Source: Enterobacter cloacae (GTDB taxonomy: Bacteria > Pseudomonadota > Gammaproteobacteria > Enterobacterales > Enterobacteriaceae). From it: 64,000 nt of DNA. Location: NCBI GenBank assembly GCA_014169315.1, contig AP022133.1:1922001-1986000 (forward strand). The letters run 5' to 3'. Position numbers and translations under genes: made by a program. Positions 1 to 64,000 of this stretch are shown in pieces. The first letter of the stretch is position 1, and every line of letters begins with the position of its first letter. The notes beneath the pieces were generated by a model. It saw nothing but the letters and a program-made list of their open reading frames with translations, did no database searches and was not told the DNA's origin.

Positions 1-62
1 GGCGCGCCTGCGGCAATCAGTGCCTGACTGACTTTTTCTGAGAGAAGAGCCTGAATATTCAC
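1..62 (-). CDS. argS: arginyl-tRNA synthetase, N-terminal fragment
   Basis: Only the first 20 codons are inside the window; the gene runs off the left edge. Reading leftwards from a GTG at 62-60, the peptide starts MNIQALLSEKVSQALIAAG, which matches the beginning of enterobacterial ArgS, the class I enzyme that charges tRNA-Arg. The gene is divergent from yecM with about 240 bp between them, as in E. coli. Too little is present to judge integrity. Confidence 0.85.
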   Translation of the reverse strand, partial: MNIQALLSEKVSQALIAAGA

Positions 63-301
63 CTGGATACCTTACGTTTTTGATGCGGGTTAATAACCAC
101 CTGCATCAGTTAAAGAATTTAGGGCGGGAGTATACTGCAAATGCCTTCTGGCGTCAGCATTACGGGGGCCGAAGATTGCTCAGAATCCAGGCTAAGAAGG
201 TGTGCATAATCATGCAGTCATAAAATCCGTTATTCTGCGGTTGGTCGAAAAGGGACAACAGAGTAAATTAGCGGCTTTGCGACACGATAAGAGACTGACA
301 T

Positions 302-862
302 ATGGCGAACTGGCACTCCATTGACGAACTGCATGATATTTCCGCAGATTTACCGCGCTTCACCCTGGCGTTCACAGAACTTGCCACCCGTCTTGGTCTG
401 GATATCGCGCCGCTTGAGGCCGATCACATCTCCCTGCGCTGCCATCAAAACGCCACCGCTGAGCGCTGGCGTCGCGGGTTCGAACAGTGCGGTGAGCTGC
501 TCTCTGAGAACATCATTAACGGCCGTCCTGTCTGCCTGTTCAAACTGCATGAACCGGTATGTGTGGCGCACTGGCAGTTCAGCGTTGTCGAACTGCCGTG
601 GCCTGGGGAGAAACGTTACCCGCATGAAGGCTGGGAGCATATTGAAATTGTGCTGCCGGGTGAGCCGGACACGTTGAATGCCCGCGCGCTGGCGCTGTTA
701 TCCGACGAGGGCTTAAGCCAGCCGGGTATTTTTGTGAAAACAAGTTCCCCCAAAGGTGAGCGGGAGCGTTTACCCAACCCAACGCTTGCCGTGACGGACG
801 GGCAGGTGACGGTGAAGTTCCATCCGTGGACGATTGAACAGATAGTTGCCAGCGAAGCCTGA
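302..862 (+). CDS. yecM: YecM family protein
   Basis: This 186-residue cytosolic protein matches enterobacterial YecM in length and sequence (starts MANWHSIDELHDISADLPRF). The E. coli structure resembles metal-dependent isomerase/oxidoreductase (VOC-like) folds, but no reaction has been assigned. His/Glu-rich segments such as HISLRCHQNAT and EGWEHIEIVLPG are the kind of positions that would ligate a metal; this is inference. The ATG at 302 is the conserved start, with only a weak purine-rich ribosome site. It lies between argS and cutC as in K-12. No signal peptide or membrane segment is seen. Confidence 0.9.
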   Translation: MANWHSIDELHDISADLPRFTLAFTELATRLGLDIAPLEADHISLRCHQNATAERWRRGFEQCGELLSENIINGRPVCLFKLHEPVCVAHWQFSVVELPWPGEKRYPHEGWEHIEIVLPGEPDTLNARALALLSDEGLSQPGIFVKTSSPKGERERLPNPTLAVTDGQVTVKFHPWTIEQIVASEA

Positions 863-940
863 GAGTTGTGAGTTCACGCCGGGACGGGGTACGGACGGTG
901 TGTCATGATGGTGCGTTTAGTGGAATTTAAGGAGGATTGA

Positions 941-1684
941 ATGGCGCTGCTGGAGATTTGTTGTTACAGCGTGGAGTGTGCCGTGACCGCGCAAAAACAG
1001 GGGGCCGACCGTATTGAACTGTGCGCAGCTCCCAAAGAAGGTGGGCTGACGCCTTCATACGGTGTGCTGAAATCTGCCCGCCAGGAGGTCAGCATCCCGG
1101 TTCACCCAATTATTCGTCCACGCGGCGGTGATTTTTGTTACACGGCGGGTGAGTTTAGTGCCATGCTTGAAGATATCGCACTCGTTCGTGACCTGGGGTT
1201 CCCGGGGCTGGTTATCGGTTTGCTGGATGAAGACGGTCATATCGATCTACCGCGTATGCGTCAGGTGATGAGCGCGGCAAAGGGGATGGCAGTCACGTTT
1301 CATCGTGCGTTTGATATGTGTAAAGATCCTCTTCAGGCGTTTGATACGCTTGCAGAACTTGGCGTGTCGCGAGTGCTGACATCGGGTCAGCAGTCCTCTG
1401 CTGAAAAAGGATTAAAATTAATTACGGAACTAAAAGCACATTCCGGTGTTCCAATAGTAATGGCTGGCGCAGGAGTACGTGCCAGCAATCTGGAACTGTT
1501 TTTAAACGCAGGGGTGGAAGAGCTTCATAGCTCAGCGGGTAAGTGGATACCGTCACCCATGCGTTATCGCAATACAGGGTTGTCAATGTCGACGGATGCT
1601 GAAGCGGATGAGTACTCGCGCTACGGTGTAGATGGAGAGTCGGTTGCGGTAATGAAATCGATAATTGAGCGTCATCACGTGTAG
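941..1684 (+). CDS. cutC: CutC family protein (copper homeostasis)
   Basis: The 247-residue protein matches the CutC family, a TIM-barrel protein named from copper-sensitive E. coli mutants; its direct role in copper handling is disputed. The family signature is at the N terminus ([20 protein letters not shown], then [16 protein letters not shown]), followed by [13 protein letters not shown] and [14 protein letters not shown] strong ribosome site (AAGGAGG) lies 4 bases before the ATG. It follows yecM by about 80 bp and ends at a clear terminator. In K-12 the torYZ genes come next; here they are absent and a repeat-rich gap leads to cmoB. Confidence 0.93.
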
Positions 1685-1740
1685 CAACGTACTGATTTTT
1701 ACCGCGCATCATGTCGCCCAATATGATGCTTGCTTGTACC

Positions 1741-1773
1741 AGGCCCCTGCCAATTAAACAGGGGCCTTTTTTT
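1741..1773 (+). terminator. rho-independent terminator after cutC
   Basis: A 9-bp perfect stem (AGGCCCCTG / CAGGGGCCT, 1741-1749 and 1759-1767) with a 9-base loop is followed directly by a run of seven T. It ends the yecM-cutC transcript. Confidence 0.9.
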
Positions 1774-1777
1774 CGCC

Positions 1778-1835
1778 TTCATATTTCAAGCCGCCGCTGC
1801 GTTGCCGTCTTGCTGCAACGTGAACTATTCTGGAG
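1778..1835. repeat. short ERIC-like repeat remnant
   Basis: The stretch aligns by eye with the short element at 59787-59846: both have a CATAnTTCA-like start, TGCGTTG and GCTGCAAC in the middle and GAAnTATT near the end. It looks like a diverged, internally deleted member of the ERIC family seen at 16808-17003. The CGTTG/CAACG segments can pair. Confidence 0.4.
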
Positions 1836-1849
1836 AAAACGTGCTACGA

Positions 1850-1881
1850 GTAGGCCGGGTAAGGCGTAGCCGCCACCCGGC
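1850..1881. repeat. REP palindrome
   Basis: GTAGGCCGGGT, a short asymmetric loop containing AAGGCGTAGCCGCC, and ACCCGGC form the usual REP/PU hairpin of enterobacteria. It lies six bases downstream of the cmoB stop codon, between the convergent cutC and cmoB genes, where REPs typically protect transcript ends. Confidence 0.8.
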
Positions 1882-1887
1882 AAAAGG

Positions 1888-4035
<2,148 letters not shown>

Positions 4036-4087
4036 ACAAACTCCCTGTTTTTTGGCAGATGGTACCTCTCTATGATAGGGGGCTTCC

Positions 4088-4429
4088 TCAGAAAAGAGAA
4101 GATTGTTGTGGAATAGAGGGGGCGTTGCCCACCGACGGAACCACGTCCTGTAAGGCTTGCCACAGAACATCGACCAGTTCAGGTGCCTGGGCGATATCCG
4201 GGGTGTGTAAAAAGAGATACGGCGTGGTGCTTTGCTCCCATTTTGGCAACGTTTGCAGCCACACGGCGAACATGTCCCGATTTTGCGGCATGTTATCGCT
4301 ACCGATAAATCTGACCATTGGGTTATGCGCAGTCACGACGGCATGGACGGGTACTTTGGGCTTTTTGCGTTGTGCATCAATGATGGCTTCGTTATGCGGA
4401 ATGGCGCTGTGTACAGGGCGGCTGTCGAG
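4088..4429 (-). pseudogene. yecE: yecE 3' fragment (C-terminal part of DUF72 protein)
   Basis: This is the C-terminal part of YecE, from DSRPVHSAIPHNEA to the conserved end IPQQSSLF. The missing N-terminal part lies at 11919-12398, on the far side of a 7.5-kb element. The frame stays open a few codons into the element: an ATG at 4453 would give the chimeric start MYHKIGDILDSRPVH. The fragment could therefore be translated from element DNA, though no good ribosome site is seen. YecE is a DUF72 TIM-barrel protein of unknown function. Confidence 0.92.
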
Positions 4430-4453
4430 AATATCACCTATCTTATGATACAC
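4411..4453 (+). other. left attachment junction (attL)
   Basis: Chromosomal yecE sequence ends at GCTGTCGAG (4421-4429) and element sequence begins with AATATCACC. The right junction carries element sequence CTTGAG followed by chromosomal GATCACCC. The only bases shared at the crossover are GAG. The element arm here has CACC at 4435-4438 and TGATACAC at 4446-4453, which mirror GGTG and GTGTATCA at the other end. Confidence 0.8.
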
Positions 4454-4486
4454 TAAGTAAAATATCTAATTTTGCAAATGCACACT

Positions 4487-6127
4487 ATGAAAACAGCTAT
4501 CTCGTACATACGATTTTCCACTAAAATTCAATCAGGTGGAGATTCTACCAAGCGTCAGAGCAAGTACATTCAGGACTGGTTAGCTCGTAATCCTGATTAT
4601 TATCTAGACGATAAACTCAAATTTGAAGACCTGGGTATCAGTGGCTATTCAGGTGCTAATGCCAAATCAGGCGACTTTGGTGAATTTCTTGCTGCTGTTG
4701 AAAAAGGTTACATAAAACCTGGTTCAGCACTGCTTGTGGAGTCACTTGATAGGGTGAGTCGTCAAGATATTGACGTAGCGGGGGAGCAGTTAAGAAAGAT
4801 TCTTAGGGCAGGTGTCGATGTGGTCACTCTAGTAGACAACACTTGGTACACGAAAGATAGCCTGAAAGACCCTTTGAGCATGATAAAGGCGATTTTAGTG
4901 ATGCAGCGAGCACACGAAGAATCAGCCATGAAATCAACCCGTCTACGCTCTGTATGGGCTGCTAAGCGTGAAAAGGCTGCTAAGGGTCAGATTATGTCTA
5001 AACGCTGTGTGGCGTGGCTGACAGTGTCTGAAGACCGTACACACTTCGAGTTTATCCCCGAGAACGTGAAAGCTGTTCAAAGGGTCTTTCAGTTAAGGCT
5101 TGAACTTCTTGCTCACGCCAAAATAGCCAAAAAGATGAATGAAGAAGGGTTTGCAACACTGAACCAATACAAATCCGTTAAAGGGGGTTGGTCACAGACT
5201 TCCGTTACAGAGCTATTGAGCAATCGTGCTGTAATTGGTTTTAAGGTTCCATCTAAATCTATGGTTGCAAAAGGTGTTTCTGAAATACCCAACTATTACC
5301 CTGCAATCATCTCAAATGAGCAATTTCAAGCTGTTCAGCAGCATAAGCAGGGTTCAGGGCGTAAGCCAGCTTCAGATAAGCCTCTTCTGACAAACCTCAT
5401 GAAGGGTGTCATGCGTTGTTCAAAGTGTGGTTTCATTATGATTATCGCAGGTGCAACAGAGAAGAGACATGGAATCTATAAGTGTTCAATGAAAGGTGTC
5501 GGTAAGTGTGACTCTAAAGGCTTCAGTCGTTTACAAACTGACCGTGCTCTTGTTCAAGGTCTACTGTACAACACTAACAGACTCATGTTGCAGAGTGATA
5601 ATGATTCAACCATTGGTACTCTTCAGGCAGAGCGTGATGAACTACTAAAGCAGCGTGACAGGCTAATCAAACTAGCAAAGCAGTCTGATGATATCGAGTC
5701 TATGGCTAAAGACCTTAGAGAGTTAAATGTTCAAATCAAAGACAAAGAGAAAAGTATTTCAGAAACCCACCAGCGGGAAGCCTCTAGTCAGCTTGAGACA
5801 GTTAACCATCTCGACCTGACGTTAAAGAAAGACCGTGCCGAAGCGCAAATAATCATCAAGCGTATTATCAAGGAAGTGAGGCTAGATACTGCTAATAAGA
5901 CCTGTGATATCACTCTACACAATGGAATCAAACTCAACCGCTACCCGCTCACATATGTGATGGATGGGTCTAAATTTGCTGACATGGTAGGATTGCTCGA
6001 TAACATGGAGTACACATTTACTGAAGATGGGCAGCGGTGGCCTGAGCCTATTCATCTTGCTCCTGATTGGGTAAGAGATGAAATGGAAAGGGAAGGACAG
6101 AGACCACCAGCAGATGTTGAAGAATGA
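4487..6127 (+). CDS. large serine recombinase (integrase of the yecE element)
   Basis: A 546-residue site-specific recombinase. An N-terminal resolvase domain has the catalytic serine at position 11 in YIRFST and later the helix VESLDRVSRQDID. It is followed by the recombinase domain, a zinc ribbon (CSKCG to CSMKGVGKC, about residues 310-340) and a long charged coiled coil (about 375-430). Such enzymes join attP and attB at a 2-bp core without long homology, which fits the junctions here. Starts TTG 4472 and ATG 4478 are also in frame; ATG 4487 directly precedes the conserved AISYIRFS strand. The ribosome site is poor. It starts 58 bp inside the left junction. Confidence 0.93.
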   Translation: MKTAISYIRFSTKIQSGGDSTKRQSKYIQDWLARNPDYYLDDKLKFEDLGISGYSGANAKSGDFGEFLAAVEKGYIKPGSALLVESLDRVSRQDIDVAGEQLRKILRAGVDVVTLVDNTWYTKDSLKDPLSMIKAILVMQRAHEESAMKSTRLRSVWAAKREKAAKGQIMSKRCVAWLTVSEDRTHFEFIPENVKAVQRVFQLRLELLAHAKIAKKMNEEGFATLNQYKSVKGGWSQTSVTELLSNRAVIGFKVPSKSMVAKGVSEIPNYYPAIISNEQFQAVQQHKQGSGRKPASDKPLLTNLMKGVMRCSKCGFIMIIAGATEKRHGIYKCSMKGVGKCDSKGFSRLQTDRALVQGLLYNTNRLMLQSDNDSTIGTLQAERDELLKQRDRLIKLAKQSDDIESMAKDLRELNVQIKDKEKSISETHQREASSQLETVNHLDLTLKKDRAEAQIIIKRIIKEVRLDTANKTCDITLHNGIKLNRYPLTYVMDGSKFADMVGLLDNMEYTFTEDGQRWPEPIHLAPDWVRDEMEREGQRPPADVEE

Positions 6128-6245
6128 AGGGATTCAGCACTGTAGACTGCTAGTCAAACGATAATCCCTATCTGATTTGAATGGATGTGAGTAGTTACAT
6201 ATTGTATGATTTTTACACGCAGACGCTTTGTTAAGGAGTGTAGTT

Positions 6246-6725
6246 GTGACGGATTTTAAAACAATAGACAGTTACCCGTTCATGCAAGCTGTCCGGCCTG
6301 ATGGGAAAATGAAATTTCAAAATGAATATAACGCGATGCTTTTTCTTTCTGGTGTACAAGGTGAAATTAGTCATATTGAAACCATTGATTCAGTCAGTAG
6401 TGTGACCGAGAAATATATAGCATCAAAATTCTGGCGACTCATTTGGTTTGTTTTTTGGCTGTTTCTGTTCTTCCCAATGCTAATACTCTGGTATTTTATG
6501 GCAGAAGTGAGAACACGGACTTTATACAAACCTGGCAAATGGTTTATCCGTCTTGAGAATGGCGAGGCTTTTTATATAGAAAGCATATATCCTCAAGTAG
6601 CTGATTTTGTTGAAGCGGAAAGACAGCGTTTAATGTTTGGTTTCTCGATGAAATCAATCCCACCAGTTAAGCCAGTTAAAGACCCAATTGCAGACGCATG
6701 GATGCCTGGGATGCCTTGGAAGTAA
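6246..6725 (+). CDS. small membrane protein of unknown function
   Basis: A 159-residue protein that I do not recognise. About 56 soluble residues are followed by a strongly hydrophobic tract (WRLIWFVFWLFLFFPMLILW) that could form one long or two short membrane segments, then a roughly 75-residue soluble domain ending in a proline-rich tail. The GTG at 6246 is chosen because AAGGAG lies 7 bases upstream; an in-frame TTG at 6228 precedes that site and is less likely. Codon use is AT-rich like the integrase. It is the first gene after the integrase, with a 118-bp gap. Confidence 0.7.
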   Translation: MTDFKTIDSYPFMQAVRPDGKMKFQNEYNAMLFLSGVQGEISHIETIDSVSSVTEKYIASKFWRLIWFVFWLFLFFPMLILWYFMAEVRTRTLYKPGKWFIRLENGEAFYIESIYPQVADFVEAERQRLMFGFSMKSIPPVKPVKDPIADAWMPGMPWK

Positions 6726-7735
6726 ATTTGTAGACCTGTATTGGCAAATGCTGGTACAGGTTTCACGTTAATCCAATCACAATAAACAATAAACAATATT
6801 CCGCTTTACAGTATTATTACTTTCATGCTACTCTAATGACCATCTGCACAGATATCTTAACAGTATCTATACAGATATTCTGTTTAGTATCTTTTAAGAT
6901 AACTCCACAGATTTTCTTAAAAGACTTTAAACATATTCTTTATCTATTTAAACATATATCTATACAGATACACACGTATGTGTTGTATTGGTGATAACGC
7001 ATTATCCCATACACAGAATCCTCTCTGTAATCAATTCTAAGTGGTTCTACATCATTACCAATACGTTTCCATATCTTTGACAAGAAAACCTCTTAGGATG
7101 CGATACGGAGCGTTTTAGAGTATGTTTTCCACCCTTGGACACATTTTTATTGTAAAGCAGTACCAGCTGCAACTTTGCAAGCGCCTTCTCACCAGGCAGT
7201 AGACAAGCCTTATTCATCTAACCGTCCTCACACATCCTTTAGCTGATACCAGTCATAACTAAATCACTATAGATATTAGTAACTTGCATCATTTATTGAA
7301 AATAATTGTTTACGTATACCAAATCCGTGGTTCAATTAATAATATATACCCATGAAAATATTTTGGTGACTGATAGCAATATCTAATCACCCTCTTTTGG
7401 ATATCGGTCTGTGCCCGGACTTTCTAAACGACAATAGTATAAATTGATGCTTAATCGCATAAAGGCTTAACAGCCTCGGTAACGTAGTCACCACTACTAG
7501 AGTAACCGCCTATCAGGGAATAACGCTTGTCGATAAATGAGCCAAAAGAGTATCACCGTAGAAATCTTAATAGCCCTTTTAAAAGGTTTTTTTGTATTAC
7601 TACGGGCTTTAAACATATTCTGTAAACAGTACTATCTAAGCACTCTTAATAATTCTTAACAGATACGCTAATGCGTGAGCATCATGCTACATCATAGAGC
7701 ATGAGAAAATTAATCATTAACCTATAAGAATAATA
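6726..7735. other. 1-kb non-coding region of the element with repeated palindromes
   Basis: No convincing gene is seen on either strand. The left part holds two exact copies of TATCTATACAGATA (6864-6877 and 6957-6970), each an inverted repeat TATCT-N4-AGATA, plus further CACAGAT and ACAGATA copies. TTTAAACATAT occurs three times (from about 6926, 6947 and 7608), and CTTTAAACATATTCT is duplicated exactly at 6925-6939 and 7607-7621. The right part has CCGTAG/CTACGG (7556-7561, 7600-7605) enclosing CCTTTTAAAAGG and a T run. It could be a control region, an origin-like site or an RNA gene; no evidence separates these. Confidence 0.6.
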
Positions 7736-8005
7736 ATGTCTAATCACATTCCTTGTCCTACTTCATTAAAAGAACTAACAGAGTTACTTGATACCACCCA
7801 GCCATTACGGTTATCAGCTATAAAGGTTATGGGTAAAGAAAAGATTCAAACGTTTGTTTATCCTCCTAAGCATTGTTTTACATACGATGAACGAAAGAAT
7901 CTAATTAAAGATTTTTGGGATTCAATAAAGAACCAGCTAAACAATAAAACTACCTGCGTGTTAAGAGTTCACGGTAATCAGTTAGTTTTACAACTTAACT
8001 TTTAA
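7736..8005 (+). CDS. hypothetical protein, 89 residues
   Basis: An unrecognised small protein starting MSNHIPCPTSLKELTELLDT. It appears soluble, with no signal peptide or membrane segment. The end (TCVLRVHGNQLVLQLNF) looks like two beta strands. The ribosome site before the ATG is weak (AAGAATAATA). It opens a run of three same-strand genes (to 9162) with similar AT-rich codon use. A recombination directionality factor for the integrase would be about this size, but nothing in the sequence shows that role. Confidence 0.6.
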   Translation: MSNHIPCPTSLKELTELLDTTQPLRLSAIKVMGKEKIQTFVYPPKHCFTYDERKNLIKDFWDSIKNQLNNKTTCVLRVHGNQLVLQLNF

Positions 8006-8111
8006 GAATACGAGGCAAGGCCATTATACCTGATGGCTGAAAGCTGTGAAAGGTCTTGTTCCCAACTAGCAGCAGCCTCACCTAATATTTAAACAATTGA
8101 GATAAAATATA

Positions 8112-8825
8112 ATGACCGATAATGATAATAACGATGATGTTACTTTACCATCTCAGCCTGGCGTTACCGCAATAGAATACGATATTGACGACCCACGGAA
8201 AAAAGCTAATACATCTGCTCTTCCTGTTCGCATGATGCCAGCCCTTGAAGGTGTTGAGATACCTGAATGGATTGAACCGATTCCCGCACCAGCTCAGCAG
8301 CTACCCTCAGAGCGCAGAGCGCGTATTGAGTCAATCGCTATTCCAGAAATACAGAGATTAGCAGAAGTCTATAAACGTTCATGCGATACCCTGGAAGCCT
8401 TTACATGGAATATCAAAGCAAGAGAAGCCCAGCTAGCTGGAGAATATGTCTACAGGGACTTAAAACACTCTAAAATTAAGATTCATCATGTGCCAGGTGA
8501 TTATTACGTAAATTACAGCCTTCAGAATGGATTATTCGATGTACCAAATGAACATTATCCTGATGCTAAGTTTAAACTCTTGGAACTAGATAGAAAGAAA
8601 CTTGGCGCAATGTCTCGAGCTATTTGCGTTCATAGTGATGTTAACAGTTTATCCGAACTGTTATCTGATGCTGAAACTTTAAAGTTTGTTAAAGCCGTCA
8701 TTAAACGTGAAAAAAGCAGACTGGAAGAGTTGCGAGATAGAGCAGCTAAAGAGTTACATGATTACAAGCAAATGATACGTGAGCAGCTAAATTCTATTCC
8801 ATCATTAGAATCATTCCTATCGTAA
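8112..8825 (+). CDS. hypothetical protein, 237 residues
   Basis: An unrecognised protein. The first 30 residues are acidic and disordered-looking (MTDNDNNDDVTLPSQPG), followed by a proline-rich stretch around residue 60 (EWIEPIPAPAQQLPSE). Two helical regions rich in Arg, Lys and Glu follow (about 68-120 and 190-235, including VKAVIKREKSRLEELRDRAA). The middle, with IKIHHVPGDYYVNYSLQNGL, looks like a small beta domain. No catalytic motif is seen. It is on the same strand as its neighbours, 106 bp after the 89-residue gene. DNA- or protein-binding is plausible but unproven. Confidence 0.65.
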   Translation: MTDNDNNDDVTLPSQPGVTAIEYDIDDPRKKANTSALPVRMMPALEGVEIPEWIEPIPAPAQQLPSERRARIESIAIPEIQRLAEVYKRSCDTLEAFTWNIKAREAQLAGEYVYRDLKHSKIKIHHVPGDYYVNYSLQNGLFDVPNEHYPDAKFKLLELDRKKLGAMSRAICVHSDVNSLSELLSDAETLKFVKAVIKREKSRLEELRDRAAKELHDYKQMIREQLNSIPSLESFLS

Positions 8826-8859
8826 AAGCTAGCCACCCCGACATTCTGGTAAATAAAAA

Positions 8860-9162
8860 ATGTATATACAAAATAATAATGATAAACTGTCACCTGCTAA
8901 AACATTCCTAGAGGCTGTACTTTTCAGTGATGAGAAAACGCTGAAACTATACAAAGTTTCTAAGGAAGAAATTGCTGGTATATCCCTAGAAATCAAGATG
9001 AGCGTGGCACAGAAATTGCTAAGCTCTGACACTGCTGATATTAGAGCGCAAAGTAAAAAGGTTATTGCGGCAGAGGCTCTATCAGCACAAAAGCCATTAC
9101 CATCTAAAGAAGTTAAACAAGCAACTTTCAATACCACCAGCAAGCTAAAGGCAATAAATTAA
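8860..9162 (+). CDS. hypothetical protein, 100 residues
   Basis: An unrecognised small soluble protein (starts MYIQNNNDKLSPAKTF), predicted mostly helical, with a lysine- and serine-rich C-terminal third ending in TTSKLKAIN. It follows the 237-residue gene by 34 bp and is probably in the same transcript. Its TAA stop (9160-9162) is immediately followed by the left part of a LexA-type operator, so the gene ends where a new transcription unit began before the IS arrived. The antisense frame in the same place is a shadow. Confidence 0.6.
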   Translation: MYIQNNNDKLSPAKTFLEAVLFSDEKTLKLYKVSKEEIAGISLEIKMSVAQKLLSSDTADIRAQSKKVIAAEALSAQKPLPSKEVKQATFNTTSKLKAIN

Positions 9163-9174
9163 CTGTATATAAAT
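9163..9174 (+). promoter_or_regulatory. left part of a LexA (SOS) operator split by the IS
   Basis: CTGT (9163-9166) plus the 8-bp ATATAAAT (9167-9174) stand directly before the IS. On the other side ATATAAAT (10491-10498) is followed by ACAG (10499-10502). Removing the IS and one copy of the duplication restores CTGTATATAAATACAG, flanked by AA and TA. That differs from the 20-bp E. coli LexA consensus at two positions. The IS target is exactly the spacer of the operator. Confidence 0.75.
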
Positions 9175-10490
9175 GGGTCTTCCCTTGTTGTGGTGGCTGA
9201 AGGCATGATAATGGTGTATTTAATCGCCAGAGGTCACCGCCATGGACGAAAAGTCCCTCTACGCTCATATTCTCAACCTGTCCGATCCGTGGCAGGTAAA
9301 GTCCCTTTCTCTCGATGAAAATGCCGGTTCTGTTACTGTCACTATTGAGATCGCTGAAAACACCCGGCTAGCCTGTCCGACCTGCGGTAAATCCTGTTCT
9401 GTTCACGATCACCGTCATCGTAAATGGCGCCATCTTGATACCTGCCAGTTCACCACTATTGTTGAAGCCGATGTTCCACGAATTATGTGTCCGGAGCATG
9501 GCTGCCTGACGTTGCCTGTTCCGTGGGCTGGCCCCGGAAGCCGGTATACGTTGCTATTCGAATCGTTCGTTCTCTCATGGCTGAAAATCAGCACCGTTGA
9601 TGCTGTCAGGAAGCAACTTAAGCTCAGTTGGAATGCGGTTGACGGCATTATGACCCGGGCAGTTAAGCGAGGTCTTGCCCGGATAAAAAAGCCATTATCC
9701 GCCCGTCATATGAATGTGGATGAGGTCGCCTTTAAAAAAGGACATCGTTACATAACGGTGATCTCCGATCGCGATGGTCGGGCGCTGGCCTTAACGGATG
9801 ATCGCGGCACAGAGAGTCTTGCCGGCTATCTTCGCACGCTCACTGATGGGCAGTTGCTGGCTATCAAAACGCTCTCAATGGACATGAACGCGGGCTATAT
9901 AAGAGCAGCGCGTATCCACTTACCCAGTGCGGTTGAGAAAATCGCCTTTGACCGCTTCCATGTGGCGAAGCAACTGGGCGAGGTAGTTGATAAAACCCGT
10001 CAGAATGAACATCCGCACCTCCCTGTTGAAAGCCGACACCAGGCAAAAGGAACCCGCTTCCTGTGGCAGTACAGCGATAAGTGGATGACCGAATCCCGGC
10101 AGGAAAAGCTGATGTGGCTGCGTGCACAGATGAAGCTGACGAGCCAGTGCTGGGCGCTGAAAGAGCTGGCAAAGGATATCTGGAACAGGCCATGGAGCGA
10201 GGAAAGACGGAGTGACTGGCAGAGATGGTTGGCGCTGGCGGCTAACAGTGACGTTCCCATGATGAAAAATGCCGCGAAAACGATAGGAAAAAGGCTGTAC
10301 GGGATCCTGAATGCGATGCGACACAGTGTCTCAAACGGAAATGCGGAGGCACTTAACAGCAAGATCAGGCTGCTGAGGATAAAAGCCAGGGGATACCGAA
10401 ACCGGGAGCGCTTTAAACTGGGGGTGATGTTCCACTACGGAAAGCTGAATATGGCGTTCTGAGCCTTCCCACCATGATCGGGGAAGACCC
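9175..10490 (+). mobile_element. ISL3-family insertion sequence, 1316 bp
   Basis: The ends are imperfect inverted repeats beginning GGGTCTTCCC on each side, with GGTGG and AAGG further in. The element is flanked by a perfect 8-bp target duplication ATATAAAT (9167-9174 and 10491-10498), the usual length for ISL3. It holds a single transposase gene, which looks intact. Codon use is closer to enterobacterial chromosome than to the AT-rich DNA around it, indicating a later arrival. It disrupts no gene but splits a LexA-type operator. Confidence 0.95.
9242..10462 (+). CDS. ISL3-family transposase
   Basis: The 406-residue transposase carries an N-terminal zinc-finger region (CPTCGKSC then HDHRHRKWRHLD, and CPEHGCLTLP), a helix-turn-helix around WLKISTVDAVRKQLKLSW, and a DDE domain. 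The first catalytic Asp lies in MNVDEVAFKKGHRY (about residue 158), a second near SMDMNAGY, and the Glu in NAEALNSKIRLLRIKARGYR near the C terminus. Length is normal for ISL3 and the frame is uninterrupted, so it is probably active. AGAGG precedes the ATG. It belongs to the IS at 9175-10490. Confidence 0.93.
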   Translation: MDEKSLYAHILNLSDPWQVKSLSLDENAGSVTVTIEIAENTRLACPTCGKSCSVHDHRHRKWRHLDTCQFTTIVEADVPRIMCPEHGCLTLPVPWAGPGSRYTLLFESFVLSWLKISTVDAVRKQLKLSWNAVDGIMTRAVKRGLARIKKPLSARHMNVDEVAFKKGHRYITVISDRDGRALALTDDRGTESLAGYLRTLTDGQLLAIKTLSMDMNAGYIRAARIHLPSAVEKIAFDRFHVAKQLGEVVDKTRQNEHPHLPVESRHQAKGTRFLWQYSDKWMTESRQEKLMWLRAQMKLTSQCWALKELAKDIWNRPWSEERRSDWQRWLALAANSDVPMMKNAAKTIGKRLYGILNAMRHSVSNGNAEALNSKIRLLRIKARGYRNRERFKLGVMFHYGKLNMAF

Positions 10491-10502
10491 ATATAAATAC
10501 AG
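10491..10502 (+). promoter_or_regulatory. right part of the split LexA operator
   Basis: The second copy of ATATAAAT plus ACAG. The final G is followed by TATCAAAATCG, so the operator abuts the first res-like subsite. On the uninterrupted chromosome it would stand about 140 bp upstream of the resolvase gene, which is the only gene it could plausibly have controlled in this direction. Confidence 0.7.
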
Positions 10503-10624
10503 TATCAAAATCGACCGTTTTAGATGCCTAAAAATACCACTCAAAAACCCTCTTAAAAATGGTATCAAAAACTTGTTTTAGCTTTTTGATGCTAGTATCA
10601 TAATCATATACCGATTTTGATACC
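10502..10624 (+). promoter_or_regulatory. res-like recombination region (three subsites) for the adjacent resolvase
   Basis: Three imperfect inverted repeats with the same half-site (GTATCAAAA-like) lie upstream of the resolvase: 10502-10528 (GTATCAAAATCG / GTTTTAGATGCC), 10561-10592 (GGTATCAAAAAC / GCTTTTTGATGC) and 10594-10624 (GTATCATAATC / CCGATTTTGATACC). The first and last half-sites are exact reverse complements over 12 bases. Size, number and position match res sites of Tn3-type resolvases, where resolvase binding also represses its own promoter. Confidence 0.75.
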
Positions 10625-10641
10625 AACAAGGAATACCAGTT

Positions 10642-11208
10642 ATGACCAGCCGCACCTTTGCTTACTGCCGTGTGTCCACCAGCGAACAAACAACCGATAA
10701 CCAGGTACAGACCATTACCGAGCGTGGGCATAACATCCCAGCAATGCGAGTTGTTACTGAAACAATCAGCGGAACCGTAAAGGCTATGCAGCGCCCAGAG
10801 TTCGCCAACCTGATTAACAACAAGCTGGAGGCTGGCGACACGCTGGTAGTTCTGAAACTTGACCGACTCGGACGCGATAACGTCGACATACTCAGCACTG
10901 TCGAGATGCTACAAGCGAAAGATATCAAAGTTGTTAGTCTCGATTTGCCAGTCTCAGACCTGACCAGTCCAGAGGGGAAGTTAATGCTCGGTATCATGAG
11001 TGCCTACGCAGCTTTTGAACGCGACCGCCTGGTAGAACGCACCAATGAAGGTTTAGACAGGGCAAGGGCAGAGGGTAAGGTTCTCGGTCGACCAAAGGCA
11101 GATGTAGAAGAGATTCAAAAGTTAAAGGCTGGTGGGTTGTCTCAATCAAAAGTTGCTACAGCTCTAAGTATTGGTATTGCAACCGTAAAACGTCACTGGA
11201 ATGTATGA
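10642..11208 (+). CDS. serine resolvase/invertase (TnpR-like)
   Basis: A 188-residue small serine recombinase. The catalytic Ser lies in FAYCRVSTSEQTTDNQ (about residue 12), with conserved LVVLKLDRLGRD and MSAYAAFERDRLVERTNEGL, and a C-terminal helix-turn-helix (GGLSQSKVATALSIGIATVK). This is a different class from the 546-residue integrase of the same element. AAGGA lies 9 bases before the ATG. The three res-like sites directly upstream suggest multimer or cointegrate resolution rather than inversion. Its stop overlaps the next gene (ATGA), so the two are probably co-translated. Confidence 0.93.
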   Translation: MTSRTFAYCRVSTSEQTTDNQVQTITERGHNIPAMRVVTETISGTVKAMQRPEFANLINNKLEAGDTLVVLKLDRLGRDNVDILSTVEMLQAKDIKVVSLDLPVSDLTSPEGKLMLGIMSAYAAFERDRLVERTNEGLDRARAEGKVLGRPKADVEEIQKLKAGGLSQSKVATALSIGIATVKRHWNV

Positions 11209-11210
11209 CC

Positions 11211-11411
11211 ATGAAACGAATCTCTCTGGCCGTATTGATGTTATCACTCTTATCAGTGATGTTTATAAATCCTGTATACGCTCGACCTCATACACCACAG
11301 CAAGTAACGAATTGTATTGAGGCTGGCAGAGATAACGGCGATTCTGATAAAGAGATTGCTGGCAGGTGTTTACCTGACCCGCATCTCGATTCGCTGGAAG
11401 ATTACGAATAA
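11211..11411 (+). CDS. small predicted secreted protein, 66 residues
   Basis: A short protein with a clear signal peptide (MKRISLAVLMLSLLSVMF, cleavage likely after VYA) and a mature part of about 45 acidic residues with two cysteines (TNCIEAGRDNG and AGRCLPDPH) that could form a disulfide in the periplasm. An in-frame ATG six bases earlier overlaps the resolvase stop (ATGA), suggesting translational coupling. I do not recognise the family. It is followed at once by a terminator. Confidence 0.65.
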   Translation: MKRISLAVLMLSLLSVMFINPVYARPHTPQQVTNCIEAGRDNGDSDKEIAGRCLPDPHLDSLEDYE

Positions 11412-11419
11412 AACCAATC

Positions 11420-11443
11420 AAGCCTCCTAATGGAGGTTTTTTT
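11420..11443 (+). terminator. rho-independent terminator after the resolvase unit
   Basis: AAGCCTCC, loop TAAT, GGAGGTTTTTTT: a short GC stem with flanking A/T pairs and seven T residues. Confidence 0.85.
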
Positions 11444-11687
11444 GTACCCGCAGTTGAATGTTCACAGTGTTATACAGACCTTTGCACTGATTCTTCACAG
11501 CACATTCTAGATTCTCTGAATGTGACATTGTTCAAATATTTCATCCGCTTGCTTTGCAAGTACCTTACACCTTCCAGGGCTACCAAGAGCCTCCAGATTG
11601 AATCTAACAAGAAATACTTTTCAGATTCTGGTCAGTACCACTATCAGAAGTGATTAAACGATTTTTTAAAAATTAAAAAAACAACAC
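11444..11687. other. gene-free stretch inside the element
   Basis: About 245 bp of AT-rich DNA between the terminator and the frameshifted small gene. No open frame with a start and ribosome site, no tRNA and no strong hairpin is seen. It includes an A/T tract around 11660-11685 that may serve the convergent transcript end. Confidence 0.4.
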
Positions 11688-11878
11688 TTATAGCTTATCG
11701 TCTGGAACATTGAACGAACAGTGACCGTTGAAACCCTTGTTCACGTAGACCTCTTTGAAGTGCTTTCATAAACACAGATACGGTCACCATCTTCATTTAC
11801 AAACTCTTTTTTCAATGTAGCTGCATAGGTAGTACTGCTAACCACCAGCAACAGACCAATCAACATGATAGCTTTCAT
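11688..11878 (-). pseudogene. frameshifted small secreted protein
   Basis: From the ATG at 11878 (GAAGG ribosome site upstream) the frame encodes a signal peptide (MKAIMLIGLLLVVSSTTYA), then ATLKKEFVNEDGDRICVYES, and stops at codon 46. The other frame continues smoothly from FKEVYVNKGFNGHCSF to NVPDDKL and a stop at 11688. The two cysteine-containing parts look like one protein of about 63 residues broken by a single indel between ESTS and KEVY. It could be a real frameshift or a sequencing error. The family is not recognised; it resembles other small periplasmic cysteine-pair proteins. Confidence 0.6.
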
Positions 11879-11894
11879 TTTATGACCTTCTTTT

Positions 11895-11940
11895 GGTGTA
11901 TCAATGGAAAGGTGTCTTGAGGATCACCCGGTTGACCGAG
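11895..11940 (+). other. right attachment junction (attR)
   Basis: Element arm GTGTATCA (11896-11903) and GGTG (11911-11914) precede TCTTGAG; after GAG the chromosomal yecE sequence GATCACCCGG resumes. Rejoining the element ends gives GTGTATCA-N7-GGTG-N4-GAG-N5-CACC-N7-TGATACAC, whose exact centre is AG. Confidence 0.8.
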
Positions 11941-12398
11941 CGGTCATGCAGACCGCGATTAAGGGCTTTTTCGGCCTCACCTTTGGCAAAAAATTCAGGA
12001 TGCCTGACTTCCACACCATAAGTAAATTCCCGGGGCAGGGCGTCGAGAAACGGCCAGAGTGCGGGCAGGTCACGCGGGCCAAACGTCGCAGGAAGCTGGA
12101 GCCAGTACTGGCCGATACGATTAGCCAGTGGCACCATGCGGCTGAAAAATTCTTCGGTCAAATCGCCGCAGTTACGCAGCGCAGCGTTATGCGAAATGGT
12201 GGCCGGAAACTTAAAGCAAAAGCGGAAATCATCGGTAGTCTGTTCACGCCAACGCTCAACAATTTCTGCTCTGGGGAGGGCATAAAGCGTGGTATTGCCT
12301 TCAACACAGTTAAAGTGTCGGGCATACTCTTCAAGGCTGGTGATGCCAAGGCGCACCCATTTGGGGTGCGACCATTGAGGCAGGCCCACGTATATCAT
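11919..12398 (-). pseudogene. yecE: yecE 5' fragment (N-terminal part of DUF72 protein)
   Basis: This is the first 160 or so codons of YecE, from [18 protein letters not shown] to GLHDRSVNRVIL, with its native start overlapping yecD by 4 bp. After the junction the frame reads five element-encoded residues (KTPFH) and stops at 11901, so a truncated chimeric protein of 165 residues would be made. The TIM barrel would lack about 110 C-terminal residues and is unlikely to fold. Removing the element restores an uninterrupted gene. Confidence 0.93.
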
Positions 12399-12961
12399 AA
12401 GGCGCTTAAGATTTCATCTGTGCTGCGCACGCGACCGATGCGTGGGAAAATGTGGGTCATGCTACCCTGGTGCTGATCCGTTGAGCCTGCGCTGCACGCA
12501 TCTTCGGCGATCACCAGGTTAAAGCCCAGCTCCCAGGCGTTACGGGCGGTGGACTCTACACCAATGTTGGTGGAAATCCCGCACAGGATGATGGTGTCTA
12601 TGCCACGACGACGCAGCTGTAGTTCCAGGTCGGTACCGTAGAATGCGCCCCACTGGCGTTTTGTCACTTCAATATCGCTGTCGCATTTACCAAGCGATGC
12701 CGGATACGTCCACCAGTTCTCTGGCAGAGCTCGCGCCGCTGGCTGGGCGTCAACAGGCTGTTTTAACGCTTCGGCGAAATCCGCAGACCAACCGACGCGA
12801 ACCATGACAACAGGTGCACCGCTGGCACGGCATTTTTCCGCCAGGCGGGCGGCACGGCTGACCACACTGTCAGCGGTATGCGGGCCGCCGGCAAAGGGGA
12901 GGATCCCTTCCTGCAGGTCAATCACCACAAGTGCAGTTCTGGTGGCATCGAGTGTAAACAT
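12395..12961 (-). CDS. yecD: isochorismatase-family protein YecD
   Basis: The 188-residue protein has the cysteine-hydrolase (isochorismatase) fold: [14 protein letters not shown] with the family Asp, the [17 protein letters not shown] lysine region, then [20 protein letters not shown]. In the classic triad the nucleophilic Cys sits where this protein has Gly in NIGVEST, as also in E. coli YecD. It may therefore not be a hydrolase, or may use another residue. It is the promoter-proximal gene of yecD-yecE, and its stop overlaps the yecE start. Confidence 0.92.
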
Positions 12962-13224
12962 AATAACTCCAGTTAAATAAACAACCTGGGCTACACCTTA
13001 CGACGTTGTGCCCTGCTGTGGGTCGGATAATTTTGTTAATTTTTGTGAGAATGCGCAATAAGAGCGCAGCAAACGTGCGTCTGGCATGCTTCGCTCTTAT
13101 CGTCCGGCGGAATTTCCAGTATAATAGCCGCCTTTTTTCATCCAGTTGTGACATACAGAAAGCTGCGACATAGTAGCCTGCATACCAGGCAACATTTAGC
13201 CTGCGGCTAATTAAGGGATATCTC

Positions 13225-14997
13225 ATGCGTACAGAATATTGCGGGCAGCTGCGTCAGTCCCACGTCGGACAGCAGGTCACCCTGTGTGGTTGGGTCAACC
13301 GTCGACGTGATCTTGGTAGCCTTATCTTCATCGATATGCGCGACCGCGAAGGTATCGTTCAGGTGTTCTTCGATCCGGATCGTGCGGACGCGTTGAAGCT
13401 GGCTTCTGAGCTGCGTAATGAGTTCTGCATTCAGGTGACCGGCACCGTGCGTGCGCGTGACGAGAAAAACGTCAACACCGACATGGCAACCGGCGCAATT
13501 GAAGTGCTGGCGTCCGATCTGGTTATCATCAACCGTGCTGAAGCGCTGCCGCTGGACTCTAACCACGTCAACACCGAAGAAGCGCGTTTGAAGTATCGCT
13601 ACCTGGATCTGCGTCGTCCGGAAATGGCTCAGCGCCTGAAAACCCGTGCGAAAATTACCAGCCTGGTACGTCGCTTTATGGATGACCACGGTTTCCTCGA
13701 CATCGAAACCCCGATGCTGACCAAAGCCACGCCAGAAGGCGCGCGCGATTACCTGGTGCCATCCCGCGTTCATAAAGGCAAATTCTACGCGCTGCCGCAG
13801 TCACCACAGCTGTTCAAACAGCTGCTGATGATGTCCGGTTTTGACCGCTACTATCAGATCGTAAAATGCTTCCGTGACGAAGACCTGCGTGCTGACCGTC
13901 AGCCTGAATTTACCCAGATCGACGTAGAAACCTCCTTCATGACCGCCGGGCAAGTGCGTGAAGTGATGGAAGCGCTGGTGCGTAGCCTGTGGAACGACGT
14001 GAAGGGCGTTGAGCTGGGTGATTTCCCAATCATGACCTTCGCCGAAGCAGAACGTCGCTACGGCTCAGACAAACCAGACCTGCGTAACCCGATGGAGCTG
14101 GTGGATGTGGCAGACCTGGTGAAAGCCGTTGAGTTCGCGGTATTTGCCGGCCCGGCTAACGATGCGAAAGGTCGTGTAGCTGCGCTGCGCGTACCGGGCG
14201 GTGCGAGCTTAAGCCGTAAGCAGATTGACGACTACGGCAACTTCATCAAGATCTACGGTGCGAAAGGTCTGGCTTATATTAAAGTGACCGAGCGTGCAAA
14301 AGGCCTGGAAGGCATTACCAGCCCGGTGGCGAAGTTCCTGAACGCGGACATCGTGGAAGCGATCCTTGAGCGCACTGGCGCGCAGGACGGCGACATGATC
14401 TTCTTCGGCGCAGACAACAAGAAAGTCGTTGCTGATGCGATGGGCGCACTGCGTCTGAAGCTGGGTAAAGACCTGAGCCTGACCGACGAAACCAAATGGG
14501 CTCCGCTGTGGGTTATCGACTTCCCAATGTTTGAAGACGACGGTGAAGGCGGCCTGACCGCAATGCACCACCCGTTCACCTCGCCAAAAGATATGACTGC
14601 GGCAGAGCTGAAAGCAGCACCAGAAGACGCGGTGGCAAATGCCTACGATATGGTCATCAACGGCTACGAAGTTGGCGGTGGTTCTGTGCGTATTCACAGC
14701 GGCGAAATGCAGCAGACCGTGTTTGGCATTCTGGGCATCAACGAGCAAGAGCAGCGCGAGAAATTTGGCTTCCTGCTGGACGCGCTGAAATACGGTACGC
14801 CTCCGCACGCAGGCCTGGCATTCGGTCTTGACCGTCTGACCATGCTGCTGACCGGCACTGACAACATTCGTGACGTTATCGCCTTCCCGAAAACCACCGC
14901 TGCGGCGTGTCTGATGACCGAAGCGCCAAGCTTTGCCAACCCGGCCTCTCTGGCTGAGCTGGGCATTGACGTGGTGAAAAAGGAAGAGAAAAACTGA
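13225..14997 (+). CDS. aspS: aspartyl-tRNA synthetase
   Basis: The 590-residue class II synthetase attaches aspartate to tRNA-Asp. Visible parts are the N-terminal OB-fold anticodon-binding domain (about 1-105), motif 2 [16 protein letters not shown] (about 216-231), the bacterial GAD insertion in the middle, and motif 3 [15 protein letters not shown] near the C terminus. Length equals E. coli AspS. A TATAAT-like -10 lies about 100 bp upstream. nudB starts one base after its stop, so the two form an operon. Confidence 0.97.
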
Positions 14998-14998
14998 T

Positions 14999-15442
14999 AT
15001 GGCATATAAGCGTCCCGTTTCTGTCTTAGTTGTAATCTACGCCCAGGACACGAAGCGGGTGCTGATGTTGCAGCGGCGCGATGACCCTGATTTCTGGCAG
15101 TCGGTTACCGGCAGTCTGGAAGAAGGGGAAACCGCGTTGCAGGCCGCCGCGCGCGAAGTAAAGGAAGAGGTCACCATTGATGTTGCTTGCGAGCAACTGA
15201 CCCTGAAGGACTGTCAGCGCACGGTGGAGTTTGAAATTTTTAGCCATTTACGTCATCGCTATGCTCCGGGTATTGAGCGCAATACGGAATCGTGGTTCTG
15301 CCTTGCGCTCCCCCGCGAACGGGAGGTCGTGTTCACCGAACACCTGGCCTACCGTTGGGTGAATGCGGCGGATGCCGCCGCGCTAACCAAGTCGTGGAGC
15401 AACCGGCAGGCGATTGAAGAATTTGTAATTAACGCTGCCTGA
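14999..15442 (+). CDS. nudB: dihydroneopterin triphosphate pyrophosphatase (Nudix)
   Basis: The 147-residue Nudix hydrolase removes pyrophosphate from dihydroneopterin triphosphate, an early step of folate synthesis. The Nudix box runs from G38 (GSLEEGETALQAAAREVKEE) with the metal-binding REVKEEV at 52-58. Sequence and length match E. coli NudB. It lies in the aspS-nudB-yebC unit, one base after aspS. Confidence 0.95.
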   Translation: MAYKRPVSVLVVIYAQDTKRVLMLQRRDDPDFWQSVTGSLEEGETALQAAAREVKEEVTIDVACEQLTLKDCQRTVEFEIFSHLRHRYAPGIERNTESWFCLALPREREVVFTEHLAYRWVNAADAAALTKSWSNRQAIEEFVINAA

Positions 15443-15469
15443 GAAGGCGCGATTTTTGGAGAACTTTTT

Positions 15470-16210
15470 ATGGCAGGTCATAGTAAGTGGGCCAACACCA
15501 AACACCGCAAAGCGGCACAGGATGCCAAGCGCGGTAAGATCTTTACCAAAATCATTCGTGAGCTGGTAACGGCAGCACGTCTGGGTGGCGGCGATGCGGG
15601 TTCTAACCCACGTCTGCGTGCGGCTATTGATAAAGCGCTGTCTAACAACATGACGCGTGACACCCTGAACCGTGCTATCGCACGTGGCGTGGGCGGTGAC
15701 GAAGACGCGAACATGGAAACCATCATTTATGAAGGTTACGGCCCTGGCGGTACTGCGGTAATGGTTGAATGTCTGTCTGACAACCGTAACCGTACCGTTG
15801 CGGAAGTGCGTCATGCGTTCAGCAAAACCGGTGGCAACCTGGGTACCGACGGTTCTGTAGCGTACCTGTTCAGCAAAAAAGGCGTGATCTCCTTCGAGAA
15901 AGGCGATGAAGATGTGATCATGGAAGCGGCGCTGGAAGCCGGTGCTGAAGACGTTGTGACCTTCGATGATGGTGCTATCGACGTGTACACCGCGTGGGAA
16001 GAGATGGGTGCAGTGCGTGACGCCCTGGAAGCGGCTGGCCTGAAAGCGGACAACGCTGAAGTGTCTATGATCCCGTCAACCAAAGCGGATATGGATGCTG
16101 AAACAGCACCGAAACTGCTGCGTCTGATCGACATGCTCGAAGATTGCGACGACGTGCAGGAAGTGTATCACAACGGTGAAATCTCTGATGAGGTTGCGGC
16201 TACGCTGTAA
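15470..16210 (+). CDS. yebC: YebC/TACO1 family protein
   Basis: The 246-residue protein starts with the family signature [20 protein letters not shown] and is colinear with E. coli YebC. Members have been described as DNA-binding transcription regulators, and more recently as factors helping ribosomes through proline-rich stalls; which applies here is not visible. TGGAGAA stands before the ATG. It is 27 bp after nudB and 37 bp before ruvC. Confidence 0.95.
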
Positions 16211-16247
16211 TGGCGTGGCTTAATCTTATCGTCACAGGAGACGCGTG

Positions 16248-16769
16248 ATGTCGATTATCCTCGGGATAGACCCCGGCTCGCGCGTCACCGGTTATGGCGT
16301 CATCCGTCAGGTTGGACGCCAGTTAACCTACCTGGGCAGCGGTTGTATTCGCACCAAAGTTGACGATTTACCGTCCCGCCTGAAGCTCATTTATGCAGGC
16401 GTGACGGAGATTATCACCCAGTTTCAGCCGGACTATTTCGCCATCGAGCAGGTCTTTATGGCGAAAAACGCCGATTCGGCGTTAAAGCTCGGCCAGGCAC
16501 GCGGCGTGGCCATTGTTGCTGCCGTGAACCAGGATCTTCCGGTATTTGAATACGCGGCACGACAGGTTAAGCAGACGGTGGTGGGGATTGGTAGCGCGGA
16601 GAAAAGTCAGGTACAGCACATGGTGCGCACCTTGCTGAAGCTTCCCGCGAACCCACAGGCCGATGCCGCCGATGCGCTGGCCATTGCGATAACCCACTGT
16701 CATGTCAGCCAGAACGCGATGCAAATGAGCGAGTCGCGGCTCAATCTGGCGCGAGGCAGGTTACGATAA
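16248..16769 (+). CDS. ruvC: Holliday junction resolvase RuvC
   Basis: The 173-residue endonuclease cuts Holliday junctions together with RuvAB. The acidic active site is visible: Asp in [14 protein letters not shown], Glu in FAIEQVF, and the two Asp of [13 protein letters not shown]. The ATG at 16248 is the conserved start after AGGAG; an overlapping GTG at 16245 would add one residue. The yebB gene that lies between ruvC and ruvA in K-12 is missing; a terminator and an ERIC element occupy the gap. Confidence 0.97.
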
Positions 16770-16778
16770 TGAGAAATC

Positions 16779-16806
16779 AGGCTGGATGTTTATCCAGCCT
16801 TTTTTT
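16779..16806 (+). terminator. rho-independent terminator after ruvC
   Basis: AGGCTGGAT, loop GTTT, ATCCAGCCT followed by seven T. It separates yebC-ruvC from ruvAB. Confidence 0.9.
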
Positions 16807-16807
16807 A

Positions 16808-17003
16808 TTATACCCGTCATAATTCAAGCTGCATGTGCGTTGGCTGCACTCGCTCACCCCAGTCACTTACTGGTGTAAGCTCCAGGGGATTCACTCCCTT
16901 GCCGCGTGACTCGGCCTATGGCCTCGCCCCTTCGGGGCCAGCGCAAGCGCTGTTCAAAACGCTAAAGGCGTTTTGTCCTACAACTCGAATTATTTAGGGT
17001 ATA
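16808..17003. repeat. ERIC element with extra internal sequence
   Basis: The left part carries ERIC landmarks: ACCCGTCATAATTCAAGCTG, ATGTGCGTTGGCTGC, CGCTCACCCCAGTCACTTAC and GTAAGCTCCAGGGGATTCAC. The right end is ACTCGAATTATTTAGGGT. Between them are about 65 extra bases with several small hairpins (for example GGCCTATGGCC, CCCCTTCGGGG and AGCGCAAGCGCT, AAAACGCTAAAGGCGTTTT). The total is about 195 bp against the usual 127. It lies between the ruvC terminator and ruvA. Confidence 0.8.
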
Positions 17004-17042
17004 CGTCGGCAGTTAATTTCTTCCAGAACGCAGGAGCGTCAC

Positions 17043-17654
17043 GTGATAGGCAGACTCAGAGGCATCATCATTGAAAAACAACCCCCGTTAGTGCTGCTGG
17101 AAGTAGGTGGCGTGGGCTATGAAGTCCATATGCCAATGACCTGCTTCTACGAGCTGCCGGACGCGGGTAAAGAGGCGATTGTCTTTACCCAGTTTGTGGT
17201 GCGTGAAGATGCCCAGTTGCTGTACGGCTTTAATAACAAGCAGGAACGTACGCTGTTCCGCGAGCTGATTAAAACCAATGGCGTCGGGCCAAAGCTGGCA
17301 CTGGCTATTCTGTCCGGGATGTCTGCCCAACAGTTTGTGAATGCCGTTGAGCGCGAAGATCCCGCTGCGTTGATTAAGCTACCGGGTATCGGTAAGAAAA
17401 CCGCCGAGCGTCTGATTGTCGAGATGAAAGACCGCTTTAAAGGTCTCCACGGCGATCTGTTTACGCCAGCGGCAGACCTGGTGCTGACCTCTCCTGGTGC
17501 GCCAGCATCGGATGACGCCGAACAGGAAGCGGTTGCTGCGCTGGTAGCACTGGGCTATAAACCTCAGGAGGCCAGCCGCATGGTGAGTAAAATCGCCAAA
17601 CCGGATGCCAGCAGTGAAACCCTGATTCGTGAAGCGCTGCGCGCTGCATTGTGA
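17043..17654 (+). CDS. ruvA: Holliday junction branch migration protein RuvA
   Basis: The 203-residue protein binds four-way junctions and loads RuvB. It starts with GTG at 17043 ([15 protein letters not shown]), as in E. coli. An N-terminal OB domain is followed by the helix-hairpin-helix pair ([20 protein letters not shown] and [19 protein letters not shown]) and, after a linker, the RuvB-binding C-terminal helices ([19 protein letters not shown]). ruvB begins 8 bp after the stop. No convincing LexA box is seen close upstream, where the ERIC element sits. Confidence 0.97.
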
Positions 17655-17659
17655 GGTAA

Positions 17660-18673
<1,014 letters not shown>

Positions 18674-18682
18674 TGCTGTGTT

Positions 18683-18728
18683 CCCTCTCCCTGTGGGAGA
18701 GGGCCTGGGTGAGGGCATCAGCGCCCTC
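18683..18728. repeat. paired palindromes between ruvB and znuB
   Basis: CCCTCTCCC-TGT-GGGAGAGGG (18683-18703) is followed by GAGGGC-ATCAGC-GCCCTC (18711-18728). The first stem also occurs, longer, at 23728-23752, so this is a dispersed enterobacterial palindrome. Its position between convergent genes suggests transcript-end protection or termination. Confidence 0.7.
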
Positions 18729-18732
18729 GGTC

Positions 18733-19518
18733 TTAACTTGCTGTTTTCTTCATCATACTGAAAATAAACAGCAGCGCCGCGCATAGCACTACTGACGGGC
18801 CTGCCGGTGTGTCATAAAATGCCGAGAAAGTCAGCCCGCCTGTTACCGCAATCATCCCCACGATAACCGCTACACCCGCCATTTGCTCCGGCGTACGGGC
18901 AAAACGACGTGCTGTGGCCGCCGGAATGATCAGCAGTGAGGTGATAATCAGCGCACCGACAAATTTCATTGCTACCCCGATGGTCAACGCAGTTACCAGC
19001 ATCAGTAGCAGTTTCACGCGCTGCAGTTTCACGCCGTCGACAAACGCCAGATCCGGGCTCACGGTCATTGCCAGCAGGTTACGCCACTGCCACAGCAAAA
19101 TGCACAGCACCACCACAACCCCGATGGCGATAGAAATCAGGTCTTCCGGCGTCACGGCCAGCAGGTCACCAAACAGGTAGGCCATCAGGTCAACGCGGAT
19201 ATTGGACATCAGACTCACCACGACCAGCCCCAGCGACAGGGCGCTATGCGCCATAATGCCAAGCAGCGTATCAATGGCGAGGTGAGGGCGCTTTTCCAGC
19301 CAGACCAGACCGGCAGCCAGCAGCAGCGTGACCACAATCACCGCATAGAACGGATTGATGTCCAGTAACAGGCCAAAGGCAACCCCGAGCAGAGAGGCAT
19401 GCGCCAGGGTATCGCCGAAATAGGACATTCTGCGCCACACCACAAACGAGCCAAGCGGGCCCGCGGCGCAGGCAAGCATAATCCCGGCCAGCCAGCCGGG
19501 CAGTAACAGTTCAATCAT
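18733..19518 (-). CDS. znuB: zinc ABC transporter permease ZnuB
   Basis: The 261-residue inner-membrane permease of the high-affinity zinc importer has about eight hydrophobic segments and the family pattern [20 protein letters not shown] and [20 protein letters not shown]. It forms the channel through which ZnuC drives zinc delivered by ZnuA. Its start overlaps the znuC stop by 4 bp. Confidence 0.96.
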
Positions 19519-20270
19519 GAGTGTCCATTTCCCCGGCGCAGGACAATTCGTCCCTGTAAATCGTGGCGGTGATTATGATGATGGCGATAAATTCCCAGCT
19601 GTTCAGCACCGCGGGGGCCAAACATAGAGATAAACTCCGGGTGCGTCGACACCACGTCCGGCGTGCCGGAACAGCAGATATGATGGTTCAGACACAGCAC
19701 TTCGTCGGTTTTTGCCATCACCAGATGCAGGTCGTGGGAAACCATCAGTACCGCGCAGTTAAGCTCGCGGCGCAGCTGGTCGATTAAATCATAAAGTGCA
19801 ACCTGACCATTCACATCCACACCCTGCGTCGGTTCATCCAGCACCAGCAACTGTGGGCTGCTCAGCAGCGCACGGGCAAGTAAAACGCGCTGGGTTTCAC
19901 CACCAGAGAGTTTCTGCAACGGGGCGTCGACAAGATGACCCGCCTGGACACGTTTCAGCGCCGGGAGAATGTCGGCTTTATGTGTACCAGGGCGAAGACG
20001 CAGGAAGCGGCTGACCGTCAACGGCAGCGTGGCGTCCAGGTGTAATTTTTGCGGCACATAGCCGATACGCAATTTTTCTTCGCGCGTGATCACGCCTTCG
20101 TCAGGTCTTACCAGGCCAAGCACTACGCGAACGAGCGTGGATTTACCTGCACCATTAGGGCCGAGCAGCGTCAGAATTTTGCCGGGTTTCAGATCCAGTG
20201 ACACGTCAGAAAGGACGCGGCGCTGACCGAATGAGACCGAAATATTTTCGAGAGAAACCAAAGTCGTCAT
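19515..20270 (-). CDS. znuC: zinc ABC transporter ATPase ZnuC
   Basis: The 251-residue ATPase has Walker [10 protein letters not shown] (about residues 37-45), signature [15 protein letters not shown], Walker [14 protein letters not shown] and a His-rich C-terminal tail ([10 protein letters not shown]) typical of zinc import ATPases. It is divergent from znuA across a short region with the Zur operator, so both arms of the transporter respond to zinc together. Confidence 0.96.
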
Positions 20271-20296
20271 GTCAATTTAAGCTTGCAGAAGTCAAC

Positions 20297-20318
20297 GAAT
20301 GTTATAATATCACATTCC
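20297..20318. promoter_or_regulatory. Zur operator between znuCB and znuA
   Basis: GAATGTTATAATATCACATTC is a near-perfect palindrome (GAATGT / ACATTC halves) matching the E. coli Zur site at the same place. Zn-bound Zur would repress both divergent promoters when zinc is sufficient. Confidence 0.85.
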
Positions 20319-20347
20319 ACGCATTCATTACGATGATTAGTCGCATT

Positions 20348-21292
20348 ATGTTACATAAAAATACGCTTCTTTTCGCAGCATTATCCGCTGCTCTTTGGGG
20401 TACAACAGCACAAGATGGTAACGCCGCCGTTGTCGCTTCGCTTAAACCGCTCGGATTCATTGCTTCGGCCATTGCAGACGGGGTGACAGAGACTCAGGTT
20501 TTGCTGCCTGATGGTGCCTCCGAACATGACTATTCCTTGCGGCCGTCGGATGTAAAACGCTTACAAAACGCGGACTTAGTTGTCTGGATTGGGCCGGAAA
20601 TGGAAGCGTTTATGCAGAAATCGGCAAAACAGGTTCCTGAACAGAAACAGGTCACTATTGCCGAACTGTCAGGTGTGAAACCGCTGCTCATGAAAGGGGC
20701 TGATGACGACGGTGGCGAACACGACCACGCGCATGCCAGCAGTGAAAAAGGTGATGGAGATCACCATCACGGCGAGTACAACATGCATCTTTGGCTTTCC
20801 CCAGAGATAGCGCGGCTTTCAGCGGTTGCAATCCATGACAAATTAGTGGAACTTATGCCGCAAAGTCGAGCCAAACTAGACGCCAACCTGAAGGATTTTG
20901 AGGCTCAATTAGCCGCAACCGATAAGCAGGTGGGTAACGAGCTCGCACCGTTGAAAGGAAAAGGGTATTTCGTTTTTCATGACGCCTATGGCTATTACGA
21001 AAAACACTACGGCCTGACCCCACTTGGTCACTTTACCGTCAACCCTGAAATTCAGCCCGGTGCGCAGCGTTTACATGAAATCAGAACACAGTTGGTTGAG
21101 CAAAAAGCGACTTGCGTTTTTGCTGAGCCACAGTTCAGGCCAGCGGTCGTAGAAGCCGTGGCCAGGGGAACATCCGTGCGCATGGGAACCCTTGACCCGC
21201 TAGGAACGAATATCCAGTTGAGCAAAGCGAGCTATTCGCAGTTCCTCAGCCAACTGGCGAACCAGTATGCGAGCTGCCTGAAAGGAGATTAA
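20348..21292 (+). CDS. znuA: zinc-binding periplasmic protein ZnuA
   Basis: The 314-residue solute-binding protein captures zinc in the periplasm. The preferred start is [18 protein letters not shown], which gives the signal peptide; upstream in-frame codons lie over the Zur operator. Mature zinc ligands are seen in [16 protein letters not shown] and FHDAYGY, and a His/Asp-rich loop ([20 protein letters not shown]) is the usual metal-collecting loop. It matches E. coli ZnuA to the end, [10 protein letters not shown]. Confidence 0.96.
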
Positions 21293-21307
21293 CGAGGAAG
21301 TGAATAC

Positions 21308-22627
21308 GTGCAACAGATAGCCCGCTCTGTCGCTCTGGCATTTAACAATTTGCCCCGACCCCATCGCGTTATGCTGGGGTCGCTTACTGTTCTCACCTTA
21401 GCGGTCGCCGTCTGGCGGCCCTATGTGTACCACCCAAGTTCTGCCCCTATCATCAAAACCATTGAGCTTGAAAAGAGCGAGATCCGTTCTTTACTGCCAG
21501 AGGCCAGCGAACCCATCGACCAGACGGCTCAGGAAGATGAAGCCATCCCTCAGGATGAGCTGGATGATAAAACCGAAAATGACTCAGGTACCCATGAATA
21601 TGTCGTCTCGACGGGCGATACGCTGAGCAGCGTTCTGAACCAGTACGGCATTGAAATGGGGGATATCAGCCAGCTGGCAGCCGCGGATAAAGCATTACGC
21701 AACCTTAAAATTGGTCAGCAACTCTCCTGGACATTGAGCGCGGAGGGCGATTTACAGAGCCTGACGTGGGAAGTGTCGCGTCGTGAAACCCGCACCTATG
21801 AGCGTACTGCAAACGGTTTCAAGATGGACAGCGAAATGCAGCAGGGCGACTGGGTGAACAGCGTGCTGAAAGGCACCGTTGGAGCGAGTTTTGTCTCCAG
21901 CGCACGTGATGCCGGGTTGACCAGCGCTGAAATCAGCGCGGTTATCAGGGCCATGCAGTGGCAAATGGATTTCCGTAAACTGAAAAAAGGCGATGAGTTC
22001 TCTGTGCTGATGTCCCGTGAAATGCTGGATGGCAAACGCGAGCAAAGTCAGCTGGTGGGTGTTCGCCTGCGTTCCGAAGGTAAAGATTACTACGCCATTC
22101 GCGCCGAAGACGGTAAGTTTTATGACCGTAACGGTACCGGGCTGGCGAAAGGCTTCCTGCGCTTCCCGACGGCTAAACAGTTCCGCGTCTCTTCCAACTT
22201 CAACCCGCGTCGTCTGAACCCGGTCACCGGACGTGTTGCACCACATCGTGGTGTCGATTTCGCGATGCCGCAGGGTACGCCAGTGCTGGCGGTGGGTGAT
22301 GGCGAAGTGGTCATGGCTAAACGCAGCGGGGCTGCAGGGTATTACGTGGCGGTTCGTCATGGACGTACCTACACCACCCGTTATATGCACCTGCGTAAAA
22401 TGCTGGTGCAGCCGGGGCAGAAAGTGAAGCGCGGCGATCGTATTGCGCTCTCGGGTAATACCGGACGCTCTACGGGTCCGCATCTGCACTATGAAGTGTG
22501 GATTAACCAGCAGGCGGTGAATCCGCTGACGGCGAAGCTGCCGCGCACCGAAGGCCTGACGGGTAAAGATCGTAATGATTACCTGGCTCAGGTGAAAGAG
22601 GTGATACCGCAACTGCGTTTTGACTAA
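21308..22627 (+). CDS. mepM: murein DD-endopeptidase MepM
   Basis: The 439-residue envelope enzyme cuts D-Ala-mDAP crosslinks so that new murein can be inserted. An N-terminal membrane anchor (VMLGSLTVLTLAVAVW) is followed by a LysM domain (about 96-141) and a C-terminal M23 metallopeptidase domain with zinc ligands H313 and D317 (HRGVD) and the HLH pair at 392-394. GTG at 21308 is the start used in E. coli. It starts 15 bp after znuA and ends at a hairpin near 22640-22675. Confidence 0.96.
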   Translation: MQQIARSVALAFNNLPRPHRVMLGSLTVLTLAVAVWRPYVYHPSSAPIIKTIELEKSEIRSLLPEASEPIDQTAQEDEAIPQDELDDKTENDSGTHEYVVSTGDTLSSVLNQYGIEMGDISQLAAADKALRNLKIGQQLSWTLSAEGDLQSLTWEVSRRETRTYERTANGFKMDSEMQQGDWVNSVLKGTVGASFVSSARDAGLTSAEISAVIRAMQWQMDFRKLKKGDEFSVLMSREMLDGKREQSQLVGVRLRSEGKDYYAIRAEDGKFYDRNGTGLAKGFLRFPTAKQFRVSSNFNPRRLNPVTGRVAPHRGVDFAMPQGTPVLAVGDGEVVMAKRSGAAGYYVAVRHGRTYTTRYMHLRKMLVQPGQKVKRGDRIALSGNTGRSTGPHLHYEVWINQQAVNPLTAKLPRTEGLTGKDRNDYLAQVKEVIPQLRFD

Positions 22628-22748
22628 ACGCTGTTCAGCATAAAGCCGGTGCCAGTGCGCACCGGCTTTTTCTTTTGTGCCTGAGCCTCAGCCTCGCTAC
22701 ACTATTCGCATTATTCGTTTTTTTCGCATTACCTTCCCTGGAATCAGC

Positions 22749-23720
22749 ATGGAAACAAAAAAAAATAACATTGAGTATATTCCTGAGTTTGAGCCGTCGT
22801 TTCGTCACCCGCGCAACTGGGGAGCCTGGCTTGGCGTATATGCCTTCGCCGGTATCGCGTTACTGCCAGCATCCGTGCGTGATCCTCTGCTGGGAAAGGT
22901 AGGCCGTCTTGCCGGACGGATGGGTAAAAGCGCCCGCCGCCGCGCGCAGATCAACCTCTATTACTGTTTCCCTGAAAAGAGCGACGCCGAGCGCGAAGCG
23001 ATTATTGATGCCATGTATACCACTGCCCCGCAGGCAATGGCGATGATGGCAGAGCTGGCACTGAAAGGGCCAGAGAAAATCCTCAATCGTGTGGACTGGA
23101 AAGGGCTGGAAATCATCGACGAGATGCGTCGCAATGATGAGAAGGTGATTTTTCTCGTTCCTCATGGCTGGGGTGTGGATATTCCCGCCATGCTGATGGC
23201 ATCGCAAGGCCAGAAAATGGCGGCGATGTTCCATAATCAGGGGAATAAGATCTTTGATTACGTCTGGAATACCGTGCGTCGCCGCTTTGGTGGTCGCCTG
23301 CATGCGCGTAACGATGGAATCAAGCCGTTTATTCAGTCCGTGCGTCAGGGATACTGGGGCTACTATTTGCCGGATCAGGATCACGGTGCTGAGCACAGTG
23401 AGTTTGTCGATTTCTTTGCGACCTACAAGGCGACACTGCCTGCGATTGGCCGCTTGATGAAAGTCTGCCGTGCCAGAGTTGTTCCGCTGTTCCCTGTTTA
23501 TGATGGCAAAACGCATCGTCTGAGCATTGAAGTGCGTCCACCGATGGATGACTTGCTGACTGCCGACGATAACACCATTGCGCGGCGCATGAACGAAGAG
23601 GTGGAGCTTCTGGTGGGGCCACATGCAGAGCAATACACGTGGATACTGAAGCTGCTCAAAACGCGTAAACCGGGCGAAAAAGAGCCGTACAAACGTAGAG
23701 AGCTTTTCCCGGGTAAATAA
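22749..23720 (+). CDS. lpxM: lipid A myristoyltransferase LpxM
   Basis: The 323-residue inner-membrane acyltransferase adds the secondary myristoyl chain to Kdo2-lipid A, completing hexa-acylation. The catalytic H-x4-D motif is H139 to D144 (HGWGVD). The ATG at 22749 (METKKNNIEYIPEFEPSF) gives the E. coli length; the frame is open further upstream without a ribosome site. It is convergent with pykA across a palindrome. Confidence 0.96.
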   Translation: METKKNNIEYIPEFEPSFRHPRNWGAWLGVYAFAGIALLPASVRDPLLGKVGRLAGRMGKSARRRAQINLYYCFPEKSDAEREAIIDAMYTTAPQAMAMMAELALKGPEKILNRVDWKGLEIIDEMRRNDEKVIFLVPHGWGVDIPAMLMASQGQKMAAMFHNQGNKIFDYVWNTVRRRFGGRLHARNDGIKPFIQSVRQGYWGYYLPDQDHGAEHSEFVDFFATYKATLPAIGRLMKVCRARVVPLFPVYDGKTHRLSIEVRPPMDDLLTADDNTIARRMNEEVELLVGPHAEQYTWILKLLKTRKPGEKEPYKRRELFPGK

Positions 23721-23727
23721 AAAATAT

Positions 23728-23752
23728 CCCCTCTCCCTGAAAGGGAGAGGGG
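23728..23752. terminator. bidirectional palindrome between lpxM and pykA
   Basis: CCCCTCTCCCT-GAA-AGGGAGAGGGG, an 11-bp perfect stem with A-rich left flank (AAAAAATAT), stands between convergent genes. It belongs to the same palindrome family as 18683-18703. The U tract is poor, so it may stabilise transcripts rather than terminate. Confidence 0.6.
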
Positions 23753-23771
23753 AGCGCATATCCAGCCTTGA

Positions 23772-25214
<1,443 letters not shown>

Positions 25215-25330
25215 GTAATACTCCGTTGACTGAAACAACTTTGGTGTTGCGTGAACATTGAATCGGCCTTCTTCTGCTGCAAAGCAACAGAGAGGGGACC
25301 GAATGCCGTAAATCGTTTACATCTTAGTTA

Positions 25331-26200
25331 TTAGGGAACATCGCTCTTTATGAGCAATTCTTTATCAAAACGCGATTCCTTGAGCGCTTCTTTGACACGC
25401 TTCAAGTTATCTCTGAATTTTGTGCCCCGGCGTAAGGTAAAACCGGTTGCCAGCACGTCAATCACCGTAAGCTGCGCCAGACGAGACACCATCGGCATAT
25501 ACATGTCCGTGTCTTCAGGCACATCCAGAGTGATGGCGAGCGTCGCTTCTCGCGCCAGCGGTGTGCCCGCCGTCGTCAGGGCGATCACCATGGCATCGTT
25601 TTCACGCGCCAGCTGTGCCAGTTCAACCTGACTCTTGGTACGACCCGTGTGCGAGATAAGCACCACAACATCATCTTCGCTACAATTCATACAGCTCATG
25701 CGTTGCAGCACAATGTCATCGGAATAAATCACCGGAACGTTAAAGCGGAAGAACTTGTTCATGGCATCATGTGCCACTGCTGCTGACGACCCGAGACCGA
25801 AGAAGGCAATACGCTTGGCCTGCGTCAGTAAATCGACCGCGCGATTTACCGAGCTCATATCCAGCGACTGGCGGACGTGGTCAAGCGTGGCCATTGCCGA
25901 CTCAAATATTTTCGCCGTGTATGCATCTACGCTGTCGTCTTCATCCACATTGCGATTAACATAGGGCGTGCCGTTTGCCAGACTTTGGGCCAGATGCAGT
26001 TTAAAATCAGGGAAACCGCGCGTTTCCAGACTGCGGCAGAATCGATTTACCGTCGGTTCGCTGACGCCCGATTCCTGTGCCAGAGCGGCGATGCTTGAAT
26101 GAATCGCCTGAGCGGGGGAGGCGAGAATAACTTCGGCCACTTTTCGCTCGGATTTGCTAAGGTGTTCCAGTTGAAACTGGATTTTTTCCAGCATGTTCAT
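25331..26200 (-). CDS. hexR: transcriptional regulator HexR
   Basis: The 289-residue RpiR-family repressor has an N-terminal helix-turn-helix (SSIAALAQESGVSEPTVNRF, about 30-50) and a C-terminal SIS sugar-phosphate domain (IAFFGLGSSAAVAHDA, then VLISHTGRTKSQVELA). In relatives it senses KDPG, the Entner-Doudoroff intermediate, and controls zwf and other central-carbon genes. The start MNMLEKIQFQLEHLSKSE at 26200 gives the E. coli length. It is divergent from zwf, whose upstream region carries a HexR site. Confidence 0.96.
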   Translation of the reverse strand: MNMLEKIQFQLEHLSKSERKVAEVILASPAQAIHSSIAALAQESGVSEPTVNRFCRSLETRGFPDFKLHLAQSLANGTPYVNRNVDEDDSVDAYTAKIFESAMATLDHVRQSLDMSSVNRAVDLLTQAKRIAFFGLGSSAAVAHDAMNKFFRFNVPVIYSDDIVLQRMSCMNCSEDDVVVLISHTGRTKSQVELAQLARENDAMVIALTTAGTPLAREATLAITLDVPEDTDMYMPMVSRLAQLTVIDVLATGFTLRRGTKFRDNLKRVKEALKESRFDKELLIKSDVP

Positions 26201-26494
26201 CGTTAACAAGGCGCTCATGGGTGGAAACGATTTCATTGATTGATGAAATCATGATTCGATTTAGCCGATATTACCCCTGTGGTTTCTTAAAGGGTAACAG
26301 TCGACAAGAAATGTTGTTGTTTTTTTTCATTACTTGATCGATGTCGGGTTTTACCGTGGCCGGACAGAACAAAGAATCATCGGTTTTCGCGTTATTGCCG
26401 TGCCGCATGCGTTTGGCAGGTCAAAAATCACCGTATCGCACGTGACGTTAAGCGCTAATGGTTTCGGGAATGACGTAAAAGCAGTACAGTGCAT
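26201..26494. promoter_or_regulatory. hexR-zwf divergent control region
   Basis: No gene is seen. An inverted repeat GATTTCAT-TGATTG-ATGAAATC (26229-26250) lies at the hexR start side and a long T tract at 26320-26328. The region must hold both promoters. A frame open through it and into zwf has no ribosome site and does not continue the known protein. Confidence 0.5.
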
Positions 26495-26509
26495 TGTAAT
26501 AAAATTACA
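26495..26509. promoter_or_regulatory. HexR operator upstream of zwf
   Basis: TGTAATAAAATTACA is a perfect palindrome (TGTAAT-AAA-ATTACA) matching the known enterobacterial HexR motif. It sits 46 bp before the zwf start, where repressor would block zwf transcription until KDPG accumulates. Confidence 0.85.
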
Positions 26510-26555
26510 ACGATACCTGGCAGAAGCACCAGGTTATCCAACTGAGGAGAATGAC

Positions 26556-28031
26556 ATGGCGGTAACGCAAACAGCCCAGGCATGTGACCTGGTCATTTTC
26601 GGCGCGAAAGGCGATCTTGCACGCCGTAAATTGCTGCCTTCCCTGTATCAACTGGAGAAAGCGGGCCAACTCCATCCGGATACCCGTATCCTGGGTGTAG
26701 GGCGCGCCGACTGGGACAAGGACGCTTATACCAAAGTGGTGCGCGAGGCGCTCGAAACTTTCATGAAAGAGAAAATTGATGAAAGTTTGTGGGATACCCT
26801 GAGTGGCCGTCTTGATTTCTGCAACCTGGACGTTAACGACGTCAGCGCGTTCACCCGTTTAGGTGAAATGCTGGATCAGAAAAACCGTGTCACCATTAAC
26901 TATTTCGCCATGCCGCCAAGCACCTTCGGCGCAATCTGCAAAGGGCTGGGCGAGGCAAAACTGAATAACAAACCAGCACGCGTGGTTATGGAAAAACCGC
27001 TGGGTACATCTCTGTCGACCTCACGCGAAATTAACGACCAGGTGGGCGAATACTTCGAAGAGTGTCAGGTGTACCGCATTGACCATTACCTGGGTAAAGA
27101 GACGGTACTGAACCTGCTGGCGCTGCGTTTTGCTAACTCCCTGTTTGTAAACAACTGGGATAACCGCACTATCGACCATGTGGAAATTACCGTGGCCGAA
27201 GAGGTGGGCATTGAAGGTCGCTGGGGTTACTTTGACCAGGCCGGTCAGATGCGCGACATGATCCAGAACCACCTGCTGCAAATCCTGTGCATGATTGCGA
27301 TGTCTCCGCCATCCGATCTGACGGCTGACAGCATCCGCGATGCCAAAGTGAAAGTCCTGAAATCACTGCGCCGCATTGACCGTTCAAATGTACGTGAGAA
27401 AACCGTTCGCGGTCAGTACACCGCCGGGTTTGCACAGGGTAAAAAAGTACCGGGCTATCTGGAAGAAGAGGGTGCGAACAAATCCAGCAACACAGAGACG
27501 TTTGTGGCGATCCGTGTGGATATCGACGACTGGCGCTGGGCGGGTGTTCCGTTCTATCTGCGTACCGGTAAACGTCTGCCAGCCAAATGCTCTGAAGTGG
27601 TTGTGTACTTCAAAAACCCGGAACTGAACCTGTTCAAAGAGTCCTGGCAGGAACTGCCGCAGAACAAACTGACCATCCGTCTGCAGCCGGACGAAGGTGT
27701 GGATATTCAGATCCTGAACAAAGTCCCAGGCCTGGATCACAAGCACAACCTGCAGACCACCAAGCTGGATCTGAGTTATTCCGAAACCTTCAACCAGACG
27801 CACCTGGCTGATGCTTACGAGCGTCTGCTGCTGGAAACCATGCGTGGTATCCAGGCGCTGTTCGTGCGTCGCGATGAAGTGGAAGAGGCGTGGAAATGGG
27901 TCGACTCCATCACCGAAGCCTGGGCTGCCGATCAGGATGTGCCAAAACCGTATCAGGCGGGGACCTGGGGGCCGGTCGCATCGGTTGCGATGATCACCCG
28001 TGATGGTCGCTCATGGAACGAGTTTGAGTAA
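26556..28031 (+). CDS. zwf: glucose-6-phosphate 1-dehydrogenase
   Basis: The 491-residue enzyme oxidises glucose 6-phosphate with NADP, feeding both the pentose phosphate and Entner-Doudoroff routes. The NADP-binding loop is [15 protein letters not shown] near residues 14-28 and the substrate signature RIDHYLGKE begins at 174. The ATG at 26556 follows GAGGAG and gives the E. coli length. Immediate neighbours are hexR (divergent) and edd-eda downstream, which together make the upper ED pathway. Confidence 0.97.
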
Positions 28032-28056
28032 GATTATCCACTAACCCAGAGGTGTT

Positions 28057-28072
28057 ATTTTACCGGTAACAT
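28057..28072. promoter_or_regulatory. GntR operator upstream of edd
   Basis: ATTTTACCGGTAACAT differs by one base in one half from the perfect palindrome ATGTTACCGGTAACAT bound by GntR in E. coli. It lies 190 bp before edd, suggesting gluconate induction of the ED genes. Confidence 0.75.
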
Positions 28073-28110
28073 GATCTGGCACAGTTAGTCGCATAATTTT
28101 TAATCTTTTA

Positions 28111-28144
28111 AGCTCCGCGTGGATTCACCCGCGGAGCTTTTTTT
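28111..28144 (+). terminator. rho-independent terminator after zwf
   Basis: AAGCTCCGCG, a 10-base loop, CGCGGAGCTT and a run of T form a strong terminator that separates zwf from edd-eda. Confidence 0.92.
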
Positions 28145-28265
28145 ATTACACTGCCGGAAGTGATTTTGCCCCTGGGCTCCGGACAGCAAGCGTTTCAGCG
28201 TTGTTAACAACTGCCAGCAACTTTGTAAACTCCCGAGCACGGACAGATAAATTAGAGGAGCTTTT

Positions 28266-30077
28266 ATGAATCCTGTATTGTTACGCGTAACAAAACGCAT
28301 TATCGAGCGCTCAAAAGAGACGCGCTCGGCCTACCTCGCCCGGATTGAACAGGCAAAGAGTAACACTGTCCACCGCTCTCAGCTGGCCTGCGGTAACCTG
28401 GCCCACGGCTTTGCCGCCTGCCAACCCGATGATAAAGCCTCGCTGAAAAGCATGCTGCGTAACAATATCGCCATTATTACCTCCTATAACGATATGCTTT
28501 CCGCGCACCAGCCGTATGAGGTTTACCCGGATATCATCCGTAAAGCGCTGCACAGCGTGAATGCAGTCGGTCAGGTCGCGGGTGGTGTGCCAGCGATGTG
28601 CGACGGTGTAACCCAGGGTCAGGACGGAATGGAGCTGTCTCTGCTGAGCCGCGAAGTGATTGCGATGTCTGCGGCGGTTGGCTTGTCTCACAACATGTTC
28701 GATGGTGCGCTGTACCTGGGCGTGTGTGACAAGATAGTCCCGGGGCTGGCGATGGCGGCACTGTCGTTTGGTCATCTGCCCGCAATTTTTGTGCCGTCAG
28801 GTCCAATGAGCAGCGGCCTGCCAAACAAAGAAAAAGTACGTATTCGACAGCTGTATGCTGAAGGCAAAGCAGACCGTCAGGCGCTGCTGGAAGCGGAAGC
28901 CGCCTCCTACCACGCGCCGGGTACCTGCACCTTCTATGGTACGGCCAACACCAACCAGATGGTGGTGGAGTTTATGGGGATGCAGCTGCCAGGTTCGTCC
29001 TTTATCCAGCCGGATGCTCCGCTGCGTCAGGCGCTGACTGAAGCCGCTGCCCGCCAGGTGACGCGTCTGACCGGTAACGGCAGCGAGTGGCTGCCTCTGG
29101 GTAAAATGATCGACGAAAAAGTCGTTGTTAACGGAATTGTCGCGCTGCTGGCAACCGGTGGTTCAACTAACCACACCATGCACCTGGTAGCGATGGCACG
29201 CGCGGCGGGCATTCTGATCAACTGGGACGATTTCTCCGATATTTCTGCTGTTGTACCGCTGATGGCGCGCCTGTACCCAAATGGCCCGGCGGACATTAAC
29301 CACTTCCAGGCAGCCGGTGGCGTGCCGGTTCTGATGCGTGAACTGCTCAAAGGCGGTCTGCTGCATGAAGATGTGAACACTGTGGCGGGCTTTGGTCTGC
29401 AGCGCTACACCCTGGAGCCGTGGCTGAACAACGGCGAGCTGGACTGGCGTGAAGGCGCGAGCGCGTCCCTCGATGCGCAGGTTATCGCCACCATCGACAA
29501 ACCGTTCTCTCACCACGGTGGTACCAAAGTGTTGAGCGGTAACCTGGGTCGTGCAGTAATGAAAACGTCTGCCGTACCGGAAGAGAATCAGATTATCGAA
29601 GCGCCGGCGGTGGTGTTTGAAAGCCAGCACGACGTGTTACCAGCCTTTGACGCTGGCCTGCTCGACAAAGATTGCGTGGTGGTGGTGCGTCACCAGGGGC
29701 CAAAAGCCAACGGGATGCCAGAATTGCATAAACTTATGCCGCCACTTGGTGTATTATTGGACCGCTGTTTCAAAATTGCGTTGGTGACCGATGGACGCCT
29801 TTCTGGGGCATCAGGTAAAGTGCCTTCAGCGATCCACGTGACCCCTGAAGCTTACGACGGCGGCCTGCTGGCGAAAGTTCGCGATGGCGACATGATCCGC
29901 GTCAACGGTCAGACAGGCGAGTTAACCCTGCTGGTGGATGAAGCAGAGCTGGCGGCGCGTAAGCCACATATTCCTGACCTTAGCGCGTCGCGTGTGGGTA
30001 CCGGACGCGAAATGTTTAGTGCGCTGCGTGAGAAACTCTCCGGCGCGGAGCAGGGCGCAACCTGTATTACGTTTTAA
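28266..30077 (+). CDS. edd: phosphogluconate dehydratase
   Basis: The 603-residue IlvD/Edd-family iron-sulfur dehydratase turns 6-phosphogluconate into KDPG. Family motifs are [37 protein letters not shown] and [14 protein letters not shown], with the cysteines that hold the cluster. Length equals E. coli Edd. AGAGGAG stands before the ATG. eda begins 39 bp after the stop, forming the edd-eda operon. Confidence 0.97.
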
Positions 30078-30116
30078 GACGACTTGATTTTATCGATCTG
30101 GCGAGAGAAAACTCTG

Positions 30117-30758
30117 ATGAAAAACTGGAAAACAAGTGCAGAAGCAATCCTGACCACTGGCCCTGTCGTGCCGGTTATTGTGGTAAATAAACTGGAGCAC
30201 GCTGTACCGATGGCGAAAGCGCTGGTTGCAGGTGGGGTTCGCGTTCTGGAAGTGACTCTGCGTACCGCCTGTGCGATGGACGCTATCCGCGCTATCGCCA
30301 AAGAAGTACCGGACGCGATCATCGGTGCGGGGACTGTTCTGAACGCGCAGCAGCTGGCTGAAGTGACCGAAGCAGGCGCACAGTTCGCGATCAGCCCGGG
30401 TCTGACGGAGCCTCTGCTGAAAGCCGCAACCGAAGGTTCTATTCCGCTGATCCCTGGTATCAGCACCGTGTCTGAACTGATGCTGGGCATGGACTACGGT
30501 CTGAAAGAGTTCAAATTCTTCCCGGCAGAAGCGAACGGCGGTACCAAAGCGCTGCAGGCCATTGCCGGTCCATTCTCTCAGGTTCGTTTCTGCCCAACCG
30601 GCGGTATCTCTCCGGCGAACTACCGTGACTACCTGGCGCTGAAAAGCGTGCTGTGCATCGGTGGTTCATGGCTGGTTCCGGCTGACGCGCTGGAAGCAGG
30701 TGACTGGGATCGCATTACGAAACTGGCTCGTGAAGCAGTTGAAGGTGCTAAGCAGTAA
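30117..30758 (+). CDS. eda: KDPG aldolase
   Basis: The 213-residue class I aldolase splits KDPG to pyruvate and glyceraldehyde 3-phosphate; it also acts on oxaloacetate and hydroxyoxoglutarate. The Schiff-base lysine is K133 ([14 protein letters not shown]) and the assisting Glu is E45 ([10 protein letters not shown]). The ATG at 30117 begins [17 protein letters not shown] and gives the known length; codons further upstream in frame are not conserved. It ends at a bidirectional terminator. Confidence 0.97.
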
Positions 30759-30773
30759 GCGTGTAGTCGAATG

Positions 30774-30801
30774 AAAAACGGGCCTTCTGGCCCGTTTTTT
30801 T
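30774..30801. terminator. bidirectional terminator between eda and purT
   Basis: AAAAACGGGCC-TTCT-GGCCCGTTTTTTT is symmetric, with A and T runs on the two sides, and lies between the convergent eda and purT stops. Confidence 0.93.
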
Positions 30802-31978
30802 ATCCTGCTACGTTGACATTCGCGGCGGCCGTTTTGGCTCTTGCCACGGCATCATCTATATTCTCACCCGTCGCTAACGCCACGCCAAGACGACGTGAAC
30901 CGTCGATTTCCGGTTTACCGAACAACCTGACCTGCAAACCTGCGCCGACGGCACCTTCAACGTTATCGAAGGTGACGTTCTGGCTGGTCAAGTGCGGCAG
31001 GATCACCGCCGATGCCGCCGGGCCGTACTGACGAATACCACCGACAGGCAGGCCGAGGAAGGCACGCACATGCAGGGCGAACTCAGAGAGATCCTGTGAG
31101 ATCAGGGTCACCATGCCAGTATCGTGCGGGCGAGGGGAGACTTCACTGAAAATGACCTCATCACCGCAGACAAACAGCTCCACACCGAACAGGCCGTAAC
31201 CGCCCAGCGCCAGCACCGTCTTACGGGCTATTTCCTGCGCACGTTCCAGGGCCAGAGGACTCATCTGCTGCGGCTGCCAGGATTCGCGATAATCACCATC
31301 TTCCTGACGGTGACCAATCGGGTCGCAGAAATGAACGCCATCCACGGCGCTGACGGTGAGCAGGGTGATTTCGAAATCAAACTTAACCACACCTTCGACA
31401 ATCACGCGCCCGGCACCGGCGCGGCCACCCTGTTGCGCATAGTCCCAGGCCTTATCCAGCGTGCTACTGTCGCGGATAAAGCTTTGCCCTTTACCGGAGG
31501 AGCTCATTACCGGCTTAATGATGCACGGGTAGCCAATCTCGTTGACGGCCTGAAGGAATTCGGCTTTGTTACCAGCAAAACGGTAGCTGGAGGTGGGGAG
31601 TTGCAGCTCTTCAGCCGCCAGACGGCGAATACCTTCACGGTTCATGGTCAGCTTCGCCGCTTTTGCACAGGGCACTACGCGTTGACCTTCCTGCTCAAGG
31701 GCAATCAGCATATCGGTAGCAATGGCTTCGATTTCCGGTACCACGAAATCCGGTTTTTCTTTGGTAATCAGGGCGTGCAGGGCGTCGCCATCCAGCATGT
31801 TAATCACATGAGCGCGGTGGGCTACGTGCATCGCAGGGGCATCTGCATAACGATCAACCGCGATGACTTCAACGCCTAAGCGCTGGCACTCAATGGCAAC
31901 CTCTTTTCCCAGTTCTCCCGATCCTAGCAGCATTACGCGCGTCGCTGCAGGTCGCAGCGCGGTTCCTAAACGAGTCAT
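30800..31978 (-). CDS. purT: formate-dependent GAR transformylase PurT
   Basis: The 392-residue ATP-grasp enzyme makes formyl-GAR from GAR, formate and ATP in purine synthesis, an alternative to PurN. Motifs: [16 protein letters not shown] at the N terminus, [15 protein letters not shown] (nucleotide loop, about 152-166) and [20 protein letters not shown] (metal ligands). Full length compared with E. coli. A perfect PurR box lies 35 bp upstream of its start. Confidence 0.96.
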
Positions 31979-32012
31979 AACAATCCCCCTGAAAAAGTTG
32001 CGCGCAGTATAA

Positions 32013-32028
32013 ACGAAAACGTTTGCGT
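32013..32028. promoter_or_regulatory. PurR operator upstream of purT
   Basis: Read on the purT strand the site is ACGCAAACGTTTTCGT, the consensus PurR box. Hypoxanthine- or guanine-bound PurR would repress purT. Confidence 0.88.
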
Positions 32029-32173
32029 CTGTCTTGTTCCGGGAGCCGGGAGACCGGTAAGAAATTTAACCAGCCAGAGAATGCGTCTTTCTGCGAGTGG
32101 AGGCCATGTTTCGCTTGCATGATGTGTGCGTTTTGCCAACCTTATAGGGTGTGAAACTCAAAAGAAACATGAC

Positions 32174-34234
32174 ATGCCACCGAAAGCCCGACGTACGCCC
32201 TATGCGATCACCACGCATGGCGATACACGTATAGATAACTATTACTGGCTGCGGGACGATTCGCGCGCTCAGCCAGATGTGCTCGACTATCTGCACCAGG
32301 AAAATGAGTATGGCCGGAAGGTCATGTCCAGCCAGCAGGCGCTGCAGGATCAACTGCTGAGTGAGATGGTGCAACGCATCCCCCAGCGCGACATTTCTGC
32401 GCCCTGGACCAAAAATGGCTACCGTTACCGCCACCGCTATGACCCCGGCAATGAATATCCTGTCTATCAGCGACAGCCGGTGTTAAGTGCCGAGTGGGAT
32501 GACTGGGAAACCCTGCTTGACGCTAACCAGCGCGCGGCCCACAGCGAGTTTTATACACTGGGTGGCATGTCTGTCTCACCTGATAATGCCATTATGGCGC
32601 TGGCGGAAGATTACCTCTCTCGCCGCCAGTACGGACTGCGTTTCCGTAACCTGGAGACGGGGAACTGGTATCCAGAAACGCTGGAGAATGTCTCACCGGA
32701 TTTTGTCTGGGCGAACGACTCTGAAACGGTCTATTACGTCAAAAAGCATGCTTTGACCTTGCTGCCCTGGCAGGTATGGCGTCACACCGTGGGCACGGCT
32801 TCCTCTGATGATGAACTGGTGTATGAAGAGAAAGACGATACGTTTTACGTTAGCCTGCATAAAACCTCGTCGCGCCGCTACGTCATCATTTCGCTCGCCA
32901 GCGCGACCACCTCTGAAGTCTTGCTGCTGGATGCCGAACTGCCCGATGCGCAGCCGCTCTGTTTTCTGCCGCGTCGCAAAGATCATGAGTACAGCCTGGA
33001 TCACTTCCAGCACAGCTTTTATTTGCGTTCTAACCGTGAAGGCAAAAACTTTGGCCTTTATAAGACCAAAGTACGTGATGAGCACAAATGGGAGGTCTTA
33101 ATTCCCGCCCGGGAACAGGTGATGCTCGAAGGATTTACGCTCTTCACCGACTGGCTGGTGGTGGAGGAGCGTCAGCGGGGGCTGACCAGCCTGCGACAAA
33201 TTAACCGCAAAACGCATGAAGTGGTGGGGATTGCGTTCGACGATCCGGCCTATGTAACGTGGATTGGTTTTAACCCCGAACCGGAATCATCGCGGCTGCG
33301 CTACGGCTACTCATCGATGACCACGCCAGACACATTGTTTGAACTGGATATGGACACCGGGCAGCGGCAGGTGATTAAACAGGTGGAAGTAGCGGGTTTC
33401 GACGCGGAGAAATACCGCAGTGAACACCTGTGGGTAATCGCCCGCGATGGAGTGGAGGTACCGGTGTCACTGGTGTACCGGCAGGAACATTTCCGGAAAG
33501 GTAAAAATCCGATCCTGGTATACGGCTACGGATCCTACGGCTCCAGTATGGACGCGGACTTCAGCAGCAGCAGGCTGAGCCTGCTCGATCGTGGGTTTGT
33601 TTTTGCTATCGCCCATGTGCGCGGCGGTGGGGAACTGGGTCACCACTGGTATGAAGACGGTAAGTTCCTGAAAAAGAAAAATACCTTCAATGATTATCTC
33701 GATGTTTGTGATGCGCTGGTGGATCAAGGTTATGGCGATCCGACGCTCTGCTTTGGTATGGGCGGCAGTGCCGGTGGGATGCTGATGGGGGCGGTCATTA
33801 ATCAGCGTCCTGAACGCTTCAAAGGCATTGTGGCGCAGGTTCCTTTTGTGGATGTGGTGACCACCATGCTGGATGAATCCATTCCGTTAACGACGGGTGA
33901 ATTCGAGGAGTGGGGTAATCCGCAGGACGATGTGTATTATCGCTATATGAAAACGTACAGCCCTTATGACAACGTAGAGGCGAAAGCCTACCCGCATTTG
34001 CTGGTGACCACTGGCCTGCATGATTCGCAAGTGCAATATTGGGAACCCGCGAAATGGGTAGCAAAACTCCGTGAACTGAAAACCGACGATAACCTGTTGC
34101 TATTGTGCACGGATATGGATTCCGGACACGGGGGAAAATCGGGGCGGTTTAAATCCTACGAAGGGGTTGCGCTGGAGTATGCCTTCCTGATTGGCCTGGC
34201 GCAGGATACGCTGCCAGGCCGTGCCGAACGTTAG
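32174..34234 (+). CDS. ptrB: oligopeptidase B
   Basis: The 686-residue serine peptidase of the prolyl oligopeptidase family cleaves short peptides after Arg and Lys. An N-terminal seven-blade propeller domain precedes the hydrolase domain with triad S532 ([10 protein letters not shown]), D617 ([12 protein letters not shown]) and H652 (DSGHGGKSG). The ATG at 32174 gives the E. coli length ([17 protein letters not shown]). The yebE, yebF and yebG genes found between purT and ptrB in K-12 are absent. Its stop codon overlaps that of exoX. Confidence 0.96.
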
Positions 34235-34893
34235 GCGTCACCCAGATAGTGCTTCAGCGTTAAGCGGAGCTCCGGGCTCATTTTGTCCAGGTTGTTGTAC
34301 AGCCAGCGCAAATAGCCCGGATCTTTATCCGCGATATCGGAAACCGCTTTGCCGCGGTATTTACCAAAGGTAAAGGTCGTCAACAATGCGGGACGTCCGG
34401 TAATCGTGGCCATATCATCCGGCGTCCAGCCAGATGTATTCATGATGTCAATCAGCAGCGCGGCGGTGATATAGCAGTCGTACAGGGCGCGGTGGTGATG
34501 TAACCCTTCCGGCGTTCTGACGCTGAGCTTGCGGGATTTATACAGCGCCATGTTGCTGTATTTGATCCCTGGCCACAGGCGGCGCGCCAGCTTCATGGTG
34601 CAGATCCACTCCCCGGGCATTTCCGGCAATACCCGGCGGTCAAAACTGGCGTTATGCGCAACATACCACGGGCTACCGTAATAGTGGGGAATGACCTCTT
34701 CAATCCACGGCTTGTCTGCCACCATAGACTCCGTAATACGGTGGATGGCCATCGCCTGCGGACTAATTGGACGGTCCGGACGCACCAGGTGGCTCATAGG
34801 GTTGACTATCTTTCCGTCAACAACGTCGACAGAGGCCACTTCCACTATTCCGCCCTGGAGATCGCAAGTTTCGGTATCGATGACGCGCAGCAT
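34231..34893 (-). CDS. exoX: exodeoxyribonuclease X
   Basis: The 220-residue DEDDh exonuclease of the DnaQ family digests DNA 3' to 5' in mismatch and recombination repair. Acidic residues are in [11 protein letters not shown] (D6, E8), [12 protein letters not shown] and [11 protein letters not shown] (His and Asp). It matches E. coli ExoX in length and motifs. It is convergent with ptrB (4-bp stop overlap) and 24 bp downstream of yobB on the same strand. Confidence 0.95.
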
Positions 34894-34917
34894 TGATCGC
34901 TCCTGACCATAAAACGC

Positions 34918-35568
34918 TTAGCCTAATGGAATGATATCGCCTTGCCAACCCTGTCGGCCCAGAGAGCCGGTTAATAACAGCTCGCCTTTATCCGCACGCA
35001 CGATCAACTGACCTTTTTCATCCCACAGTGCGCTACCGCTACGGGCATTGGCCATTAACACCGCGATGGCATACTTATGTGCAAAGCGCTGCAGCATACT
35101 GATGGACTGCCGCCAGCGGTTTTCCCCCACGGCCTGACAGCTGGTAAACAAGGTTGCCTGAGGGTCAAGATTCGGGGAGTCTGACTGTGTATCAATGATG
35201 GTGAGCTGTTTCTCGCCGGGGATCAGGCTTGCACCGTTACCCTGAGGATATCGCAGAATGCCATCGTGGTACGGCGTAAAAAGGACGAGCCCTTTCTGGC
35301 GTTGGCCTTGAAGATCAAGTGTGATCCCCGCAATGACGGTAATGCGGTGGAACTGTGCGGCGGCAAGCAGAGGTTCCAGCTGCCGATCGCCGGGTGGGGC
35401 AGGTAAAGTCGTTGTCCCCGGGCCGGTTAACGAGAGTTCAGGAAACACCAGCAAATCGCATTGCTGCCGTGCCGCTTCTTCAATGAAACGGAGATGGTGT
35501 TCGACATGGTCATCTACACTGTGGTGCTGCCCGGCATACTGAGCTGCCGCAATATTCCATCGTGACAT
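34918..35568 (-). CDS. yobB: carbon-nitrogen hydrolase family protein YobB
   Basis: The 216-residue protein has the nitrilase/amidase (CN-hydrolase) fold: start MSRWNIAAAQYAGQHHSV, the Glu in DLLVFPELSLTGPG, and a lysine region QRQKGLVLFTPYHDG. The classic Cys nucleophile would fall around LFTSCQAVGENRWRQS. The substrate is unknown. ATG 35568 is preferred over a codon six residues upstream because it starts the conserved strand. It shares a strand with exoX. Confidence 0.88.
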   Translation of the reverse strand: MSRWNIAAAQYAGQHHSVDDHVEHHLRFIEEAARQQCDLLVFPELSLTGPGTTTLPAPPGDRQLEPLLAAAQFHRITVIAGITLDLQGQRQKGLVLFTPYHDGILRYPQGNGASLIPGEKQLTIIDTQSDSPNLDPQATLFTSCQAVGENRWRQSISMLQRFAHKYAIAVLMANARSGSALWDEKGQLIVRADKGELLLTGSLGRQGWQGDIIPLG

Positions 35569-35678
35569 CGTGACTTCCTTATACACTGAGTCGCAGGGAT
35601 TTAAGAATACACCTAATTTAATCAGGGTTTTCTTATCCTGCCATAATCAGCGTAAGGAAATGTAACGGCTCGTTAAGC

Positions 35679-35909
35679 TTATTTAACTTTAGGTTCGTAC
35701 GGCAAACGCGAGAGATTGACGGAGGCGAGACGGTGCGTAATTAAGCGTTCGCGAAACCAGTCACGCAGGTGGGCAGGTTGCTCACGTTCAACCACTTCTG
35801 CCACGATGGGCATGTTGTAACGCTCTTTAAATGCAACGCCAGCGGCAGCGAGATCGACATTCACTTTGTCCATCTCGTCCTGAGGAAGGGCGGCCAGATT
35901 GATCTTCAT
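35679..35909 (-). CDS. holE: DNA polymerase III subunit theta
   Basis: The 76-residue theta subunit binds and stabilises the epsilon proofreading subunit in the polymerase III core. Nearly every residue from [20 protein letters not shown] to [14 protein letters not shown] matches E. coli HolE. The start at 35909 ([12 protein letters not shown]) follows AGGAG. It is divergent from copC. Confidence 0.95.
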
Positions 35910-36046
35910 TACCTTCTCCTTTTTATGCGGCGGCAACGTTACCGCGATTGCCCGACGATGACAAGTGCAGGCAGGATGATCCTCGACTCGTTTATTATAC
36001 AGAGTTATTCTTTACTACACAGGCATAACAAAAAGGAATAATTGCG

Positions 36047-36418
36047 ATGAGCTTATCCACTTCACGCGCGGTTTGCGCACTGGCTTTTCTGCTCTCTTCA
36101 GCAATGACGCCCTCTGTGCTGGCGCATGCTCACCTTAAACAACAATCACCGGCAGCAGATACCCAGGTGGCGGCTCCGCAGGTTCTTACGCTGAATTTCT
36201 CCGAGGGCATTGAACCGGGGTTTAGCGGTGTGGTAGTAACCGATGCACAACAGCAGGCTATCAAAACCGGTGCGGTTAAGCGTAATGAAAAGGACAAGGC
36301 TCAGCTTATTGTTCCACTGGAACAAACACTGAGTGCAGGGACTTATCAGGTTGACTGGCATGTGGTCTCTGTGGACGGCCACAAAACCAAAGGCAGCTAC
36401 CACTTTAGCGTGAAATAG
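36047..36418 (+). CDS. yobA: periplasmic copper-binding protein CopC/YobA
   Basis: The 123-residue protein has a signal peptide cleaved after VLA so that the mature chain starts [14 protein letters not shown], the N-terminal His motif that binds Cu(II) in CopC proteins. A second His lies in [18 protein letters not shown]. It starts a copC-copD-yebY cluster; copD begins one base after the stop, so the two are co-translated. Confidence 0.94.
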
Positions 36419-36419
36419 T

Positions 36420-37289
36420 ATGTTGCTACCGATTGATGTGGCGTTGCGCTTTATCCACTTTGGCGCGCTGATGCTGATTTTTGGTAATGCGCTATACAGC
36501 ACCTGGCTTGCTCCGTTTTCACTGCATCGCCTGATGACCCGACGCTTTCAGTTGCAGCAAAAAATCGCGGCGCTCGTTAGCCTGGCTACCGCGGTCCTGA
36601 TGTATGGCCTTCAGGGCGGGTTGATGGGCAATGGCTGGGAGGATGTGCTGCGCCCTGATACCTGGCATGTCGTCGCCACGACGCGGTTTGGCAGTATCTG
36701 GCTGTGGCAGATAATTCTGGCGATGGTCACGGCCGGTGCGGCATGGCTGGCCCCGCAAAAAGGGGCGCGATTGCTGTTGCTCGCGATGGGGCAGTTTGTC
36801 CTGCTGGCGGGCGTAGGGCACGCAGCGATGCATGAAGGTGCGTCGGGGACATTACAGCGTCTCAACCACGCGATTCACCTGCTATGTGCAGCCACCTGGC
36901 TGGGCGGATTATTGCCGCTGTTGTTTTGCATGCGCCTGGCGAAAGGGCGCTGGCAGACCGCCGCAATCTACACCATGATGCGCTTCTCTCGTGTTGGGCA
37001 TTACGCCGTCGCAGGAGTGGTGCTCTCTGGCATTATCAATGCGCTCTTTATTCTGGGTGTCAATGTCCCCTGGCATACGGGCTACGTACAGCTTCTGTTG
37101 TTCAAATGTGCGCTGGTGGCATTGATGGTGGTAATTGCGCTGATGAATCGGTATTTTCTGGTGCCACGATTTCGTCCTGAAACCGGGCGAGAACAACAGC
37201 TTTTTATCAGAATGACACAGGCAGAGGTGGTGCTGGGTGCGCTGGTTCTGGCAACGGTCAGTCTGTTTGCGACCTGGGAACCCTTTTGA
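36420..37289 (+). CDS. yebZ: copper resistance inner-membrane protein CopD/YebZ
   Basis: The 289-residue protein has about eight membrane segments (for example [37 protein letters not shown] and [20 protein letters not shown]) with conserved His in membrane helices, the pattern of CopD copper-uptake proteins. It works with periplasmic CopC. The coupling to yobA and the 16-bp gap to yebY indicate one transcript. Confidence 0.94.
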
Positions 37290-37305
37290 CAAGGTTAAAT
37301 ATCAT

Positions 37306-37644
37306 ATGAAAAAGACAGTACTTTCTCTCTTATTGCTGGCCTGCGCGGGGAGTGCCCTGGCGGCACCGCAGGTTATTACCGTCAGCCGTTTTGAAGTGGG
37401 TAAGGACAAATGGGCTTTCGATCGTGAAGAGGTCATGCTGACCTGTCGTCCAGGGCATGCGTTGTATGCGATCAACCCAAGCACGCTGGTGCAATACCCG
37501 TTAAACGATATCGCTGAGCAGCAGGTGGCCAGCGGTAAGAGCAGCGGGCAGCCGATAAGCGTGATCCAGATTGATGACCCGGCGAAACCGGGGCAGAAGA
37601 TGAGCCTGGTACCGTTTATCGAGCGTGCCGATAAGCTCTGCTAG
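37306..37644 (+). CDS. yebY: YebY family secreted protein
   Basis: The 112-residue DUF2511 protein has a signal peptide ([19 protein letters not shown]) and two cysteines ([11 protein letters not shown] and the C-terminal Cys) likely joined in the periplasm. The function is unproven; the invariable place after copC-copD suggests copper handling. An in-frame open stretch upstream lies inside copD and is not used. A terminator follows. Confidence 0.92.
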
Positions 37645-37660
37645 CGTTCTGGTTTCCAAT

Positions 37661-37701
37661 AAAAAACCGCAGATGCTTGCGAAAGCACTGCGGTTTTTCA
37701 C
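37661..37701. terminator. bidirectional terminator after yebY
   Basis: AAAAACCGCAG, a loop with an inner TGCTT/AAGCA stem, CTGCGGTTTTT. Both strands have a T run, so it can end yebY and also the antisense RNA running opposite to SdsR. Confidence 0.85.
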
Positions 37702-37964
37702 ATTTAATGATGCTCTGACGCTTTTTTTCAGGCCGCTTTAACTGTGGACTGGAAAACCTGGCGTCGTCATCTATTCTTAAAAGGCAAGGCGATTTTAGCC
37801 TGCATTAATGCCAACTTTTAGCGCACGGCTCTCTCCCAAGAGCCATTTCCCTGGACCGAATACAGGAATCGTATTCGGTCTCTTTTTATCTGCTTTTAAT
37901 TTCAGTCACTTACGGTGCTCCGACCGAAAATGCCCTAAAATCGTCCGAACTTTTATATCCGGCG
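37665..37964 (-). ncRNA. ryeA: possible antisense RNA RyeA (SraC)
   Basis: In E. coli a longer RNA, RyeA, is transcribed opposite to SdsR and covers it. Here the minus strand has TTGGGA-N18-TATAAC (-10 at 37977-37972), predicting a start near 37964, and the bidirectional hairpin after yebY could end it near 37665. Length would be about 300 nt, against 249-275 in E. coli. The boundaries are inferred. Confidence 0.5.
37784..37887 (+). ncRNA. sdsR: small RNA SdsR (RyeB)
   Basis: The roughly 104-nt RNA starts GCAAGGCGATTTTAGCCTGC and matches E. coli SdsR almost base for base, including TGCCAACTTTTAGCGCACGG, the AGAGCC hairpin and the terminator ACCGAATAC / GTATTCGGT with T tail. The upstream CTATTCTTAA fits an extended -10 of the stationary-phase sigma factor. 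SdsR is an Hfq- and ProQ-associated RNA that represses envelope and mismatch-repair mRNAs in relatives. The position next to yebY and pphA is conserved. Confidence 0.93.
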
Positions 37965-38086
37965 TTTTTCCGTTATACCACACCATTTTTAACAATCCCA
38001 ACCCATTTACACGCAAAAAATCAGATCGTCACAAATTCTTTTTTTCTGCTGTTCAGGTCTTTTCCGGTCATTTTTTCTGGTCTGGG

Positions 38087-38110
38087 GCCTCGCAAATGCG
38101 AGGCTTTTTT
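38087..38110 (+). terminator. terminator of an unassigned plus-strand transcript
   Basis: GCCTCGC-AAAT-GCGAGGC followed by six T. Orientation is plus strand only; no plus-strand gene lies between SdsR, which has its own terminator, and this site. It may catch read-through from SdsR or end an unknown RNA. Confidence 0.75.
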
Positions 38111-38119
38111 ATACGTCGC

Positions 38120-39061
38120 TTAAAAGCGCGCTTTAATTGCCGCCTCAATCTCATCAAGCAGCTCGAAGCGGCGGCGATATTCAGCTCGTTTTTTACTGGC
38201 AATCTCTTCGAGGGATTTGCGTTCCATTTGTAATGGCAGCTGCCAGCGGAAAGTAGAACGTTTTTGGCCGTCGATGGACTCCCAGAACTCATCGTAGCTG
38301 GCGTGGAAATGGCGACCTTTACTCAGACGATAACGCAGCGCGCGGAAGATGTGCCCTTCATCGCTGACCGCATAAATCGCTTTGATGCCTGAAAGCGTCG
38401 CCAGCTGGAACAGAACTTCCATCAACACACGCTTGGGGAACAGGCCATGACAGGCGCGGGTCGCTTGCTTAATGACATCACGGGACACGCTACGGCGTGG
38501 GCCTTGCAGGCCGCCAATCACCAGCACGGGCTGACCATTCTCGCGCGCAACGCAAAACGTCAGGCTCGCAAGCAGGGTATTCTCGCTATCGCGCAGCCAC
38601 AGCGTACATTCACCTTCGCGCTCGGCTTTGCTGGCGTTCATGGCGTTGACGTTATAACAGACGCCATCTTTGGCATGAAACTCAACAATGGACTGCTCTT
38701 GCGGGCCCGTTAACGCCTTAACCAGATCGGCGTCTTTCAGGGAATCAATCCACTGGTAGTGGTTAATGATGGCATCTGCACGATCGTTGGCGTTCATGCC
38801 ACGCATCAGATACTGACGGTGGGTTTTACTCGGCAGGGTGATTTGCGAGGCCAGCAGCTGGTCAAAATCATTGCGGCGGGACAATGCGTCCAGCATACGG
38901 TGTGTCGAAGACCAGAAAAGAAGCGAACGTAACAGGAATTTCAGACGATACTCGCGTTTTTGCCAGATTGGGCCTGGGACGAGTTTACCTTTCACCAGTT
39001 CAGAAATGATATTTGTGTGATGCGAATGTGGCGCATCGTTTTGCAGGCGCGAATTTGACAC
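38120..39061 (-). CDS. VirK/YbjX family protein (DUF535)
   Basis: The 313-residue protein matches the VirK/YbjX (DUF535) family, with HYQWIDSLKDADLV, LTFCVARENGQPVLVIGGLQGP and KRSTFRWQLPLQME. Relatives include E. coli YbjX and Shigella/Salmonella VirK, tied to resistance to antimicrobial peptides and PhoP-linked envelope changes; the biochemical role is unknown. No signal peptide is seen. The gene is not at this place in K-12 and stands alone between sdsR and pphA, but its base composition is ordinary for the chromosome. Confidence 0.85.
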   Translation of the reverse strand: MSNSRLQNDAPHSHHTNIISELVKGKLVPGPIWQKREYRLKFLLRSLLFWSSTHRMLDALSRRNDFDQLLASQITLPSKTHRQYLMRGMNANDRADAIINHYQWIDSLKDADLVKALTGPQEQSIVEFHAKDGVCYNVNAMNASKAEREGECTLWLRDSENTLLASLTFCVARENGQPVLVIGGLQGPRRSVSRDVIKQATRACHGLFPKRVLMEVLFQLATLSGIKAIYAVSDEGHIFRALRYRLSKGRHFHASYDEFWESIDGQKRSTFRWQLPLQMERKSLEEIASKKRAEYRRRFELLDEIEAAIKARF

Positions 39062-39239
39062 GTGAAAACCTCAAAGTTTATGCATTGCACATTTTAGGGG
39101 GCATGCAAAAGTCTATTAATACTGGTGAACTATTTATTTATCCCTAGTTTACTGTCTGTTTAACTTTGTGAAAAGCGCAGTAACATCGTTGCCCGTTGGT
39201 TGTTTTCTGTTGCAACTATACTCCTTTACAGGAGGGCTT

Positions 39240-39884
39240 ATGTATCAGCGAATCGATGGTGAAAAGTGGCGTCACGTCTGGGTTGTGAGCGATATACATG
39301 GTTGCTATCAGTGGCTTATGGATGAACTGAAACGTCGTCATTTTAATCCTTATGAGGATTTACTTATCTCGGTAGGAGATTTGATTGATCGCGGGCCAGA
39401 TAGTGTTAAATGCCTGCAACTCATGCATGAAAAGTGGTTTCGTGCGGTTCGGGGTAACCATGAACAAATGGCGCTCGACAGTCTGGATAATAACGATTTT
39501 GCGCTCTGGACAATCAATGGCGGAATGTGGTTTGCACGGCTTGAGTGCGAACAACAAAAACAGGCACTGACGTTACTCGAGGCTAGCCGGAATTTACCGC
39601 ACATTATCGAAATAACCTGCAAGAATGGTCTGAATGTGATCGCGCATGCCGACTACCCCGCAGCAGAGTATCAGTGGGGTAAACCCGTGAACGCACAGCG
39701 CGTGCTGTGGGATCGAAACCGGTTAATGGGCTTTATGGCAGGGAAAGGGCAGGGGATTAGCGGCGCGGATCATTTTTGGTTCGGGCATACGCCTGTTGAT
39801 AAGCGGTATGATTTTAACAACCTGCACTACATCGATACCGGGGCCGTCTTCGGAGGTTACTTTACGCTGGCGCAACTGCAGTAG
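39240..39884 (+). CDS. pphA: serine/threonine protein phosphatase 1
   Basis: The 214-residue PPP-family phosphatase has all metal motifs: SDIHGCYQW, GDLIDRGPDS, RGNHEQMA, AHADYP and FGHTPVD. In E. coli PphA is heat-inducible and signals protein misfolding to CpxR. The ATG at 39240 is chosen for its AGGAGGG site; the frame is open upstream without support. It is somewhat diverged from the K-12 protein, for example in the middle helix region. Confidence 0.9.
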   Translation: MYQRIDGEKWRHVWVVSDIHGCYQWLMDELKRRHFNPYEDLLISVGDLIDRGPDSVKCLQLMHEKWFRAVRGNHEQMALDSLDNNDFALWTINGGMWFARLECEQQKQALTLLEASRNLPHIIEITCKNGLNVIAHADYPAAEYQWGKPVNAQRVLWDRNRLMGFMAGKGQGISGADHFWFGHTPVDKRYDFNNLHYIDTGAVFGGYFTLAQLQ

Positions 39885-39893
39885 GAAATAAAT

Positions 39894-39918
39894 AACCCGC
39901 CTTCGGGCGGGTTCTCTT
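39894..39918. terminator. terminator between pphA and yebV
   Basis: AACCCGCC-TTCG-GGCGGGTT with a pyrimidine tail; it separates the convergent pphA and yebV genes. Confidence 0.85.
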
Positions 39919-39922
39919 TAGG

Positions 39923-40162
39923 TCAGGCAAGGCGCATGACCCAGGCATCGGTACTACGATCGTAATGCTCACGATAAAGGACAGAGTGTTCGCCATCAAG
40001 AATAGCCGGGATGCTGGTGTCTGCGTCCCAGGCATCAAGCTGCATACATAAATCCGGGTCGGACTTGCAGGGAATACTTAACGTTCGATCGCTCTGTGTT
40101 TCGCCGCGCAATTCTGCATCGTCGATTTCAAAAGCGCCAATACGCACGCTGGTTTTCGTCAT
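39923..40162 (-). CDS. yebV: YebV family protein
   Basis: The 79-residue protein matches E. coli YebV: KTSVRIGAFEIDDAEL, LSIPCKSDPDLCMQLDAWDA and the ending DAWVMRLA. The function is unknown; the E. coli gene has been listed as heat-shock regulated. The start at 40162 (MTKTSVRIG) has GGAG upstream; an open extension of 18 codons is not conserved. yebW, its partner in K-12, is not seen. Confidence 0.9.
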   Translation of the reverse strand: MTKTSVRIGAFEIDDAELRGETQSDRTLSIPCKSDPDLCMQLDAWDADTSIPAILDGEHSVLYREHYDRSTDAWVMRLA

Positions 40163-40267
40163 AATGCTCTCCGGGGTTTGTACTAAAAATCTGGTATGAC
40201 CAGTACGGGCATCCATTTTTTATCGTAGACAAGGAGAGCAAAATCGCCAGTAAAAAAGTGCGCTTTT

Positions 40268-41710
40268 TTAGGCTGTGCGTTCGTTACCGGTAAACAGGCG
40301 ACCGTCGCGTACCAGTTCACGCGGGTAGCTGTTTTTCAGCCGCGATCCCACCTTTTTCGCCAACCCAAGCGGATAGCCCTGATAAGTCACCACCACTTCA
40401 TCCTGCGATGGGGTGTTTTCAGGGTAAACGTCGCGGCCACGGTACCACTCTTCGGCTTCCTGATGCGTCAGGGCAAAGGTATTTTCACTTCCGGCAAGGG
40501 CAATGACCGCCTCATGCTGCCAGCGGTAGCCTTTGTTATGGACTTCCGCCAGACGGATCCCGATGCGGGAAAAACGGACTTTCCCAATCAGTGGTTCGAT
40601 ATTCGCCGGGAAAAGCCAGATCTCTTTATCACGTAACCAGAGATGAAGGCTTTCATCCCAGACCAGCCCGGCCTTGTTGGCTGCAATTTTTACCTGCTCT
40701 GCTTCACGGCCTTTTAACGGCGTGAAGGGGAATTTTCCCACCTTAAAGCCAGGTGCGGGCAGGGGGGGAACGGCGAGGGTTTTACGCAGTCGTGCCACAA
40801 AGAAACCTTCGCAATCATAGATCTGCGGAAAAACGTGCAGGAACCCTTCGAGGGTAACGGCCTCTTTTGCCGAAACAAACAGGCCATCCAGCGGCAGGAA
40901 CTCGACGGCGTCCGGATACTGTGCTTTCAGCCACAGACAGACGTCTTCATTCTCATCGCGGTTTAACGTACAGGTGGAGTAAACCAGTGTGCCACCTGGG
41001 CGCAAGGCGTGAAACGCGCTATCAATCAGTTCACGCTGTGTGGCTGCGATCTCAAGGTTGCTTTCCACTGACCAGTTTTTTAACGCATCGGGATCTTTAC
41101 GCACGACGCCTTCTCCAGAACACGGTGCATCCAGCAGGATGGCATCAAACGATTCTGGTAATGCGGCACCGAACACCCGACCGTCGAAGTGCGTCAGCGC
41201 CACATTATGAATACCACAGCGGCTGATATTGGCGTGCAGCACTTTAACGCGGCTGGCGGAAAATTCATTGGCGAGAATGGCACCGCGGTTGCCCATGCGT
41301 GCGGCAATCTGCGTGGTTTTAGACCCTGGTGCTGCTGCGACATCCATCACCCGCTCTGGCGCGTTGTCATCCGCAAAAAGTGCGGCAACCGGCAACATGG
41401 AACTGGCTTCCTGAATATAAAACAGACCACTCAGATGCTCAGCGGTACTTCCCAGCGGCAGGGCTTCTTCGTCATCACGTTCGATCCAGAAACCCTCTTC
41501 ACACCACGGTACCGGCGTGAGTTGCCAGTTGTAAGGTGAAACCAGCTCAAGAAATGCGTCGACGCTAATCTTCAGGGTGTTGACGCGAATGCTACGGCGT
41601 AACGGACGCTGGCAGGCGGCGATAAAGTCGTCTAATGAGAGGTGAGAAGGAAGCGCCTCGCGCATTTGCGCCAGGAATTGTTCAGGAAGAAATACGGAAT
41701 TTTGAGCCAC
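40268..41710 (-). CDS. rsmF: 16S rRNA m5C1407 methyltransferase RsmF
   Basis: The 480-residue RNA methyltransferase uses SAM to modify C1407 of 16S rRNA. SAM site: [16 protein letters not shown]; catalytic cysteines in [15 protein letters not shown] and [13 protein letters not shown]; the C-terminal RNA-binding PUA-like part ends [19 protein letters not shown] at 41710 (start [13 protein letters not shown]) best matches the E. coli N terminus; an ATG 21 bases upstream is possible. Confidence 0.95.
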
Positions 41711-41786
41711 GGGCACACCACAGGGAAACATTCAGGTGCGCAGTGTAACATAAAGGCTCCGGTGCGTTGACACCGGAGCCCTGAGA

Positions 41787-44420
41787 TTAACGCGGCAGCG
41801 CAGTGCCCCATTCACGCCACTCTTTTGGTTCGCTTTCGAGCAGCAGGAAGTGTTTGTCAGGCTGCGCCTTCGGTGCCAGAGGTGTACCCGGTGGCGTGGC
41901 GAAGGCGATACCGCCGCGAATGAACTGGTTGAATGTCCCGGTTTTCACTACTCCGCCGGTCAGACCAAAGTCCAGTGAATATCCGGATGCCAGCCAGAAC
42001 ACGGAGTTATTACGTACCAGATGCTGATAACGCTCGCTGATGCGCAGTGCCACCATGACGCGGTCGGACAATGTTCCCAGCGTCAGGCCAGTTACTGTAC
42101 CCACTTCAATACCGCGGAACAGAACCGGTGTGCCGATGTTTAGCGAGCCCGCTTCCGGTACTTCCACTACGATGCTCAGGCCATCAAGATAGCGCGAGTC
42201 GGTAATGGTGGCTTCCTGCAGTTCAAAATCACGACGGGCATTGCCCTGGCCGGGTTCGACGTTAATGTACGGCTGCAAAATGGTGTCGAGGTGCTCAACC
42301 CCTGCCGCTGAGATTTTCGGTGTCACCACGGAGAAACGCGAACCCGTGCGGGCAAAGGTCTGGACATATTCCGGGTAGAGTACCGCTGTAGCCTGCACTT
42401 CATTACGTGAGGTAATCAGCGTCAGCTTCTGGATCTGCCCGATATCAATGCCCAGATAGCGGATGGGCATCCCTTCAGCCAGTTTGCCCGCATCGAAGGC
42501 ATGCAGGGTAATCTGCCCACCAACGGCACGGGCAGCGGTTTCAGACGGGAACAGGATGCGTTTATCATCTTTGCGCAGGTTAGCGCCTGCGCCGCTGAGA
42601 TTATCGAAGCTAATCGCACCGCGCAACGCGCGGGAGAGCGGAGAGGCCTGAACGGTCAATCCACTGCTATTGAGCTGAACCTTTGCACCGCCCTCGGCCC
42701 AGAACACGCTGTTTGGCGTGAGCAGCTTGCGGTACTCCGGTTTGATGTGCAGTTCGATATCAAATGCGTCTGCCCGCGGGCGAACGGTGATCACTTCCCC
42801 GACGGCAAATTTACGGTAGAGCACAACGGAGCCGGCCTGCACGTCTGGCAGCGTCTCGGCGCTCAAGGTCAGTGTGGTGGTTGGCAGATCGCTCAGGCTA
42901 TTTTCAACTGCTTTGTCCAGATTGGCATACAGTGGATAGCTGTCGCGCATCGGGCCTTTCTCACCTGGCAAAATACGGATCCCGCCGTTCACCCATTCGC
43001 TGGCGCTGGCACCAAGGAACTCCACGCCGTCCAGACCCACCTTCACGTCGACACGGCTGTTGACCACGAATTTACTGTCGCCATGCACCAGGTCGGCATA
43101 GTGAGGATCGATGGCCACCGAGAAACTCACGCCTTTCTCCGACAGCGTACGCTCCAGCACCTGGCCGACCTGCACGCCATGCAAAATCAGCGGCTGACCG
43201 GCTTCAATACCGTAGCTTTCCGGGGCATTCAGCGTCAGCGTGATAACGCCTGGTTTTTGCAGAAGGGATTTATCCGCAGGGACGATAACGAAGCTGTTGC
43301 TCGGTTGGCCTTCACCTGGGATCAGCTCAAAAGTGCTGCCGGTCAGCAGGCTGCTGATGCTGGCATCGCTCAGCGACAGCTTCGGACTGCGCATTTCAAT
43401 ACGCGTTTTTTCGCGCAGGAGATCAACCACGCTCGGATCAACGGTCATCTCCCCGGTCACAGAACCGTCGGGATTGAGCGTCATTTTAGTGAGCTGCCCA
43501 ACCTGCAATCCCTGATACATGAGTGGAGTAGAACCGGCTTTCAGCCCTTTGGCATCGGGCAGAGTGAGTTTGACGATCACGCCACGCTGGCTGTGTGCCA
43601 GGTCGGCATACAATCCAAATGTATCATCTGTGGTGGCAGGGCCAGAGTTTTCCGGGGAATCGAAGGCAATGGCACCATTGACCAGTGCGGCCAGGCTCTC
43701 AAGCTTCACTTTCGCACCGCTCAGGCTGACGTCAGCATCCACACCTGAAACATTCCAGAAACGGCTGCCTTTTTTCACCAGGTTCGTGAACCGGCGTTCG
43801 ATGAGCACATCAATAGTGACGCCCTGTTTGTTGGGGTTGATAGCATAATCGTAGACGCGGCCTACCGGGATTTTGCGAAAGTACACCAGCGAGCCACTGT
43901 TCAGCGAACCGAGATCCGGGGCCTGGAGGTGGATCATCAAATCCCCGTTGTTCAGACGGTATTTGGGCTGCGTATCGAGCGCGACGAAATGCTCCTGCGG
44001 CTCACCTTTACCGGGCATCATGCCAATGTAGTTACCGCCAACCAGCGCATCCAGCCCTGAAACACCGGCCAGAGACGCTTTGGGTGTTACCAGCCAGAAC
44101 TGTGTTTCGCTGCGCAGCGCATCCTGCATGTCTGATTTAATGCTGGCACGCACCTGAATTTTGTTCAGCCCTTTGCCAAGCCGTATATCCTGTACGGTAC
44201 CGACTTCTACACCCTGAAAACGCACAGGCGTACGCCCGGCGATGATGCCGTCAGCAGACTGGAAATCAATGGTGATGGTATTGCCGCGATCTTCATAGCT
44301 CGTCCAGATAAGCCAGCCTGCGATCATCAACGCAATGACGGGCAGCAACCAGAATGGCGAAATGCGGCGTTTTGTTTTAATTCGCGCTTCAGTCGGCGAA
44401 GCGGGCGTTTCCTGACTCAT
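41787..44420 (-). CDS. letB: lipophilic envelope-spanning tunnel protein LetB
   Basis: The 877-residue protein has one N-terminal membrane anchor ([17 protein letters not shown]) and seven MCE domains in tandem, recognisable from repeated G-T-P-V-R/L-x-x-G-x-x-V-G motifs such as [30 protein letters not shown] and [14 protein letters not shown]. In E. coli it forms a stacked hexameric tube across the periplasm for lipid transport. The start [15 protein letters not shown] is inside the end of letA, overlapping by 32 bp, so the two are coupled. Confidence 0.96.
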
Positions 44421-45672
44421 GTGCATCCCAAAGTAAGCGGCTATCCAGCCATTCCACAGCAAGAATAGTCAATATCACCGCAGAGCCGAAGTAAAAAGCT
44501 GCGGGTCCCATTGTAAAAGCAAGTAACTGATCGCGATTGATGAGCGACATCATCAACGAAATCACAAACAGATCCAACATCGACCAGCGGCCAATCCAGG
44601 TGACCAGCCGCAGAAGCAGAATGCGCGAGCGTAGCCCCTGCTCGCATTTAAAGTGAATACTGATGAGTAGGGTAAACATCACCACCACTTTGGTAAACGG
44701 CACCAGAATACTGGCGATAAAGACAATTGCCGCCACGCCAACGTTGCTATGGGCGAGCGAGACAATACCGGAGAGGATGGTATCTTCCTGACGGCTGCCA
44801 TTCACGTAAATAATGGAAATCGGCATCATGTTGGCAGGGATCAGGAGCATCACCGAGGCAATCAGCGCCGCCCAGCATTTTTGCAGGCTGTTGTTGCGCC
44901 GAAGTCTTAACGGGATATGGCAGCGGGGGCAGCGTCCGCGCGCGTCAGCTAACCCGGTGTAGTGGCATCCCAGGCAGACGCGGAGGTTTTCATCGGGGCG
45001 CGTGGCAGGGCGCTGCGGATAAAATCGCTCCCAGAGCTGTTCAACATTCAGGTGGATCAGGGTCAAAATACTGAGCAACACCAGCGAGATAAAGGCCACC
45101 AGGCCAATGCCGGGCTGTAAGAACGCATAGTCTTGTACCTTAATTGAGGCGACGCCAATGCCAACCAGATAAATATCCAGCATCACCCACTCTTTGAGTT
45201 TATCCAGCATGAGCAGGACAGGGCGCAGGTTCATCCCCAGAATGTTGCCAAGCCAAAGGTAAGCGATGGCGGCGACCAGAACCAGCGGCGCACCAACGGT
45301 GCAGAACAGCACCATTGAGGCGGTGAGTGGATCACCCTGGCGTGTCATCTGCCAGATCCCCTGCAGCACGTTGGCATCAATGCGCACGCCCAGAAGATAG
45401 AGTTTCAGCAGCGGTTCGCTCCAGGCAAACGGCATCAGCAACAGCATGGCGACCGCCATTGCAGCGAGTCGAGTGAGTGACCAGTCGCGGCCGTCGCGAA
45501 TTTTGGCGTTACAGCGAGGACAAAAGGCACTTTGGTGCGATTTCATCTTCGGCAACATAAAAAGCGTATCGCACTGAGGGCAACGCTGATAATATGCTCG
45601 AGGCAGCGCTTCGCTAACCGTACGGACAGTTATCTTTTTGGTCGGCGTAATTCTGGTTATTTTTAATGCCAT
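44389..45672 (-). CDS. letA: lipid transport membrane protein LetA
   Basis: The 427-residue inner-membrane partner of LetB has two PqiA-like modules, each a zinc ribbon ([12 protein letters not shown] with CPRCNAKI, and [14 protein letters not shown] with CPRCHIPL) followed by four membrane segments. It is thought to load lipids into the LetB tunnel. It is first in letA-letB and divergent from msrC over 132 bp. Confidence 0.96.
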
Positions 45673-45804
45673 CAGTTGCGCACAAATAAGTAATGTTGAA
45701 CGTTATATTAACTCATGAACGGATTCATCTTGAGCATAAGCGCATTTAATGCTTATTTTAATAGGCTATGCGGTAGTTTTGTAAGACAACCAAGTGATTG
45801 AATA

Positions 45805-46302
45805 ATGAACAAAACAGAATTCTACGCGGAGCTTAACCGCGATTTTAAGGCATTGATGGCAGGTGAAACCAGCTTCTTAGCCACTCTGGCAAATACAAGT
45901 GCGTTACTGTTTGAGCGTCTGTCTGGTGTGAACTGGGCCGGTTTTTATCTTCTTGAAGGTGAAACGCTGGTGCTTGGGCCATTCCAGGGGAAAATTGCCT
46001 GCGTGCGTATTCCGGTGGGACGCGGAGTGTGTGGCACCGCTGTTGCGACAAATCAGGTTCAGCGCGTAGAAGATGTTCATGCCTTTGATGGGCACATTGC
46101 CTGCGATGCGGCCAGCAACGCCGAAATCGTCCTTCCGCTGGTGGTGAAAAATCAGATTATTGGCGTTCTGGATATCGACAGTACGGTCTTCAGCCGCTTT
46201 ACAACCGAGGACGAACAAGGGCTGCGCGAGCTGGTAGCGAACCTGGAAAACGTTCTTGCAGCAACCGATTATCAAAAATTCTTTGCGAGCGTCGCAGGAT
46301 AA
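45805..46302 (+). CDS. msrC: free methionine-R-sulfoxide reductase
   Basis: The 165-residue GAF-domain enzyme reduces free methionine R-sulfoxide with thioredoxin. The active cysteines lie in GKIACVRIPVGRGVCGTAV and GHIACDAASNAEIVLPL. Length equals E. coli MsrC. No other domain is attached. It is followed by proQ after about 95 bp that hold a small GCGTCATTATAATGACGC hairpin. Confidence 0.95.
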   Translation: MNKTEFYAELNRDFKALMAGETSFLATLANTSALLFERLSGVNWAGFYLLEGETLVLGPFQGKIACVRIPVGRGVCGTAVATNQVQRVEDVHAFDGHIACDAASNAEIVLPLVVKNQIIGVLDIDSTVFSRFTTEDEQGLRELVANLENVLAATDYQKFFASVAG

Positions 46303-46398
46303 TCAACGGATAACGTAGCATTTACTGATAGCGTCATTATAATGACGCCTGTTCATGCCTGCGCTTGTTGGCAACGTCCGTTGTAATCAGGAAATTTC

Positions 46399-47085
46399 AT
46401 GGAAAATCAACCTAAGTTGAATAGCAGTAAAGAAGTTATCGCATTTCTGGCCGAGCGTTTCCCACAGTGCTTCAGCGCTGAAGGTGAAGCTCGTCCCCTG
46501 AAAGTCGGTATTTTTCAGGATCTGGTGGCACGTGTTGAGGGGGAAATGAACCTCAGCAAAACTCAGCTTCGTTCCGCCTTACGTCTTTATACTTCGAGCT
46601 GGCGTTACCTGTACGGTATCAAAGCGGGTGCGACCCGTGTTGATCTCGACGGCAACCCTTGCGGTGAGCTGGATGAGCAGCACGTTGAGCACGCGCGTAA
46701 GCAGCTGGAAGAAGCCAAAGCACGCGTTCAGGCACAACGTGCTGAACAGCAAGCGAAAAAGCGTGAAGCAGCAGCGGCAAACGGTCAGGAAGACGCACCT
46801 CGTCGTGAGCGTAAACCGCGTCCTGCACCGCGTCGCAATGAGAATAACGATCGCAAACCGCGTGCTGACAAACCAGCAGCGAAAGCCCCGCGTGCGCCTC
46901 GTGAAGAGCAGCGCCATACCCCGGTTTCTGACATTAACGCACTGAGCGTAGGTCAGGCGCTGAAGGTAAAAGCGGGTAACAATGCGATGGACGCCACCGT
47001 ACTGGAAATCACCAAAGATGGCGTTCGTGTACAGCTGACTTCTGGTATGTCAATGATTGTACGCGCAGAACACTTGTTGTTCTGA
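46399..47085 (+). CDS. proQ: RNA chaperone ProQ
   Basis: The 228-residue RNA-binding protein has an N-terminal FinO/ProQ domain (about 1-115, including [20 protein letters not shown] split over conserved turns), a basic disordered linker rich in Arg, Lys, Pro and Ala (about 120-178) and a C-terminal KOW/Tudor-like domain ([20 protein letters not shown]). ProQ binds structured sRNAs and mRNA 3' ends, probably including SdsR encoded nearby. prc begins 19 bp after its stop, as in E. coli. Confidence 0.95.
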
Positions 47086-47104
47086 AACGGAGGCCAAGCC
47101 TGGC

Positions 47105-49153
47105 ATGAACACTTTTTTTAAGCTCACCGCGCTGGCGGGTCTGTTTGCCATAACAGGCCATGCTTTCGCAGTGGACGATATCACGCGTGTTGATCAAATT
47201 CCGGTATTGAAGGAAGAGACGCAGCACGCGACGGTGAGTGAGCGTGTGACGTCACGCTTCACTCGTTCGCACTATCGTCAGTTCGATCTCGATCAGGCCT
47301 TTTCGGCCAAAATCTTTGACCGCTATCTGAACTTGCTGGATTACAGCCATAACGTACTGCTTGCCAGCGATGTCGAGCAGTTCGCAAAACGCAAATCCGA
47401 CGTGGGTGACGAGCTGCGCTCCGGCAAACTGGACCTGTTCTACGATCTGTATAACCTGTCGCAAAAGCGTCGCTTTGAGCGTTACCAGTATGCGCTGAAA
47501 GTGCTGGAACGTCCGATGGACTTCACCGGCAACGACACCTTTAATCTGGACCGCAGTAAAGCACCGTGGCCGAAAGATGAAGCCGAACTGAATGCGCTGT
47601 GGGACGGAAAGGTAAAATATGACGAGCTGAGCCTTAAGCTCGCTGGCAAAGACGAAAAAGAGATCCGTGACACGCTGACGCGTCGTTATAAATCGGCCAT
47701 TCGTCGTCTGGCGCAAACCAACAGTGAAGATGTGTTCTCACTGGCGATGACCGCTTTTGCTCACGAAATCGACCCGCACACCAACTATCTCTCCCCGCGT
47801 AATACCGAACAGTTCAATACCGAAATGAGCTTGTCTCTGGAAGGTATTGGTGCGGTGCTGCAGATGGACGATGATTACACCGTGATCAACTCGATGGTTG
47901 CTGGTGGCCCGGCGTCGAAAAGCAAAGCGATTAGCGTTGGTGACCGCATTGTGGGTGTCGGGCAAACCGGCCAGAACATGGTCGACGTGATCGGCTGGCG
48001 TCTGGATGATGTGGTTGCGCTGATTAAAGGTCCGAAAGGTAGCAAAGTTCGCCTGGAAGTGTTGCCTGCAGGCAAAGGCACCAAAACCCGTATCGTTACC
48101 CTGACGCGTGAGCGTATCCGCCTGGAAGATCGCGCGGTGAAAATGTCGGTGAAAACCGTGGGTAAAGAGAAGGTGGGTGTTCTTGATATCCCTGGCTTCT
48201 ACGTTGGTCTGACCGACGATGTGAAAGTGCAACTGCAGAAGCTTGAGAAGCAGAATGTCAGCAGCGTGATCATTGACCTGCGCAGCAATGGCGGCGGGGC
48301 ACTGACCGAAGCGGTTTCTCTGTCAGGCCTGTTTATCCCGTCTGGCCCGGTGGTTCAGGTGCGTGATAACAACGGTAAAGTACGCGAAGATGCCGACAAC
48401 GATGGTGTGGTCTACTATAAAGGCCCGCTGGTGGTTCTGGTCGACCGCTTCAGTGCTTCTGCATCTGAAATCTTTGCCGCGGCAATGCAGGACTATGGTC
48501 GTGCGCTGATCGTGGGTGAGCCGACGTTCGGTAAAGGTACCGTTCAGCAGTATCGCTCTCTGAATCGTATCTACGATCAGATGCTGCGTCCGGAATGGCC
48601 GGCACTGGGTTCTGTACAGTACACCATTCAGAAGTTCTACCGCGTGAACGGCGGCAGTACGCAGCGTAAAGGCGTAACGCCGGACATCATGATGCCGACA
48701 GGCACGGAAGAGACTGAAACCGGCGAGAAGTTTGAAGATAACGCGTTGCCGTGGGATAGCATCAATGCCGCGACTTACGTGAAATCAGGTGATATGACGC
48801 AGTTTGGCCCTGAATTGCTGAAAGATCATAACGATCGTATCGCGAAAGATCCGGAATTCCAGTACATCATGAAAGACATTGCTCGTTTCAATGCCATGAA
48901 AGATAAACGGAATATTGTGTCTCTTAACTACGCTCAGCGTGAGAAAGAGAACGCGGAAGACGATGCAACGCGTCTGGCGCGTATCAACGATCGTTTCAAA
49001 CGTGAAGGTAAGCCTTTGCTCAAGAAACTGGACGATCTGCCTAAAGATTACCAGGAGCCCGATCCGTATCTGGACGAGACGGTTCATATCGCTCTCGACC
49101 TGGCGAATCAGGAAAAAGACAAACCTGCCGTGCAACCTGCTCCGGCAAAATAA
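47105..49153 (+). CDS. prc: tail-specific periplasmic protease Prc
   Basis: The 682-residue C-terminal processing protease has a signal peptide (MNTFFKLTALAGLFAITG), a PDZ domain (about 240-320, GIGAVLQMDDDYTVIN), and an S41 catalytic core with Ser in VDRFSASASEIFAAAM and Lys in GEPTFGKGTVQQYR. It trims PBP3 and degrades MepS with NlpI in E. coli. The ATG at 47105 gives the known length; upstream in-frame codons lie within proQ. Terminator follows. Confidence 0.96.
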   Translation: MNTFFKLTALAGLFAITGHAFAVDDITRVDQIPVLKEETQHATVSERVTSRFTRSHYRQFDLDQAFSAKIFDRYLNLLDYSHNVLLASDVEQFAKRKSDVGDELRSGKLDLFYDLYNLSQKRRFERYQYALKVLERPMDFTGNDTFNLDRSKAPWPKDEAELNALWDGKVKYDELSLKLAGKDEKEIRDTLTRRYKSAIRRLAQTNSEDVFSLAMTAFAHEIDPHTNYLSPRNTEQFNTEMSLSLEGIGAVLQMDDDYTVINSMVAGGPASKSKAISVGDRIVGVGQTGQNMVDVIGWRLDDVVALIKGPKGSKVRLEVLPAGKGTKTRIVTLTRERIRLEDRAVKMSVKTVGKEKVGVLDIPGFYVGLTDDVKVQLQKLEKQNVSSVIIDLRSNGGGALTEAVSLSGLFIPSGPVVQVRDNNGKVREDADNDGVVYYKGPLVVLVDRFSASASEIFAAAMQDYGRALIVGEPTFGKGTVQQYRSLNRIYDQMLRPEWPALGSVQYTIQKFYRVNGGSTQRKGVTPDIMMPTGTEETETGEKFEDNALPWDSINAATYVKSGDMTQFGPELLKDHNDRIAKDPEFQYIMKDIARFNAMKDKRNIVSLNYAQREKENAEDDATRLARINDRFKREGKPLLKKLDDLPKDYQEPDPYLDETVHIALDLANQEKDKPAVQPAPAK

Positions 49154-49160
49154 TCTCCCG

Positions 49161-49191
49161 ACAGGCACAAGAAATTGTGCCTGTTTTTTTT
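49161..49191 (+). terminator. rho-independent terminator after prc
   Basis: ACAGGCACAA-GAAA-TTGTGCCTGT with a run of T; ends the proQ-prc transcript. Confidence 0.93.
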
Positions 49192-49269
49192 AAGTTCTGC
49201 ATCCTCCCGTCAATCAGATTTTCAATTGTGTAAAGTTGTGTCTTTCTGGTGACTTACACATGCTGGATC

Positions 49270-49298
49270 CTTGAAAATAGCCACAATACCCATACGAT
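49270..49298 (+). promoter_or_regulatory. heat-shock (sigma-32) promoter of htpX
   Basis: CTTGAAA (49270-49276), a 12-base spacer, and CCCATACGAT (49289-49298) match the sigma-32 consensus. The start of htpX is 50 bp downstream. Confidence 0.7.
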
Positions 49299-49347
49299 GT
49301 GGGTAATCGCATAGTGCGTTTTGTTAAACTGAGGTTAAAAGAAAATT

Positions 49348-50229
49348 ATGATGCGAATCGCGCTCTTCCTGCTCACCAACCTGGCGGTTATGGTGGTTTT
49401 CGGGCTGGTGCTAAGCCTGACAGGAATTCGGTCGAGCAGCGTTCAGGGTCTGTTGATTATGGCGCTGCTGTTTGGTTTCGGGGGCTCTTTCGTTTCGCTT
49501 CTCATGTCGAAATGGATGGCACTGAAATCGGTAGGTGGTGAGGTTATTGAACAGCCGCGCAACGATATGGAGCAGTGGCTGATGAATACGGTTGCACAGC
49601 AATCCCAGCAGGCCGGGATCGCTATGCCGCAAGTGGCGATTTATCATGCACCGGATATCAACGCCTTTGCCACGGGTGCCCGTCGCGATGCGTCACTGGT
49701 TGCTGTCAGCACCGGTCTGTTGCAGAACATGAGCCGTGATGAAGCTGAAGCGGTCATCGCTCACGAAATCAGCCATATCGCGAACGGTGACATGGTGACC
49801 ATGACCCTGATTCAGGGCGTAGTGAACACCTTCGTTATCTTCATTTCCCGTATTCTGGCGCAAATTGCCGCTGGATTCATGGGTGGCAACCGCGACGACG
49901 GTGAAGAGAGCAACGGCAACCCGCTGATCTATTTCGCTGTTTCGATGGTGCTGGAGCTGGTATTCGGTATTCTGGCAAGCATCATTACCATGTGGTTCTC
50001 CCGCCACCGTGAATTCCACGCGGATGCCGGCTCTGCAAAACTGGTAGGGCGTGAGAAGATGATTGCAGCGTTGCAGCGTCTGAAAACCAGTTACGAGCCA
50101 CAGGAAGCCACCAGCATGATGGCATTCTGCATTAACGGTAAATCGAAATCGCTGAGCGAAATGTTTATGTCTCACCCGCCGCTGGATAAACGCATTGAAG
50201 CGCTGCGCAGCGGGGAATACCTGAAGTAA
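49348..50229 (+). CDS. htpX: membrane metalloprotease HtpX
   Basis: The 293-residue M48 protease of the inner membrane helps FtsH in membrane protein quality control. Zinc motif HEISH is in [16 protein letters not shown] (about residues 140-144) with a downstream Glu in [14 protein letters not shown]; four membrane segments are visible, two before and two after the motif. Length equals E. coli HtpX. The first of two adjacent ATGs is used by convention. Confidence 0.96.
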
Positions 50230-50247
50230 CGCTGAAGAGTTGCAATG

Positions 50248-50282
50248 AACCGGGCAGGAGAACACTCCGCCCGGTTTTTTTA
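50248..50282 (+). terminator. terminator after htpX
   Basis: AACCGGGC ... GCCCGGTT with seven T; the T run reaches the yebQ stop codon. Confidence 0.85.
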
Positions 50283-51653
50283 TGCCTGTACTCTGGGCTG
50301 AGTGATGCGGAGCCCACTGATGATAGCGGCGATGGTGGCAAGGGTTCCTGCGGTAAGGAGTGCAATGTGGTTACCATTTTGTCCGGCAAGATTAAACATC
50401 AGGGCGACCAGGGCCGCACCGGTGCTTTGCCCCAGCAGGCGCGCGGTTCCCAGCATACCGCTGGCTCCACCACTGCGATGGCGTGGTGCTGAAGTAATAA
50501 TGGTGTGGTTATTAGGTGACTGGAACAGGCCAAAACCCGCGCCGCACAGGATCATACGCCAGATAATATCCAGATCGGAGGGTGACGACGGGAGCAGCGC
50601 CAGCGCGAAAAGTCCTGTCGCCATCACAATCAACCCCAGTGCGCCAAGCAATCCGGCATGCACGCGCTCAATCAAATACCCCGCCAGCGGAGCCATCACC
50701 ATTGTCGCCAGCGGCCATGGTGTTAACAGCAGCCCGGTCTCAACTTCTGAACGTCCAACCACGCTTTGCAGGAAGAAGGGCAGGGAGACCAGTGCCAGCA
50801 TCTGGGCGCAAAACGAGCAGACTGAGGTACAGATAGACAGCGAAAACAACGGAATTCGTAGCAGATCCACCGGTAATAGCGGCACCGGTAAAGCCAACTG
50901 GCGTCGTACAAAGAAGAAACCGATCACCAGCAGGGCGACGAGCTCTGCCCCGGTAAGCATGAGTGACTGGCCTTGCGCAAAACCGCCAAGAGCGGTAATA
51001 AGCAGGCCAAATGTCAGCGCATTCATTACTGCACCCGGCAGGTCAAAGCGTGTGGTTGTGTTTTTAGAGCCGTTCGCCGGGAGATAGCGCAGCGCAAAGA
51101 AGAGTGCCACGATGCCCAGCGGTACGTTAATCGCAAACAGCCATTGCCATGAGGCGACAGAGAGAATTGCGGCCGCAATTGTCGGCCCGGCGGCTGACGA
51201 TACGGCCACGATGAATGAGTTGATCCCCATACCGCGGCCCAACTGGTGTGACGGATAGATTAAACGAATCAATGCGGTGTTTACACTCATCAACGCTGCG
51301 CCGCCAAACCCTTGCGCAATTCGGGCGAGCGTCAGGGTATGCAGTGAATCTGAAAGGGCGCAGAAAAGCGAGGTTAGCGTAAATACAGCCAACCCGCACT
51401 GGTAGATCCGGCGATAACCGAACATATCACCCAGAAAAGAGAGTGAGAGCAGGGAAACAACAATCGCCATCTGGTAGGCGTTGACGATCCAGATGGAGCT
51501 GGCGGGAGAAGCATGAAGGTCGCTGGCAATGGTTGGCAGGGCAACGTTGGCAATTGCACCGTCAAGGACGGCCATCGAAATACCGATGATAATTGTCGCA
51601 ATAGCGCCGTATCGCTGGGGCAAAGGCAGACCATCGGAAAGGTTTTTTTCCAT
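50280..51653 (-). CDS. yebQ: MFS drug-resistance-type transporter YebQ
   Basis: The 457-residue protein has the 14-segment DHA2 pattern: GISMAVLDGAIANVALPTIA (motif D1), GDMFGYRRIYQCGL (motif A) and GINSFIVAVSSAAGPTIAAA (motif C). It matches E. coli YebQ over its length; the N-terminal few residues differ. The substrate is unknown. It is convergent with htpX and divergent from kdgR. Confidence 0.93.
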   Translation of the reverse strand: MEKNLSDGLPLPQRYGAIATIIIGISMAVLDGAIANVALPTIASDLHASPASSIWIVNAYQMAIVVSLLSLSFLGDMFGYRRIYQCGLAVFTLTSLFCALSDSLHTLTLARIAQGFGGAALMSVNTALIRLIYPSHQLGRGMGINSFIVAVSSAAGPTIAAAILSVASWQWLFAINVPLGIVALFFALRYLPANGSKNTTTRFDLPGAVMNALTFGLLITALGGFAQGQSLMLTGAELVALLVIGFFFVRRQLALPVPLLPVDLLRIPLFSLSICTSVCSFCAQMLALVSLPFFLQSVVGRSEVETGLLLTPWPLATMVMAPLAGYLIERVHAGLLGALGLIVMATGLFALALLPSSPSDLDIIWRMILCGAGFGLFQSPNNHTIITSAPRHRSGGASGMLGTARLLGQSTGAALVALMFNLAGQNGNHIALLTAGTLATIAAIISGLRITQPRVQA

Positions 51654-51831
51654 TACGAGTGAAAAGCTCAGTGTGAAATTATTCTCATGGTAACTATTTT
51701 AGCATTATTAATGCCTCTTTATGCAGCAGATTTGTAACGAAGCAAACGGGGATTGATTGCAGGTAACATGACGGGAATTTATAATAAAAACAGGTTCTGA
51801 TTTTTATAAAACACTCTCTATGAGGTGATAA

Positions 51832-52623
51832 ATGGCAATCGCAGATTTGGATAAGCAGCCAGATTCTGTTTCTTCCGTGTTGAAGGTGTTCGGCATCTTA
51901 CAGGCGCTCGGAGAAGAGCGTGAAATAGGTATTACAGAGTTATCACAGCGTGTAATGATGTCGAAAAGCACTGTTTATCGCTTTTTACAAACCATGAAGT
52001 CCCTGGGATATGTTGCACAGGAAGGCGAATCTGAAAAGTATTCTCTGACGCTAAAACTGTTCGAATTAGGTGCCCGCGCGCTGCAAAACGTTGATCTGAT
52101 CCGTAGCGCAGATATTCAGATGCGTGAAATTTCCCGCCTGACGAAAGAGACCATCCACCTGGGGGCGATGGATGAAGACAGCATTGTTTACATCCATAAA
52201 ATTGACTCCATGTACAGCCTGCGCATGTATTCGCGCATTGGCCGCCGTAACCCACTGTATAGCACTGCAATTGGTAAAGTTCTGCTGGCATGGCGTGACC
52301 GTGAAGAGGTGAAACAGATCCTCGAAGGCGTGGAATACAAGCGCAGCACTGAGCGAACCATTACTAATACTGATGAGCTAATGGTCGTGCTCGATAAAGT
52401 GCGTGAGCAGGGTTATGGCGAAGATAATGAAGAGCAGGAAGAAGGGCTGCGCTGTATCGGTGTTCCTGTATTCGACCGTTTTGGCGTTGTCATTGCGGGG
52501 CTGAGTATCTCCTTCCCGACGCTGCGTTTCTCGGAAGAGCGTCTGCGTGAATATGTTGCTATTCTTCATACCGCTGCGCGCAAAATTTCTGAGCAGATGG
52601 GTTACAACGACTATCCGTTTTAA
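51832..52623 (+). CDS. kdgR: KDG regulon repressor KdgR
   Basis: The 263-residue IclR-family repressor controls genes for pectin and 2-keto-3-deoxygluconate use, whose degradation product enters the eda route. Winged helix-turn-helix: GITELSQRVMMSKSTVYRFL (about 33-52); the C-terminal effector domain contains RRNPLYSTAIGKVLLAW and LRCIGVPVFDRFG. Length equals E. coli KdgR. A terminator follows. Confidence 0.96.
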   Translation: MAIADLDKQPDSVSSVLKVFGILQALGEEREIGITELSQRVMMSKSTVYRFLQTMKSLGYVAQEGESEKYSLTLKLFELGARALQNVDLIRSADIQMREISRLTKETIHLGAMDEDSIVYIHKIDSMYSLRMYSRIGRRNPLYSTAIGKVLLAWRDREEVKQILEGVEYKRSTERTITNTDELMVVLDKVREQGYGEDNEEQEEGLRCIGVPVFDRFGVVIAGLSISFPTLRFSEERLREYVAILHTAARKISEQMGYNDYPF

Positions 52624-52640
52624 CCGTCGTTGAGAATAAA

Positions 52641-52668
52641 AAACGCCGCATTTTTTGCGGCGTTTTTT
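52641..52668 (+). terminator. rho-independent terminator after kdgR
   Basis: AAACGCCGCA, a T-rich 5-base loop, TGCGGCGTTT and more T. The opposite strand also has a T run, so it may serve yobH too. Confidence 0.9.
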
Positions 52669-52689
52669 ATGGTTACGTCTGGCAGAGTG

Positions 52690-52929
52690 TTACCCGTTAT
52701 CGACCACGACGGTCATTTTACGGAACACCGGGCAATTCGATAACCCGAAAATACCGCTGTCAGAATGCAGATACTGTGCTGTGCTTACACCCTGGGCTGT
52801 CAGGTATTTGCACTGGATACCTAACCCAGCCGCGTTTTCGGTGCTGCCCACAAGGACACCGTAACCGGTTAGCAGAAGGCCAGTCCATAGCACGGCCAGC
52901 GCAATAAGGGTTCGAATGATTAAACGCAT
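52690..52929 (-). CDS. yobH: YobH family small membrane-anchored protein
   Basis: A 79-residue protein matching E. coli YobH: one N-terminal hydrophobic segment (LIIRTLIALAVLWTGLLLTG), then a periplasmic part with two cysteines (GIQCKYLTAQG and LSNCPVFRK) and the conserved end VVVDNG. A second ATG immediately upstream (52932) would add one residue. The function is unknown. It is convergent with kdgR and divergent from mgrB. Confidence 0.88.
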   Translation of the reverse strand: MRLIIRTLIALAVLWTGLLLTGYGVLVGSTENAAGLGIQCKYLTAQGVSTAQYLHSDSGIFGLSNCPVFRKMTVVVDNG

Positions 52930-53023
52930 CATTGCCTCTTTTTCTTCGTTGTCATGCTCTTAAGCGTAACCTGTTTACGTAATGAAACAAGTACATGATT
53001 CTGAAAAGAGCTTGATGAAGTTA

Positions 53024-53040
53024 CAGTTAGTCCCTGTTTA
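53024..53040 (+). promoter_or_regulatory. PhoP box upstream of mgrB
   Basis: CAGTTA-GTCCC-TGTTTA is a direct repeat with the 11-bp period of PhoP boxes (second half perfect, first half with two changes). A -10-like TAACCT begins 11 bases after it, the usual spacing. Activation by PhoP closes the MgrB feedback loop. Confidence 0.6.
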
Positions 53041-53089
53041 AGATAAGCGTGATAACCTGGTAACTTCAGGCCTTAAGACGGAGTGTGGA

Positions 53090-53233
53090 GTGAAAAAAAT
53101 ACGCTGGATAATTCTGATTATTGTGCTGATAGCATGCGTAGTGCTGTGGACGCAGACTATCAATGTGATGTGCGATCAGGATGTACAGTTTTTTAGTGGC
53201 GTTTGCGCAATCAATAAGTTTATTCCGTGGTAG
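53090..53233 (+). CDS. mgrB: PhoQ inhibitor MgrB
   Basis: The 47-residue inner-membrane peptide binds PhoQ and damps the PhoPQ system. It reads [20 protein letters not shown] then the periplasmic part with the invariant [21 protein letters not shown], including both functional cysteines. The start is GTG after GGAG. The gene is complete and uninterrupted, so no mgrB-type polymyxin resistance is indicated. Confidence 0.95.
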
Positions 53234-53307
53234 CACGCATTTTTTCTAAAGGTGATTTCCTTCCTTCGCGCCAGTGGTAAAATGAACGTTTTTATTGAGG
53301 TGGTGAA

Positions 53308-53598
53308 ATGGGTGAGTTACTGAATTCAGGGCTGCTGAATATGGCGTCCCTGGTGATCTCTTTGGTTGTTCTGGTTGCGGGTCTGGTTATTTGGTTTTTC
53401 GTGAACCGCGTCAGTTCTCGTACTAACGAGCAGATCGAACTGCTGGAAGCGCTGCTCGATCAGCAAAAGCGTCAGAATGCGCTGCTACGTCGTCTGTGCG
53501 AAGCGAATGAACCTGAAGAGAAAGCAGCCCCGCAAGAAGCGGTAGCTGAAGACAAAGAAGGCGAAGACGATTTTATCCGCCTGGTGGCTGAACGTTAA
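53308..53598 (+). CDS. yebO: YebO family membrane protein
   Basis: The 96-residue protein has an N-terminal membrane segment (LVISLVVLVAGLVIWFFVNR), a helical stretch conserved with E. coli YebO (NEQIELLEALLDQQKRQNAL) and an acidic C-terminal tail ending DFIRLVAER. The function is unknown. GAGGTGG precedes the ATG. It is followed after 23 bp by the hydrolase gene, probably in one transcript. Confidence 0.92.
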   Translation: MGELLNSGLLNMASLVISLVVLVAGLVIWFFVNRVSSRTNEQIELLEALLDQQKRQNALLRRLCEANEPEEKAAPQEAVAEDKEGEDDFIRLVAER

Positions 53599-53621
53599 TC
53601 TGTCTGTCCCGGGAGGTGGTT

Positions 53622-54611
53622 ATGGTCTGGAAAAATCTCTGGTATGACCCCTCCCTGAAGCATCACACACCAGATGGTTTTCGTAATACCTATCCGGTAG
53701 GGCACCAGGCTGGTGACGTTGACCGCTGGCGTAAGGCGCGCAAAGTTGCGGGCTTGCCTAAGCCTCCTGCGCTCGGTTATGACGCATTCATTCGTCAGTG
53801 GTGGCAGCCTGCCGAACTGAATCAACCGCAGGGCGACGGGGTATGGTGGCTGGGGCACGCGAGTTTGCTGCTGCAGATGGATGGCAATACCCTCCTCACC
53901 GATCCGGTTTTTTCACAGCGCGCTTCACCGCTTCCGTTTTTAGGGCCACAGCGCAAAACACCTCCCGCTATTTCTGTTGAACACCTTTCGCAACTTGATG
54001 CGGTGGTGATCTCTCATAACCATTACGATCATCTCGATAACGCGACGATTCGCCGTATCCTGAAACGCTTTCCTGACGTGAGCCTGTTTGTCCCTTTAGG
54101 CCTGGCGGACTGGTTTCGTCGTCGGGGAGCCAGACGCATTGTTGAACTCGACTGGTGGCAGAGCATCACCTGGCAGGGGATAACCCTGACCGCCGTGCCC
54201 GCACAGCACTGGAGTATGCGGACGCCGTGGAACCGAAACCGTTCCCTGTGGTGCGGTTGGGTCTTTGAAGGGCGACAGCACCGCTTCTGGTTTAGCGGTG
54301 ACACAGGTTATTCGCCTGAGCTGCTATTGATACCGGAACGGCTTGGCAAAATTGACGCTGCAGCGTTGCCGATAGGCGCGTATGCTCCAGAATGGTTCAT
54401 GGCTGTGCATCACATGGATCCACAGTCTGCTGTTGCGTTGTGGCAACAACTTGACTGCCCTCTGGCATTTCCCATTCACTGGGGTGTGTTTGAACTGGCA
54501 GACGAGTCCCTCGATGAACCGGTTCAGGAGTTGACCCGGGCGCTTGTTAATTTAGCACCAGTTAATAATTCATTCATGATACTGAAAATTGGTGAATATT
54601 TATCCTTGTAA
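53622..54611 (+). CDS. metallo-beta-lactamase-fold hydrolase (NAPE-PLD/UlaG-like)
   Basis: The 329-residue protein has the metal motif HNHYDHLDN (HxHxDH), an upstream GHASLLLQMDGNTLLTDPVF strand pair, then PAQHWSMR, FSGDTGYSPE and FPIHWGVFELAD, the layout of the N-acyl-phosphatidylethanolamine phospholipase D-like branch. No signal peptide is visible. The ATG at 53622 follows GGGAGG. The substrate is unknown; a membrane-phospholipid substrate is only inferred. K-12 has no gene here; codon use is chromosomal. Confidence 0.85.
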   Translation: MVWKNLWYDPSLKHHTPDGFRNTYPVGHQAGDVDRWRKARKVAGLPKPPALGYDAFIRQWWQPAELNQPQGDGVWWLGHASLLLQMDGNTLLTDPVFSQRASPLPFLGPQRKTPPAISVEHLSQLDAVVISHNHYDHLDNATIRRILKRFPDVSLFVPLGLADWFRRRGARRIVELDWWQSITWQGITLTAVPAQHWSMRTPWNRNRSLWCGWVFEGRQHRFWFSGDTGYSPELLLIPERLGKIDAAALPIGAYAPEWFMAVHHMDPQSAVALWQQLDCPLAFPIHWGVFELADESLDEPVQELTRALVNLAPVNNSFMILKIGEYLSL

Positions 54612-55137
54612 ACACCTCGCTGTTTTGTTGCATATATTCTGCATTTGAACCCATTGGTGAATATTTTATTTTTATCGAAACGTTTTGCTTGCCTTCTTTT
54701 GAGGCAGGGTCATAAAAATTTCATTATTTTGGTGCATAACCCTGCTTATTAATTGGTGGTTTTTAATACAGTTAAACGGTATCTATTAGCATCTTTTTTT
54801 CATTGTAACATTGCAGGTGCGTTGTAATGTTTCAGCATAACTTTTCACAAATTGTTCTAACTCAATGCTTGTAGCAAGGATTCTTCTCTTCGGCTCTGGA
54901 CGCACTGAAGTGATTGAGCTATGGTAAAAAAGTCTCAGATTACAGCGGTTATGAACGTAACGCGAAGTCTGTGTAGAGGCGTCACACTGTCCATGAGCAT
55001 TGCGCATAATTGTGCAGGTACTTGCAGGGCAGTGTTTGAATTTGTGCGGCAGATCGAGACACGTTTAAAAATGGCTTGCCATATTAAACGTTGTGTGTGA
55101 TAACCCGTTTTGGGTCAAACGAGGTACAGTTCTGTTT
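54612..55137. other. gene-poor AT-rich gap before yobF-cspC
   Basis: A 73-codon open frame on the minus strand (54786-55007, starting MRNAHGQCDASTQTSRYVH) has no clear ribosome site and no recognised relatives, so it is not called. No tRNA or terminator stands out. The right part must contain the yobF-cspC promoter and its long leader. Confidence 0.4.
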
Positions 55138-55269
55138 ATGTGTGGCATTTTCAGTAAAGAAGTCCTGAGTAAAAACGTTGTCGTTGAATACCGCTTCTCT
55201 GCCGAACCTTATATTAGTGCCTCAAGCAGTAATGTCTCAGTTTTATCTCAGTCAATGCCTGCGGGCTAA
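55138..55269 (+). CDS. yobF: small protein YobF
   Basis: A 43-residue protein in the position and with the sequence pattern of E. coli YobF ([20 protein letters not shown] then [15 protein letters not shown]). The C terminus differs and is a few residues shorter than the 47 of K-12. It is co-transcribed with cspC, 25 bp downstream, and in E. coli responds to stress. The ribosome site is weak. Confidence 0.85.
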
Positions 55270-55294
55270 GAAAACACTCTAAGGAATTTTGCAA

Positions 55295-55504
55295 ATGGCA
55301 AAGATTAAAGGTCAAGTTAAGTGGTTCAACGAGTCTAAAGGTTTTGGTTTCATTACTCCTGCTGACGGCAGCAAAGACGTGTTCGTACACTTCTCTGCAA
55401 TCCAGGGTAACGGCTTCAAAACTCTGGCTGAAGGCCAGAACGTTGAGTTCGAAATTCAGGACGGCCAGAAAGGCCCAGCTGCAGTTAACGTAACTGCTAT
55501 CTGA
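55295..55504 (+). CDS. cspC: cold-shock-like RNA chaperone CspC
   Basis: The 69-residue cold shock domain protein has RNP1 KGFGFITP and RNP2 VFVHFSAI and is essentially identical to E. coli CspC, which stabilises stress mRNAs including rpoS at normal temperature. AAGGAA lies before the ATG at 55295; an ATG-like codon two positions earlier in frame is ignored. Confidence 0.97.
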
Positions 55505-55518
55505 TCGAACCACTGCTG

Positions 55519-55579
55519 ACGGAAGTGCTTTTGCACTTCGTTTTCAGATATAAAGCCTCGCATCCTGCGGGGCTTTTTT
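55519..55579 (+). terminator. double hairpin and terminator after cspC
   Basis: GAAGTGC-TTTT-GCACTTC (first hairpin) is followed by AAGCCTCGCA-TCC-TGCGGGGCTT with a T run at 55553-55579. Confidence 0.85.
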
Positions 55580-55723
55580 ATAACGTTATTTTTCAAAATA
55601 TTACGAACGCCTCTCTTGTTAGCAACTTGTTGCAAAGCTGCGAGATTAGTAGCACTGTTTTCCCTCCTTTATATCCGCTTTTCCCGTTAAATCAGGGCGT
55701 TGTTTAACAGTCCTGGGGTTCAG

Positions 55724-57442
55724 GTGAAAAAGAAAACGATACCGACCACCGGAAATTTTACCCCGGTGCGTTTTGCTCTGCTGTGTTTTGCCATTTTTTG
55801 TAGTCTGGCGTTTTTGCTGGGACGTGTTGCCTGGCTACAAATTGTTAAACCAGACAATCTGGTTAAGCAGGAAGACATGCGTTCGCTGCGTGAAGTCGAG
55901 ATCGACGCCCCGCGTGGGATGATTGTCGATCGCGAGGGGCGACCACTGGCGGTGAGTGTGCCGGTCAGGGCCGTATGGGCTGACCCAAAAACGGTGCTGG
56001 CAAAAGGCGGTGTAGGTTTTGATGATCGCTGGCAGGCTCTGGCGAATGCGTTGCATCTCTCTCTTGGCACGCTTTCATCGCGGATTAACAACAACCCGCA
56101 GGGGCGATTTATCTACCTCGCGCGCCAGGTCGATCCTTCTCAGGCACAGTGGATAGATAAGCTGAATTTACCGGGTATTAATTTACGCGATGAGTCCCGT
56201 CGTTTTTATCCGGCCGGACACATTGCGGCGAACCTTATTGGTTTCACCAATATTGATGGGCAGGGTATTGAAGGTGTAGAGAAAAGTTTTAACACTCAAC
56301 TTATGGGTAAGGCGGGGGTGAGACAGGTAAGGGAAGACCGTTACGGACGGGTGGTTGAGAACCTGACCGAAATTTCACCCGTCCCTGCACATACTATCCA
56401 GCTGAGTATTGATGAACGCCTGCAAACCATCACTGAAGATGCACTCGATAATGCAGTGGCATGGAATAAAGCTGAGTCGGGCGCATCGGTTTTAATTAAT
56501 ATCCAGACGGGTGAAATTCTCGCGATGGCGAGCTACCCGGATTTTAACCCGAATAATCGTGAAGGGGCGACGTTAAACGATTTTCGCAATCGTGCGATTA
56601 GCGATACCTTCGAACCTGGCTCGACCGTCAAGCCGCTCGTGCTCATGACCGCATTACAGCAGGGGCTGGTGCAGCCGGACAGCGTAATCGACACTCATCC
56701 GTATACGCTTGATGGTCACCGTATCCGCGACGTCGGCTACTATCCCGAACTGACAATGACCGGGATCCTGCAAAAATCGAGCGATACCGGCGTATCTCGC
56801 CTCTCTCTCGCCATGCCAATTCAGCATCTGCTTGATACCTACAGAAATTTTGGATTTGGCACCAATACCGGACTGGGTCTGACGGGAGAAAGCTCAGGGC
56901 TATTACCACAGCGCAAGTTCTGGAGCCAGCTTGACAGGGCTACCTTCGCTTTTGGCTACGGCTTAATGGTGACACCGCTTCAGCTGGCGCATGTCTACGC
57001 GACCATCGGCAGCTATGGCCTTGAGCGTCCCCTCTCGATCACCCGCATCGATCCACCGGTTATCGGGCACAGAGTGATGCCGGAAGAGATTGCTCATGAA
57101 GTGGAACACATGATGGAGAGCGTTGCGCTACCTGGCGGCGGCGGCATAAAGGCGGCTGTTCGCGACTATCGTGTCGCGGTTAAAACCGGTACGGCGAAAA
57201 AAATTGGTGATGACGGCAAGTATGTTGATAAGTATGTCGCCTATACTGCCGGCGTTGCGCCAGCCAGCGATCCACATTTTGCACTGGTGGTGGTGATCAA
57301 CGATCCGAAAAACGGGGATTACTACGGTGGTGCCGTTTCCGCACCCGTTTTCAGCGAGATTATGGGTAACGTTCTGCGTCTGGAAAATGTTAAACCTGAC
57401 GGCTTAGCGGCGGACTCAGATCACCTTATCGTTATGCGTTAA
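55724..57442 (+). CDS. FtsI-like class B penicillin-binding protein (PBP3SAL type)
   Basis: A 572-residue transpeptidase paralogous to FtsI. A membrane anchor ([20 protein letters not shown]) is followed by the pedestal domain and a transpeptidase domain with the SxxK serine in [11 protein letters not shown], second motif SSD ([13 protein letters not shown], where FtsI has SSN) and KTGTAKK. Its place beside cspC and rlmA matches the Salmonella gene for PBP3SAL, a second division transpeptidase used at acidic pH. The GTG at 55724 ([12 protein letters not shown]) is preferred; TTG 55700 is also in frame. The 130-residue tail end differs from FtsI. Confidence 0.88.
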
Positions 57443-57510
57443 CCCAGGCGTTTATAACCGGGGCGAATAGCGGTACACTTTCGCCCTTTGATGAATGCCC
57501 CGGAGTCACC

Positions 57511-58326
57511 ATGTCTTTCAGCTGTCCCCTTTGCCACGCGCGGTTGACGCGCTCTGAGAAAAGTTTTACCTGTCCACAGGGGCACCAGTTTGATATGGCG
57601 AAAGAAGGGTACGTGAATCTTCTGCCCGTGCAACATAAACGCTCCCGCGACCCGGGAGACAGCGCTGACATGATGCAGGCGCGTCGCGCGTTTCTTGATG
57701 CCGGGCACTATCAGCCGCTCAGGGATACCGTTGCGCAGATGCTGGGTGATAACCTGGCTGACAATGCCTGTGCCGTGCTGGATATCGGCTGTGGCGAAGG
57801 TTACTACACGGCAACGTTTGCAGAGGTTGCGGGTGAAAAGGGGGCCGAAACATACGGTCTGGATGTGTCGAAAGTGGCTATTCGCGCAGCGGCAAAGCGC
57901 TATTCTGCGGTGACGTTCTGTGTGGCATCCAGCCACCGGTTGCCGTTTGACGATACCAGCATGGATGCGGTTGTGCGTATCTATGCACCCTGTAAGGCAG
58001 AGGAGCTGGCACGCGTCGTGAAACCGGGTGGATGGGTTATCACCGTCACGCCTGGCCCACGTCATCTGATGGAACTGAAAGGGTTGATCTACGATGAAGT
58101 GCGCCTGCATGCGCCTCACTCAGAGCAACTGGCGGGCTTTACGCTGAAACAGGAACAGTCTGTGGCGTATGAAATGAACCTGAAAGGGGATGAGGCCGTG
58201 GCGTTGTTGCAAATGACGCCGTTTGCGTGGCGGGCCAAACCCGAGGTGTGGGAAACGTTGGCACAACAGACAGAGTTTCGCTGCCAGACGGATTTCAGTA
58301 TCCATTGCTGGCAGCGCGAAGTTTAA
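57511..58326 (+). CDS. rlmA: 23S rRNA m1G745 methyltransferase RlmA
   Basis: The 271-residue enzyme methylates N1 of G745 in 23S rRNA. An N-terminal zinc ribbon (CPLCHARL and [20 protein letters not shown]) precedes a SAM-binding domain with [15 protein letters not shown] (about residues 90-104) and [16 protein letters not shown]. It matches E. coli RlmA. Its stop overlaps that of convergent mntP by 4 bp. Confidence 0.96.
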
Positions 58327-58889
58327 CCTGCGAAGTGTGCCCAGAGAATTTGGGCACCAATACCAATCAACACAATACCGCCCAGGATCTCGGCTCGCTT
58401 ACCCAACAGCGGGCCGATAAACCGACCCACCATTATTCCCAGCGTCGACATGATCAGCGTCGCGCAGCCAATGGCCAACGCGGTGGCGATGATATTCACC
58501 TGCAGGAACGCCAGACCGACACCCACAGCCATTGCGTCAAGGCTGGTGGCAATCGCCGTGGTCACCAGTAGCCAGAAACCGTGGCGGTGCAGTGGCTCCT
58601 CATCGTCATCACTGTTACCGCGCAAACCTTCGATGATCATTCGACCGCCGAGGAATACCAGCAGCACAAAGGCGATCCAGTGGTTCCACTCCAGCACAAA
58701 CTGACTGGCCAGCATGCCAAGCCCCCAACCGATAAGCGGCGTCAGCGTTTCAATGGCACCAAAGATCAGGCCAGTACGCAGGGCTTCAGAAAATTTAGGT
58801 TTGTGGAGTGTGGCACCTTTACCGATGGAAGCAGCAAATGCATCCATAGACATGCCGAAGGCAAGAAGAACAGTTGCAGAGATATTCAT
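58323..58889 (-). CDS. mntP: manganese exporter MntP
   Basis: The 188-residue inner-membrane exporter has six hydrophobic segments and the conserved acidic residues in [15 protein letters not shown] and [14 protein letters not shown] needed for Mn export. It is full length. The leader carries a yybP-ykoY riboswitch, so expression should rise with manganese. Confidence 0.96.
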
Positions 58890-58959
58890 AAAAGCGTCCA
58901 GACCGGGAGATATCCATATGACACATCACTGCCCCCAGTAAACAGCAGTTGATGTATCT

Positions 58960-59095
58960 ATGGTCTCGCCTGACCGCTTTGCACATAAATGCACTGAAAG
59001 CGATCCGTACGCGCCACGTTTTTCAACGAGTATGTTGACACGTACATTTCCTGCGGACAGGAAATCAGCTACTCCCCAACGACGGGCGCAACCTT
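58960..59095 (-). promoter_or_regulatory. yybP-ykoY manganese riboswitch in the mntP leader
   Basis: Read on the minus strand the leader contains GGGGAGTAGC, then CAACATACTCG, a variable arm, and GGCGAGACCA, the conserved loops of the yybP-ykoY class, in the right order about 75-200 bp before the mntP ATG. Mn binding in E. coli raises mntP expression. Confidence 0.9.
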
Positions 59096-59287
59096 AACAT
59101 ATTTTGAGAATATAAAACAACAACCGGAGGGTATTATTCTGCTCTCTTGTTGATAACGGTTTTCATTTAGATTTAAGCGTGAGAATATCGTTAACAAATA
59201 TGAGTTTTAAAATGACCAAATATAGCTTTGGCTATATTTTTTTTGCGTGGAATAAACACAATATATAGCCAGTGCTATGAATTCAAC
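59096..59287. other. intergenic region between yobD and mntP leader
   Basis: Holds the mntP promoter on its left. A hairpin AATATAGC-TTTG-GCTATATT followed by eight T (about 59218-59244) reads as a terminator on the plus strand, where no gene ends, and could weakly end yobD on the minus strand. A second related ATATAGC/GCTAT occurs just after. No gene is seen. Confidence 0.4.
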
Positions 59288-59746
59288 TCATTGAGTTTTA
59301 ACGAGTAATTTGTATATTTTTTCCAGGTCGTCAATGTTTTTGACCCGGATAAGCAGGCGGCGTTGTTCTAATTGCATTACCAGCACACCATCTTCCGATA
59401 AATTCATCTCGCTGATGCGGTTATATTCTACCCATACATTGGCGAAGAAAAAGCCACGGCTTTTAAAAATGACTTTGGGTGTGCGGATCCAGAACAGATA
59501 AATCGCCATTAATGCCAGCGCACATAATAACCATGTGGTTAATATTGCACCGTGGCTGGTGACATTATTGTAAATCAGAATGACTATCAGACCCGCGAAG
59601 ATAAACGCATCAACGCGTCCGCGGCGTAAAAGGGGCAGGGAGAGCAGCGTTTCGCCGTGGCGGTGGGGCATGATGAACTCGTCATAGATAGCGTAAGCCA
59701 GAAGGGCAACAATAAACAAAACCAGTACGATGTCCGTGACAGTCAT
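59288..59746 (-). CDS. yobD: UPF0266 membrane protein YobD
   Basis: The 152-residue protein matches E. coli YobD: three or four membrane segments ([48 protein letters not shown]) and a cytoplasmic PH-like end ([20 protein letters not shown]). The function is unknown. It lies just downstream of the manXYZ terminator on the same strand. Confidence 0.92.
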
Positions 59747-59757
59747 TCATCCTCCAG

Positions 59758-59786
59758 ATAAAAAGACCGGGGGCAAGCCCCCGGTG
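59758..59786 (-). terminator. terminator of manXYZ
   Basis: On the minus strand ACCGGGGGC-TT-GCCCCCGGT is followed by CTTTTT. It ends the manXYZ transcript before yobD. Confidence 0.85.
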
Positions 59787-59847
59787 TATAGCCCGTCATA
59801 CTTCAGGTTGCATGTGCGTTGGCTGCAACTCGAATTATTTAGGGTTG
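59787..59847. repeat. short (internally deleted) ERIC-like element
   Basis: The outer parts equal those of the ERIC element at 16808: GCCCGTCATACTTCAGGTTG, CATGTGCGTTGGCTGC, then directly AACTCGAATTATTTAGGGT. The whole ERIC middle is missing. It starts at the manXYZ terminator and reaches the manZ stop. Confidence 0.75.
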
Positions 59848-59849
59848 TC

Positions 59850-60701
59850 TTACAGACCCAGCAGGCCGACAGCGTAGCCTACGATACCGATGATGAAGAA
59901 GCCAACGATGATCCACAGTGGGTTAACTTTCTTACGCAGTAACCACATGCAGGCGAAGGTCAGCAGCAGCGGCACCAGACCCGGCATCAACTGATCCAGG
60001 ATGGTCTGCACGGTGGTCACGCGGGTTTGTCCATCCTGACCGGTAATGGTCGACACCACCAGCGGGATGTTCACGTGCGTCCATTTGTTAACCAGTGCCC
60101 CCATGACAAACAGGCCGAGGATTGACGCCCCCTCAGTCAGTTTTTGCAGGAAGCCACCGCCCATGTCCTTAACGATGTCCACACCTTTACGGTAGCCATA
60201 AGCTACGCCGTAGTAACGGGTCAGCAGACGAACTGCGTTGAACAGGATGAAGAACAGCAGAGGGCCGAGCAGGCTGCCGCTCATCGCGATACCGGCACCC
60301 AGTGCCGCAAATACCGGACGAACCGTACCCCAGAAGATAGGGTCGCCGACGCCTGCCAGCGGCCCCATCAGACCAACTTTGATACCGTTTATCGCACCAT
60401 CGTCAATCTCTGCGCCGTTTGCACGCTGCTCTTCCATTGCCAGCGTTACACCCAGAACTGGGGCCGCAACGTAAGGGTGGGTGTTGAAGAATTCCAGGTG
60501 ACGCTTAATCGCCTGACGACGTGCTTCGTTGTTCTCTGGATACAGGCGTTTGATGGCCGGTACCATAGAGAAACAGAAGCCCAGCGCCTGCATACGTTCG
60601 AAGTTCCATGAACCCTGAAACAGGTTAGAACGGATGAACACGCCACGAATATCACCCGGAGTGAGTTTTTTCTCAGTGGTATTTTTTGTCATATCAACCA
60701 T
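59850..60701 (-). CDS. manZ: mannose PTS enzyme IID
   Basis: The 283-residue IID membrane subunit of the mannose/glucose phosphotransferase system works with ManY. Motifs: RSNLFQGSWNFERMQALGFC and GVGDPIFWGTVRPVFAALGA. ATG 60701 gives the E. coli length and has AGGTGAG upstream; a GTG at 60710 is possible. manY ends just before it. Confidence 0.96.
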   Translation of the reverse strand: MVDMTKNTTEKKLTPGDIRGVFIRSNLFQGSWNFERMQALGFCFSMVPAIKRLYPENNEARRQAIKRHLEFFNTHPYVAAPVLGVTLAMEEQRANGAEIDDGAINGIKVGLMGPLAGVGDPIFWGTVRPVFAALGAGIAMSGSLLGPLLFFILFNAVRLLTRYYGVAYGYRKGVDIVKDMGGGFLQKLTEGASILGLFVMGALVNKWTHVNIPLVVSTITGQDGQTRVTTVQTILDQLMPGLVPLLLTFACMWLLRKKVNPLWIIVGFFIIGIVGYAVGLLGL

Positions 60702-60713
60702 TTCGCTCACCTG

Positions 60714-61514
60714 CTAGTCCAGTTCGTTATCGAGGGAGTTATTACCAGCAGCCTGCGCTGGGGCACCCGCAACGCGGTTATATTTCGGGCTGAGCTGGAT
60801 GTAGAGAATCGCCATAACCGCACCAATCACACCCAGAGCAACCAGGTTGAAGTTGGTGAACGCAGCGGTAACGAAGCCAAGGTAGAAGAATGGCATCAGG
60901 TAGCCTGCACGCATCATGTTGATGACCATTGCGTAACCAACTACCACAATCATGCCGCCCGCAATGTTCAGACCGCCGGTGACGACTTCTGGAATGGCGT
61001 TCAGCATGCTCTGTACTTCACTGGTGCCGACAGAGATGGCAACGATAACCGCCGGAATGGCGATACGCATCGCCTGCAGGAACAGGGACGAGACGTGGAT
61101 CCAGGAAAGTGCCGTGAGGTTGCCATTTTCGGCCGCCTTATCTGCCGCGTGCTGGAAGGCAACGGTGATAGTACGAACGATGATGGTCAATACCTGGCCT
61201 GCAGCAGCCAGTGGGATTGCCAGCGCAATACCCGCACCGATACTTTGGTGACCGGCAATAACCAGAACGGTTGAAATAATGGATGCCAGAGCAGCATCTG
61301 GCGCAACTGCCGCACCGATGTTCATCCAGCCGAGGGCGATCATTTCCAGGGTACCACCGATGATGATACCGGTTTTCATATCACCGAGTACGGCACCAAT
61401 CAACGTACAGGCCACCAGCGGACGGTGGAACTGAAATTCATCAAGTACGGATTCCATACCCGCAATACATGCGACGACGAACACCAGCACAATCTGAAGA
61501 GTGGTAATCTCCAT
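60714..61514 (-). CDS. manY: mannose PTS enzyme IIC
   Basis: The 266-residue IIC subunit forms most of the sugar channel, with many membrane segments and the conserved GGTLEMIALGWMNIGAAVAP loop. It also serves, with ManZ, as a receptor for some bacteriocins and for phage lambda DNA entry in E. coli. Nearly identical to the E. coli protein; AGGAG before its ATG. Second gene of manXYZ. Confidence 0.96.
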   Translation of the reverse strand: MEITTLQIVLVFVVACIAGMESVLDEFQFHRPLVACTLIGAVLGDMKTGIIIGGTLEMIALGWMNIGAAVAPDAALASIISTVLVIAGHQSIGAGIALAIPLAAAGQVLTIIVRTITVAFQHAADKAAENGNLTALSWIHVSSLFLQAMRIAIPAVIVAISVGTSEVQSMLNAIPEVVTGGLNIAGGMIVVVGYAMVINMMRAGYLMPFFYLGFVTAAFTNFNLVALGVIGAVMAILYIQLSPKYNRVAGAPAQAAGNNSLDNELD

Positions 61515-61561
61515 TGTACTTCTCCTATTGCATAATCTTTATGTGAAAAACCGGCGCGGGC

Positions 61562-62524
61562 TTATTTCCCCACTTTGCCGATCAAATCCATCATTTTCAG
61601 TTTCTGATCTGTGGAAACCTTACGGGCTTCCAGCTCAATACCGCGTGCATTCAGCTTGTTGAATGCTTCGATATCTTTTTCATCGACTGAAATCGCGTTG
61701 TTGACCTGCGTTTTGCCCTGACGGAAAGCCATACCACCAATGTTAACGGAGGTGATTTTCACGCCGCCTTCAACAATGCGCTCGACGTCTGTCGGGTTTG
61801 TGAACAGAAGCATCACGCGCTCACCCGCATATTTCGGGTTGTTATAAACGCGGATCATTTTAGCGACATCCACAACGTGCGCGGTCACGCCCGGTGGTGC
61901 AACCTGGGTCAGAAGGGTTTTACGTACGGTGTCGGCGGCCACTTCGTCGCTGACGACGATAATGCGGCGAACGTTGGTTTCTTTGGTCCAGCGCGTAGCG
62001 ACCTGGCCGTGGATCAGACGGTCATCGATACGTGCAAGGCCAATGACCATATAATCGTTCGGGCCCATTGGTTTTGCAGGTTCTGCGGCCTTTGGTGCCA
62101 CGGCAGCAGGTGCAGGTTTTTCAACCGGTTGTGCTTTCAGCGCTTTCACGCCTTCGCGACCCGTCTCGACAGCCAGTGCGACCAGCTCATCGAAGCTCGG
62201 GTTATCGTCACGCGCCATGAAGGTTTCCACCAGCATAGGAATGTTCACCCCGGCGACGACTTCGTAATGCTCTTTATCGACGACAATGCGGCTGGCAGCG
62301 TTAAACGGACTGCCGCCCCATGTATCAACGAGAAACAGCACGCCTTTGCTGGTATCCAGCTTCTCAAGTTGAGCGGTGTACTTCACAATCAACGTTTCGG
62401 CATTTTCACCCGGAACGAAATCGATCCAGCCGACGTTTTCCTGCTCGCCCAACAGCATCTCTGCCGTCTTGATTAACTGCTCTGCAGCCCAACCATGTGT
62501 GCCTATGACAATAGCAATGGTCAC
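61562..62524 (-). CDS. manX: mannose PTS enzyme IIAB
   Basis: The 320-residue cytoplasmic protein joins IIA (phospho-His10 in VIGTHGWAAEQL) and IIB (phospho-His172 in RIDDRLIHGQVATRW) through an Ala-Pro-rich linker (EKPAPAAVAPKAAEPAKP). Phosphate passes from HPr to His10 to His172 to the sugar. Three residues shorter than E. coli ManX. First gene of the operon; glucose, mannose and amino sugars are typical substrates. Confidence 0.96.
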   Translation of the reverse strand: MTIAIVIGTHGWAAEQLIKTAEMLLGEQENVGWIDFVPGENAETLIVKYTAQLEKLDTSKGVLFLVDTWGGSPFNAASRIVVDKEHYEVVAGVNIPMLVETFMARDDNPSFDELVALAVETGREGVKALKAQPVEKPAPAAVAPKAAEPAKPMGPNDYMVIGLARIDDRLIHGQVATRWTKETNVRRIIVVSDEVAADTVRKTLLTQVAPPGVTAHVVDVAKMIRVYNNPKYAGERVMLLFTNPTDVERIVEGGVKITSVNIGGMAFRQGKTQVNNAISVDEKDIEAFNKLNARGIELEARKVSTDQKLKMMDLIGKVGK

Positions 62525-62988
62525 TTGCTACCTCCTTTTATTATCATTAATACGTCTGCCAGGCAGTCGTACTGAGAATCGCATCTGGCGAACCGAATCG
62601 ATTCAGATAAGGGTTATCGTTAAATAAACTAAGACTTCCGCGAATTATTTTAGACAGTGAAAGAATAATTTATGTGATGAAGATCCGTAATTTAGCTTTC
62701 GAAACACAGAAAATACGCGACGAAAATTTAGTCTTTTGACGCGTTCTTGCAAAAAAAAGTAAATCTTTGCCAAAAGATTATTGTCTCTGATATGTTTAGC
62801 CTCCGTTTATCTATTCAGGAGTATAGGGCAGCAGCCCACTATATGGACCGTCACCGACGTCAGTCATCTTTCAGGCCGTTCTGCGCCTCTTTCACCGGCG
62901 ATCCTCGCCACGTTTCAACGCTGTCTACCATTGATTTGCCCATGCCGATTGGTGCACCGTTTTGTCATTCCTTTAGCAGGAGCTTGTC
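62525..62988. promoter_or_regulatory. manX-yoaE divergent control region
   Basis: The manX side has an AT-rich stretch (62630-62720) with ATGTGATGAAGATCCGTAAT at about 62672-62691, half matching a CRP site and also present upstream of E. coli manX; Mlc and CRP control is therefore inferred. The yoaE side (62760-62988) is an apparently long leader of about 200 bp with no gene I can support. No riboswitch class is recognised in it. Confidence 0.4.
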
Positions 62989-64000
62989 ATGGAATTCTTA
63001 ATGGACCCGTCAATCTGGGTAGGATTGCTCACGCTGGTGGTGCTGGAGATTGTTCTCGGCATCGATAACCTGGTGTTCATTGCCATCCTTGCGGATAAAC
63101 TTCCGCCAAAACAACGTGATAAAGCGCGTCTGATCGGTCTCTCGCTGGCACTGTTCATGCGACTGGCACTGTTGTCCGTCATCTCGTGGATGGTGACGCT
63201 GACGAAACCGCTTTTTTCCGTCATGGATTTCACCTTCTCTGGCCGCGATTTGATCATGCTGCTGGGGGGGATATTCCTGCTGTTCAAGGCCACAACCGAA
63301 CTGCACGAACGGCTGGAAAACAGACAGCACGATGATGGTCACGGTAAGGGGTATGCCAGCTTCTGGGTGGTTGTATTGCAGATCGTGGTGCTTGATGCCG
63401 TCTTCTCGCTGGATGCGGTGATCACGGCGGTGGGTATGGTGAACCACCTGCCAGTGATGATGGCAGCCGTAGTGATTGCGATGGCGATGATGTTGCTGGC
63501 CTCGAAGCCGCTGACGCGTTTCGTGAACCAACATCCAACGGTCGTGGTGCTGTGTCTGAGCTTCCTGCTGATGATTGGTCTGAGCCTGGTCGCGGAAGGT
63601 TTTGGCTTCCATATTCCGAAAGGTTACCTGTATGCCGCGATTGGCTTCTCGATCCTTATCGAGCTGTTTAACCAGATTGCGCGCCGTAACTTCATTAAGC
63701 AGCAATCGAATCAGCCGCTGCGTGCCCGTACGGCGGATGCCATTCTGCGCCTGATGGGTGGCCGTCGTCAGGTGACCGTACAGTCCGATAACGAAAGCCG
63801 TAACCCGGTTCCGGTCCCTGAAGGGGCGTTCGTTGAAGAAGAACGCTACATGATCAACGGCGTGCTCTCACTGGCCTCCCGTTCGCTGCGCGGTATCATG
63901 ACCCCGCGCGGTGAAATTAGCTGGGTAGATGCCAACCTGAGCGTCAGTGAAATCCGTCAGCAACTGCTCTCTTCACCTCACAGTCTGTTCCCGGTGTGTC
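62989..64000 (+). CDS. yoaE: TerC-family membrane protein YoaE, N-terminal part
   Basis: The first 337 codons of a protein of about 518 residues; the rest is beyond the window. The TerC domain (about 1-235) has repeated acidic motifs in [20 protein letters not shown] and [18 protein letters not shown], used for metal movement in relatives. A CBS-pair/CorC-type domain begins at [20 protein letters not shown]. Transported ion unknown; metal export is inferred. AGGAG stands before the ATG. Confidence 0.92.

Follow-up and report, generated by a model that had tools for sequence, protein, structure and literature searches.

ISL3-family elements are generally regarded as inserting into AT-rich DNA with no further specificity. 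Other bacterial insertion sequences, namely IS1397 and ISKpn1 (which use BIMEs) and IS30, have palindromic genomic targets, and in this they resemble ISKox3, the ISL3 element considered here. Their targets are, however, repeats or hot spots, whereas the one proposed below for ISKox3 is the operator of a global regulator. As for Tn7 at attTn7 and yeast Ty3 at Pol III promoters, the site of ISKox3 would be safe and widely present. Tn7 and Ty3, however, are guided by dedicated targeting proteins or by host factors; in ISKox3 a transposase is all that was recognised, and its insertion site lies at the very centre of the operator. Closer relatives are sister ISL3 elements (rows G517, G1300, and G1275), which, like ISKox3, make 8-bp duplications (6 copies) and have the same three transposase domains (tested in G517), but show neither CTGT nor ACAG at the insertion point (6/6). 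ISAeme19 is another ISL3 element, further off than these sisters.

ISKox3 and its ISL3 family are already known; what appears to be new is that a global repressor's operator serves as the target. Among the literature matches listed, a set lying outside subscription papers, preprints and the ISfinder and TnPedia texts, no targeting of LexA or other global-repressor operators by an IS was found described, and those naming ISKox3 are mainly resistance-plasmid and strain reports. LexA, SOS, target site and umuD do not occur in one paper naming ISKox3; another mentions ISKox3 as one of several plasmid insertions. The excerpts of PMC6848147, PMC3444427, PMC10746255, PMC12211066, and PMC6339943 contain no account of LexA-operator targeting.

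The window, that is, the whole 64,000-nucleotide stretch of Enterobacter cloacae DNA that was analysed, holds one ISKox3 copy in the following context:

4472-6127: large serine recombinase of the island that carries the insertion
8860-9162, + strand: 100-aa ORF without Pfam match, ending directly 5' of the box
9163-9166: left half, CTGT, of a split LexA-type operator (from the sequence)
9167-9174: first copy of the target duplication, ATATAAAT, equal to the N8 of the box (from the sequence)
9175-10490, + strand: ISKox3 (ISL3 family), 1316 bp, 100% identical to ISKox3-annotated records
9242-10462, + strand: 406-aa transposase of the ISL3 type, with a Zn ribbon at 44-86, HTH at 92-141, and DDE at 159-393
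10491-10498: second copy of the target duplication, ATATAAAT (from the sequence)
10499-10502: right half, ACAG, of the split operator, with TA directly after it (from the sequence)
10642-11208, + strand: small serine recombinase (resolvase/invertase); no other recognisable gene that reads away from the box lies closer to it

The element is identical at 1316/1316 bases to annotated ISKox3 records among E. coli and plasmid matches. Its left end begins with GGGTCTTCCCTTGTTGTGG and its right end finishes with CCATGATCGGGGAAGACCC, giving terminal inverted repeats that start with GGGTCTTCCC; these related repeats and the 8-bp duplication are those of an ISL3 element. Assignment to this family is borne out by the transposase, which matches PF01610 (1e-55), PF13542, PF14690, and, above cut-off, NF033550. 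It is the sole ORF with a family match inside the 1316-bp element, the remaining ORFs of at least 80 aa being antisense and outside the scan. No Tn7-like dedicated target-selector protein was recognised in the window ISKox3, where the family-scanned ORF is the transposase, and no relative of the transposase with a solved structure was found at E 0.1.

In enterobacteria, the LexA operator motif is CTGT-N8-ACAG with an AT-rich spacer, the full consensus being TACTGTATATATATACAGTA. An earlier note on this DNA had proposed that the 8-bp duplication is the N8 of such a motif, and positions 9163-10502 confirm it. Removal of the IS and of one duplication copy restores AACTGTATATAAATACAGTA, which, as that note had also claimed, departs from the consensus at two positions and starts directly after the upstream stop (TAA at 9160-9162, CTGT from 9163). 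With its CTGT-N8-ACAG arrangement and AT-rich spacer, the rebuilt box is a predicted LexA operator, and the sequence supports the view that the IS separated its halves. Had the window been the only case, a single IS fallen by chance into a single operator would account for it; nothing beyond this case speaks for chance, and the copies described next refute it, leaving it a practically negligible probability.

The host genome (4,998,275 bases) contains eight identical ISKox3 copies, and at all eight the duplication is the N8 of CTGT-N8-ACAG or of a one-mismatch form (six exact sites, one CTGG...ACAG, and one GTGT...ACAG). The same genome has 73 unoccupied exact CTGT-N8-ACAG sites (39 for the control pattern) and 13 unoccupied ACTGT-N8-ACAGT sites (control, 5). 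By family search, the nearest genes reading outward from the occupied boxes are umuD, sbmC, tisB, and an S24 peptidase gene; a fifth encodes a UmuD-like protein assigned by eye only, with no Pfam match, and the last three are an alpha/beta hydrolase gene, a cytosine methylase gene, and the window resolvase gene. What seems, by eye, to be the same alpha/beta hydrolase gene start adjoins IS-occupied boxes in two genera (L002 and L012; the hydrolase family match was obtained for L002 only, L012 being read by eye), which suggests an undescribed SOS-type promoter there.

Insertions were then collected by IS sequence, not by flanks. The sources were 392 genomes of the family, 40 of which gave a match (in most cases a partial one), a genome-contig scan (32 loci), two overlapping viral-contig scans (22 and 29 loci), one IS-rich symbiont genome (23 ends), and 28 annotated regions from E. 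coli, plasmid, and phage match lists, chosen by record, place, IS name, and identity. Among these 28, 24 are ISKox3-group insertions, some at one site; two are distant ISL3 controls whose ends were unresolved and which thus give no target, and the last two are a terminal fragment and a decayed copy counted by hand. In two regions, the match list already named the gene: fimB, which counts against targeting, and a UmuD-like gene, a fragment standing outside the final tally. A complete insertion was counted when the duplication matched at no fewer than 7/8 positions, and insertions were deduplicated by 16 + 16 flanking bases. Seven copies (L012, L137, L138, L139, L140, L169, and L196) had been missed by the end pattern or the length limit and were entered manually; L137 and L139 count against targeting.

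This yielded 51 distinct complete ISKox3-group insertions from E. coli, plasmids, prophage contigs, and other enterobacteria. Forty lie in exact CTGT-N8-ACAG sites and eight in sites with one mismatch, so that 48/51 are within one mismatch of the motif; the other three have two, three, and five mismatches (respectively L046, L139 in fimB, and the decayed L137). In the window, the exact motif is present at 3 positions out of 63,984 (about 1 in 20,000), and at this chance rate the log10 P for 35 exact sites out of 43 is about -143. The earlier note had asked whether this ISL3 group prefers such palindromes, and the preference turns out far stronger than that question implied; the unrelated AT-rich 8-mers in which other copies might have been found, and which would have spoken for coincidence, are not where they sit.

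The position of the insertion within the motif is equally constrained. The flanks considered here number 166 distinct ones; besides the complete insertions, they take in 45 unpaired single ends and 21 end pairs that lack a duplication, most of these being symbiont copies that have recombined. In 122 of them CTGT starts at -12 relative to the IS end, whereas no other offset between -20 and -4 has it more than once. Symmetrisation of 43 sites gives the consensus T-A-C-T-G-T-A-T-A-T, which is the LexA half-site, with the TG and CA of the half-sites invariant. A general preference for palindromes or AT-rich 8-mers, the LexA match being incidental, would be in line with the mostly AT-rich duplications and with the AT-rich 8-mers that ISL3 elements are said to favour. 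Such a preference does not, however, explain the invariant TG and CA, the absence of any exact CTGT-N8-ACAG among 8,242 AT-rich 8-mer positions, or the SOS genes often found as neighbours, and is very improbable.

Among 22 distinct publicly annotated insertions, 15 adjoin SOS-type genes. Genes next to the annotated insertions include the following:

tisB, at one site
umuDC, at annotated insertions
umuD or dinI, at plasmid insertions
UmuD-like S24 peptidase gene, on an IncX3 plasmid
second S24 peptidase gene, at an annotated insertion
sbmC, at annotated insertions
dinD, at an annotated insertion
hokE, at an annotated insertion
S-type pyocin gene, with an overlapping hypothetical gene standing closer to the IS

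The other seven are next to phage genes, iutA (the decayed copy), fimB, and genes without an assigned SOS relation. hokE and pyocins are under SOS control. According to the excerpt of PMC11002266, the SOS response raises transcription of tisB, dinD, sbmC, and umuDC, with a heterology index of 2.12 given for umuDC. Since the umuDC box and the sbmC box are each occupied in both orientations, and since ISEc53, a close relative, is likewise inserted at sbmC, these boxes were hit in repeated independent events.

It could be argued that insertion is random or merely AT-directed and that only insertions in SOS promoters survive, SOS genes being mostly dispensable in laboratory conditions. Selection cannot, however, set CTGT to the base, as observed at -12, and the pattern is absent from sister-clade copies; survivorship of this kind is thus refuted by the register and has hardly any probability left.

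An element really ending in CTGT...ACAG, and inserting without duplication, was also considered. This is excluded for two insertions by the empty dinD and sbmC sites. The IS-free promoters of these genes hold a single N8 with both half-sites, at 100% identity over the rebuilt 200-nt junctions (best three E. coli matches each), and a single place covering 80% or more of these 200 nt exists in 4,385/5,426 (dinD) and 5,090/5,426 (sbmC) E. coli genomes. As a separate observation, phage SaltyDalty carries, near dinI, a 186-base ISKox3-like terminal fragment (L142, 2001-2186) at CTGT-TTATCCAT; the annotated 'UmuD-like protein' there overlaps IS sequence.

Targeting extends beyond ISKox3. The ISCfr12 and ISEc53 transposases are 90% identical to that of ISKox3; ISCfr12 copies occupy LexA-type targets in 2/2 cases and those of ISEc53 in 2/3, the third being in fimB. 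At 43-44% amino acid identity, relatives from two other families of the order and from one genome of the same family (G040) still have 5/7 copies in exact LexA boxes (L170 at dinB, L173 at an integron integrase gene, L171, L174, and L176). Of the remaining two, L172, at an integron integrase gene by eye, shows CTGT but a spacing of 7 nt within a run of A, and L175 is not in a box.

The LexA-type boxes of L172 and L173 precede genes for integron integrases and come from two genomes that belong to another family (L173 by family search, L172 by eye). The partial text of PMC8876359 describes the class 1 and V. cholerae integron integrases as LexA-regulated and reports that a 3-base insertion abolishes LexA binding to the class 1 operator, which supports the idea that a 1.3-kb IS would destroy such an operator.

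Outside this group, the pattern disappears. Sister-clade copies from G517 (four), G1300, and G1275 lie in boxes in 0/6 cases, their targets being unrelated 8-mers with 5-7/8 mismatches; a fifth G517 copy (L162), whose ends are unlike each other, was left out of this count. A weak end match (L156) likewise stands outside the counts. The more distant G494 element is also in an unrelated 8-mer. Two ends from G699 and one from G543 have no CTGT at -12; they are unpaired, show no duplication, and stand outside the 0/6. In a tree of 24 transposases (midpoint-rooted for drawing), the 11 targeting rows, with ISKox3 among them, form one clade (support 98/98), so that ISKox3, with its insertions in CTGT-N8-ACAG, belongs to the proposed targeting clade. 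Beside it stands a clade of seven transposases (support 97/95) with about 44% identity to the targeting ones: three with known non-LexA targets, G699 and G543 with unpaired ends, and G725 and G503 without a target read. A single targeting clade beside a non-targeting one indicates that LexA targeting most likely arose once. The idea of a trait of the whole ISL3 family is rejected by the sister clade. Comparison of two targeting transposases with one from the sister clade revealed no acquired targeting domain, the same three domains being present at similar length.

On the basis of these sequence comparisons, the ISKox3 clade of ISL3 elements very probably evolved transposition targeted to LexA operators. 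In the mechanism that can be proposed, the palindrome taCTGTATATATATACAGta is captured by the transposase complex, which would cut one strand at the inner edge of CTGT and the other at that of ACAG, with 8 bp between the cuts; in this way, N8 becomes the duplication and the operator halves flank the element, as is seen in the sequences. The transposase itself probably reads the DNA, through an evolved preference that coincides with the LexA consensus. Direct reading is favoured because the register is fixed, without the spread around the box that tethering tends to give, because the fimB off-target still resembles a box, because targets are looser in Symbiopectobacterium despite its lexA gene, and because targeting transposases have no extra domain. 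In the Symbiopectobacterium genome, 12/43 distinct flanks are at least two bases off CTGT, versus 4/123 elsewhere. This genome (loci among L038-L068, and L108-L130) is IS-expanded, and most of its paired copies lack matching duplications, having recombined. For targeting as such, its looser flanks weigh against, as do the three insertions with two or more mismatches (L046, L139, and L137) and, among the more distant relatives, L172 and L175.

Alternatively, the transposase may bind DNA-bound LexA, or a DNA shape induced by LexA, and be delivered to the operator in this way. The consensus of the insertion sites is that of LexA throughout, spacer and outer TA included, as such guidance would have it. 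Moreover, among the palindromes available in the host genome, occupied sites are biased to AT-rich, LexA-like spacers: at least 6/8 positions are A/T in 6/6 occupied exact sites versus 15/50 listed unoccupied ones of the 73 (p 0.0017). The commonest deviant half-site, CTGG (10/166), is also altered at a position where LexA allows change. However, ATGT half-sites (6/166) change the C that LexA needs, and one exact site (L053) has a GC-rich spacer, CCTTCGGA; because of this site, the AT-rich spacer is to be regarded as preferred, not required. Further, a bound LexA dimer would be expected to cover the cut site, and the exact central register, the off-targets in fimB and in the lexA-bearing symbiont, and the lack of an extra domain in the transposases compared all argue against delivery by LexA, which we consider possible but rather doubtful.

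If the transposase reads DNA directly, it would have LexA as a competitor at the box, and a rise in targeting is predicted when the SOS response clears it. It can even be imagined that transposition is SOS-gated: bound LexA would hide the boxes in healthy cells, which would become free upon DNA damage or when a plasmid enters as single-stranded DNA, so that the element then enters SOS promoters, preferentially of incoming plasmids and phages. This extension is speculative and, in our opinion, unlikely; if it were true, the SOS regulon would be both the landing map and the vehicle of the element.

Whatever the recognition step, each insertion should abolish LexA repression at the box concerned; the operator would be lost, promoter parts separated, and possibly a new promoter context created. 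Operators of this type are numerous in enterobacterial genomes and are also carried by plasmids and prophages (umuD, dinI), so that nearly any new host offers a target, usually by dispensable, conditionally expressed genes. When fragments are counted too, 1,674/72,556 plasmid records and 1,635/5,426 E. coli genomes match ISKox3 or a close relative; these matches lie at 1,797 plasmid and 3,071 E. coli places, of which the present sample covers a small part. Plasmids with an ISKox3-group IS include an IncX3 carbapenemase plasmid.

In the window, the IS split a LexA-type box between the 100-aa ORF and the serine recombinase gene. The surrounding island of about 7.5 kb (window 4088-12398) interrupts one NF007637-family gene, which we take to be yecE, whose parts lie at 12398-11901 (residues 1-162) and 4453-4088 (residues 159-272). 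The resolvase gene starts 139 bp downstream of the box and may have been SOS-controlled; it is plausible that the IS altered such control. At the left IS end, a consensus scan of 9100-9300 gave no promoter. Between the box and the resolvase gene, at 10502-10623, 12-nt perfect inverted repeats (GTATCAAAATCG / CGATTTTGATAC) are possibly its res or operator site. IS-free relatives of the island were found neither in E. coli (near right and distant left flanks as queries), nor among plasmids (near right flank), nor among viral contigs (100-aa ORF), nor in 61 genomes of the genus (right flank), where only fragments of 66-83% identity occur outside the host genome. A second LexA-type box of the window, CTGGATGTTTATCCAG at 16782-16797, is free of IS and lies upstream of a ruvA-like gene (17043; assigned by eye).

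Some elements of the clade carry internal passenger genes (L140, 865-2749; L169, 1470-3277; L196, 496-2748). A gene for a ClbS/DfsB-like DUF1706 protein stands beside the transposase gene in ISEc53, a BOF-fold protein is encoded in the G144 element, and a shikimate dehydrogenase-like protein in an element of a K. pneumoniae plasmid. Such passengers imply that the clade can deliver genes to SOS promoters.

A clade landing in LexA operators would rewire the SOS response box by box, with mutagenic polymerase V, toxin-antitoxin promoters, bacteriocins, and integron integrases among the outputs affected. ISKox3 would represent a natural programmed target, in which the preference of a transposase matches that of a well-studied repressor. 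The sister clade at about 44% identity allows mapping of the residues responsible for specificity, and coupling of transposition to DNA damage via operator occupancy becomes testable.
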